A DNA stretch of 38,928 nucleotides from a virus, in the IMG/VR virus record IMGVR_UViG_3300030331_001891, positions 1-38,928 of that record; one strand, written 5' to 3'. The notes under the pieces were generated by a model. The model saw nothing but the letters and a program-made list of their open reading frames with translations. It was not told the DNA's origin and ran no database searches. The translations under genes and the position numbers were made by a program. Below, piece by piece: positions 1 to 38,928 of the stretch. Position 1 is the stretch's first letter. Every line of letters starts with the position of its first letter.

Positions 1-83
1 TAGACGGAGAAACTTGTGAAATTATTGTTATGTTTACAATATGTTTCGGAACAATGTATGCGGCAATGCTACCATTATTGTAG
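1..83 (+). CDS. Partial small membrane protein, C-terminal end only
   Basis: An open frame enters from the left edge (codons in phase from base 3) and stops at TAG 81-83. The visible end is about 26 residues, DGETCEII followed by a hydrophobic run rich in Met, Phe and Leu. This looks like a C-terminal transmembrane segment. An internal ATG lies at 30. Its position just before the endolysin makes a lysis-related membrane peptide possible, but that is inference from location only. The fragment is too short to assign to a family, and it could be chance coding. Confidence 0.45.
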   Translation, partial: DGETCEIIVMFTICFGTMYAAMLPLL

Positions 84-97
84 CAACAAGAAAACTA

Positions 98-119
98 GAG
101 CCACCTCTCGGGGTGGCTC
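98..119 (+). terminator. Hairpin between the upstream gene and the endolysin
   Basis: A perfect 8-bp inverted repeat (GAGCCACC at 98-105, GGTGGCTC at 112-119) encloses a six-base loop. It is GC-rich against an AT-rich background and sits between the stop at 83 and the ribosome binding site at 127. No T-tract follows, so it may be a weak terminator, an mRNA processing or stability element, or an attenuator ahead of the endolysin. Confidence 0.5.
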
Positions 120-135
120 ACCTTACAGGAGACAC

Positions 136-561
136 ATGAAAATAGGAAACAAAGGTTTAGAAATGATAAAGCATTTTGAAGGACTGGAACTCGAAGCCTA
201 CCAATGCGCAGCAGGCGTTTGGACAATAGGCTACGGACACACCAAAGATGTAGTAGAAGGCGATATCATAACAGAAGAACAAGCAGACGAAATGTTAGTA
301 GAGGAACTAAAAGAGTATGAAAACTATGTAAATACACTAGTAACATGCGACTTAAATCAAAATCAATTCGATGCGTTAGTATCTTGGGTTTACAACTTAG
401 GCCCAGCTAACCTACAAGCCTCAACACTATTAAAGGTGTTAAATGCAGGTGATTATGCAGGTGTCCCTGCGCAAATTATGAGATGGAATAAGGCAGGAGG
501 TAAAGTTTTAGAAGGACTTACTAGGCGTAGACAAGCAGAGGCTGACTTATTTGATAATTAA
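136..561 (+). CDS. Endolysin, GH24 (T4/lambdoid-type) lysozyme
   Basis: A 141-residue muramidase predicted to cut the MurNAc-GlcNAc bond of peptidoglycan at host lysis. The start at ATG 136 is chosen because AGGAGA (127-132) lies just upstream. The open frame extends to GTG 16 but would then run through the hairpin at 98-119. The GH24 signature is clear: Glu15 in HFEGLEL, then Cys24 and Thr30 in the stretch ending TIGYGHT (residues 30-36). Spacing is E-8aa-C-5aa-T, the variant in which Cys replaces the Asp of T4 lysozyme. No signal peptide or SAR segment is visible, so export would need a holin. Length is normal for single-domain phage lysozymes. Confidence 0.93.
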   Translation: MKIGNKGLEMIKHFEGLELEAYQCAAGVWTIGYGHTKDVVEGDIITEEQADEMLVEELKEYENYVNTLVTCDLNQNQFDALVSWVYNLGPANLQASTLLKVLNAGDYAGVPAQIMRWNKAGGKVLEGLTRRRQAEADLFDN

Positions 562-712
562 ATTTGAAGGTAAAGAATACCATATTGGTCAAGAAATGTG
601 GGACGCCATAAACAAAGAGGCGGACAAAAGAGGAATGACCCTAGATGAGTATATAACTGAAGCCTTTACATTATTAAAGGAAAAAGATGGAAAACACAAA
701 CAACGAGTATAA
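551..712 (+). CDS. Small hypothetical protein, possibly ribbon-helix-helix-like
   Basis: A 53-codon frame overlaps the end of the endolysin and the start of the next gene. TTG at 551 gives 53 residues; an in-frame ATG at 596 would give only 38. The C-terminal half (MWDAINKEADKRG, then DEYITEAFTLLKEK) predicts two helices with the spacing seen in small ribbon-helix-helix proteins. That is a resemblance only, and no function is claimed. It fills what would otherwise be a non-coding gap in a tightly packed region, which supports it being real. Confidence 0.5.
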   Translation: MIIKFEGKEYHIGQEMWDAINKEADKRGMTLDEYITEAFTLLKEKDGKHKQRV

Positions 713-899
713 AATCTACTCCACATACATAGAGGGAGATAGAGTTGCTCATGTAGTAAAAGATAGACAAAACGGATATTGGGGAGTTCACATGAAAAAT
801 GGAGACAAGCCAGGGCTAACAGAATATTATCCAACACATAGTGAATCATGGGCAGAAGACTGCGCAGAAAACTTTGTGTTAGGAATTAAAAAAGTATGA
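687..899 (+). CDS. Hypothetical protein, 70 aa
   Basis: Starts at ATG 687 behind a purine-rich AAGGAAAAAG ribosome binding site and ends in an ATGA overlap with the next gene at 896. The protein (MENTNNEYKIYSTY..., ending IKKV) is mixed-charge, with alternating hydrophobic residues in the first half that suggest a small beta domain. No catalytic motif or membrane segment is visible. I do not recognise a family. The reverse-strand frame over this region is a shadow. Confidence 0.7.
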   Translation: MENTNNEYKIYSTYIEGDRVAHVVKDRQNGYWGVHMKNGDKPGLTEYYPTHSESWAEDCAENFVLGIKKV

Positions 900-1186
900 C
901 AAATAGTAAAAGATGGGAGAAAAATTCTGATGAGTGGGTTCAAACAATGCACAAGAGTAGAGAAATGAAAGAAAGAAGAAAAGAATTACAAGGTCAGCAG
1001 GGATATAAAGTAGAACTTATATTTACAGTTCCTTTATCAGCTGAAGACCCGTTTGACTGGATAAGTGAAGCCGTAACTCAAGGGCAGTTCAAAAGTCAGA
1101 CAAATGCGATTCACGCAACATCAGTAGAGCCTATTGATATTGATAGTGATGAATATAGGTGGTTGCGTAACGCAAGCACAAGCTAA
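896..1186 (+). CDS. Hypothetical protein, 96 aa
   Basis: ATG at 896 overlaps the previous stop. The N-terminal third is highly charged (KSREMKERRKELQ) and probably helical. It is followed by a short hydrophobic strand (VELIFTVPLSAED) and an acidic segment. No recognised motif. A spacer with an AAAGAGGA ribosome binding site separates it from the next gene at 1211. It is probably co-transcribed with the endolysin. Confidence 0.7.
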   Translation: MTNSKRWEKNSDEWVQTMHKSREMKERRKELQGQQGYKVELIFTVPLSAEDPFDWISEAVTQGQFKSQTNAIHATSVEPIDIDSDEYRWLRNASTS

Positions 1187-1210
1187 GGAAACTTAGAAAG
1201 AGGACATAAA

Positions 1211-1588
1211 ATGTCAAATAACCAAGAAAGATTTTCTGGAGATATGAGCCGTAATGAAGTTGAGATAGACCTTAACAAGTTTATGGCCATGGTTGCAGAG
1301 ATTGGAGAGTTAAAACAAACCATAATGGAAATGGAAAATGAGAGAGAGCCTGAAAATCCTTATCAAAGATGGATATGGCTATCAAACATGGTTGACTCTT
1401 GGAGAATATTCCCGAGAGCTTTCTTAACTGTGTATATTTTCTTACTCTATTATGCTACAATGTGGTTTATGGATTTACCAGACCCAACATTAGAACAGTC
1501 TGGTCTAATATCAGTTATAGTTGGAGCAGGCGCAGCTTGGTTCGGTTTATATGCTGGAACGGCTAAAGACAAAATAAATAGTAAATAA
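1211..1588 (+). CDS. Two-pass membrane protein, holin candidate
   Basis: A 125-residue protein with a soluble acidic N-terminal part (about residues 1-60, helical, with EIGELKQTIMEMENE suggesting coiled coil). Two hydrophobic segments follow: about residues 74-92 (FLTVYIFLLYYATMWFM) and about 99-117 (GLISVIVGAGAAWFGLYAG). The C-terminus is short and basic. Two-TM proteins with a charged tail near the endolysin are typical holin candidates, but holins have no diagnostic motif, so this rests on topology and context. The Gly/Ala-rich second segment suits tight helix packing. AAAGAGGA precedes ATG 1211. Confidence 0.6.
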   Translation: MSNNQERFSGDMSRNEVEIDLNKFMAMVAEIGELKQTIMEMENEREPENPYQRWIWLSNMVDSWRIFPRAFLTVYIFLLYYATMWFMDLPDPTLEQSGLISVIVGAGAAWFGLYAGTAKDKINSK

Positions 1589-1762
1589 ATGAAATCAAAA
1601 AAGGTATTACAAGTTGTAAACCTTTCACCTAGCGAGAGTATAGTGGAAAAAGTAGTAGAAGTTCACCCAATGAAACAAATAACAATTATGTCAGTAGTGC
1701 AAGTATGTATGCTTGGATTTATGGCTATTTCTATGCTACTTATTGGCTATTTCTTTTCGTAA
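1589..1762 (+). CDS. Small single-pass membrane protein, 57 aa
   Basis: A 58-codon frame begins at ATG 1589, directly after the previous stop. Residues 1-35 are soluble with alternating charges (ESIVEKVVEVHP). The C-terminus is one hydrophobic helix ending GYFFS. It could be an antiholin, a spanin-like peptide or an unrelated membrane peptide; no lipobox or Cys motif is seen. Position between the holin candidate and glutaredoxin and the lack of gaps support it being a gene. Confidence 0.6.
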   Translation: MKSKKVLQVVNLSPSESIVEKVVEVHPMKQITIMSVVQVCMLGFMAISMLLIGYFFS

Positions 1763-1776
1763 ATTATGGAGATAAA

Positions 1777-2025
1777 ATGGTAGAAACACCTACAGAAGAT
1801 GGTGGCCCATGGTCAGTAGTAATATATGGTAAAGAACAATGCCCTTACTGCGATATGGCAAAAAAGTTAGCACAACAAAGAGGATATAATTATACCTACA
1901 AACAACTAGGACTAGATTATGACTTACAAGAAATGCTACAGCAAGCACCAAATGCAAGAACTTTTCCACAAATAATTGTCAATGGAAAGTCTATTGGAGG
2001 ATATACTGAATTTTCAGAACTATGA
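1777..2025 (+). CDS. grx: Glutaredoxin
   Basis: An 82-residue glutaredoxin that would reduce ribonucleotide reductase and other disulfides using glutathione. The start is ATG 1777 because GGAGA (1768-1772) precedes it; the open frame reaches back to 1705 but overlaps the preceding small gene. Active site CPYC lies after a beta strand (WSVVIYGKEQ). The cis-Pro loop TFPQIIV and the C-terminal GGYTEF (GG pair for glutathione binding) are present. Phage glutaredoxins commonly support virus-encoded NrdA/NrdB, which are at 25281-28006. The stop overlaps the next ATG. Confidence 0.9.
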   Translation: MVETPTEDGGPWSVVIYGKEQCPYCDMAKKLAQQRGYNYTYKQLGLDYDLQEMLQQAPNARTFPQIIVNGKSIGGYTEFSEL

Positions 2026-2564
2026 TAGAAGTATTTGACAATGTATTAATGGAAGACGCTAGAGAAGGGCTATATATGTTCTCTACTACTACAGATTATC
2101 AGATAGGTTGGGGAGATGTGTCTACTTTTGAAACTAGACAATATCCCTGCCTACACCATACTCTAACTAAAAAAGAGTGGCAAAACTCAAAATTTATGGA
2201 GAGTATTTGTAGTGGTGGTCTTATACAGTCTTTAGATAGATTAGTATTTGATTCTGCTACAATTAATTTATCTTTTCCTTCTTCTATTCAGTTCCCACAT
2301 ACGCACGGAGATTGTAAAGTATTAGTATACTATATAAACCCTGACTGGAGAAACGAATACTATGGAGAAACTATTTTTTATGATGAAACAATGACTGAGG
2401 CAGAACAAACAGTCTTATACAAACCAAATAGAGCAATTCTTTTTGATGGAAATACTCCACATTCTATAAGACCATCATCACATATAGCACCCCAATACAG
2501 ATTCACTCTCGGAATCTTTTTCAAACAACCCAACTTTATACAAGAAGCAAAAAATAATACTTGA
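2022..2564 (+). CDS. 2OG-Fe(II) oxygenase, first of three
   Basis: A 180-residue protein with the double-stranded beta-helix signature of 2-oxoglutarate/Fe(II) dioxygenases. His95-x-Asp97 lies in HTHGD, a YYINPDW strand and a G-E-T segment follow, the distal His147 is in TPHSIRPS and Arg160 is the likely 2-oxoglutarate ligand in YRFTLGIFF. These domains are frequent in marine phages. Substrates can be protein side chains or nucleic acid bases; none can be inferred here. Translation is coupled to glutaredoxin by ATGA. Its stop codon lies inside the -35 hexamer of the promoter at 2561. Confidence 0.8.
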   Translation: MIEVFDNVLMEDAREGLYMFSTTTDYQIGWGDVSTFETRQYPCLHHTLTKKEWQNSKFMESICSGGLIQSLDRLVFDSATINLSFPSSIQFPHTHGDCKVLVYYINPDWRNEYYGETIFYDETMTEAEQTVLYKPNRAILFDGNTPHSIRPSSHIAPQYRFTLGIFFKQPNFIQEAKNNT

Positions 2565-2589
2565 CATCGCTGTCAAAATTTTGTATAAT
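2561..2589 (+). promoter_or_regulatory. Sigma70-type promoter P1
   Basis: TTGACA (2561-2566), 17-nt spacer, TATAAT (2584-2589): a full consensus match. Seven bases past the -10 is 2596, exactly the A of the next ATG, so the transcript is predicted to be leaderless. The -35 element is also the left arm of a palindrome (TTGACA-TCGC-TGTCAA, 2561-2576), which could be an operator or chance. The TGA of the upstream gene lies within TTGACA. Confidence 0.85.
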
Positions 2590-2595
2590 ATAATT

Positions 2596-3192
2596 ATGAA
2601 TTTATTTTACCTAGACGAAGATTTAGACAAGTGTGCCGAGTACCATGTGGATAAGCACATTGTAAAAATGCCACTAGAAGTTGCTCAAATATTATGCACT
2701 AGCATATGGGTTGACAAGTTCTTAGGATTTGTACCTCGCGCACTTAATAAAGAAGAAAGAGATATACTCAATGAAGAAAAAGCAAAGATAAAACATCTAC
2801 CCCCAGCAGAAAGACCAATCACACCATATTTACCTATGATGTATAACCACCCTTGCACTATCTGGGCAAGGTCATCATTAGACAATCACGAGTGGACACA
2901 CTGCTACGGCAATGCTTTGAATGATGAGTATAGATACAGATATGGAAAAGAACATAAATCCATACACGAAGTAGTAAATAACTTACCAGAACCAGTGCAT
3001 ATGCAAAGACTCGGATTTACAGAATTCGGATTAGCAATGCCCGATGAACTAAAAGATTATAGTAATCCTATACAATCGTATCGTGATTACTACCATCTTG
3101 ATAAAGCAACATTTGCCAGTTGGAAATTTAGAGAAAAACCACACTGGTGGAATGAAGACTATGCAGACTATGAACAAAGGATAACAAGATGA
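2596..3192 (+). CDS. Conserved phage protein (MNxFYLD...DKHIVKM family), function unknown
   Basis: A 198-residue protein beginning MNLFYLDEDLDKCAEYH and continuing DKHIVKMPLEVAQ. It then has NHPCTIWAR, an EYRYRYGKEHKS segment, IQSYRDYYHLDK and a Trp-rich end. This pattern recurs in hypothetical proteins of marine and cyanobacterial phages as I recall them. The conserved His, Cys, Asp and Lys residues suggest a metal-binding or catalytic role, but I know of no established function. ATG 2596 is preferred over TTG 2581, which lies inside the promoter spacer. It is first in the P1 block and overlaps the cytochrome gene by ATGA. Confidence 0.8.
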   Translation: MNLFYLDEDLDKCAEYHVDKHIVKMPLEVAQILCTSIWVDKFLGFVPRALNKEERDILNEEKAKIKHLPPAERPITPYLPMMYNHPCTIWARSSLDNHEWTHCYGNALNDEYRYRYGKEHKSIHEVVNNLPEPVHMQRLGFTEFGLAMPDELKDYSNPIQSYRDYYHLDKATFASWKFREKPHWWNEDYADYEQRITR

Positions 3193-3629
3193 AAGGGTTA
3201 GCATTTTCAACAGTACCAATACTAGCAGGATTTTTCTACTTAGTAATATATCCTGATTTAGAGTATTCTGGAGCTGGTGGAGGTCACTCTTGCTACGGAG
3301 AGTGTTATAAAGAATATGTAAGAATAAACGGCACTCCTGCAGAAATAGAAGCAAGAAAACAAGAATTAGCAAATGCAGATAAGTTTAGTAGCATTAGAAG
3401 TCTTTGGGCAGGTTGTGCTGCATGCCATGGGCCAGATGGTCAAGGTATGGGAGTATTCCCAGCGTTAGCAGGGAAAGATAAAGAATACATAGTAGATAGA
3501 TTATACGCATATAAAAATAGAGACCAGATAGGAAGTATGAGTTCTACAATGTGGGCACAAGCAGGAATGTTATCAGATGATGAGATAGATACCATAGGTG
3601 AGTTTGTAAAAGCAGGTTTACCTAAGTGA
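3189..3629 (+). CDS. Membrane-anchored class I cytochrome c
   Basis: A 146-residue protein. Residues 4-21 form an uncleaved-looking signal anchor (LAFSTVPILAGFFYLVIY), which would place the rest in the periplasm. The haem site is C76-A-A-C79-H80 followed by GPDGQG, as in c-type cytochromes of the c4/c553 kind. Then come FPALAGK, a helix with VDRLYAYKN and a segment with Met121 (likely sixth ligand) before LSDDEIDTIGEF. A second Cys pair, C35-x3-C39, sits between the anchor and the haem domain; it is not a haem site and its role is unknown. As a phage gene it is a candidate auxiliary metabolic gene acting in electron transfer, and would depend on the host haem-attachment system. Confidence 0.88.
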   Translation: MKGLAFSTVPILAGFFYLVIYPDLEYSGAGGGHSCYGECYKEYVRINGTPAEIEARKQELANADKFSSIRSLWAGCAACHGPDGQGMGVFPALAGKDKEYIVDRLYAYKNRDQIGSMSSTMWAQAGMLSDDEIDTIGEFVKAGLPK

Positions 3630-3700
3630 GGATTTTTATAAGAGTAGCATTAGCAATACTTTGCTCTCTAACAATGTTAATGATGATGTGGCCCAAATGA
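3626..3700 (+). CDS. Putative 24-aa hydrophobic peptide
   Basis: GTG at 3626 overlaps the cytochrome stop (GTGA), and the stop TGA (3698-3700) overlaps the next ATG (3697). The 24 residues are MRIF, then a hydrophobic stretch rich in Leu and Met, ending MWPK. This would be a one-helix membrane peptide. Overlap at both ends is the translational-coupling pattern used throughout this genome. It may instead be only a re-initiation bridge. Confidence 0.4.
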   Translation: MRIFIRVALAILCSLTMLMMMWPK

Positions 3701-3882
3701 AGTTATTAGAAGAAAGCTATGGTGATGTAAGGATTTTTTCAGAAAGACCATACGGATATAAAAGATATATAGTGTTATGGTCTGATGGAACAGAACAAAT
3801 ATATTCAGGAATATGGTATAGAAGAAAACAAGTAATAAGAAGAGTGGAGAAAGAAATTGACAGACGAACAAAGAAAATTTAA
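3697..3882 (+). CDS. Hypothetical protein, 61 aa
   Basis: ATG 3697 (MKLLEESYGDVRIF) is preferred over the upstream in-frame TTG 3661 because it makes an ATGA overlap. The protein has aromatic beta-like segments (YKRYIVLWSDGTEQIYSG) and a strongly basic C-terminal helix (RRKQVIRRVEKEIDRRTKK). The basic tail would suit nucleic-acid binding, but that is inference. It overlaps the start of the MazG-like gene. Confidence 0.65.
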   Translation: MKLLEESYGDVRIFSERPYGYKRYIVLWSDGTEQIYSGIWYRRKQVIRRVEKEIDRRTKKI

Positions 3883-4270
3883 TGATTATGCAAACTTCGT
3901 AATCAGCACAACATCACAAGAAAGTTTAAATACTCTTAGACTAGCAGAAAAATTAGTAAGACTAGGAAGAGAAACAAATACTGAGTGGTCGCAACTGCTC
4001 ACAGCATCAATCGGTATGCAAGCCGAATCAGGAGAGTTCTCGGAAGTAATCAAAAAGATTATATTTCAAGGAAAACCTTATAATGAAGATGAAAGATATC
4101 ATCTTAAAAGGGAACTAGGAGATGTCTTATGGTATTGGATTCAAGGCTGCACAGCTTTGGGTTATACACCACAAGAAGTTATGGAAGAAAACATAAGAAA
4201 ACTAGAATCTAGATACCCAAATGGATTTGAGGTAGCTCGTTCTGAAGTGAGAGCTGATGGCGATATTTAG
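3857..4270 (+). CDS. mazG: MazG-like nucleotide pyrophosphohydrolase
   Basis: A 137-residue all-alpha NTP pyrophosphatase-type protein. The metal-binding pattern is present: E-S-G-E in QAESGEFSEVIKK, then E-L-G-D in RELGDVLWYW. MazG-family enzymes hydrolyse (d)NTPs to monophosphates. Phage versions are widespread in marine viruses and have been proposed to act on host nucleotide pools or alarmones; the substrate here is unknown. TTG 3857 is the start: no earlier ATG exists in frame, and GGAG sits upstream. The next gene overlaps by 14 nt. Confidence 0.85.
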   Translation: MTDEQRKFNDYANFVISTTSQESLNTLRLAEKLVRLGRETNTEWSQLLTASIGMQAESGEFSEVIKKIIFQGKPYNEDERYHLKRELGDVLWYWIQGCTALGYTPQEVMEENIRKLESRYPNGFEVARSEVRADGDI

Positions 4271-4544
4271 TAGAAAAACTAAAATAGAGTATAAATTCAA
4301 TGAAGATAAAGTAATGAGGCAGTTACAGGCTTACATTGACCAGACATACGATAAACATTACAGTAAAGACAAGATACAAGCAACAGAATTTATTATAGAT
4401 TCAGGTCATGGAGAAGGTTTTTGTCTTGGTAATATTATGAAGTATGCAAAAAGATACGGAAAAAAATACGGCAAAAATGAATTAGATTTATTAAAAATCA
4501 TTCATTATGCAATTATATTATTAGGCACAGATGAGACAGACTAG
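4257..4544 (+). CDS. DUF3310-type protein (T7 gp1.7-related fold)
   Basis: A 95-residue protein with the pattern IQATEFI, GFCLGNIMKYAKRYGKK and DLLKIIHYAIILL, characteristic of the DUF3310 family found in many phages. T7 gp1.7, described as a nucleotide kinase, has a related domain. A role in nucleotide metabolism would fit its place beside the MazG-like gene, but that is inference. ATG 4257 lies inside the previous gene and the C-terminus overlaps the next start. Confidence 0.75.
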   Translation: MAIFSRKTKIEYKFNEDKVMRQLQAYIDQTYDKHYSKDKIQATEFIIDSGHGEGFCLGNIMKYAKRYGKKYGKNELDLLKIIHYAIILLGTDETD

Positions 4545-5214
4545 AAAACGAGAACATGAAAAACTAGATGAAGCTAATCTTAACAGAGTGATTGAACTAT
4601 TGGAAGGCGAGAAGCCGATAACAAAGAAAGTTGCCTGTGAGATGCTCAATATTAGTTATAATACTACAAGATTAGGAAGTATCATAGCTGAGCATAAGGA
4701 TATAATAGAGTATAGAGCTACTCGTAAAGCTCAGAACAGAGGTAAAAAGGCCACAGACCTAGAGAAAAGAGACGCAATAGAAAGATATTTAGATGGACAA
4801 ACAGTCTCAGAAATCGCAAAAGGGTTATTTAGGTCTACTACCTTTGTTCGCAACTTAATTGATAGCATTGGCGTTCCTCAAAAGTTGCCAAAAACAGAGT
4901 TATCAGTTTATAGACATAGAACTCCAATGCTTCCTGAAAGATGTGTAGCAGAAGAGTTTAACATTGGTGAAAGAGTATGGGCCGCCAAGTATAACACCAT
5001 AGCTATCATCAAGAAGCATTGTACAGCACATGCTACAAATTATAAAGAAATATATGACTCAAATATGTATCAAATATTTGTTATTACTATGACAGACTTT
5101 GACACAAAATATTTTGGGTATCAAAAGATTGGCGGATTTTGGTCTCACGCACTTGCTTATGATTTAGGTAGTTTAAGACATTTAAAAGAATACGGAATAG
5201 ACATCTATAAATAA
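4531..5214 (+). CDS. Helix-turn-helix DNA-binding protein
   Basis: A 227-residue protein with at least two helix-turn-helix-like segments: about residues 31-52 (TKKVACEMLNISYNTTRLG) and about 90-112 (VSEIAKGLFRSTTFVRNLID). A basic stretch (RKAQNRGKK) lies between them. The C-terminal half is aromatic and beta-rich (YQIFVITMTDFDTKYFGYQ) and unrecognised. Probably a phage transcriptional regulator or DNA-structure protein; the target is unknown. It starts within the previous gene and is followed by an AAGGAGA site for the next one. Confidence 0.65.
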   Translation: MRQTRKREHEKLDEANLNRVIELLEGEKPITKKVACEMLNISYNTTRLGSIIAEHKDIIEYRATRKAQNRGKKATDLEKRDAIERYLDGQTVSEIAKGLFRSTTFVRNLIDSIGVPQKLPKTELSVYRHRTPMLPERCVAEEFNIGERVWAAKYNTIAIIKKHCTAHATNYKEIYDSNMYQIFVITMTDFDTKYFGYQKIGGFWSHALAYDLGSLRHLKEYGIDIYK

Positions 5215-5224
5215 GGAGAAAGCG

Positions 5225-5482
5225 ATGGACGTACTACAAGTAGTTGGTGCGTTTTGGCTGTCAACATGGTTGATGATTATGTTTAGAACATTTAGTATAA
5301 TCAATAGATTAGTTGATACTTATGAAATAGCACTAGTACAAAAATACAAGGGTTTACATCTTATTATATTAAGTATATTTTTCTTATTTACGGCACCTGC
5401 GTTATGGCAGATTGTTTTGTCAGACATAAAGAGAAAAGCATTTATAGTATCATATGTAAACGCATTAAGGAATAAAACATGA
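5225..5482 (+). CDS. Two-pass membrane protein, 85 aa
   Basis: ATG 5225 follows an AAGGAGA ribosome binding site. Hydrophobic segments lie at about residues 5-24 (QVVGAFWLSTWLMIMFRTF) and 46-65 (LIILSIFFLFTAPALW). A short charged loop separates them and the C-terminus is basic. Function is not recognisable; small two-helix membrane proteins occur repeatedly in this window. It overlaps the next gene by ATGA. Confidence 0.65.
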   Translation: MDVLQVVGAFWLSTWLMIMFRTFSIINRLVDTYEIALVQKYKGLHLIILSIFFLFTAPALWQIVLSDIKRKAFIVSYVNALRNKT

Positions 5483-5676
5483 ATTATTTATTAGAAGCAT
5501 TATGCAAAAAACTAGAGGGAGAAATAGCTGTAGCACACGCTAATATTAAAACCTATGAGAGAACTTCAGTAGGAATTGGAGAACACCCTGAGCTAGTACA
5601 AGCGATCGAAACGCAAGTAGAGATTATAGCACACGCAGAAGATAAACTAAATGTAATTAAAAACCATTTTGGTTAG
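5479..5676 (+). CDS. Hypothetical coiled-coil protein, 65 aa
   Basis: Starts in an ATGA overlap. It is almost entirely helical, with heptad-like spacing (LLEALCKKLEGEIAVAHANI and IETQVEIIAHAEDKLNVI). No catalytic motif. Likely a small oligomeric protein of unknown role. It is the last gene before promoter P2. Confidence 0.65.
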   Translation: MNYLLEALCKKLEGEIAVAHANIKTYERTSVGIGEHPELVQAIETQVEIIAHAEDKLNVIKNHFG

Positions 5677-5694
5677 GATAACTAAAAATAGTTC

Positions 5695-5723
5695 TTGACT
5701 CGGCACTTATAATATTGTATAAT
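5695..5723 (+). promoter_or_regulatory. Sigma70-type promoter P2
   Basis: TTGACT (5695-5700), 17-nt spacer, TATAAT (5718-5723). The A of the next ATG (5731) is eight bases past the -10 and the preceding base is T, so the mRNA is predicted to begin at or next to the start codon. An alternative internal start at 5821 with a strong ribosome binding site would make this a 90-nt leader instead. Confidence 0.82.
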
Positions 5724-5730
5724 ATTTATT

Positions 5731-6177
5731 ATGAGTGATAGATTTTACCAACAAATGAGAGAACAAACAGGGTGGTGCCCAGGCATGCCCGAATCTCTCA
5801 AACATAAAAGGAGAAGACGCATGGCATGGACAGATGAATCCAAAGCACAAGCAGTTGAAATGTATACAGACGCAGAACCAACTCCAGAAACAAGTATGGA
5901 GATTGTTAAGGATATTGCTGAAGAGTTAGGAGAAAGCCCTAACGGAGTCAGAATGATTCTTACTAAAGCTGGCGTATATGTTAAGAAATCCCCTGCAACA
6001 GGCTCTAGCAAATCATCAACAAGTGGTGGCACTAGAGTAAGTAAAGCTGACGCAGCAGCAGCATTGACAGCTGCAATCAGTGATGCAGGTCAAGAAATTG
6101 ATGAAGATATTATTAGTAAACTTACTGGTAAAGCTTCAGTATATTTCACAGGGATTATCAACGCAATCAATGACTAA
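5731..6177 (+). CDS. Predicted DNA-binding regulator, HTH type
   Basis: A 148-residue protein with a basic segment (KHKRRRR) and then WTDESKAQAVEMY, leading into a helical domain ending DIAEELGESPNGVRMILTK, an HTH-like unit. A Ser/Thr-rich linker (about residues 89-103) separates a C-terminal Ala-rich helical domain. The first domain resembles the repeats of the protein at 9855-10580. Start choice: ATG 5731 is at the predicted transcription start (leaderless), and residues 1-29 look like ordinary protein. ATG 5821 has AAGGAG (5808-5813) at ideal distance, so two forms may be made. A transcriptional role is inference. Confidence 0.65.
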   Translation: MSDRFYQQMREQTGWCPGMPESLKHKRRRRMAWTDESKAQAVEMYTDAEPTPETSMEIVKDIAEELGESPNGVRMILTKAGVYVKKSPATGSSKSSTSGGTRVSKADAAAALTAAISDAGQEIDEDIISKLTGKASVYFTGIINAIND

Positions 6178-6235
6178 TTAATACTACCCAATTACTAGGA
6201 AGAAAGAGTTTTCTTAATAGTAATTGGAGTATTAA
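6178..6235 (+). promoter_or_regulatory. Long intergenic hairpin covering the ribosome binding site
   Basis: The whole 58-nt gap between the TAA at 6175 and the ATG at 6236 folds on itself. 6178-6185 pairs with 6228-6235 (8 bp), 6188-6189 with 6226-6227 (2 bp after a two-base bulge), 6190-6197 with 6218-6225 (8 bp) and 6200-6205 with 6210-6215 (6 bp), with a GAGT loop. The only ribosome binding site for the next gene, GGAG at 6226-6229, is in the right arm. A translational switch or processing signal is likely. It is not a classical terminator, as no T-tract follows. Confidence 0.75.
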
Positions 6236-6502
6236 ATGAAAAAAGATGAGTTCATACGAGCTGTAAATGAATGTGGAGACGCAATCATTACATACAGAAG
6301 TACCAACTCTCGAAAACTAAAGTATAATGTTTGTACTTTAGACTTCGATAATAAATATATCCAAAGCAAAAAGAACAGGGCTAAAGAGAGTAATGATACA
6401 GTCCTGCTTTTTTGCTGGGATACAGATTCTTATCGCCTATTAATGCCCAAGAATGTAACTAGCATTGTTCCCCTCAGTGCAATTCTGAGGAATAAAAGAT
6501 GA
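6236..6502 (+). CDS. Hypothetical protein, 88 aa
   Basis: ATG 6236 immediately follows the hairpin, with GGAG (6226-6229) six bases upstream. The sequence is beta-rich (KLKYNVCTLDF, DTVLLFCWDTDSYRLLM) with a basic middle (QSKKNRAK). I do not recognise a family with known function. It is placed between two DNA-binding proteins and overlaps the PC4-like gene by ATGA, which suggests a shared regulatory module. Confidence 0.65.
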   Translation: MKKDEFIRAVNECGDAIITYRSTNSRKLKYNVCTLDFDNKYIQSKKNRAKESNDTVLLFCWDTDSYRLLMPKNVTSIVPLSAILRNKR

Positions 6503-6801
6503 GGCTACATGAGGCGCCTGAGATATACGAAAAAATTATTTCAGAAACCGAAGATGGCACAGAACAGATAAGACTCACAATAAATACCTTTCGAGATATA
6601 GAGTATCTACATCTTAGAAAGTACTATTTAGATTTCGACGGAGACTTCAAACCCTCCAAAGACGGTGTCGCTATGAAGTTAGATTTCAATAACTCCAAAG
6701 GATTATTCGAAGGTTTAGTAGAAATACTTTCCCTAGCAGAAAGTAAAAATATTTTAGAAACTCACTTCAAAGATATTTTAGATGAAATTTACCTAAACTA
6801 A
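6499..6801 (+). CDS. PC4-like single-stranded DNA-binding protein
   Basis: A 100-residue protein whose centre, about residues 27-60 (RLTINTFRDIEYLHLRKYY, then DFDGDFKPSKDGVAMKLDF), follows the pattern of the transcriptional coactivator PC4/Sub1 fold: FrG...v.iR.yy.d.dG...Pt.kGv.L. PC4-like proteins bind ssDNA as dimers and are known from bacteria and phages. A role in transcription or replication initiation is plausible. No zinc site or catalytic residue is visible. It ends just before promoter P3. The assignment rests on pattern recognition. Confidence 0.6.
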   Translation: MRLHEAPEIYEKIISETEDGTEQIRLTINTFRDIEYLHLRKYYLDFDGDFKPSKDGVAMKLDFNNSKGLFEGLVEILSLAESKNILETHFKDILDEIYLN

Positions 6802-6810
6802 AAATATTTC

Positions 6811-6839
6811 TTGACATCGCAAGTTATTTTTGATATAAT
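6811..6839 (+). promoter_or_regulatory. Sigma70-type promoter P3 (ligase N-half)
   Basis: TTGACA (6811-6816), 17-nt spacer, TATAAT (6834-6839). The predicted +1, seven bases beyond, is 6846, the A of the ligase ATG, so a leaderless transcript is expected. There is no room for a ribosome binding site on an mRNA started here. Confidence 0.85.
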
Positions 6840-6845
6840 ATATAA

Positions 6846-7808
6846 ATGGAAAATATAAAAGAAAGTTTAAGAAGAGCAGCGATTGCATACTATAATGGAG
6901 AGCCTATCATGTCTGACGCAGAATTTGATAGACTAGCCGAGTTAGTAAATTATGAAGATGTTGGCGCATCTAGTAATGATAACCGTTATCCTCATGCCTT
7001 TCAAATGTTTTCCCTACAAAAAGTCTTTGATAATGAAATACATATCAAAGACCCGTTTAATAGTTATAAAGATACTGTAATTGTTAGTCCTAAGCTGGAC
7101 GGCGCTGCAGTATCTTTACTCTATGTAGGCGGCAAACTACACCGAGCCTTGACACGAGGAGATGGCAAGAAGGGACTGGATATAACAAGACAAATGGAAA
7201 CAATGGTTCCTAAAAACTTTGGATTAATGCATGGTGACTTGCCAGAGTATTTCCAAGTGACAGGCGAAGTAGTAGCACCAAAAACAATCAAAAACGCAAG
7301 GAATTATGCAGCAGGTGCTCTTAATTTGAAAGACATTGAGGAATTCAAACAAAGAGACTTACACTTTATTGCATATGGTATTACCCCTTCTCAAAAACCT
7401 AATTGGTCATGTGATTTACAAGAACTTAGTAAGTATGGATTTGATACAGTCATGGATAGTGATTGGACTCAATACCCAGATGATGGAGTTGTATTTCGAA
7501 TAAATGATAATACTGAGTTTGAAAGTAGGGGTTATACTTCTCATCACCCAAGAGGTGCTTATGCACTTAAACAAATACAAAAAGGAGTAATCACCACTCT
7601 TCTTGATGTAGTATGGAATGTGGGTAAATCAGGAGTAGTTGCTCCAGTAGCAATGCTAGAACCTGTAGATATTGATGGTGCTACAGTAAGCAAAGCAACT
7701 TTACACAATATAAGATATATAGAAGATATGGGCTTATACAAAGGTTGCAGTGTAGAAGTAATACGAAGTGGTGAAATAATACCAAGAATAGTTAGGAGAG
7801 TAGATTAA
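6846..7808 (+). CDS. ligA: NAD+-dependent DNA ligase, N-terminal part (adenylation and OB domains)
   Basis: A 320-residue protein that makes the ligase-AMP intermediate. Domain Ia is shortened but has AYYNGEPIMSDAEFDRL (bacterial YY...isDaEYD.L). The nucleotidyltransferase motifs follow: active Lys83 in SPKLDGAAVS, TRGDG, GEVV, ARNYAAGAL, DGVVFRIN and an AYALK motif. The OB domain (about 245-320) includes GKSGVVAPVAMLEP and SKATLHN and ends RSGEIIPRIV. It stops exactly where bacterial LigA would enter its zinc finger. The missing zinc finger, HhH and BRCT domains are in the gene at 9084-9845. T5-like phages are annotated with a two-gene NAD+ ligase, a precedent for a split enzyme. Confidence 0.93.
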   Translation: MENIKESLRRAAIAYYNGEPIMSDAEFDRLAELVNYEDVGASSNDNRYPHAFQMFSLQKVFDNEIHIKDPFNSYKDTVIVSPKLDGAAVSLLYVGGKLHRALTRGDGKKGLDITRQMETMVPKNFGLMHGDLPEYFQVTGEVVAPKTIKNARNYAAGALNLKDIEEFKQRDLHFIAYGITPSQKPNWSCDLQELSKYGFDTVMDSDWTQYPDDGVVFRINDNTEFESRGYTSHHPRGAYALKQIQKGVITTLLDVVWNVGKSGVVAPVAMLEPVDIDGATVSKATLHNIRYIEDMGLYKGCSVEVIRSGEIIPRIVRRVD

Positions 7809-8413
7809 TGGCAAATCACGTATATTTTAATGTTGACTTATCAGTAAGTGAGCATAGTAATAAAACCAATGAACTTACTACAGAGCTAGCTAGACTAGGA
7901 ACTATTATATCTAGCGAAACATCTCATGGTTGGACGGAGTATGATTCAAATTTATTACCCATATATTCTGTACCATTTGAAGAAGATAACTGGTACGACT
8001 GGGGTATTGAACATATGGGCGCTAAGTGGGTTTCTATAGAAGATTGGGACACAAGTGGTGTTTTTAGTGGACATTCTGCATGGAGTCCTATTTATCCATT
8101 AGTAGAAAACTTAGTAAGACATTTAGATGAAGTGTTAGACACACAAGTTTGGGCAAAGTTTACTTATGAAGATGAATTTAGAAACTTCATAGGTAAAGCT
8201 AGTATATATTCTCATAGGAGTATTGATGGAATAGAAGTCATAACAGACGTCGATGAATTAGATTCAGATGAAGTATATGCTTGGGTTTACGAACCTTTAG
8301 GGTTAGAAGAAATACCTGATGACTTTGAGTGGTATGAACCTCAAGAAAAACTAGAAGGATATCCCGCAGATGAGTGGTTAGATAATAAAGTTTATGACTG
8401 GTTCAGTGAGTAA
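7808..8413 (+). CDS. YubB/DUF1281-like acidic protein
   Basis: A 201-residue acidic protein starting MANHVYFNVDLS in a TAATG overlap. Its middle (WGIEHMGAKWVSIEDWD, then SGHSAWSPIYPLVENL) resembles the ferredoxin-like YubB/DUF1281 domain of plasmid and phage proteins, which has a W-G-x-K-W core and an AWSPP segment. The C-terminal third is very rich in Asp, Glu, Tyr and Trp (PLGLEEIPDDFEWYEP), which may mimic DNA or bind a basic partner. Function is unknown. It lies between the two ligase halves. Confidence 0.55.
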   Translation: MANHVYFNVDLSVSEHSNKTNELTTELARLGTIISSETSHGWTEYDSNLLPIYSVPFEEDNWYDWGIEHMGAKWVSIEDWDTSGVFSGHSAWSPIYPLVENLVRHLDEVLDTQVWAKFTYEDEFRNFIGKASIYSHRSIDGIEVITDVDELDSDEVYAWVYEPLGLEEIPDDFEWYEPQEKLEGYPADEWLDNKVYDWFSE

Positions 8414-8676
8414 TGAATATTAGTAGATGGTTAGAAAGTTGGGATAGACCCGATGATAGAACTTTGATGATACACAAAGAAACATCATTTTCTATCTTGT
8501 CGGGATTAATAACACAAGCCCCTCTAGTATTCTTTTCTAATTGGTTTATGTTAGATGTTATAGAAGTTAGTAGTTCTTTCACATTAACATCAGTAAACAT
8601 AGTTCTACTAACCATAGTAGGATATATAAGAGTATTTTATACTAGAAAGTATTTTTCAAATAGATACGATAAATGA
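8413..8676 (+). CDS. Two-pass membrane protein, 87 aa
   Basis: Starts in a TAATG overlap. Charged N-terminus (about residues 1-22), hydrophobic segments at about 27-45 (SILSGLITQAPLVFFSNWF) and 57-75 (TLTSVNIVLLTIVGYIRVF), then TRKYFSNRYDK. The layout of a Gly/Pro-containing first helix and a second helix ending R-x-x-x-T-R-K-x-F recalls a widespread family of small phage membrane proteins. Role unknown. It lies between the ligase halves and overlaps the next gene by ATGA. Confidence 0.6.
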   Translation: MNISRWLESWDRPDDRTLMIHKETSFSILSGLITQAPLVFFSNWFMLDVIEVSSSFTLTSVNIVLLTIVGYIRVFYTRKYFSNRYDK

Positions 8677-9041
8677 GTATAGGAAAATACAATCAAACTT
8701 ATTTTGATAATCACCCCGAAGAATGCGATAGAGATGGAGTTCTCTACGGGGTGGTTTTAGTCAATAAGAAAACATTTGAAAGAGAATGTATCAAAGTTGG
8801 CATCGCATCAGGTAAAGATTGGAGGCACATACTAAAGCGTAGTAAAGGTTTTAAGGGGTATGAAATTCGTATTTTAAAAACTTGGCACGCTCCATTATAT
8901 CTTGTATGGGCAGAAGAACAAGACCTCCATGAAAAGTACCAACATGACAAATATTCTCCCATGTTTAAGTTCGGAGGTCATACAGAGTGTTTCAAAATTG
9001 ATTCGTTGATTCTCCAGGACTTTCCAAAAAATAAATCTTGA
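8673..9041 (+). CDS. GIY-YIG-like nuclease (T5orf172/MUG113-like)
   Basis: A 122-residue protein with an LYGVVLVN strand, then CIKVGIASGKDW (equivalent to the YIG strand), a following basic helix (RHILKRS) and a later AEEQDLHEKY with Glu in the catalytic position. It ends KFGGHTECF, as in T5orf172/MUG113-type GIY-YIG domains (..gEwF/tEcF). Such domains occur in phage nucleases and free-standing homing endonucleases. It is directly upstream of the C-terminal ligase gene, so it could have driven the split. Its stop codon lies inside the -35 of promoter P4. Homology is moderate and no cleavage activity can be claimed. Confidence 0.6.
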   Translation: MSIGKYNQTYFDNHPEECDRDGVLYGVVLVNKKTFERECIKVGIASGKDWRHILKRSKGFKGYEIRILKTWHAPLYLVWAEEQDLHEKYQHDKYSPMFKFGGHTECFKIDSLILQDFPKNKS

Positions 9042-9066
9042 CATGGCAACTGAAATTTGTTATAAT
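9038..9066 (+). promoter_or_regulatory. Sigma70-type promoter P4 (ligase C-half)
   Basis: TTGACA (9038-9043), 17-nt spacer, TATAAT (9061-9066). The predicted +1 is near 9073, giving an 11-nt leader to ATG 9084 or 23 nt to ATG 9096. The spacer and -10 context (ATTTGTTATAATATA) match P5 and P6 closely. The upstream gene ends at the TGA within TTGACA. Confidence 0.85.
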
Positions 9067-9083
9067 ATACATAATAAAAAAAG

Positions 9084-9845
9084 ATGAGAGAAGAAATGAA
9101 AGAAATTATTCCACCAACTAATTGTCCATCATGTAATGATGAATTAGTGTGGGAAAAAGACCAACTTTTCTGTCATAACACTAAATGTAGTGGAAAAACA
9201 AGTAAAAAGATTGAGCATTTTGCTTCAACTCTCAAAATCAAAGGTCTCGGGCCTAGAACAGTAGATAAATTACAGTTAATTGATTACTTTGATTTATATG
9301 AAATGCCTCTTGAAACTATGATAGACGCACTTCAGTCCGAGAAACTTGCAGTAAAACTATATAGAGAGATTCAAGCTAGTAAGAGTGTTGACTTAGTTCA
9401 ACTTCTACCAGCTTTCTCGATAAAGTTGATTGGTCGTTCTGCATCAGCTAAACTCTGTGCACACCTTCATCACATTGATGATATTACAGAAGATACTTGC
9501 AAAGACGCAGGACTCGGGCCAACAGCTACACAAAACTTATTAGACTGGTATTACGAAGAATATGCAGACGGTTTAGATAGATTACCTTTTAGTTGGAAAA
9601 CAAAAGAAAAACCGAAGACAGAAGTTTTATTAAAAGGAACAGTATGCATATCAGGTAAACTAAAAAGCTATAAAACTAAGGCAGCCGCAACAGAAGTATT
9701 AGAAAAAATGGGCTACCTTGTAAAAAGCAGTTTGACCAAAGATGTAAATATTCTAGTCAACGAAAGCGGAATAGAATCTGCAAAAACACGAGCAGCCCAA
9801 GATAGGGGTGTTAAAATAATAACAAACTTAAAAGAAATAATATAG
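9084..9845 (+). CDS. NAD+-dependent DNA ligase, C-terminal part (zinc finger, HhH, BRCT)
   Basis: A 253-residue second ligase polypeptide. A Cys4 zinc finger (C14, C17, C30, C35) opens it. A helix-hairpin-helix region follows (IKGLGPRTVDKL; later IKLIGRSASAKL and AGLGPTA), then a BRCT domain (about residues 180-253: KGTVCISGKL, then KAAATEVLEKMGYLV). This is the domain order that should follow the OB domain in one-piece LigA. It contributes DNA binding and would pair with the 6846-7808 product. ATG 9096 is an alternative start with GAGAGAAG upstream. No adenylation motif is present, so alone it cannot ligate. Confidence 0.9.
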   Translation: MREEMKEIIPPTNCPSCNDELVWEKDQLFCHNTKCSGKTSKKIEHFASTLKIKGLGPRTVDKLQLIDYFDLYEMPLETMIDALQSEKLAVKLYREIQASKSVDLVQLLPAFSIKLIGRSASAKLCAHLHHIDDITEDTCKDAGLGPTATQNLLDWYYEEYADGLDRLPFSWKTKEKPKTEVLLKGTVCISGKLKSYKTKAAATEVLEKMGYLVKSSLTKDVNILVNESGIESAKTRAAQDRGVKIITNLKEII

Positions 9846-9854
9846 GACATAAAT

Positions 9855-10580
9855 ATGGCATTACCAAAATGGACAGACGAAAGAACACAACAGTTAGTGG
9901 ACTTCGTCGGCAACACAAGCCCTATTTCTCAAGCTATGGTGGCAGACGCCGCTGAAGATTTAGAAACTTCTACAAGAAGTGTATCTTCAAAGCTAAGAAA
10001 AATGGGATATGATGTAGAGCTTGCCTCTTCAGTTTCTAACAGAACTTTTACTGAAGACCAAGAAGCTACTTTATCACAATTTGTACAAGACAATTCAGGT
10101 CAGTACACATACGCAGACATTGCTGCTTCTTTCGAGAATGGGCATTTTTCTGCAAAATCAATACAGGGAAAAATTCTTTCTATGGAATTAACTTCTCATG
10201 TAAAACCAGCTGAGAAGCCAGAATCTGTTAGAACTTACTCTCCCGAAGAAGAAGCAACATTTACACAAATGGTAAACGACGGGTCTTTTGTTGAAGAAAT
10301 CGCAGAAGCTCTCGGTAAATCTGTTAATTCTATCAGAGGTAAGGCGCTTAGCTTACTTAGAAGTGGCGATATTAACGCTATACCTAAGCAAAAAGAAACT
10401 AAAGGTTCAAGCAAAGCTGATCCTTTAGCTGAGGTTAGTGATATCCAAAACATGAATGTTGAAGATATTGCTGATGAAATTGGCAAAACCGTAAGAGGCG
10501 TAAAAACAATGTTAACCCGTAGAGGTTTAACTTGTGCTGATTATGATGGCGCTGCTAGAAAAGAGAAAGCATCTAGCTAA
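9855..10580 (+). CDS. Multi-repeat HTH (Myb/SANT-like) DNA-binding protein
   Basis: A 241-residue protein built of about four related helical units. WTDERTQQLVDFV...SVSSKLRKMGY; FTEDQEATLSQFV...AKSIQGKILSMEL; YSPEEEATFTQMV...NSIRGKALSLL; and a last, shorter unit NVEDIADEIGKTVRGVKTML. Each has an acidic first helix and a last helix that looks like a recognition helix. The unit is shared with the protein at 5731. Multiple HTH units suggest binding to extended or repeated DNA, as a regulator or architectural protein; no target is known. It is followed by a strong hairpin, so it closes the P4 operon. Confidence 0.65.
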   Translation: MALPKWTDERTQQLVDFVGNTSPISQAMVADAAEDLETSTRSVSSKLRKMGYDVELASSVSNRTFTEDQEATLSQFVQDNSGQYTYADIAASFENGHFSAKSIQGKILSMELTSHVKPAEKPESVRTYSPEEEATFTQMVNDGSFVEEIAEALGKSVNSIRGKALSLLRSGDINAIPKQKETKGSSKADPLAEVSDIQNMNVEDIADEIGKTVRGVKTMLTRRGLTCADYDGAARKEKASS

Positions 10581-10595
10581 TTTTTTCTGACAATC

Positions 10596-10620
10596 GAACA
10601 GGGGACTTTTTCCCCTGTTC
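10596..10620 (+). terminator. Intrinsic terminator-like hairpin after the HTH gene
   Basis: A perfect 10-bp inverted repeat (GAACAGGGGA, 10596-10605; TCCCCTGTTC, 10611-10620) around a CTTTT loop. It is followed by a T-rich but interrupted tract (TCTTATATCT). It lies between the stop at 10580 and the ribosome binding site of the helicase gene. Probably a partial terminator allowing some read-through, because no consensus promoter is seen between it and the helicase. Confidence 0.75.
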
Positions 10621-10643
10621 TCTTATATCTGGGAGGGTAGACA

Positions 10644-11999
10644 TTGAACTTAACTTCAGCTCTGTTGAAGCAAATAATTACGCAGGAAGATTTTGAATCT
10701 TGGGGAAACCTAAGAGAAAACTATTTATCTGCAGAATATCAATCACTTTATAAAGTAATAGATACTCACATAAAAAATTTCAATGGTCTACCTACCTTCG
10801 AAGACCTTAAACTATCCATTCGTGATAGAAAACTACAAGAAAAAGTATTTGCAATAGAAGCCGTTGAGGTTGATGTAGACGCGTGGGTATTATTAGAGTA
10901 TCTAAAAAATGAATACACACAAGTAGAAATACTAGATGAATTAGATAGTTTTATAGATAAGACTGTCGCTATATCTAATGCTGAAGAAAATGTAGAGGCT
11001 CTACAAAATATCGTATTAGATATAGGAGACCGTGTTGATTTAAAACCACCTGAAGAAAATATGCAAACTATTGCCCTATTTGATTCAGAAAAAGACTTGA
11101 AAAAGTTCTTACCTTTAGGATTAAATGATGACTATGACCAGTCTATGAAGTTCTCTCCAAGAGATTTAGTATTAGTAGGAGGACGAAGAGGTGCTGGTAA
11201 ATCTTTGACTTGTGTAAATATTGCAAATAATGTTTACAATCAGGGAAGAAGTAGTATCTATTTTACTATAGAAATGGATAGTCGTTCTATTCTTCAAAGA
11301 ATGTGTGCACTTGGAGCACGAATACCTATATCTCGATTAGCAACTCGTAACTTAACTACTACTGAGTGGAATCGTGTGGGAGAATGGTGGGCAGGAAGAT
11401 TTGAGGGTGGCACAGAATTATTACCAGAATTTTATGATAATAAAGATTTTGATGGATTCCATAAAAAATTACAGACACTACCTCTAAATAATGATAGACA
11501 ACTTGATGTAGTGTATGACCCTGTGCTTAGTCTAGCAAAGATAAGGCAAGAACTAGAAAGCAGAGTGGCACAAAGAGATTATGGTGTGATTATAGTAGAT
11601 TACTTAAATCAAGTAAAAAGAAGTAACGCACCAAGTCGTTCAGGACAGTATGACTGGACAGAACAAATAGAAGTCAGTAAGACTTTGAAAAGTATGGCAC
11701 AAGAATATGAAGTGCCAGTATTCTCTCCTTATCAGACAGACAATACAGGAGAGGCAAGATTTGCAAAAGGTATTTTAGATGCTGCTGATGCAGCGTTTAC
11801 TATTGAAACATGGTCACCAGAAGATGAGTGTATCACATTCAATTGTACTAAAATGCGTAGTGCAAAAATGGAAGGATTTACAAGCGTCATGGATTGGGAA
11901 ACACTAAAGATAGGCCCCCAATCCACAATGAATCCAAAAGATAGAGACGCACTCAAAGATAGCCTATCTACAGGAGAAGATATACATGACTCAGTATAA
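10644..11999 (+). CDS. DnaB-like replicative helicase
   Basis: A 451-residue RecA-fold helicase that would unwind the phage fork. A helical N-terminal part (about 1-130) resembles the DnaB N-domain region. Walker A is GGRRGAGKS (179-187). IYFTIEMDSRSILQRM is the DnaB 'EM' motif, Walker B is VIIVDY (315-320) followed by LNQVKR, and downstream SPYQTDNTG and CTKMRSAKMEG correspond to the sensor and arginine-finger region. TTG 10644 is chosen as start because GGGAGG (10631-10636) precedes it; no ATG is near. It overlaps the following gene. With the primase at 12824 it would form a two-gene helicase/primase. Confidence 0.88.
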   Translation: MNLTSALLKQIITQEDFESWGNLRENYLSAEYQSLYKVIDTHIKNFNGLPTFEDLKLSIRDRKLQEKVFAIEAVEVDVDAWVLLEYLKNEYTQVEILDELDSFIDKTVAISNAEENVEALQNIVLDIGDRVDLKPPEENMQTIALFDSEKDLKKFLPLGLNDDYDQSMKFSPRDLVLVGGRRGAGKSLTCVNIANNVYNQGRSSIYFTIEMDSRSILQRMCALGARIPISRLATRNLTTTEWNRVGEWWAGRFEGGTELLPEFYDNKDFDGFHKKLQTLPLNNDRQLDVVYDPVLSLAKIRQELESRVAQRDYGVIIVDYLNQVKRSNAPSRSGQYDWTEQIEVSKTLKSMAQEYEVPVFSPYQTDNTGEARFAKGILDAADAAFTIETWSPEDECITFNCTKMRSAKMEGFTSVMDWETLKIGPQSTMNPKDRDALKDSLSTGEDIHDSV

Positions 12000-12264
12000 T
12001 GATAGAGTAAGTGCAGTAAGAGATAAACTCGCTGCAGAAGCCTGGGGTAACCAAATAAAAGATATACACGGATTTGATTCTAACACTACTACCATGTGGT
12101 ATTCAGACAGACAAGATGGTAGAGTAATAGATACAAGATTCAATGATGGACGTATTAAAAGAGAAATAATTGAAACAGGACAGTTTTTATGGATTGGAGA
12201 AAAACAACCAAAAGAAACATTACTAGAAAGTTTCTATAGAGCAATGGCGGATTTTAGTGGCTAG
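11986..12264 (+). CDS. Hypothetical protein, 92 aa
   Basis: Starts inside the helicase 3' end. Two parts are visible: a helical N-terminus (DRVSAVRDKLAAEAWG) and a beta-rich, charged middle (TTTMWYSDRQDGRVIDTRFNDGRIKREI). No known motif. Its overlap with the helicase and with the ParB-like gene suggests a replication-linked role, which is inference from context. Confidence 0.65.
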   Translation: MTQYNDRVSAVRDKLAAEAWGNQIKDIHGFDSNTTTMWYSDRQDGRVIDTRFNDGRIKREIIETGQFLWIGEKQPKETLLESFYRAMADFSG

Positions 12265-12772
12265 TGATAGAATTGGCAAGAAAGCCGCAAGTCTTGTAGC
12301 AGTGCCTCCCTTTGAGATACAGACTGTTAGTACAGATTTTTTATTGGAACAACCACAAGTTTCAGAAAATATAATGCAAGTACCCGTAAACGAAAAACTT
12401 ATGAAGAGTATTAGATTACATGGTATAACAAATCCACTTCTTTGTATGAAGGAATGGTACCCGTTAGCTGGAAGTCAAAGACTGAGAGCGGCGGCGGAAA
12501 TAAAGAAACAGTATCCAAACTTTACTGTGGACGTAACTGTTCACAGATTTTTAGAGGACTGGTGGAATTGTTTTTATCTTTGGCCTGATAAAGAGTTTAC
12601 AAGTAAAACTATTGCTATTTGGTTTCAAATGCAAGAAGTAGTATTTAAATCTCTTTATTATAATACCGAGGTAGATAAAGACGGAACTAAAATGACCGAA
12701 TATGAAGATATCGGTGAACAACTAAAATGGAATAGAGATGGAAAAAATAGAGGAATGGCTAATGAATCTTAG
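12257..12772 (+). CDS. ParB/sulfiredoxin-fold protein
   Basis: A 171-residue protein starting at GTG 12257 within the previous gene. Residues about 45-85 carry the ParB-N/Srx pattern: VNEKLMKSIRLHGITNPLLC, then YPLAGSQRLRAAAEI (the G-x-x-R-L-x-A box). Most ParB proteins have GxRR, so the box is a variant. Members include CTPases, nucleases and DNA modification partners. No HTH domain follows; the C-terminal half is Trp-rich (LEDWWNCFYLWP) and unrecognised. It sits between helicase and primase, so a replication or nucleic-acid-processing role is plausible. Confidence 0.6.
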   Translation: MASDRIGKKAASLVAVPPFEIQTVSTDFLLEQPQVSENIMQVPVNEKLMKSIRLHGITNPLLCMKEWYPLAGSQRLRAAAEIKKQYPNFTVDVTVHRFLEDWWNCFYLWPDKEFTSKTIAIWFQMQEVVFKSLYYNTEVDKDGTKMTEYEDIGEQLKWNRDGKNRGMANES

Positions 12773-12827
12773 CCTAATTATAGTTCCTGTATTCTTAGTA
12801 ACCATGTTTATAATGCTGGTTACATGA
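12762..12827 (+). CDS. Putative 21-aa hydrophobic peptide
   Basis: ATG 12762 lies within the end of the ParB-like gene and the stop TGA (12825-12827) overlaps the primase ATG (12824). The 21 residues, MNLSLIIVPV and so on to VT, form one continuous hydrophobic helix. This is the second such bridge peptide in the window (compare 3626-3700). It could be a real membrane microprotein or merely a coupling frame. Confidence 0.4.
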   Translation: MNLSLIIVPVFLVTMFIMLVT

Positions 12828-13660
12828 GAGTAGATGAACTTCTACAAGAAAAGCGCATTGACTTCAAAGTCTCAGGTCAAGACTTTGTTGTCAAATGCCT
12901 TAACCCTGACCACGAGGACAACAATCCTAGTATGCGTATTGATAGTATTACAGGCATATTTAATTGTTTTTCTTGTGGTTTCAAGGGTAATCTATTCAAA
13001 CACTTTGGCGCAGCAGCAAACTTCTTAGAGATAAAAAGACAAAAGTTGAAAACCTCAATAGAAGAGAAACGCTCTGCAAGTGTAGGTTTTGACTTTCCTA
13101 AAGGTTTCCAACCTTATAAAGGAAACTGGAGAGGAATACAACCAGAAACATACAAGCATTTTGATGCTTTTATGCATCACGATTCACAATTCAATGGACG
13201 TATAGTCTTTCCGATTCGTGATATAACAGGGAAGGTGGTAGCTTTTAATGGTCGTCATATGACAATGACCGAGATACCTAAGTATCTAATATACCCTCCA
13301 CAAGCTAAGCTACCACTGTACCCTTCTAATGTAAAACCAATAAAAGGAAAAGTAATATTAGTAGAAGGTATATTTGATATGGTAAATTTATGGGACAAAG
13401 GATTACAAAATGCAATCTGTTGTTTTGGGACAAAGAATATAGATACAGACAAATTGTCAATACTAAAAATGCAGAACATCTCGGGAGTAGATATAATGTT
13501 TGATGGAGACGAAGCAGGACAGAATGCAGCAGAAGATTTAAAAGTACTAGCAGAAAAAGTAGGACTCATACCTAGAAATATAAATCTAGGTTCTAATATA
13601 GACCCAGGTGGTCTTGCACTAGCAAAGGTGAGTAGTCTGAGGGATAGGTTATATGGTTAA
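12824..13660 (+). CDS. DnaG-type primase
   Basis: A 278-residue primase that would make RNA primers for lagging-strand synthesis. A CHC2-like zinc finger has C25, H30, C48 and C51 (KCLNPDH ... NCFSC). A linker and RNA-polymerase-type subdomain follow (RIVFPIRDITGKVVAFNGR). The TOPRIM core has ILVEGIFD (acidic Glu) and MFDGDEAGQ (DxD-like). It is short relative to bacterial DnaG (about 580 aa) because the helicase-binding C-domain is absent, as in many phage primases. ATGA overlap at the 5' end. It is followed by promoter P5. Confidence 0.92.
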   Translation: MRVDELLQEKRIDFKVSGQDFVVKCLNPDHEDNNPSMRIDSITGIFNCFSCGFKGNLFKHFGAAANFLEIKRQKLKTSIEEKRSASVGFDFPKGFQPYKGNWRGIQPETYKHFDAFMHHDSQFNGRIVFPIRDITGKVVAFNGRHMTMTEIPKYLIYPPQAKLPLYPSNVKPIKGKVILVEGIFDMVNLWDKGLQNAICCFGTKNIDTDKLSILKMQNISGVDIMFDGDEAGQNAAEDLKVLAEKVGLIPRNINLGSNIDPGGLALAKVSSLRDRLYG

Positions 13661-13673
13661 CCGAAAATATTAC

Positions 13674-13702
13674 TTGACATGGCGCTCATAATTTGTTATA
13701 AT
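13674..13702 (+). promoter_or_regulatory. Sigma70-type promoter P5 (DNA polymerase)
   Basis: TTGACA (13674-13679), 17-nt spacer, TATAAT (13697-13702). The ATG at 13710 begins eight bases after the -10, so the transcript would start at or one base before the start codon. A second in-frame ATG at 13722 follows GGAAAAAAC, which could serve as a weak ribosome binding site. Confidence 0.85.
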
Positions 13703-13709
13703 ATATACA

Positions 13710-15986
13710 ATGGAAAAAACAATGACAAAAGTAGCAATTATTGAATCAAAGCTCTCCCGAACTGATTGGGCAGATCGCTTTGATAGTGCGTTTGAGTTTG
13801 ACAGGTATGCCCTGTGTTCAGACGCTAGAAAGAAAAAGATTTTAAAAGCAGACGTAGATATAGAGATTAACCTTGATGATTACACTTGGGTAGTACTTGT
13901 TGGCTCAGAAGCCTTAAAGTATTACACAAGTGTAAATTCTATCACAGAGTATAGTGGTAGATGTGTAGAAGATAAGTTTCTTCCTGTAATCAACCCTGCT
14001 ATGCTTTCATTTAAACCTGAGGCAAAACCTTTATGGGAAGAAAGCAAAAAGAATATAAAAGAATTTATTAGTGGAGACTTGATAGTAGCACAAATAACAG
14101 AAGAACAAGCTTTGGGTATAGATACCGAAGAAGAAGCAAGAGAGTTCTTGCAGGCAGCACTCGACCACCCAAACAAGTTTATAGCACTCGACTCAGAGAC
14201 AACAGGACTTTATCCTAGAGATGGATATATGATTGGATTTAGTCTATCTTATAAGAAGGATATGGGTGCTTATATACTAACTGATGTTATAACGCCAGAC
14301 ATTGAAGAAATCATGCAAAAGATATTTGACACAAAGATAGTTGTGTTTCATAATGCTAAGTTTGATTTAGCTTTCTTTGAGTATCATTTCAACTTCAAGT
14401 TTCCACGCTTTGAAGATACTATGCTTCTTCACTACTGCTTGGAAGAGCAGCCAGGCACACACGGACTAAAACAACTTGCAATGAAGTATACACCTTACGG
14501 TGATTACGAGAAACCAATGCATGACTGGATTGATGGATATAGAAAGTCAAAAGGAATACTGAAAGGAGATTTTACTTGGGATAGTATTCCCTTTGAAGTT
14601 ATGAAAACATATGCTGCCATGGACGCAGTAGTAACTCTATTAGTATTTGAGAAATTATATCCAGCTGTTAAGAAGAATCCAAAACTATGGTCAGTATATG
14701 AAAATATATTAATACCTGGTTGTCGTTTTCTAACAGATATACAAGACCATGGAGTTCCTTTTGATAGAGACAGATTAGAAAAAGGAAGAGATTTGATGCA
14801 ATCAGAAATAGATGAAGCAGTAAACGAACTGTACGAATTTGAAGCAGTAGAAGACTTTGAAGCATATCATTTAAAACAGTTTAATCCAAACAGCACAGTA
14901 CAACTAAGACAACTACTGTTTGATTATGTAGGACTAAAACCTACTGGTAAAAAGACAGGCACAGGTGCAGACTCAACAGATGCAGAAGTGCTAAAACAAT
15001 TAGCAGAACAACATGAAATACCAAAGCATATTCTTAACATAAGACAAAAGTCAAAGATTAAGAATACATATTTGGATAAAATATTACCACAACTTGATAG
15101 AGATGATAGACTGCGTACAGGTTTCAATCTGCATGGTACAACATCGGGTCGTCTATCTTCTAGTGGTAAGATGAATATGCAACAAATACCTAGAGACAAT
15201 CCTATTGTTAAAGGTTGTATCAGAGCAAAAGAAGGCAACAAGATTGTTGCAATGGACTTAACGACAGCAGAAGTATATGTTGCAGCTGTGTTAGCAAAAG
15301 ATGAAAATCTTATGAATATATTTAGAGAGGGTGGTAACTTTCATAGTAATATTGCTAAGTTAGTATTTTCACTCCCTTGTGAAGCTGATGAAGTGGCTGA
15401 ACATTATGCCACAGAAAGACAGGCTGCAAAAGCCGTAACATTCGGTATTATGTATGGAGCTGGCCCTGCAAAGATATCTCAACAGGTTACTGGAGATTCA
15501 GGTAGTTATTTTAGTAAACAACAAGCACAAGAAGTTATTGATGATTACTTTAGACAGTTCCATAGACTAAAGAAATGGATAGATACTTCTAGTAAATTTA
15601 TTATGGACAATGGATTTATTTATTCTGCTTTAGGTAGAAAAAGAAGATTACCAAATGTAAACTCTGATAATGCAGGCATACAAGGACATGAAGTTAGGTC
15701 AGGCATGAATTTTTTAGTTCAGTCTGTGGCTTCTGATATTAACTTATTGGGTGCTATTGATGCGCATGATGAACTCAAAGGTAAACCAGCAAAAATATTT
15801 GCACTTGTACATGATTCAATATTAGCAGAAGTAGAGGAATCATATGTTGATGAGTATTGTGAAATACTAAAAAGAAATGTTCAAAAGGATAGAGGATTTA
15901 GTATTCCAGGTTGCCCTGTAGGGTGTGATTTTGATGTGCATGATGATTACTCTCTTGGCAAGTTTGAAGCCAAGTATGATATATGA
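13710..15986 (+). CDS. polA: Family A DNA polymerase with 3'-5' exonuclease
   Basis: A 758-residue replicative polymerase. The proofreading domain has Exo I D161-x-E163 (IALDSETTG), Exo II FHNAKFD and Exo III YAAMD. Polymerase motif A is at D516 (MDLTTAEVYVA, where most relatives have DYSQIELR). Motif B is R570-Q-A-A-K574-A-V-T-F578-G-I-M-Y582. Motif C is H701-D702-S703, with Ser where many family A enzymes have Glu. F578 is equivalent to E. coli Pol I Phe762, the wild-type residue at a site linked to fidelity and ddNTP discrimination. No 5' nuclease domain; that activity is at 24434-25297. Confidence 0.95.
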   Translation: MEKTMTKVAIIESKLSRTDWADRFDSAFEFDRYALCSDARKKKILKADVDIEINLDDYTWVVLVGSEALKYYTSVNSITEYSGRCVEDKFLPVINPAMLSFKPEAKPLWEESKKNIKEFISGDLIVAQITEEQALGIDTEEEAREFLQAALDHPNKFIALDSETTGLYPRDGYMIGFSLSYKKDMGAYILTDVITPDIEEIMQKIFDTKIVVFHNAKFDLAFFEYHFNFKFPRFEDTMLLHYCLEEQPGTHGLKQLAMKYTPYGDYEKPMHDWIDGYRKSKGILKGDFTWDSIPFEVMKTYAAMDAVVTLLVFEKLYPAVKKNPKLWSVYENILIPGCRFLTDIQDHGVPFDRDRLEKGRDLMQSEIDEAVNELYEFEAVEDFEAYHLKQFNPNSTVQLRQLLFDYVGLKPTGKKTGTGADSTDAEVLKQLAEQHEIPKHILNIRQKSKIKNTYLDKILPQLDRDDRLRTGFNLHGTTSGRLSSSGKMNMQQIPRDNPIVKGCIRAKEGNKIVAMDLTTAEVYVAAVLAKDENLMNIFREGGNFHSNIAKLVFSLPCEADEVAEHYATERQAAKAVTFGIMYGAGPAKISQQVTGDSGSYFSKQQAQEVIDDYFRQFHRLKKWIDTSSKFIMDNGFIYSALGRKRRLPNVNSDNAGIQGHEVRSGMNFLVQSVASDINLLGAIDAHDELKGKPAKIFALVHDSILAEVEESYVDEYCEILKRNVQKDRGFSIPGCPVGCDFDVHDDYSLGKFEAKYDI

Positions 15987-16455
15987 TAAGATAGTATTTC
16001 CTGTATTTACAATCCATACTGATGATGTTGTATTATCAGATGGATTACTTTGGATTGAAAACAAAGTATTAGACGATACAAATATGAAAGGAGAAACACT
16101 TGGTATGAGAAGATTACAGTCGCCTATGAATAGTATATATCCTTTGAAGTATATGATAAAAGATATACCTGCCCTTCTTAGACATAAAGGCAGTAATTAT
16201 ATTGACAATGCAGGATATGTATTTACAAAAGAAAAAACAATAACAACACAGTTAAAGTATCATAAGATACTAAGAACTGATAAGAAAGGAGTAGCTAGTA
16301 TACTTTGGATAAAGGATTGCCCTTTTCCTTTTACACTAGATAGACCTTTGAAAGATACAGAAACATGGGCAGGCATACTCTATAGACAGGGTATGCCTTG
16401 GGTTTTGTATTCTACATCAAATAAAAAAGAAAAAGATTCTTGGAGAAAGATATGA
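15976..16455 (+). CDS. Hypothetical protein, 159 aa
   Basis: ATG 15976 (MIYDKIVFPVFTIHTDD) overlaps the polymerase end by 11 nt; the open frame reaches 15925 but would overlap much further. It has beta-rich segments (KGVASILWIKDCPFPFTLD) and ends with a basic tail after AGILYRQGMPWVLYSTSN. I recall similar C-terminal patterns in hypothetical proteins beside marine-phage polymerases, but no function. No membrane helix or catalytic motif. Confidence 0.7.
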   Translation: MIYDKIVFPVFTIHTDDVVLSDGLLWIENKVLDDTNMKGETLGMRRLQSPMNSIYPLKYMIKDIPALLRHKGSNYIDNAGYVFTKEKTITTQLKYHKILRTDKKGVASILWIKDCPFPFTLDRPLKDTETWAGILYRQGMPWVLYSTSNKKEKDSWRKI

Positions 16456-16742
16456 AAAAATTATTATTTTGGGTCATTGACTGTTGGCGTTTAGTCATGG
16501 ACAATAGATTCAATCCACTTAGACATATACCTGACCCTTCAATACAAGCATACTTTACATTAGTGCTGTTTGTACTTTGGTCAGTAATATTTGGTTTCAT
16601 AGCAACTTACTATATGGGTTGGTATGGCTATAATACTCTTACTTCTATAATAGTGCATTTATCTATTATAATACCAATAATATTTACTAATATTATTTTT
16701 AAAGAAGCAGAAGAGAATGGCTCTAAGTGGGTAAAAAGATGA
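16452..16742 (+). CDS. Two-pass membrane protein, 96 aa
   Basis: ATG 16452 is chosen because GGAGA (16442-16446) precedes it; TTG 16440 is the alternative. The N-terminus is soluble (DNRFNPLRHIPDPSIQ). Then come hydrophobic segments at about residues 35-55 (FTLVLFVLWSVIFGFIATYY) and 62-82 (TSIIVHLSIIIPIIFTNIIF) and a charged tail. The LPDPT/IPDPS element before a helix is shared with the 1211 membrane protein. Function unknown. ATGA overlap with the next gene. Confidence 0.65.
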   Translation: MKKLLFWVIDCWRLVMDNRFNPLRHIPDPSIQAYFTLVLFVLWSVIFGFIATYYMGWYGYNTLTSIIVHLSIIIPIIFTNIIFKEAEENGSKWVKR

Positions 16743-17248
16743 TACATGTAGTAGATAGTTTATTCCCTGAACATTTATTAAAACATTTTAGAACTACAAT
16801 AAATAGAGGCACTGCTCCATTTGTTAGTGGTTATGATTCGAAAGAGGGAGAAGGGTATTTTGAATGGGAAGAAGAACATGAGCATAAAACAATGTGCAGG
16901 GGAATATTAGAAAAAGCTTCTCAGTATGAAAATATACCTAGTGATGTACTAGGGTATGAATATTGGACTCATGTAAATACAAAACCAAATGATATGCACC
17001 AAGACAAAGATGAAGTAGCATATCTAAAACATGGAATTAGTAGGTTTCCTTTATTCTCTACAGTATTTTATTTAGAGATTGAAAATCTATACGGAGGTGA
17101 GTTAGTGTTTGAAGATGGTATAGAAATTGTGCCAAAACCAAATAGATTAGTAATATTTAAGAAAGGACTAGAACATAGAGTCCGCAGTTTTGATGGCCAT
17201 AGAGTATCTATAGCTGTAAACCCCTGGAGTACAAAATTATATAAATGA
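16739..17248 (+). CDS. 2OG-Fe(II) oxygenase, second of three
   Basis: A 169-residue dioxygenase-fold protein. ATG 16739 gives the ATGA overlap; the frame extends upstream to 16727. Fe(II) ligands are His87-x-Asp89 (MHQDKDE) and His146 (LEHRV), with Arg155 (HRVSIAV) as the likely 2-oxoglutarate ligand. The GGELVFEDG and NRLVIFKKG segments are typical of the beta-helix core. The substrate is unknown. It is directly followed by a third oxygenase and a DNA methyltransferase. Confidence 0.8.
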   Translation: MIHVVDSLFPEHLLKHFRTTINRGTAPFVSGYDSKEGEGYFEWEEEHEHKTMCRGILEKASQYENIPSDVLGYEYWTHVNTKPNDMHQDKDEVAYLKHGISRFPLFSTVFYLEIENLYGGELVFEDGIEIVPKPNRLVIFKKGLEHRVRSFDGHRVSIAVNPWSTKLYK

Positions 17249-17823
17249 GAAGTGTAGTAGAAAGACCGTTTTATTTTTGGGATAGTGTATTACCAAATGA
17301 AGCCTGCGATATGATAATCAAAGAAGGATTAGCTTTAGATAATTTTAAACCAGCAGGAGTAAATAGTGATAATATAGCTGACCCAGAATTAAGACAGGGT
17401 AGCATAGGTTGGTTTGATAAAGACCACACAGTAGATAAACTATTAAGAAGTTATGTGGGCACAGCAAATACAGAAGCTATGTGGAACTATGTAATAACAG
17501 AAAGTGAAAAAGTACAGTTTTCTATATATGGATTACAGTCTAGATATGGGTGGCATAGAGATACTGATGTTACACTACCAGATGGTGTACCAGTAAGAAA
17601 ACTATCAGTTACTGTACAACTTAGTCACCCAGATGATTATGAAGGTGGAGACTTTCAGATAAAAAACTTTTTTGGGCATGAACTAACAGATAATGCAGAA
17701 CAACTACGAAATAGAGGAACTATAGTAGTGTTTCCTTCTTTTTTAGTTCATCAAGTAGTTCCCGTAACAAAAGGTACTAGATACTCATTGGTGCAGTGGT
17801 ATAGTGGGCCTGACTGGAGATGA
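17245..17823 (+). CDS. 2OG-Fe(II) oxygenase, third of three (PKHD-type-like)
   Basis: A 192-residue protein. Fe(II) ligands His104-x-Asp106 (YGWHRDTD) and His169 (FLVHQVVPV), and Arg179 (KGTRYSLVQW) for 2-oxoglutarate. The intervening LSVTVQLSHPDDYEGGDFQI is typical of PKHD/YbiX-like hydroxylases. It is the most canonical of the three oxygenases here. ATGA overlaps on both sides join it to oxygenase 2 and the methyltransferase. Substrate unknown; protein, nucleotide or DNA are all possible. Confidence 0.86.
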   Translation: MRSVVERPFYFWDSVLPNEACDMIIKEGLALDNFKPAGVNSDNIADPELRQGSIGWFDKDHTVDKLLRSYVGTANTEAMWNYVITESEKVQFSIYGLQSRYGWHRDTDVTLPDGVPVRKLSVTVQLSHPDDYEGGDFQIKNFFGHELTDNAEQLRNRGTIVVFPSFLVHQVVPVTKGTRYSLVQWYSGPDWR

Positions 17824-18290
17824 GACATAAATACGACTATTATCAAACACCAGAGTGGTGTTATGAACATTTACCCATAAATTGGAGTCAATTCAAGACT
17901 GCATTAGAACCTTGTTCTGGTGATGATAGAATAGTAAATTTTCTACAAAATAAAGGAGTACAAACAGATTGGTGTGAAATACAGAAGGGAAAAGACTTCT
18001 TTGACCATGATGGAGAATATGATTTAGTTTTTACTAATCCTCCATTTAGTTTGGCACAAGAATTTATTGAGCATAGTATGACAATGGCTCCAACAGTAAT
18101 AATGTTATTACGAATAAATTTCTTGGGATCGCAAGCAAGATACCCTTTTTGGAATCAGTTTCCTCCTGATGGATTGTACATACTAAGTAAAAGACCCTCG
18201 TTTACAGGAAAAGGAACAGACTCTATTGACTATGCTTGGTTTGTATGGAGTGATATAAAAGAGTTGCAAGGACTCCACTGGATAAAATGA
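17820..18290 (+). CDS. DNA adenine-type methyltransferase
   Basis: A 156-residue small SAM-dependent methyltransferase. YYQTPEWCYEHL opens it, ALEPCSGDDRIV is the SAM-binding motif I and FTNPPFSLAQEF is catalytic motif IV (NPPF, as in N6-adenine and N4-cytosine enzymes). A later KRPSFTGKGTDS segment recalls phage Dam-like proteins. It has no obvious target-recognition domain, so specificity cannot be predicted. It could protect phage DNA from host restriction. It is in one coupled block with two oxygenases and a helicase. Confidence 0.75.
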   Translation: MRHKYDYYQTPEWCYEHLPINWSQFKTALEPCSGDDRIVNFLQNKGVQTDWCEIQKGKDFFDHDGEYDLVFTNPPFSLAQEFIEHSMTMAPTVIMLLRINFLGSQARYPFWNQFPPDGLYILSKRPSFTGKGTDSIDYAWFVWSDIKELQGLHWIK

Positions 18291-19567
18291 AAGCTGTACT
18301 TAGTGACAGAATATACATGGAAGTTCTTCCGCACACGCAGAAGAAGATTGATGATGAATTAACATATGCTATTCCATCTTTCAAGTTTAATGACCCACCT
18401 TTTATAATAAAAAATATGGCATTAATTAGACCTGGTATGATAGCTATACCGATAGGTAGACAGGATTTAATACCAAACGACTACGAAATAGTCGACAAGC
18501 GTATAGAGAAACCTGTAGAGTTTCCTGAATTTGCATTTGATTTGCGTGAAAGTCAACAGTTAGTATATGATGAAGTAAAAGATAGTGCAATAATAAACGC
18601 TTGGGTCAGTTGGGGAAAGACATTTACAGCTTTAGCAATAGCTGGTAAGTTAGGTCAGAAAACACTTGTAGTAACACATACCGTCCCTTTGCGGAAGCAG
18701 TGGGAAAATGAAGTAAAGAAAGTCTTTGGGTTTGAACCAGGAATAGTTGGTAGTGGAAATTTCAAAATTTCACCTCCGATTGTAGTAGGGAATATACAAT
18801 CTTTATACAAAAAAATTAAAGAGTTGAGACAAGAATTTGGAACAATCATACTAGATGAAATGCATCATGTATCATCTTCAACATTTTCAAGAGTTATAGA
18901 TAAGTCCTGTGCTAGATATAAAATAGGACTTACAGGCACCTTACAAAGAAAAGATGGTAAACATGTTGTCTTTAGAGATTATTTTGGAGACAATGTTTTT
19001 AAACCACCAAAGGAAAACTTTATGGTGCCAAAAATTGATATTCTACAACTACCTATAAGGTTTATTGACGGAACATCAATCCCATGGGCTAATCGAGTAA
19101 ATGAATTAGCCTATAACCCAGAGTACCAACACTCTATAGCTATGGCTGCTGCATCATATGCTGCCAAAGGTCATAAAGTGTTAGTAGTATCTGATAGAGT
19201 AGATTTCCTAAAAAACTGTGCGAAACTCACTGGTGATAATGCAGTTTATGTAACGGGAGATATACCACACGAAGAAAGACCAGAAATACTTCAACAGATT
19301 TATAAAGATAAAGACATACTGTATGGGACACAATCAATATTCTCAGAAGGTATTTCTTTAAATATTCTAAGCTGTTTGATACTGGCAACACCAGTAAATA
19401 ATGAGCCTCTACTTACTCAGCTAATCGGAAGAGTAATTAGAGATTACGAAGGAAAACAACAACCCGCAATAGTAGATATTAATTTAATTGGAAAAACTGC
19501 AAAGAGACAGGCTAGTCAACGACTGGGCTACTATATTAAACAAGGGTATGAAATATCAACCTTGTAA
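18287..19567 (+). CDS. SF2 helicase, UvsW-like
   Basis: A 426-residue superfamily 2 helicase similar to T4 UvsW, which unwinds recombination intermediates and R-loops. Motif I is AWVSWGKTFTA (the usual Gly before GKT is Trp). Ia is TLVVTHTVPLRKQW, II is IILDEMHH, III is IGLTGTLQRKDG, V is YGTQSIFSEGISL and VI is LLTQLIGRVIR. The N-terminal 90 residues hold a small accessory domain. It overlaps the methyltransferase by ATGA. It fits recombination-dependent replication with the SbcC/SbcD-like pair downstream. Confidence 0.9.
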   Translation: MKAVLSDRIYMEVLPHTQKKIDDELTYAIPSFKFNDPPFIIKNMALIRPGMIAIPIGRQDLIPNDYEIVDKRIEKPVEFPEFAFDLRESQQLVYDEVKDSAIINAWVSWGKTFTALAIAGKLGQKTLVVTHTVPLRKQWENEVKKVFGFEPGIVGSGNFKISPPIVVGNIQSLYKKIKELRQEFGTIILDEMHHVSSSTFSRVIDKSCARYKIGLTGTLQRKDGKHVVFRDYFGDNVFKPPKENFMVPKIDILQLPIRFIDGTSIPWANRVNELAYNPEYQHSIAMAAASYAAKGHKVLVVSDRVDFLKNCAKLTGDNAVYVTGDIPHEERPEILQQIYKDKDILYGTQSIFSEGISLNILSCLILATPVNNEPLLTQLIGRVIRDYEGKQQPAIVDINLIGKTAKRQASQRLGYYIKQGYEISTL

Positions 19568-19587
19568 AGACCTCCGAAAAATATTAC

Positions 19588-19616
19588 TTGACACGAGTTA
19601 AAAAATTTGTTATAAT
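19588..19616 (+). promoter_or_regulatory. Sigma70-type promoter P6
   Basis: TTGACA (19588-19593), 17-nt spacer, TATAAT (19611-19616), same context as P4 and P5. Unlike the others, the next ATG (19619) begins only three bases after the -10, upstream of the predicted +1 near 19623. Transcripts from P6 would therefore lack that ATG and may serve the SSB gene and beyond. Confidence 0.82.
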
Positions 19617-19618
19617 AT

Positions 19619-20017
19619 ATGATAAAATATAATTGGGAAAAGATATTAAGAGAAACGAAAGGCGATAGTGTTTCAATTCTCACTATTATCCACCTCTTGA
19701 CTTACAAGAGAATCCCAGCCAGCCGAAAGGACAAAACATATAAGTACTTTGGGAAGTCATTTCTCGGGGATAGCTTTCTGTGTAATCCACGACAGTTGCT
19801 GGTAGAAAGAAGAAATTACAGTAATCAAGAAGCTGCAGAATATATTGCAGTTGCTTCATTTCGTAATTACTTTGAATTTATGCAATCAGGTAAGACAACA
19901 CTAGAGTTGCTACACTTACCTGTTGACACAACGATAGTAAATCGCAACAGACTGCTTCATCTCAAAGATGGTCTAGTACACTTTAAGTTTGAAGATAACG
20001 CTAATTGGAGAAAATAA
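19619..20017 (+). CDS. Hypothetical protein, 132 aa
   Basis: Begins MIKYNWEKILRETKGD at ATG 19619. No other usable start is near, although this ATG lies inside the P6 initiation region, so its translation may depend on read-through transcripts. It contains basic stretches (TYKRIPASRKDKTYKYFG) and a helical middle (NQEAAEYIAVASFRNYFEF). It ends WRK just before the SSB gene. A nucleic-acid-related role is possible from charge and position; no family is recognised. Confidence 0.65.
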   Translation: MIKYNWEKILRETKGDSVSILTIIHLLTYKRIPASRKDKTYKYFGKSFLGDSFLCNPRQLLVERRNYSNQEAAEYIAVASFRNYFEFMQSGKTTLELLHLPVDTTIVNRNRLLHLKDGLVHFKFEDNANWRK

Positions 20018-20653
20018 ATGGCAATAAAATTTAACCAGGCCCAAGGGTCTGCTAAAAAAGAAAAGATAGACCAGTATACCTACAAAGAAGGAGACAATAA
20101 GTTTCGTTTAGTAGGAGATATACTGCCTAGATATGTTTACTGGATTAAAGGCGAAAACAATAAAAACATTCCTATGGAGTGTCTTGCTTTCGATAGAGAT
20201 ACAGAAACTTTCAATAACAAGGATAAGGACTATGTAAGAGAGTTCTTTCCTGACTTAAAATGTGGTTGGGCATACGCTATTCAAGCTATTGACCCAGCTG
20301 ATGGCAATGTAAAAGTTGTTAATCTTAAGAAAAAACTCATGGAACAGATAATGGTTGCCGCAGAAGATTTAGGCGATCCAACCGACCCTGAAACAGGTTG
20401 GGACGTTTGTTTTCAAAGAGTAAAAACAGGGCCTATGGCTTTCAATGTAGAGTATAGATTACAGGCTCTTAAATGTAAACCAAGACCTTTGACTGAAGAA
20501 GAACAAACAGCTATAGCTGGTTTGCGTTCTATGGACGATGTTCTTCCAAGACCAACAGCAGATGCTCAGTTAGAGCTACTGCAAAGAGTAACTCAGCCTG
20601 AAGATGGAGCAGAAGCACCATCTGATGTAGATAGTGAGTTCAGTATTAGTTAG
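20018..20653 (+). CDS. Single-stranded DNA-binding protein, gp32-like
   Basis: A 211-residue protein. YTYKEGDNKFRLVGDI followed by YVYWIKG matches the start of T4 gp32-type OB cores (eG.nkiR...Y.hw.k). Further strands include CGWAYAIQAIDP and GPMAFNVEYRLQALKC. The typical gp32 zinc cysteines are not arranged as in T4. The C-terminal tail is acidic (EDGAEAPSDVDSEFS), as SSBs use to recruit partners. It would coat ssDNA at the fork and in recombination. ATG 20018 immediately follows the previous stop. Confidence 0.78.
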   Translation: MAIKFNQAQGSAKKEKIDQYTYKEGDNKFRLVGDILPRYVYWIKGENNKNIPMECLAFDRDTETFNNKDKDYVREFFPDLKCGWAYAIQAIDPADGNVKVVNLKKKLMEQIMVAAEDLGDPTDPETGWDVCFQRVKTGPMAFNVEYRLQALKCKPRPLTEEEQTAIAGLRSMDDVLPRPTADAQLELLQRVTQPEDGAEAPSDVDSEFSIS

Positions 20654-20662
20654 GAGATAATT

Positions 20663-21169
20663 ATGATAGGAGTAGGAGAACAATTTCCAAATATGCATCT
20701 TATAGGTGTAAATGTAGACAATACATTCATGGATATAGATATGTTAACACCAGATGATTGGCATGTAATATATTTTTATCCCAAAGATTTTACTTTCATT
20801 TGCCCTACTGAAATAACAGCTATGGATATTTTAGTAGAAGAAGCAGATGTTATTGGAATCAGTGGAGACAATGAATTTTGCAAAGTAGCATGGAAAACTG
20901 CTGATGGTAGAATAAGAAATATTAAACATATTCTTGCTGCCGACTGTGGTTTAGTATTAGCTAATAAATTAGGAATAGTGGACAAAAACGAAAATGTTTG
21001 TCTTAGAGCAACCTACATAGTTGACCCTGATGGAGTAATCCAACATGTATCAGTTAACGCACTAGATACAGGCAGAAATGCTGAAGAAATCCTTAGAACT
21101 TTACAAGCACTTAAATCAGGTGGACTCACCGGGTGTTCTTGGCAACCTGAGGACGAATTTGTAGCGTGA
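20663..21169 (+). CDS. Peroxiredoxin, AhpC/TSA family
   Basis: A 168-residue thiol peroxidase that would reduce H2O2 and organic peroxides. The active site is FYPKDFTFICPTE with the peroxidatic Cys47 and Thr44. A resolving Cys158 in TGCSWQPEDEF makes it a 2-Cys type. IYFYP, VIGISGD and YIVDPDG are further family marks. The C-terminal YF tail of sensitive AhpC is absent, so it may resist over-oxidation. AGGAGA precedes ATG 20663. It sits among replication genes, a candidate auxiliary metabolic gene for oxidative stress; the reductant is unknown. Confidence 0.93.
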   Translation: MIGVGEQFPNMHLIGVNVDNTFMDIDMLTPDDWHVIYFYPKDFTFICPTEITAMDILVEEADVIGISGDNEFCKVAWKTADGRIRNIKHILAADCGLVLANKLGIVDKNENVCLRATYIVDPDGVIQHVSVNALDTGRNAEEILRTLQALKSGGLTGCSWQPEDEFVA

Positions 21170-22113
21170 TTTTATTTACAGCAGACTGGCATATTAAGTT
21201 AGGTCAAAAGAATGTACCAATGGCATGGGCATGTACTAGATACAAGCTTTTCTTTGAGGCTATCATGGATTTGGAGCCTGATTTTGAAATGCATATCATT
21301 GGTGGAGACTTATTTGATAGAGTGCCTTCCATGGACGAACTCACACTTTACTTTGATTTTGTGAGAGGAGTTAACATACCAACAATTATATTTGATGGTA
21401 ACCATGAAGCGACTAAGAAAAACAAGACTTTCTTTTCTAATCTTAAGAGAGCCACGTATGCTGTAAATCCTTTAGTTGAGATTGTAGATGAAACTACTGA
21501 GTATGACTGGGGTACTATACTCCCTTATGCAGACCTACATAAGAAAGGCTCAATAGAAAAATGCAATCCTAACAAACCTCTGTATACTCATGTGAGAGGA
21601 GAGATACCACCTCATGTAACTCCAGAGGTAGACCTGGATAGATTTAATAACTTTCCTGTAGTTTTTGCGGGTGACCTACACAGCCACTCCAATACGCAGA
21701 GAAATATAGTCTACCCAGGTAGTCCTATGACTACATCTTTTCATAGAGATTTGGTTACAACAGGATATTTGATTATAAATGATGATAATAGTTGGACGTG
21801 GGACACATTCAATCTACCGCAACTTCTTAGAAAAACTGTAGACACTGAAAGTGAAATGATAGCGTCCGACTTTCATCACACCATTTATGAGATAGAGGGA
21901 GATGTAGCTGATTTAGCAAATATTAAAAACTCCGAACTGCTTGATAAGAAAGTAGTAAAACGAAGTACTGAAGCTACACTCAATCTCAAAGAAATGACAA
22001 TAGACGAGGAGTTAGTAGAGTACATGAGTGCTATACTAAATCTAAATGATAACAAGATAAAACAAATAATGGGAGTGTTTAATGATTACTCTAAAAACGC
22101 TACGCTGGGATAA
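21166..22113 (+). CDS. SbcD/gp47-like recombination nuclease
   Basis: A 315-residue calcineurin-like phosphoesterase. Motifs: TADWHIK (I), HIIGGDLFDR (II), FDGNHEATKK (III) and VFAGDLHSHSN (HxH). It partners with the 22082 ATPase in an SbcCD/Mre11-Rad50/gp47-gp46 complex that resects DNA ends. GTG 21166 overlaps the previous stop (GTGA); no ATG is near. The C-terminal third (about residues 220-315) is a capping domain. It overlaps the partner gene by 32 nt, which suits stoichiometric expression. Confidence 0.92.
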   Translation: MILFTADWHIKLGQKNVPMAWACTRYKLFFEAIMDLEPDFEMHIIGGDLFDRVPSMDELTLYFDFVRGVNIPTIIFDGNHEATKKNKTFFSNLKRATYAVNPLVEIVDETTEYDWGTILPYADLHKKGSIEKCNPNKPLYTHVRGEIPPHVTPEVDLDRFNNFPVVFAGDLHSHSNTQRNIVYPGSPMTTSFHRDLVTTGYLIINDDNSWTWDTFNLPQLLRKTVDTESEMIASDFHHTIYEIEGDVADLANIKNSELLDKKVVKRSTEATLNLKEMTIDEELVEYMSAILNLNDNKIKQIMGVFNDYSKNATLG

Positions 22114-23872
22114 TTGTTTTAGCTATGGTACGAACAATATTTTACACCTTAATGATAGTAACCTTACCCAACTCGTTGGCACAAATGGACAAGGTAAGTC
22201 TTCCATACCACTTATTATCGAGGAAGTATTATTTAATAAGAACTCAAAAGGTATTAAGAAACAGGAAATCCAAAATAGATTCGTTAACAATGGCTATTCA
22301 ATAAATCTCACATTCTCAGTTGACGAGAATGAGTATGAAATAGATGTAAGTAGAAAAGCTAGTATAAAGTGTAAACTCTATGAAAATGGAGAGGATATTT
22401 CTAGTCATACTGCAACCAATACATATAAGACAGTCCAAGAACTACTTGGTCTTGATTTTAAGACTTTCACACAACTTGTATATCAGAATACGAACACATC
22501 ATTACAGTTTCTAACTGCGACAGATACAAATAGAAAAAAGTTTCTCATTGATTTGTTAAAGCTAGATGAGTATGTTGAGTTCTTTGAAATATTTAAAGAA
22601 GCATCGAGAGAGGTTTCTTTTGAAGTGAATAGTCTAAACAGTAAGTCTGATACAATAGTGAAATGGTTAAATGAAAACAAATTGGAGAGTATAGAACTAC
22701 TTCCAATAAAAAACTTACCAAAATATTCACAAAAAGACGAAGAAGATTTACAGTCTTTACGAAACGATTTTGAAAAAATTTCCGAAAAAAATAAAAAAAT
22801 TATAGACAATAATTCTAATATAGAACAGCTGAAGGAACTCGAGACTAACGAGTATCTCTCTTTTCAAGGCGAGGTGATTGACCTTGACGCTAAACAGCAG
22901 AAACTTGGCACTATAAGTGCACAATTATCTGATGCCCAAGCGCACTTGGACAAAATCTCAGAACTTGAAGGCGTGTGCCCTACCTGTGAACAGGAGATAG
23001 ATTGGAACCAAATGGAAGAAATTCGAATGGGCTATGTGCGTACCATTACACGTGGCGCAGATGACTACGAAGATATTGAAGAAGAAATAGACCGTGCAAA
23101 AGAACACAATCAAAAAGTTAGACTCAGAGATACATACCAAAGACAATTTGAACAATTAATGAGAGTTGTGGACAATAGTCTACCTTCTCAAATTTTAGAC
23201 GGTGACGCACTTTCTTCCCAAATTGACGAACTTACTTCCAAGATACAGGATATTCGTTCTGAGATAGAGCATGTAAGCAAAGAGAATCAAATGGCGGAAC
23301 GCCATAATACTCGTATCTCAATCATACAAGAACAAACGGAAGAAATGGAGAGACAGTTGGAAGAAATTGTCGCAGCTTTGGGTGAAGTAGAAGAAAAGTC
23401 TGCTCACTTGGAGATATTGAAGAAAGCATTTAGTACAAACGGACTACTTGCATACAAGATTGAAAATCTAGTAAAAGACTTAGAACAACTAACAAATGAA
23501 TATCTTGCAGAACTATCAGATGGTAGATTTAGTTTGGAGTTTGTTGTTACGAATGACAAACTGAATGTAGAGATTACAGATAATGCAAAAGTAGTAGATA
23601 TACTTGCGTTATCATCTGGAGAACTTGCAAGAGTAAATACAGCAACGCTACTAGCAATACGAAAACTTATGAGTAGTATTTCTAGTTCAAGGATTAATAC
23701 ACTATTTTTAGATGAAGTTATAAATGTTTTGGACGAGCAAGGTAGAGAAAAGATAGTAGAGATACTATTGAGAGAAGACTTGAATACTTATATAGTATCT
23801 CATGGTTGGACACACCCACTCCTTGCAAAAATAGAAGTCATCAAAGAAGATAATATTAGTCATCTGGAATGA
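22082..23872 (+). CDS. SbcC/Rad50/gp46-like SMC ATPase
   Basis: A 596-residue ATPase of the Rad50 type. Walker A is GTNGQGKSS (about residues 34-42). A long coiled coil (about 170-440) is interrupted by a zinc hook CPTC. The ABC signature is LSSGELARVN, Walker B is TLFLDEV followed by the D-loop NVLDEQ, and the H-loop is IVSHGW. It drives the SbcD-like nuclease in end resection and recombination-dependent replication. Coiled-coil length is short for Rad50, as in phage gp46. Confidence 0.93.
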   Translation: MITLKTLRWDNCFSYGTNNILHLNDSNLTQLVGTNGQGKSSIPLIIEEVLFNKNSKGIKKQEIQNRFVNNGYSINLTFSVDENEYEIDVSRKASIKCKLYENGEDISSHTATNTYKTVQELLGLDFKTFTQLVYQNTNTSLQFLTATDTNRKKFLIDLLKLDEYVEFFEIFKEASREVSFEVNSLNSKSDTIVKWLNENKLESIELLPIKNLPKYSQKDEEDLQSLRNDFEKISEKNKKIIDNNSNIEQLKELETNEYLSFQGEVIDLDAKQQKLGTISAQLSDAQAHLDKISELEGVCPTCEQEIDWNQMEEIRMGYVRTITRGADDYEDIEEEIDRAKEHNQKVRLRDTYQRQFEQLMRVVDNSLPSQILDGDALSSQIDELTSKIQDIRSEIEHVSKENQMAERHNTRISIIQEQTEEMERQLEEIVAALGEVEEKSAHLEILKKAFSTNGLLAYKIENLVKDLEQLTNEYLAELSDGRFSLEFVVTNDKLNVEITDNAKVVDILALSSGELARVNTATLLAIRKLMSSISSSRINTLFLDEVINVLDEQGREKIVEILLREDLNTYIVSHGWTHPLLAKIEVIKEDNISHLE

Positions 23873-23873
23873 T

Positions 23874-24032
23874 ATGGACGAAACAGATACATTTTGGTAT
23901 CACGAATGTCCTCACACAGGCAAGAAAGTTTACTTGCCAATCGATTGGAAGTGCCCAGACTGTGTGTTGGCAAATATGAACAAAAAAGAAAAGGAAACAG
24001 ATAGTGGTAAACTCACGACAGAAGGGGAGTAA
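23874..24032 (+). CDS. Small Cys-rich protein, possible zinc ribbon, 52 aa
   Basis: ATG 23874 follows the SbcC stop. The protein has WYHECPHTGKKVYL and then WKCPDC, four candidate metal ligands (C, H, C, C) as in small zinc ribbons, and a Lys/Glu-rich tail. It overlaps the next gene (GTG 24004). Zinc binding is inferred from spacing only. It lies between recombination genes and could be an adapter, or not a gene. Confidence 0.5.
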   Translation: MDETDTFWYHECPHTGKKVYLPIDWKCPDCVLANMNKKEKETDSGKLTTEGE

Positions 24033-24495
24033 TGCAGAACTAAAAGTAGCTGCTATGCTCAAAACATATACAGGGTTAGACTTTATAGGCACTCCAGGGA
24101 GTGGTAGTGGTAAAATTAAAGGCGACTTGTATGTCTTAGATAAACACAATATATTTATGATAGAAGTCAAGCACTATCGAGATATGGCGTTCAATCAAAA
24201 AATATTTACACAAAAAAATAATAATTTTGTAAAGTGGTGGACAAAGGCTATTGCACAGGCAAAAGAAATGGAACAAGAGCCTCTACTAATTATGAAGCAG
24301 AATTACTCGCAATGGTATATTGCAACTACAAGAAAGCCTGTGAACACAAAACGATATATGTACATAAACTGGCTCGGTGCATATATTGTATTAGCAGATA
24401 AGTGGCTGGAATACGAAAAAGTGGAATTTACAAATGGCGATAAACTTCTCAAGCCTTGGGAACCAGATCCAGAATGGGAACTTACTGATAGTTGA
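24004..24495 (+). CDS. PD-(D/E)XK nuclease, resolvase-like
   Basis: A 163-residue protein opening NSRQKGSNAELKVAAML (conserved Glu), then TPGSGSGKIKGDLYVLDK and FMIEVKHYRDM. Asp in GDL plus E-V-K form a PD-(D/E)XK catalytic core of the VRR-NUC/Hjc/RecB type. It may resolve Holliday junctions or trim DNA next to the gp46/47 pair. GTG 24004 is the start with GGAAA upstream. It overlaps the FEN gene by 62 nt. Confidence 0.75.
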   Translation: MVNSRQKGSNAELKVAAMLKTYTGLDFIGTPGSGSGKIKGDLYVLDKHNIFMIEVKHYRDMAFNQKIFTQKNNNFVKWWTKAIAQAKEMEQEPLLIMKQNYSQWYIATTRKPVNTKRYMYINWLGAYIVLADKWLEYEKVEFTNGDKLLKPWEPDPEWELTDS

Positions 24496-25297
24496 TGGAC
24501 TTAATGTTGCGTTTCGTTGGAAACATTCGAAGCAATTAGAGTTCAAACATGACTATGTAAGAACTGTTGAAAGTTTGGCAAAATCCTACAACTGTGGGAA
24601 TATTATAGTACTAGCTGATGGTGGTAGTACTTATAGAAAAAATATCTATCCTGAATACAAGGCAAATAGAAAAGATAGATATGCAGAACAGACACCACAA
24701 GAACAAGCAGAATTCGAACAGTTTATGGGCGAGTTCAGTAGTGCCTTTACAAATCTAAAAAAGAGAGGACACTTAACAATAAAACAAAAAGGACTAGAGG
24801 CTGATGATTTGGCAGCTTGGATAGTCGGAAAGAAAGATACATTTGGTATAGATGAAATATGGTTGATATCATCAGATAAAGACTGGGATTTACTTATATC
24901 AGATAAAGTATCTAGATTTAGTACAGTAACTAGAAAAGAGATTACTCTTGATACTTGGGACGACCATTATGATGTTGAGCCAGATAAATATCTAACGCTC
25001 AAATGTCTAGCAGGAGATACTGGGGACAATGTTCCTGGCATAGCTGGTATTGGCCCAAAAAGAGCTGTATCATTAATCGAACAGTATGGAGACTTATTTG
25101 ATATTTATAATGCTTGTCCAATAGACAGTCATTATAAATTTATACAAAGTCTCAATGAACACGCAGACAGACTGTTGCTCAACGCAGAACTCATGGATTT
25201 GGAGAGTTATTCCGAGCAGGCACTCATAGAAGCAGACATGAATTTAGAGGACTTGTCCTCACAAATATTGGAGTATTTGAATGAAGTTAGAGATTGA
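24434..25297 (+). CDS. 5'-3' exonuclease / flap endonuclease (T4 RNase H- and T5 D15-like)
   Basis: A 287-residue FEN-family nuclease that removes RNA primers and flaps, the activity missing from the polymerase. Motifs: LLIVDGLNVAFRW (Asp), YRKNIYPEYKANRK (clamp), GLEADDLAAW (Glu/Asp/Asp), LISSDKDWDLL and GDTGDNVPGIAGIGPKRA, the H3TH domain with K+ loop. ATG 24434 lies inside the previous gene. Coupled to NrdA by a 17-nt overlap. Confidence 0.93.
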   Translation: MAINFSSLGNQIQNGNLLIVDGLNVAFRWKHSKQLEFKHDYVRTVESLAKSYNCGNIIVLADGGSTYRKNIYPEYKANRKDRYAEQTPQEQAEFEQFMGEFSSAFTNLKKRGHLTIKQKGLEADDLAAWIVGKKDTFGIDEIWLISSDKDWDLLISDKVSRFSTVTRKEITLDTWDDHYDVEPDKYLTLKCLAGDTGDNVPGIAGIGPKRAVSLIEQYGDLFDIYNACPIDSHYKFIQSLNEHADRLLLNAELMDLESYSEQALIEADMNLEDLSSQILEYLNEVRD

Positions 25298-27047
25298 TTA
25301 TAGCAAAGATAGTTTGCTAACCGATTTTAGTAAGAAAACTCTTCAAGATAGATATTTAGTTGGTGATGAACAATCACCTCAGGAAGCATTTGCACGGGCA
25401 GCTTCAGCGTTTGCTGATGACCAAGACCATGCACAAAGAATTTATGATTACGCTAGTAATTTATGGTTTATGTTTGCAACTCCTGTACTATCTAATGGAG
25501 GCACTCAGCGTGGCCTACCTATCAGTTGTTTTCTTAATTATGTAGATGACAGTAGAGAGGGTATTACTGGTCATTATACAGAAAATGCTTATCTATCATC
25601 AATGGGTGGTGGTATAGGTGGTAGCTGGAGTGATGTTCGTGCACAGGGCACAAAGACATCAAAAGGCTCAGAAAGTACAGGAGTTATACCTTTTATGAAA
25701 GTAGTAGATTCAGAAATGCTTGCTTTCTCTCAAGGTGTAACTCGTAGGGGTAGTTATGCTTCATACTTACACATGAGTCACCCCGAAATAGAGGAGTTTC
25801 TAGATGTTAGAAAACCAACTGGTGGCGACACAAATCGTAAGTGTATTAACCTACATCATGGTGTTGTTATACCAGATAAGTTCATGGAAGTTATCCATAG
25901 AGCTACAAAAGAACAAGACTTCAATGATGATTGGGATTTAATTGACCCACACTCAGGAGAAGTTAAAAAGACAGTAAGTGCAAGAACACTTTGGGTAAAA
26001 CTATTGCAGAATCGTATGGAAACAGGAGAACCTTATCTTATGTTTGAAGATGCAGTTCAGTCAGATTTACCTAATTTTCAGAAGAAAAAAGGATTAAGAG
26101 TAAATCATAGTAATCTTTGCTCTGAAATTACACTTGCTACAAATGAAGAAAGAACAGCAGTATGTTGTTTATCTAGTGTAAATCTGGAATATTTTGATGA
26201 ATGGAGCAAAGTACCAGCATTTATACCTGACCTAGTAAGATTTCTAGATAATGTATTAACATACTTTATAGAGAATGCACCAAATGAACTAGAAAAAGCT
26301 AAATATAGTGCTTCTAGAGAAAGAAGTATTGGTTTAGGTGCAATGGGATTCCATGCTTACTTACAGAAAAATAATTTGCCCTTTGAAGGAATGTGGGCAA
26401 GTGCTAAAAATGATTCTATGTTTAAGCATATAAAGAATCAAGCTCAAAAAGAAACACAAAAACTTGCAATAGAAAGAGGTGCTTGCCCAGATGATGATTC
26501 TTGCTCAGTAAGAAATGCACATCTATTGGCGATTGCTCCTAATGCAAGTAGTTCTATTATATGTGGAAATACAAGCCCTAGTATAGAACCTTTTCGTGCT
26601 AATGCTTATACTCAAAAAACTAAATCTGGGTCATATTTGCAGAAAAATAAATTCCTAGAAGAAGTGTTGGAAACTTACGGAGAAAATACAGATACAACAT
26701 GGTCTAGTATTATATCTAATAAAGGTAGTGTTCAACATTTAGACTTTTTATCTGCTGATGAAAAAGAAGTTTTCAAAACAGCAGTAGAAATTAATCAGGC
26801 ATGGGTAGTAGAACACGCTAGTGCAAGGCAAGAGTATATTTGTCAATCACAAAGTGTAAATCTTTTCTTTCCGCCAGATGTAAACAAAGGTGATTTGCAC
26901 AATATTCATATGTTAGCATGGGCTAAAAATATGAAAACGCTTTACTATTTACGAAGTGAAGCTATAAGTCGTGCAGATAATGTATCAAATCAAGTAAAAA
27001 GGGAGATAATCTTTGAACAACAGGATTGTCTTAGTTGTGAAGGATAA
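25281..27047 (+). CDS. nrdA: Class I ribonucleotide reductase, large subunit
   Basis: A 588-residue catalytic subunit. The redox Cys pair is C83 (PISCFLN) with C295/296 (TAVCCLSS); N278-x-C280-x-E282 (NLCSE) is the active-site triad. KTLYYLRSE carries the Tyr-Tyr radical relay and the C-terminus QQDCLSCEG has the shuttle CxxC. It starts at the catalytic barrel: the N-terminal ATP-cone domain (about 100 residues in E. coli NrdA) is absent, so dATP feedback inhibition is predicted to be lost. Works with NrdB at 27050 and the glutaredoxin at 1777. Confidence 0.95.
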   Translation: MKLEIDYSKDSLLTDFSKKTLQDRYLVGDEQSPQEAFARAASAFADDQDHAQRIYDYASNLWFMFATPVLSNGGTQRGLPISCFLNYVDDSREGITGHYTENAYLSSMGGGIGGSWSDVRAQGTKTSKGSESTGVIPFMKVVDSEMLAFSQGVTRRGSYASYLHMSHPEIEEFLDVRKPTGGDTNRKCINLHHGVVIPDKFMEVIHRATKEQDFNDDWDLIDPHSGEVKKTVSARTLWVKLLQNRMETGEPYLMFEDAVQSDLPNFQKKKGLRVNHSNLCSEITLATNEERTAVCCLSSVNLEYFDEWSKVPAFIPDLVRFLDNVLTYFIENAPNELEKAKYSASRERSIGLGAMGFHAYLQKNNLPFEGMWASAKNDSMFKHIKNQAQKETQKLAIERGACPDDDSCSVRNAHLLAIAPNASSSIICGNTSPSIEPFRANAYTQKTKSGSYLQKNKFLEEVLETYGENTDTTWSSIISNKGSVQHLDFLSADEKEVFKTAVEINQAWVVEHASARQEYICQSQSVNLFFPPDVNKGDLHNIHMLAWAKNMKTLYYLRSEAISRADNVSNQVKREIIFEQQDCLSCEG

Positions 27048-27049
27048 CT

Positions 27050-28006
27050 ATGTTATTAAAAGAAAGAGAATACTATAAACCTTTTAAATATCCTTGGGCA
27101 TTTGAAAACTATAAAAAACAACAACAAATGCATTGGTTACCAGATGAAGTGCCTCTACAAGATGATATAAAGGATTATAAAGAAAAATTAAGTGATGGAG
27201 AACGAACATTATTAGATAATATATTTAAGTTTTTCACACAAGCAGATGTAGATGTATGTGGGGGTTATGCCCACCACTATTTACCTACATTTAAACAACC
27301 AGAAGTAAGAATGATGCTAGTAAGTTATGCTGCTATGGAAGCAGTACATCAAGAAGCATACTCACTACTTCTGGAGACTTTAGGAAAGTCAGAAGACATG
27401 TACCAAGAATTTTTTGACATACATGCTATGATGGAGAAACACGAATACTTACAAGATTTTAGTATGGAAACTCCATTTGATATGGCAAAAACAATGGCAG
27501 TATATAGTGCATTTACAGAGGGTGTTCAATTATTTAGTAGTTTTGCTATATTATTGAACTATCCTAGACATAACTTAATGAAAGGTATGGGACAGATTGT
27601 TACATGGAGTATTCGTGATGAATCACTACATGTTGAAGGTTTATCAAAACTATTCAGAACTTTCATGCAGGAAAATCCAGAATTATGGACTGATAAGTTA
27701 AAATATGAAATTTACTGTGCTGCTGAAAAGACTGTGGAATTAGAGGATAACTTTATTGATATTTGTTTTGATAAAGCAGATGTTCCTGATTTAACAGCAA
27801 AAGAAGTAAAGGAATATATTCGTTATATTGCGGATAGAAGATTGCTAGGAATAGGTATGAAAAAGATATTTCATAGTACAGAAAATCCTTTACCTTGGAT
27901 TGACATGCAAGTAAACGCAGTTGAGCATACCAACTTTTTTGAAAATCGTGCTACCGAGTATGCTAAGGCTAGTACACAAGGAAATTGGCAGGATATATTT
28001 AAATGA
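27050..28006 (+). CDS. nrdB: Class I ribonucleotide reductase, small subunit
   Basis: A 318-residue ferritin-like radical subunit. Metal ligands: Asp in FFTQADVDV, Glu and His in AMEAVHQEAYS, Glu in AFTEGVQLF and Glu/His in SIRDESLHVEG. The radical Tyr is in place (H-Q-E-A-Y, as E. coli Tyr122). The C-terminus GNWQDIFK is the peptide that docks on NrdA. Directly after NrdA. It overlaps the next gene by ATGA. Confidence 0.95.
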   Translation: MLLKEREYYKPFKYPWAFENYKKQQQMHWLPDEVPLQDDIKDYKEKLSDGERTLLDNIFKFFTQADVDVCGGYAHHYLPTFKQPEVRMMLVSYAAMEAVHQEAYSLLLETLGKSEDMYQEFFDIHAMMEKHEYLQDFSMETPFDMAKTMAVYSAFTEGVQLFSSFAILLNYPRHNLMKGMGQIVTWSIRDESLHVEGLSKLFRTFMQENPELWTDKLKYEIYCAAEKTVELEDNFIDICFDKADVPDLTAKEVKEYIRYIADRRLLGIGMKKIFHSTENPLPWIDMQVNAVEHTNFFENRATEYAKASTQGNWQDIFK

Positions 28007-28236
28007 GTACTCAAGTAGACCAAGAGCCGATTTTAGAAATAGATGGAGAAAAGCATATTATATCAGAGTTATCTGATGAAGCAAGAGTATTAGTTAATAG
28101 AATTCAGTTAAATGAAAATGAGTTAATTAATGCACAAATAGTAGTAGAAAGATTAATGTTATCGAAAGATGCATATACACGTAGACTCAAAGAAGCTATT
28201 GCAGCTCCACCTGTGGAAGAATCGGACGATTCTTAA
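28003..28236 (+). CDS. DUF6447-like small coiled-coil protein, 77 aa
   Basis: A 77-residue protein with a short strand (ILEIDGEKHIISELSDEA) then a long helix (LVNRIQLNENELINAQIVVERLM) and an acidic end (VEESDDS). This layout fits small phage proteins of the DUF6447 kind, from memory. No function is known. It is the last gene of the plus-strand operon before the terminator. Confidence 0.6.
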   Translation: MSTQVDQEPILEIDGEKHIISELSDEARVLVNRIQLNENELINAQIVVERLMLSKDAYTRRLKEAIAAPPVEESDDS

Positions 28237-28240
28237 AATG

Positions 28241-28265
28241 AAAAACCCGCACTTAGCGGGTTTTT
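28241..28265. terminator. Bidirectional intrinsic terminator between converging operons
   Basis: A perfect 10-bp stem (AAAAACCCGC, 28241-28250; GCGGGTTTTT, 28256-28265) has a five-base ACTTA loop. It carries an A-tract on one side and a T-tract on the other, so it works in both directions. It separates the plus-strand replication/nucleotide operon from the minus-strand fibre operon, whose last stop is at 28266-28268. Confidence 0.93.
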
Positions 28266-30158
28266 TTATGCTTCTAATGTAGCTATTCTGGCTTCTAATT
28301 CTTTGATTGTTTCTATCAAAAGTGGTACTAATTTACCATAAGATACACCTTTTAGTCCGGGAGATGATGTTGTAACAACTTCTGGTACTACAGCTTCTAC
28401 TTCCTGAGCAATTAAACCCATATGAGTATCGGTTCCTCTATTTTCTGTATCTTTCCAAGTGTGATATACTCCTCTAAGTTGTTTTAATTTTGTTGTTGCA
28501 TTACTAATTGTTGTAATATTTTCTTTTTCTGTTATATCTGATATATCATTAAAACCTGTATTATAAGAAATATAACCTGTATAAGTATTACCAGCAGCAA
28601 AATGCAAATCATTTAAAGATGTTTTCAGACAGTTATATTGCCCTGCTGAGTATCCTGGAAGATTACCACCTATTTCAATATAGTGCGTTGCTGATTGATT
28701 ATGTGTTAACTCATCGACTCTTAACACAGAACCTTTTCCATACGAACTATAAGTAGAACCTCCGTTATTTTCTACTATAAATTTGCCTTCATGATTGAGA
28801 TATGCATGTCTACGGTTAGTACCACTAGTTGCTGTATAGAAATCTAATGCTGCCTTTTTTGAGGCAGCTGTTTCGTTATAGGCACCCTCTCTACGGCATA
28901 CAAGTTTTGCTGCATGACCTTGACCACTATGTGTTCGATGTTCAAAAATTAAAGAACTAGTTGCGGCACCATCGTTATATCTATCATTTTTAATAAGCAC
29001 TCCAATATCTCCCTGATAAACACTGCCATAAACTGCTAATTTAGAATATGAACTATAGTCGGATCCGTTTCCAATATGAGCGGTATCAATTACCTGCAAT
29101 TTAGCAACTGGAGTAGTTGTTCCGATTCCAACATTGCCTGAACTATCAATACGCATTCTTTCTGTATCGTTAGTTCCAAATGTTAATGGATATGCTTGCT
29201 TGTTAGTAATAGCTAATTGATTATTCACAACACCTTGTATTCTTCCAAAGACACCCTCACTACCTGTAGTTTTAAAGTCTATTATTCCACCAGTTGAATC
29301 TGCTAAAGAAGCTACTACATATCCACTAAAATTTGCAGGTGAAGTATCGCCTAAACCTAAATTACCATTAGCATCAACACGCATTTTTTCGGATCTGCCA
29401 GAACCTGTTAAAATACTTACAAAACCTGTAGAAGTTACTGCCATATTATCAGCACTGTGATTATAAGCAATTTGACCTCTATATTGCGCATCTCCACTTG
29501 TACCATCTGCAAATAATAGATAATTCCATTGGCCAGTTCCAGTACTTGCTAAAGTTATACCTCCTTCGCCTGTTCCTGTACCAACTACTAAATTGTCTCC
29601 TCCTGAATAATAGTTTGTAGGAGTAGTAACTCCAATACCAACATTACCTGAACTATCGATGCGCATTCTTTCAGTTGTTGTATCAGGGTTGCCATTTGTT
29701 CCACCAGTTCTTAAAATAACAGCACCAGAAGCACCATTAGCTGAAAGTGTTAAATGAACATTAGAGCCACCTGATGCTATAAATGCTGTAGCATCTGAAT
29801 CGCCTACTGTAAGTCTTTTTGTTGGTGAAGTACCAATTCCAACATTTTCACTACTATCAATCGTAATTGCTGTAGCATCTGCACTTGAACTTATACCTGA
29901 TATTGCAACAGTAGAAAATGATAAAGTACCTGAACCATTAGTTACAAGTGCTTGACCACTTGAGCCATCTGATACATTTAATTGAGCTATACCGATGGCA
30001 TTATCGGCTATTTGGTCAGATAAAGCGTCTGCAGCTATATGTCTAGCTAAAATTTGGTTATTTGCTATTTTTGTTGCGTCAATTGAATTATCAGCAATAT
30101 TTGCTGATGTTAATGAGTTTACTGCTACTACGCTTGTTGTTATCTTAGTTAATGCCAT
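28266..30158 (-). CDS. Tail fibre with S74 chaperone domain (paralogue 1)
   Basis: A 630-residue fibre. Residues 1-10 (MALTKITTSV) are a likely attachment or cap segment. About five decapeptide repeats follow (IADNSIDATK type). The shaft contains ERMRIDSSGNVGIGTTTP repeats typical of long phage fibres. The C-terminal 91 residues, from Ser540-Asp541 (SDITEKENIT), form an S74 intramolecular chaperone with THMGLIAQEVEAVVPEVV and VSYGKLVPLL. The family self-cleaves at Ser-Asp after trimerisation. It is last in the minus-strand fibre operon. Receptor binding is inferred for the segment just before the S74 domain. Confidence 0.88.
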   Translation of the reverse strand: MALTKITTSVVAVNSLTSANIADNSIDATKIANNQILARHIAADALSDQIADNAIGIAQLNVSDGSSGQALVTNGSGTLSFSTVAISGISSSADATAITIDSSENVGIGTSPTKRLTVGDSDATAFIASGGSNVHLTLSANGASGAVILRTGGTNGNPDTTTERMRIDSSGNVGIGVTTPTNYYSGGDNLVVGTGTGEGGITLASTGTGQWNYLLFADGTSGDAQYRGQIAYNHSADNMAVTSTGFVSILTGSGRSEKMRVDANGNLGLGDTSPANFSGYVVASLADSTGGIIDFKTTGSEGVFGRIQGVVNNQLAITNKQAYPLTFGTNDTERMRIDSSGNVGIGTTTPVAKLQVIDTAHIGNGSDYSSYSKLAVYGSVYQGDIGVLIKNDRYNDGAATSSLIFEHRTHSGQGHAAKLVCRREGAYNETAASKKAALDFYTATSGTNRRHAYLNHEGKFIVENNGGSTYSSYGKGSVLRVDELTHNQSATHYIEIGGNLPGYSAGQYNCLKTSLNDLHFAAGNTYTGYISYNTGFNDISDITEKENITTISNATTKLKQLRGVYHTWKDTENRGTDTHMGLIAQEVEAVVPEVVTTSSPGLKGVSYGKLVPLLIETIKELEARIATLEA

Positions 30159-30168
30159 AATTTATCCT

Positions 30169-30423
30169 TTACACTGCGCTTGAAGTTGCATCAGCCGCTC
30201 TTTCTACAACCTTTAAATCATATGCTTGTTGTACTTGTGCAGCTTCTCCTACTGCTAATGCAATTTCATTTTCATTGCAATGAGCAATAAGTTTTTCTAA
30301 AATTATTTTCTTTGATATTTCTGCTCTTACATCAAAAGCGTTTTGAATCCATTCTTGAACATCGGCCATTTCAACCTCTGCTGATTTAAATTGTGTGTCT
30401 GTTATTTTTATTGTTATATCCAT
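30169..30423 (-). CDS. Small hypothetical protein within the fibre operon, 84 aa
   Basis: Read on the minus strand, start at 30423 (MDITIKITDTQFK) with GGAT purines upstream, end at 30169. Mixed alpha/beta with an Ala-rich C-terminal helix (ALAVGEAAQVQQAYDLK). It lies between two fibres and is the only non-fibre gene in the array. It could be a fibre-assembly factor or a baseplate adaptor; nothing in the sequence decides this. Confidence 0.65.
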   Translation of the reverse strand: MDITIKITDTQFKSAEVEMADVQEWIQNAFDVRAEISKKIILEKLIAHCNENEIALAVGEAAQVQQAYDLKVVERAADATSSAV

Positions 30424-30428
30424 AATTA

Positions 30429-32021
30429 TTATCCTATTAAATATCCTCCAAAGTTCATGTAATCATCATTTGACCCAATATATGTAGAATTACTAGAATC
30501 TGCCTTAAAATTTATTTGTACATAGTCATTCGCTGCTAATGACAACATTTGCACTCTTGTACCAAATTCATACTCACTACCTGTACCTGTTGTATCTAGT
30601 CTTAAATGAATATCATTGTTTGAATTTGCTATATTTTTACTTCCATTTTTCATTATCCAATATCTATAAACATCATTGTTGTTGTTGCCGATTGCACCCC
30701 AAAAGAATAGATATACACCTGCAACTGGTGCAGTAAATCTTCCATTGCTTGTACTGTAATGACTTCCAACGTTTACATAAGTATTTCCAAAAATTACATC
30801 TGCATTACTTGTACCTGAAGTAGCCCCATAAGCATGAAAACATGGTTGGCTTGGCATAGTCACAGCTTTATTACCAGAACCAATCTCAATAACATTTGCT
30901 GCTAAGTTATGGTAAATTTTTGATACAGTATTTTCATTCGTAAGTTTAAAAGTATTATTTTCCCCTGTATCTATAATACCAATACCTCGGTCACTAGCTA
31001 ATTGTTTAACTGTTAAAGTTCCTAAGCTATTATAAGCAGTTCTTGTAGTATGGCCAATATGAAAATTACCAGCAGCAACTACATTAAATCTTTCTGCAGA
31101 ATTTGCATTAGAATACCAAATTAAATTATCTGAGGGGTCACTATACATTACCCACTTTCTAGTTCCACCATGTCCTAATCTTATACCTACATTACTATCA
31201 TCTTTTGCTTCAATGCCTAAAAAGGCTTCTCCGTTTGAGTGGTCTCTCAGAGTTACAAAACAATTATCCATTGCAGATGTAGAGTTTAAAAATAAGTCTC
31301 CATCTGTACTAATAAACATTTTTTCAGTAGCACCTGTAGCTGGGTCTGTTGTACCAGTGACAAGATTTGAACCCGTTAAAAAGCTAATGCCACCTGTAGA
31401 ATTTACATTACTTATAATCTGAAGTTTATTATCTGATAATCTTACAGCTCCTTCTGTATAATCGCCATCTTGTTTAAACCAAAGTTGTGGGTTATCTCCT
31501 TCATCATTATTATCTTCATCAGCTTGAATAATAACAATAGCGTCTCCTGAGTTTCCTGATGATATATGAAGTAGCCCATCTGGGTCATTCGTTCCAATAC
31601 CAACTTCTGCAGAGTTATTTACGAACATAACATTTGTATTATCAGGTGATTGAATAATTGTATTTGAACCACTTGCAGTTATCCCATCTGCACCAATATC
31701 ACTTACTAAAGCTTTCTTTAGATTATTTGAATCTGAGGTATCTCCTATAAGTAAAAAGTCTCCACTCGCTGCTGTAACAGTTGAAAGTCCAGAAATAACA
31801 TTACTATGCATATGTCTATGTTCTATACCATCTGAAACTATTTTTGCTCCAGTTACATTATTTGCTGCAATCATGGTAGTAGTTATACCACTATCCTGAA
31901 CTAGAGTTCCAGATATGGCATTTGTTGCTATATGAGTAGCTGTTATAGCATTATCAGCAATAATTGTTCCCGATATTGCATTTGTTGCTATAAGTTCTGA
32001 TTGTACCTTGGTTCGTGCCAT
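30429..32021 (-). CDS. Tail fibre ending in a C1q-like domain (paralogue 2)
   Basis: A 530-residue fibre. MARTKVQSEL plus about six decapeptide repeats (residues 11-70), then SGDFLLIGDTSDSNNLKK, which is shared with paralogue 4. The shaft has AEVGIGTNDPDGLLHISSG units. Unlike its neighbours it has no S74 domain. The last 130 or so residues carry GRFTAPVAGVYLFFWGAIG and end DYMNFGGYLIG, the pattern of C1q/TNF-type trimerisation domains. These form stable trimers without a cleaved chaperone and could bind the host surface. Confidence 0.82.
   Translation of the reverse strand: MARTKVQSELIATNAISGTIIADNAITATHIATNAISGTLVQDSGITTTMIAANNVTGAKIVSDGIEHRHMHSNVISGLSTVTAASGDFLLIGDTSDSNNLKKALVSDIGADGITASGSNTIIQSPDNTNVMFVNNSAEVGIGTNDPDGLLHISSGNSGDAIVIIQADEDNNDEGDNPQLWFKQDGDYTEGAVRLSDNKLQIISNVNSTGGISFLTGSNLVTGTTDPATGATEKMFISTDGDLFLNSTSAMDNCFVTLRDHSNGEAFLGIEAKDDSNVGIRLGHGGTRKWVMYSDPSDNLIWYSNANSAERFNVVAAGNFHIGHTTRTAYNSLGTLTVKQLASDRGIGIIDTGENNTFKLTNENTVSKIYHNLAANVIEIGSGNKAVTMPSQPCFHAYGATSGTSNADVIFGNTYVNVGSHYSTSNGRFTAPVAGVYLFFWGAIGNNNNDVYRYWIMKNGSKNIANSNNDIHLRLDTTGTGSEYEFGTRVQMLSLAANDYVQINFKADSSNSTYIGSNDDYMNFGGYLIG
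31812..31991 (-). repeat. Six decapeptide repeats, fibre paralogue 2
   Basis: Residues 11-70 of the 30429-32021 fibre form six ten-residue units in register, three of them IATNAISGTI, IADNAITATH and IATNAISGTL. The pattern is [IV]-A-x-N-x-[IV]-x-x-x-[HLK]. They correspond to 30-bp imperfect DNA repeats. Confidence 0.8.
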
Positions 32022-32022
32022 A

Positions 32023-33975
32023 TTACTCTTCCAATTTTGCTATTCTAAGTTCTGCTGCATCTATTTTTACATGCGCTTCTTTTAGATCTGCTTCGAGTTC
32101 TTGTATTGCTTTTACTAATACAGGTACTAATTTTTCATACTTCATACTATATATTTTTCCATCAGGAGATAAAGCATAAGTTAAATTAGTTTTATTATCT
32201 TTATTATATCCTGCGGCTTCTTCTAAAACCTCAACATCTTGTGCCTTAAATCCTATGTCTAGTTGGTCTTCTTTATGTGTGCCATCATGTGTAACTGTAA
32301 GTAAATCTGTGTCTGGATTTTTATCCCAGTCTACATAACTTGACCTTTTATCCCATCTAAACGTATAAGGTTGCAAACTCTTTACAAAATCTAATCCTAA
32401 ATCTAATGCTGTAAAATCAGTTTTATCTCTTTCATCTGATGCTACTGATAAAGAAACCTGACAATTAAGAGAAGTAATAGCAGTATCTCCTATACAAGCT
32501 ATATTACTTTGTGAAGTAATTTGTCCTCCTGGTTGACCCGCATTACCTGCTCTATACCCAACCCCAATATTATTAGCGCCTGTTGTAACATTTTTAATAG
32601 TATTAGTACCTAAAGACACATTAAAAGACCCCGTAGTACAGTCCTCTAAAGCATCAACACCTATGGCTGTATTGTAACCATTACCTGTTGTTGCACTTGT
32701 TCCTGCACGAGTTCCTACAAAAGTATTGTTATGTGCACTAGTTTGAGCATCACCAGCTTGACTACCTATGATTGTGTTTGAGCCACCAGATGTAATATTG
32801 TATCCTGCATTTCTTCCTATACAGGTGTTGTGGTCATTACCTGACATAGTGTTACCTGCACCATAACCTATACACGTATTCCAACCCCCTGTTGTGTTGG
32901 TTGATAAAGCATAGTTTCCGACGGCCACATTATATTGTCCCGTGGTTATATTCATACCAGCTCTATATCCGAGGCCTACATTGTGTATTCCTGATGTTAC
33001 ATCTTCTAATGCTTCATATCCTACTGCAACACAAGAATCTCCACTAGTTAAATTATTTAATGCTCCATAACCTATAGATGTATTACCACTTCCATCTGTT
33101 ATATCAGCTGATGTGGCTTTAATTTCTCCGTTTACATGGAGTTTTTGTGAAGGGCTACTCGTACCAATTCCAACATTTCCTGACCCATTAATCCGCATTC
33201 TTTCTGAACCTGCTGTAGAAAATCCAAGTATATTAGGATTAACATTAAATATTCCTGTATCAGCATCATCGTGAAATGCGTATGCTGGTGCAGCAGCATC
33301 TTCTCTTCCTGATAAAAATCTATCGTTTTCTGCTCGTATTGTTCCATGTACATTAAATTTAGCGTTTATTGTTGATGACCCAATTCCAACATTTTCACTG
33401 CTATTAATAAAAATTGCGTCTGCATCTGCACTTGAATTTATACCTGCTACTCCACCAGCTTCTGCTCCCCATGATATATCTGTACCATCTGATTTAAGTA
33501 CAGTGCCATTTGAACCTATTGATAAAGCTGCAGGGTCTCCTGCACTATCTCCATATATTATACTTCCACGAGCAAGTGAAGCCATTTTTGCAAGTGTAAC
33601 TGCGTTGTCTCCTAGGTCTGCGGTAACTATTGTTCCGTTCACTATACTTGCACTTGTTACACTATTTGCTGCTAGTTGGTCTGCTCCAACGGCATCATCA
33701 GCTATTTTTGCTTGTGTAACTGCATCGTTATTTATTTTTGCTGTTTCTATGGCTGAATCTGCCATTTGTGTTACAGTAATTGTATTCTGTGCTATCTGAG
33801 TAGCAGTTACATTGTTTTGCGCAATATGTGTAGATGTTATAGCATTGTCAGCCACAAGAGTACCTGACACAGCATTTGTTGCTATGTGCACAGCAGTAAT
33901 CGCATTATCAGCTATGAGTGTGCCTTGTATTGCGTTTATTGCTACTAGTTCTGCTGGTATTGTTGTTCTTGCCAT
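32023..33975 (-). CDS. Tail fibre with YadA-like repeats and S74 domain (paralogue 3)
   Basis: A 650-residue fibre. Twelve decapeptide repeats (residues 11-130) are followed by a shaft with GSERMRINGSGNVGIGT. Residues 297-476 are a run of about 20- to 24-residue repeats of the type IGYGALNNLTSGDxxVAVG, similar to YadA head or Hep_Hag repeats. The S74 domain starts at Ser513-Asp514 (SDERDKTDFT) with DIGFKAQDVE and is longer (138 aa) than in the other copies. The C-terminus ends LEE, and its codons carry the ribosome binding site of the next gene. Confidence 0.88.
   Translation of the reverse strand: MARTTIPAELVAINAIQGTLIADNAITAVHIATNAVSGTLVADNAITSTHIAQNNVTATQIAQNTITVTQMADSAIETAKINNDAVTQAKIADDAVGADQLAANSVTSASIVNGTIVTADLGDNAVTLAKMASLARGSIIYGDSAGDPAALSIGSNGTVLKSDGTDISWGAEAGGVAGINSSADADAIFINSSENVGIGSSTINAKFNVHGTIRAENDRFLSGREDAAAPAYAFHDDADTGIFNVNPNILGFSTAGSERMRINGSGNVGIGTSSPSQKLHVNGEIKATSADITDGSGNTSIGYGALNNLTSGDSCVAVGYEALEDVTSGIHNVGLGYRAGMNITTGQYNVAVGNYALSTNTTGGWNTCIGYGAGNTMSGNDHNTCIGRNAGYNITSGGSNTIIGSQAGDAQTSAHNNTFVGTRAGTSATTGNGYNTAIGVDALEDCTTGSFNVSLGTNTIKNVTTGANNIGVGYRAGNAGQPGGQITSQSNIACIGDTAITSLNCQVSLSVASDERDKTDFTALDLGLDFVKSLQPYTFRWDKRSSYVDWDKNPDTDLLTVTHDGTHKEDQLDIGFKAQDVEVLEEAAGYNKDNKTNLTYALSPDGKIYSMKYEKLVPVLVKAIQELEADLKEAHVKIDAAELRIAKLEE
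32548..33087 (-). repeat. YadA/Hep_Hag-like beta-roll repeats
   Basis: Residues 297-476 of paralogue 3. About eight units share the core N-x-x-(I/V)-G-x-x-A-(L/G) followed by T-T/S-G. Gly-Tyr-Ala-Gly positions recur every 20-24 residues, as in trimeric autotransporter heads that form left-handed parallel beta-rolls. The unit borders were set by eye. Confidence 0.7.
33191..33346 (-). repeat. Fibre module copy A (156 nt)
   Basis: Aligns without gaps to 38375-38530 over 156 nt. About 21 mismatches were counted by eye (roughly 87 percent identity). It encodes GTIRAENDRFLSGRED and AYAFHDDADTGIFN in paralogue 3. The two fibres are otherwise different around this block. Confidence 0.85.
33586..33945 (-). 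repeat. Twelve decapeptide repeats, fibre paralogue 3
   Basis: Residues 11-130 are twelve ten-residue units in unbroken register, such as IADNAITAVH, VADNAITSTH and IADDAVGADQ. This is the highest copy number in the window. DNA repeats of 30 bp would allow slippage or unequal recombination. Confidence 0.82.
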
Positions 33976-33976
33976 A

Positions 33977-36148
33977 TTATCCTTCTAGTGTTTCTAATCT
34001 TGATTTTAAATCGTTTATTGTAGTATCTTGTTCTTTAATTGCATTTACTAATAGTGCTACAACAGAACCATAATCCATTGCATATGCGCTATTATAATTA
34101 TCTGTTCCATCATCTTCATCTTCATGATATATAACTGTTTCAGGTATTATATTTTCTACTTCTTGAGCAATAAATCCAAACTTATACCCATTTTTTGAAA
34201 CATGTTCTTGAACTTCATTTGTGCTATTTACAGTTTGAAATCTTTTTCCTGTTAACTGTTTTACCATTGATAAAGCATTGTCTATTGTTGTAATATTTTT
34301 CTTTCTTCTTCTATCAGAGCCCGTAGCATATCCACCATCACTTCTTGTTGTAACTGAAAAGTCTGAGCCTGATGTTGTTGGATAACTAGCTGAACTTATG
34401 TTGGTTCCATGGATTCTCAACTCTGATTGAGTACTTGAACTAGAACTATAAGGTGTTGCGTTCATTATACTAAGACTTGGGTAGTTAGCCCATGTTCTAT
34501 CTATAGCTATACCTTGATAAGTAAATAGTGACCCATTTCTAGAAGTACCAGCACCTGCGCTTGAAGTATCAACTCTACCACATATTTGCAGTGCATGAGC
34601 TTCGCCATCTAAACTGAAGCCTGGAGCCTTAGCATAAAACTCTATTGAGCCAGATTCTTGGTTGTTTGAACCAACCATTGTTGAACAACCAATTCTTCCA
34701 TAATAATTATGAGCTCCAGCAGTGTCTCCACCACCAAAATCAATAGCACCTAATTGATAATTTGATCCCGCATAACCTATTGCTTCAATGGACATTTTAG
34801 CAAGATAAGTACTTACATTACCAACCCCACTTCTTTTTGTTGCAACATGTAATCTATGAGTTAGATTTGGCAGATATGTATAATTGTTTTGTAAACCAAT
34901 TGCAACACTACCGCCATCTGGTTGTAAATACTGATTATAAGCGGTGGCAGTACCATCTACCCTTTGAACCTGTGACCATACATGTCCATCACTGGCTATT
35001 CCATGTACTATACCATAATCACCGCCAACATTGGAATCTTTTTTAAGCATAGCAAAATGACAAGTAGCATTACCTAGACCAGGTGGATCGTAGTTTTTAT
35101 TTTCTACTAAACTTAGTACAGCATTAGGACTAGTTGTACCAAGTCCTACTCTACAATCTCTACTTGATGAAGAAGCACTATTTTGTAATAATTTAAATAC
35201 TACTTTGTCTTCGTCATCGTCCCACCTTGCTCCCAGTGTAATAGCACCACCATAAGCTTCACCTACAGATTTCATGTAAGAGCCTTCGGTATTATTATTA
35301 TCGTAAAAATTTAATCTTGCAGTACCGTTATTACTTGTTGCAAAAGTTATTACCTCTGAAGCATCACCGTAGTTTCCAAGTTGTATGTCTGTTACAGGAC
35401 TATTTGTTCCAATTCCAAGACGACCTGAAGCATCAATACGCATTCTTTCGCTATTATTAGTATTAAATAAAAAAGCATGATTTGTCTGAGTTCCTACTAG
35501 TCCAACATTAGCTCCTGAATCATAGCTAGATTGAATTTTGGTAATTACTGTACCATTACCAGCAGAAAACAAGCCTATAGCTTTATTATCAAAACCAACA
35601 TTATTACCTTCTCCAGCCCAAGCATTTTTGACTTGTAAAGTTGGATTTTCATTTATTGCTGTGAGTGTTTTTGTTAAATCAAGTTCATGTGCGGGACTAC
35701 CAGTTCCAATTCCAACATTTTCACTACTATCAATCGTGATTGCTGTTGCGTCTGCACTAGAAGATATGCCTGCAACAGTTGCTAGTGCAGTTATTCCACT
35801 AATTGGTACTTTCTTTAAATTATTTGAATCACTTGTATCTCCAATAAGTACAAAGTCTCCAGCAACTGGTGTTACTTCTGTCTGTGATGAAATCATTGCT
35901 TTATTTAGATGATTGGTCGTTATTACGCCATCAGCTATTTTATCTGCTTCGATTGCGTCATCTGCTATTTGAGTTACTGTGATTGTGTTTTGAGCGATAT
36001 GTGTTGCTGTAACTGCATTATCTGCTATGAGTGTGCCGGACACGGCGTTTGTAGCAATATGAACTGCTGTAATTGCGTTATCTGCTATCAGTGTGCCTTG
36101 TATGGCATTGACTGAAACAACATGTGATGAAACTGTTGTTATTGCCAT
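33977..36148 (-). CDS. Tail fibre with S74 chaperone domain (paralogue 4)
   Basis: A 723-residue fibre, the longest complete one. Seven decapeptide repeats (residues 11-80), then AGDFVLIGDTSDSNNLKK, a long shaft with GIGT/NSERMRID units, and a receptor-binding candidate region rich in Gly, Ser and Tyr before the S74 domain. The S74 domain starts at Ser611-Asp612 (SDRRRKKNIT) and contains KFGFIAQEVENIIPETV. It ends LEG-stop, and GAAGGATAATATG overlaps the next start. It encodes an uncommon acidic insert (YHEDEDDGTD) inside the S74 domain. Confidence 0.88.
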   Translation of the reverse strand: MAITTVSSHVVSVNAIQGTLIADNAITAVHIATNAVSGTLIADNAVTATHIAQNTITVTQIADDAIEADKIADGVITTNHLNKAMISSQTEVTPVAGDFVLIGDTSDSNNLKKVPISGITALATVAGISSSADATAITIDSSENVGIGTGSPAHELDLTKTLTAINENPTLQVKNAWAGEGNNVGFDNKAIGLFSAGNGTVITKIQSSYDSGANVGLVGTQTNHAFLFNTNNSERMRIDASGRLGIGTNSPVTDIQLGNYGDASEVITFATSNNGTARLNFYDNNNTEGSYMKSVGEAYGGAITLGARWDDDEDKVVFKLLQNSASSSSRDCRVGLGTTSPNAVLSLVENKNYDPPGLGNATCHFAMLKKDSNVGGDYGIVHGIASDGHVWSQVQRVDGTATAYNQYLQPDGGSVAIGLQNNYTYLPNLTHRLHVATKRSGVGNVSTYLAKMSIEAIGYAGSNYQLGAIDFGGGDTAGAHNYYGRIGCSTMVGSNNQESGSIEFYAKAPGFSLDGEAHALQICGRVDTSSAGAGTSRNGSLFTYQGIAIDRTWANYPSLSIMNATPYSSSSSTQSELRIHGTNISSASYPTTSGSDFSVTTRSDGGYATGSDRRRKKNITTIDNALSMVKQLTGKRFQTVNSTNEVQEHVSKNGYKFGFIAQEVENIIPETVIYHEDEDDGTDNYNSAYAMDYGSVVALLVNAIKEQDTTINDLKSRLETLEG
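35909..36118 (-). repeat. Seven decapeptide repeats, fibre paralogue 4
   Basis: Residues 11-80: seven ten-residue units from VSVNAIQGTL through IADDAIEADK. Units two and three (IADNAITAVH, IATNAVSGTL) are identical in protein to those of paralogue 3. Confidence 0.82.
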
Positions 36149-36149
36149 A

Positions 36150-37631
36150 TTATCCCTCTAATGTTTCTATTCTTGCTGTTAGTGCGTCTATTTTAGCGTC
36201 TGCTTCTTGTAATGCTTTAATTAGATAAGGTGTTAACTTTCCGTAATCAATAGACCAAGGTTGTTCTGTGACATCATCTCCTCCCTCTCTAACTACATCA
36301 GGAATAATAGTTTTTAATTCTTGTGCAATCATACCTACTTCATGATGGTCATTTCTTTTCCAATCAAATTCACGAACTTTTACATTTTTAATAATATCTA
36401 ATTGTGATGAAGCATCTACAATATTTTTCTTTAATCTTTCGTCTGAAGCTGTGTTGAAACTAACTGAAGTTCCTGATGCTGCTGTAATTGAACCAATAGC
36501 ACCACCACTATCAGTCATGTATACAAATGAAGCACTTGTAGCATCATTATCATTAGAAAAACTTAATTTCATAACTACATTTGCTAAACCACAAGAAACA
36601 TCAGTATCTTCAAAAAATACAGTACCATTTGTAATAGAATTAGCACTAGCATAAAGTCTGTGTGGATAAGTTGGATTTGAAGTTGTGCCAATTATAACCG
36701 TGCCATTAGTATTAATACGCATATCTTCGCCTTCTGTATTATTAGTACTAAAATTCATATACCCTGAATTTCTGTTAAAGCCTATATAACCTAAATCATT
36801 ATCTGTAGCATCACCAAATCTAACTCTAGCATCTGAATTAGTTGCAGCTTCTAGTCTTAATTCAGCATCACCACTTGCTGCTTTTGCATGAAGTATTGTT
36901 GCTGGACTACTCGTTCCTATTCCAAAACTGCCACCATTGTCCATAACAATATTGCCATCAGTTTTAAATCTTAATTTGTACGCATCATTTGGCCCAATAT
37001 AAAGTTCATCTCCTGAAGCAGCTAATATTTGAATAGCATCAGCACCACCATCTTTAATTGATAAAGATGAATTAGTATCTGTATTTATTACTACATTGCC
37101 ATCTTCTCCAACTTTAAATAAAACATTATTACTTGCATCAACACCTGTTTGGTTTTTTCCTATTACAAATACTTGGTCAGTTGCACTATCATTTGAGTCT
37201 ATATTTATTCTTAGAGAATTAGGCGTATTTATTGCAAAGTTTTGTGAGGTTGAAGTTGCTATGCTTCCTGCTGCTAAAGTAAGTCCATTAACTGTGCTGT
37301 TAAAAGTAGCTGCACCTGCTTCTGACATATCAAGGGTAAGAGCAGTTATAAGATTACCGCCACCATCATCTCCTTGGAATATAATGTCTTTATCATCAGC
37401 TTCATTAATGAAAAACAAATGACCAGTATTATTTTCTATTTTACTATTTGAGCCATCATGTTTTATGCCTAAATCAGCACTTGCACCTAATAAAAGATTT
37501 TTATTATCACCTAAAGCAACTGTACCTGCAAATGTAACATTTTCACTACTATCAATAGTTATAGCAGTTGCATCGCTTGAGTCTGAGACTCCTGTGTTTA
37601 ACATATTTCTTACTACTTTTTGTAATGCCAT
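36150..37631 (-). CDS. Tail fibre with S74 chaperone domain (paralogue 5)
   Basis: A 493-residue fibre. Its N-terminus (MALQKVVRNMLNTG) lacks the decapeptide repeats of paralogues 1-4, so its attachment partner may differ. SDATAITIDSSENVTFAG is shared with other copies, followed by a glycine- and asparagine-rich shaft (DNKNLLLGASADLGIKHDG). The S74 domain begins Ser396-Asp397 (SDERLKKNIV) with EVGMIAQELKTIIPDVV and SIDYGKLTPYL. It is the second gene of the visible operon. LEG-stop-TATG junction with paralogue 4. Confidence 0.88.
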   Translation of the reverse strand: MALQKVVRNMLNTGVSDSSDATAITIDSSENVTFAGTVALGDNKNLLLGASADLGIKHDGSNSKIENNTGHLFFINEADDKDIIFQGDDGGGNLITALTLDMSEAGAATFNSTVNGLTLAAGSIATSTSQNFAINTPNSLRINIDSNDSATDQVFVIGKNQTGVDASNNVLFKVGEDGNVVINTDTNSSLSIKDGGADAIQILAASGDELYIGPNDAYKLRFKTDGNIVMDNGGSFGIGTSSPATILHAKAASGDAELRLEAATNSDARVRFGDATDNDLGYIGFNRNSGYMNFSTNNTEGEDMRINTNGTVIIGTTSNPTYPHRLYASANSITNGTVFFEDTDVSCGLANVVMKLSFSNDNDATSASFVYMTDSGGAIGSITAASGTSVSFNTASDERLKKNIVDASSQLDIIKNVKVREFDWKRNDHHEVGMIAQELKTIIPDVVREGGDDVTEQPWSIDYGKLTPYLIKALQEADAKIDALTARIETLEG

Positions 37632-37632
37632 G

Positions 37633-38928
37633 TTATCCTTCTAACTCCGTTATTCTTGCTTCTAGTTCTTGTACTGTTTTTACTAGTAGCGGAACTAATT
37701 TACTCTGGTCTAATTCTTGCATTTCTTCGCCATCTTTTTCTCCTGAAACAGCTTCAGGCACTATTTCTTGTACTTCGTGTGCTAAGAAGCCATCAACTGT
37801 TGTATCTGCATCAGCTATAAAATTAAATCTAGCTGGTTTTAATTTTTTAAGTCTTTCAAGACCATTAAATACATAATTAACATTTTCTTTTAATCTGTAA
37901 TCTGAAGATGTGTTATAAGCTGTTGATGAGCCACTTGTAGTAATTGAGCCAACTGTTCCATTATCATTATAAAAAGTAATAGGTGTTCTTGAGTCTGTAA
38001 GTCCATCTGCACCCACAGCAATACCTCTCGTACCTGAATCTAATTCAACAACAAGCCTATGCACTCCGACATTAACTGGAGATGAAGTGGTTTGATTAAT
38101 TAATACATTACCTGAACTATCAATACGCATTTTTTCAGCACCATTAGTACCTGTTCCAAAAGTCATGCTTGTACCTGCTGTACCTATTGAACCAGTAGTA
38201 GTGTTATCTTTTCTTAAAAGTATAATTATTCCATCAGAGCTTGTTCTATTACCTAAGAAACTTACACCACCATCATTGGTAGCTACAACAGCACCCTCTG
38301 CTGTAATATCTACACCTGCTGTATTGTTTTGATTGTGTGTGGTTTTGTTCATCAAAATATTGCCTTCACTATCAATACGCATTCTTTCTGTGCCTGAAGT
38401 AGAAAATCCAAGTATATTTGATGCTACATTAAACATTCCTGTATCAGCATCATCATGAAACGCGTATGCTGGTGCAGAAGCATCTTCTCTACCTGCTAAA
38501 AATCTTTCATTTTCTGCTCGTATAGTGCCAGCAACATTCAACATAGCATTAGGACTAGTCGTTCCTATACCAACTTTACCTGAAGAATCAATACGCATTC
38601 TTTCTGTTGAGCCACCAGTAGCTATAACAAACTCATTTTCACTTCTTAAACCTAAAGCTGTATTTGAACCACCTGAAGCTAGTAAAGAACTTGTTTGACC
38701 TATAAAGCCATAACTAGAACCTGCTGCTTGTAATCTAAAAGCAGCATAGGATTGTGTTGTAGCATCAAAATTACCATATAAAGTATTTGCAGGTGATTTA
38801 AAAATAAAGTTACCATCAACATCTAAAGGTGCTGAAGGACTACTCGTTCCTATTCCAACATTTCCTGACCTATTTATACGCATAGCCTCACTTGTAGAAT
38901 CAGGAGTTGTTGCAGTTTGGAAAGATAT
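37633..38928 (-). CDS. Tail fibre with S74 domain, 5' part outside the window (paralogue 6)
   Basis: Open through the right edge: codons upstream of the Met at 38883 (ending TSEA) read without a stop and match the shaft pattern, so that Met is not the real start. The visible 416 residues plus 15 include several RMRIDSSGNVGIGTTSP units and the module shared with paralogue 3. The S74 domain is the last 90 residues (SDYRLKENVN ... DGFLAHEVQEIVPEAV ... KLVPLLVKTV). The C-terminus ends ELEG. First of the visible fibre operon; the promoter lies outside. Confidence 0.88.
   Translation of the reverse strand: MSFQTATTPDSTSEAMRINRSGNVGIGTSSPSAPLDVDGNFIFKSPANTLYGNFDATTQSYAAFRLQAAGSSYGFIGQTSSLLASGGSNTALGLRSENEFVIATGGSTERMRIDSSGKVGIGTTSPNAMLNVAGTIRAENERFLAGREDASAPAYAFHDDADTGMFNVASNILGFSTSGTERMRIDSEGNILMNKTTHNQNNTAGVDITAEGAVVATNDGGVSFLGNRTSSDGIIILLRKDNTTTGSIGTAGTSMTFGTGTNGAEKMRIDSSGNVLINQTTSSPVNVGVHRLVVELDSGTRGIAVGADGLTDSRTPITFYNDNGTVGSITTSGSSTAYNTSSDYRLKENVNYVFNGLERLKKLKPARFNFIADADTTVDGFLAHEVQEIVPEAVSGEKDGEEMQELDQSKLVPLLVKTVQELEARITELEG
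38375..38530 (-). repeat. Fibre module copy B (156 nt)
   Basis: The counterpart of 33191-33346, with the same length and about 21 mismatches by eye. It encodes GTIRAENERFLAGRED and AYAFHDDADTGMFN in paralogue 6. The copies lie about 5.2 kb apart in the same orientation, so recombination between them could delete or duplicate the fibres in between. Confidence 0.85.

Follow-up and report, generated by a model that had tools for sequence, protein, structure and literature searches.

A Two-Subunit NAD+-Dependent DNA Ligase and a Conserved GIY-YIG-like Gene between Its Halves in an Uncultivated T5-like Phage

Split and Fused DNA Ligases in Phages

In phage T5, the DNA ligase is annotated as two genes, ligA (T5.116) and ligB (T5.117), each with an annotated promoter before it. 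The two genes stand about 200 bp apart with no gene between them, in the order PC4-like gene, ligA, ligB, D5, helicase. For phage Stitch, the A and B subunits were reported to be both required for nick sealing (PMC4319617). A homologous pair has been deposited as a structure (PDB 9hu3 and 9i5i) with chains A and B, of which one bears the name DNA ligase subunit B; over its matched part, chain A shows 100% identity to Providencia phage vB_PreS_PR1, and a search for literature on this two-chain structure found no open paper. The fused, bacterial-type LigA of the large phages Vibrio Aphrodite1, Serratia Haymo, and Cobetia Carin-5 has the same domains in the same order but is one unsplit protein of 624–669 residues.

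Another group of described systems bears on the locus reported here. Proteins of the T5orf172 type are known as homing endonucleases that lie beside essential genes, and Barth et al. described boundaries of genetic exchange that are marked by such nucleases (PMC10448857). Furthermore, T5-like genomes carry site-specific nicks, the purpose of which is unknown (PMC3517423).

The Ligase Genes of the Window

The DNA analysed here, referred to as the window, is a fragment of an uncultivated T5-like phage, 38,928 bases long, with a T5-like replication module. A megablast of its first 25 kb against phage records returned zero matches, which means that it has no close cultured relative. The genes follow one another as a D2-like gene, a PC4-like regulator, ligA, three small genes, ligB, a D5-like regulator, and a DnaB-type helicase, and farther downstream there are ORFs that read, as judged by eye, as primase, DNA polymerase, and a D10-like helicase. 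The D5-like gene (9855..10580, plus strand; PHROG 323, 2.6e-45) fixes the synteny with the T5 replication genes through the ligB-D5-helicase order, and the PC4-like gene and ligA precede it as in T5.

The ligA gene (6846..7808, plus strand) encodes domain Ia, an adenylation domain with the K83-x-DG motif, and an OB-fold, and ends before the zinc finger. Its product matches the Pfam families DNA_ligase_aden (3e-29) and DNA_ligase_OB (2.1e-24), PHROG 3359 (5.6e-101), and chain A of PDB 9hu3, with 1.5e-69 against the 9hu3/9i5i entries. In the alignment, K83-x-D85-G86, E141, and K242 are invariant. In each of the 14 aligned two-subunit ligases, arginine (R218 in DGVVFR) takes the place of the motif IV lysine, so the kinetics may differ. 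The ligB gene (9084..9845, plus strand) encodes a C4 zinc finger, HhH, and BRCT. The zinc finger and BRCT are sub-threshold in Pfam; the protein is clear in other profiles, namely PHROG 3498 (6.7e-56), the full LigA model TIGR00575 (1.1e-32), and the LigA chains of the PDB; it also matches 9hu3/9i5i (2e-26) and the last ~260 positions of full LigA models. The zinc-finger cysteines C14, C17, C30, and C35 are invariant across 14 homologues.

The first-pass annotation had placed the two ligase halves at these coordinates, divided exactly at a domain border and with three genes between them. All of this holds: the ORFs are there, each half has its own profile matches, and three genes lie in the gap. 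On TIGR00575, LigA ends at profile position 378 and LigB begins at 384; on the fused PHROG 3869, the corresponding positions are 381 and 387. The cut thus sits in the linker between the OB-fold and the zinc finger. The T5 proteins are ~43% (LigA) and ~33% (LigB) identical to those of the window over nearly their full length, with the same domain split, gene order, and separate promoters; the window differs in having three genes, including a GIY-YIG-like one, where T5 has none. With a high degree of confidence, the two genes can be read as a T5-type two-subunit NAD+-dependent DNA ligase whose products would assemble into one working enzyme, the activity of this pair being predicted.

Assembly of the two products in trans, also proposed in the first-pass annotation, appears well supported by analogy with the PR1 pair, whose deposited structure has two chains divided at the same boundary, the sequence having diverged from that of the window pair; such assembly is not new. 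The evolutionary distances of LigA and LigB are correlated with r = 0.876 (LigA-D5, 0.748; LigB-D5, 0.820), which is weak and not decisive evidence for contact, since the neighbouring PC4 correlates with LigB even more (0.933). Subunit A would bind NAD+, carry the adenylated lysine, and supply the OB-fold; subunit B would contribute the zinc finger, HhH, and BRCT, the domains with which a one-piece LigA encloses nicked DNA. Made from separate promoters, the subunits would combine into a single functional ligase that serves replication and nick sealing.

The Nuclease-like Gene before ligB

The last of the three genes in the gap (8673..9041, plus strand) encodes a protein of 122 aa that was initially described as resembling a GIY-YIG-type nuclease. 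The protein matches the PHROG 681 endonucleases at 3.6e-12. It gives zero Pfam family matches itself; two of 12 relatives match PF10544 (T5orf172), the best at 6.7e-4. Its structural model (pLDDT 82) has the order strand-strand-helix-strand-helix expected for the GIY-YIG kind: two strands carry the tyrosine and the K/Y-x-G motif, followed by a helix with the arginine and a helix with the glutamate. Residues of catalytic type or in these motifs (Y25, K41-V42-G43, R56, E82, and H86) are invariant in 64 rows. Comparison of the model with PDB folds gave no match at E <= 0.001; rank 2 was the UPF0213 protein 1zg2, a GIY-YIG protein (E 0.35). By profile, the product is likely an endonuclease of the T5orf172/GIY-YIG kind, a GIY-YIG-clan protein of the T5orf172/MUG113 type. 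The T5orf172-domain homing endonuclease tcgC of phage ICP1 shares with it the GIY-YIG-like motif order and PHROG 681, the two being 32% identical over 80% of the protein. The window protein is distinguished from T5orf172 homing endonucleases by its length of only 122 aa, its fixed place before ligB, and strong purifying selection throughout its clade.

In 63 non-identical marine relatives with complete genes, a gene of this type occupies the ligA-ligB gap. The distance from its end to the ligB start is 33–55 bp in these relatives, save for two called starts that overlap, and in 58 of the 63 unique loci its TGA stop overlaps the ligB promoter in one and the same register, supplying part of the TTGAC box. 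The median dN/dS of the nuclease gene is 0.056, the lowest of the five genes tested (PC4 gene, 0.067; D5, 0.101; ligA, 0.108; ligB, 0.152; each value is a median from a simple counting method applied to one set of 198 pairs). The gene is present in 98 of 111 loci that were scored, and no near relative whose gap is complete lacks it. These frequencies are not unbiased, because the searches that supplied the relatives ranked them by their similarity to the window, in half of the cases to the nuclease itself; many of the contigs are short. The sporadic presence among close relatives that is expected of a free-standing homing endonuclease was not seen. The constant site and register, the conserved residues, and the low dN/dS are unlike a sporadic homing gene and suggest a resident, selected gene with long vertical residence.

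A competing explanation is that the nuclease is an ordinary free-standing homing endonuclease that re-homes into the gap and carries the neighbouring cargo genes with it. In its favour, the family is T5orf172-like, the stretch from ligA to the nuclease is hypervariable in gene content (0 to ~1.7 kb), much like the boundaries of genetic exchange described elsewhere (PMC10448857), and the uncultivated relatives L012–L020 and L045 lack the nuclease gene. However, besides its near-constant presence at one site, in one register with the ligB promoter, and its dN/dS, the lowest of the five genes, its distances track those of the neighbouring D5 (r = 0.81), and no second copy was found in the window. 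Mapped onto the D5 tree, the presence of the nuclease requires three changes, such as a single gain plus two losses. Re-homing is a possibility to be taken seriously, yet a doubtful one.

Rather than a selfish homing gene, the nuclease may be a domesticated one that works with the ligase encoded beside it, for example by making or processing site-specific single-strand nicks that LigA/LigB reseal; we consider this unlikely. A nuclease beside a ligase would fit the site-specific nicks of T5-like genomes, but this link is speculative, since T5 has nicks without a nuclease gene in its ligA-ligB gap. If the link held, the gene would possibly be a candidate for the T5-like nicking activity. In any case, a nuclease-like gene that lies in register with the ligB promoter and is more constrained than the ligase itself is a candidate for testing the domestication of homing nucleases in phages.

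Origin of the Split

The first-pass annotation attributed the split to the insertion of a GIY-YIG mobile nuclease that broke a whole ligase gene in two. A T5orf172-like gene does sit between the halves in the window, and the family is known for homing beside essential genes, as noted above. Nevertheless, the identical split occurs without any nuclease in T5-like phages that stand well apart from the nuclease-bearing clade. T5 itself, which agrees with the earlier statement that T5-like phages are annotated with two ligase genes, and Aeromonas phage Mru1 have no gene in the gap; the gap of Vibrio phage 234P1 contains one other small annotated gene and that of Vibrio phage BBMuffin three hypothetical genes, all with the same split and order. 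Among the uncultivated relatives, L012–L020 have a gap of 84–87 bp, L045 one of less than 100 bp, and L024 a split ligase, in each case without a nuclease in the gap. The same split with the nuclease absent, an observation that the first-pass annotation had itself named as speaking against its proposal, is thus what was found, except that the nuclease is common inside the clade of the window. Moreover, the nuclease does not sit at the domain junction but lies upstream of the ligB promoter. The insertion account is refuted by these loci, and we regard it as extremely improbable: the split is older than the arrival of the nuclease in the gap.

Relatives of the ligA half were found by tblastn in 1229 phage records and those of the ligB half in 970. 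A phage ligase tree with 17 split and 11 fused members places every split ligase on one side of a single branch, so that one change is needed (support 88/100, 92% of bootstraps; the branch is not starred in the tree, and several fused rows are long-branched). One ancient fission is the simplest reading of this topology, and the simplest account is that a fused ligA was divided once as the T5-like phages branched off; that the change ran from fused to split is judged from the ligases of bacteria and other phages, which are fused. In the ancestor of T5-like phages, this single early fission would have cut the gene at the OB/Zn linker; the nuclease-like gene would have reached the gap later, beside the ligB promoter, and would then have been inherited there in the marine clade. 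The T5-type ligA/ligB split is old, already known, and standard in T5-like phages. A striking-looking split gene thus turns out to be ordinary for this group and not to be caused by a nuclease; the unexpected point is that the nuclease gene is a constant, strongly conserved neighbour of ligB in a large marine group.

That the halves are instead exons joined into one polypeptide by a self-splicing intron, or by an intein, is hardly credible: although splicing occurs in the ICP1 terminase and tape-measure genes, which lie beside homing genes (PMC10448857), each ligase half has its own promoter, start, and stop, the ligA-ligB gaps range from <100 bp to >2 kb with unrelated contents, an Rfam search found no intron in the window, and the homologous pair was deposited as two chains.

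Promoters, Cargo Genes, and Other Features

Both ligase genes are preceded by strong sigma-70-type promoters of the exact form TTGACA-17-TATAAT, at 6811..6839 (ligA) and 9038..9066 (ligB) on the plus strand. The TGA stop of the nuclease gene (9039–9041) lies inside the −35 hexamer of the latter. The first-pass annotation was right that each half has a near-identical promoter of its own, but this is not special to the ligase: six near-identical plus-strand promoters occur in the window (2561, 5695, 6811, 9038, 13674, and 19588), and because they share sequence including the A-rich upstream stretch, the likeness of the two ligase promoters is uninformative. The common pattern is an A-rich stretch, TTGAC(A/T), N17, and TATAATAT, which gives the impression of a single strong promoter type used repeatedly. 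The ligB promoter of L012 carries the AAAAAATAGTTCTTGACA stretch as in nuclease-bearing relatives; since L012 is nuclease-free, the nuclease adjoins, just upstream, a promoter that exists without it.

The two other genes in the gap are variable cargo on the plus strand. The first (7808..8413) encodes a 201-aa protein with no match in Pfam or NCBIfam, and homologues in relatives are 32–48% identical where ligase A is 85–90% identical. The second (8413..8676), absent from many relatives, encodes 87 aa and is probably a small membrane protein, as judged by eye from its hydrophobic segments. Between ligA and the nuclease, the interval 7808–8676 and its counterparts form a hotspot in which the number of small, unrelated genes runs from zero to several: 12 of the 63 relatives have no gene there, and others have up to ~1.7 kb. 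The variable cargo beside the nuclease resembles, by analogy, the nuclease-marked exchange boundaries of Barth et al. (PMC10448857). In L180, L183, L184, L186, and L187, a further block of genes lies between the nuclease and ligB. L186 and L187 have extra genes on both sides of the nuclease, before ligB, which by eye are radical-SAM, PP-loop, carbamoyltransferase-like, and SGNH-like; this block is perhaps a sugar or DNA-modification cassette.

Elsewhere in the window, on the minus strand at 28266–38883, six long ORFs follow one another in tandem; by eye only, they look like tail-fibre paralogues whose N-termini are similar and whose C-termini are chaperone-like.
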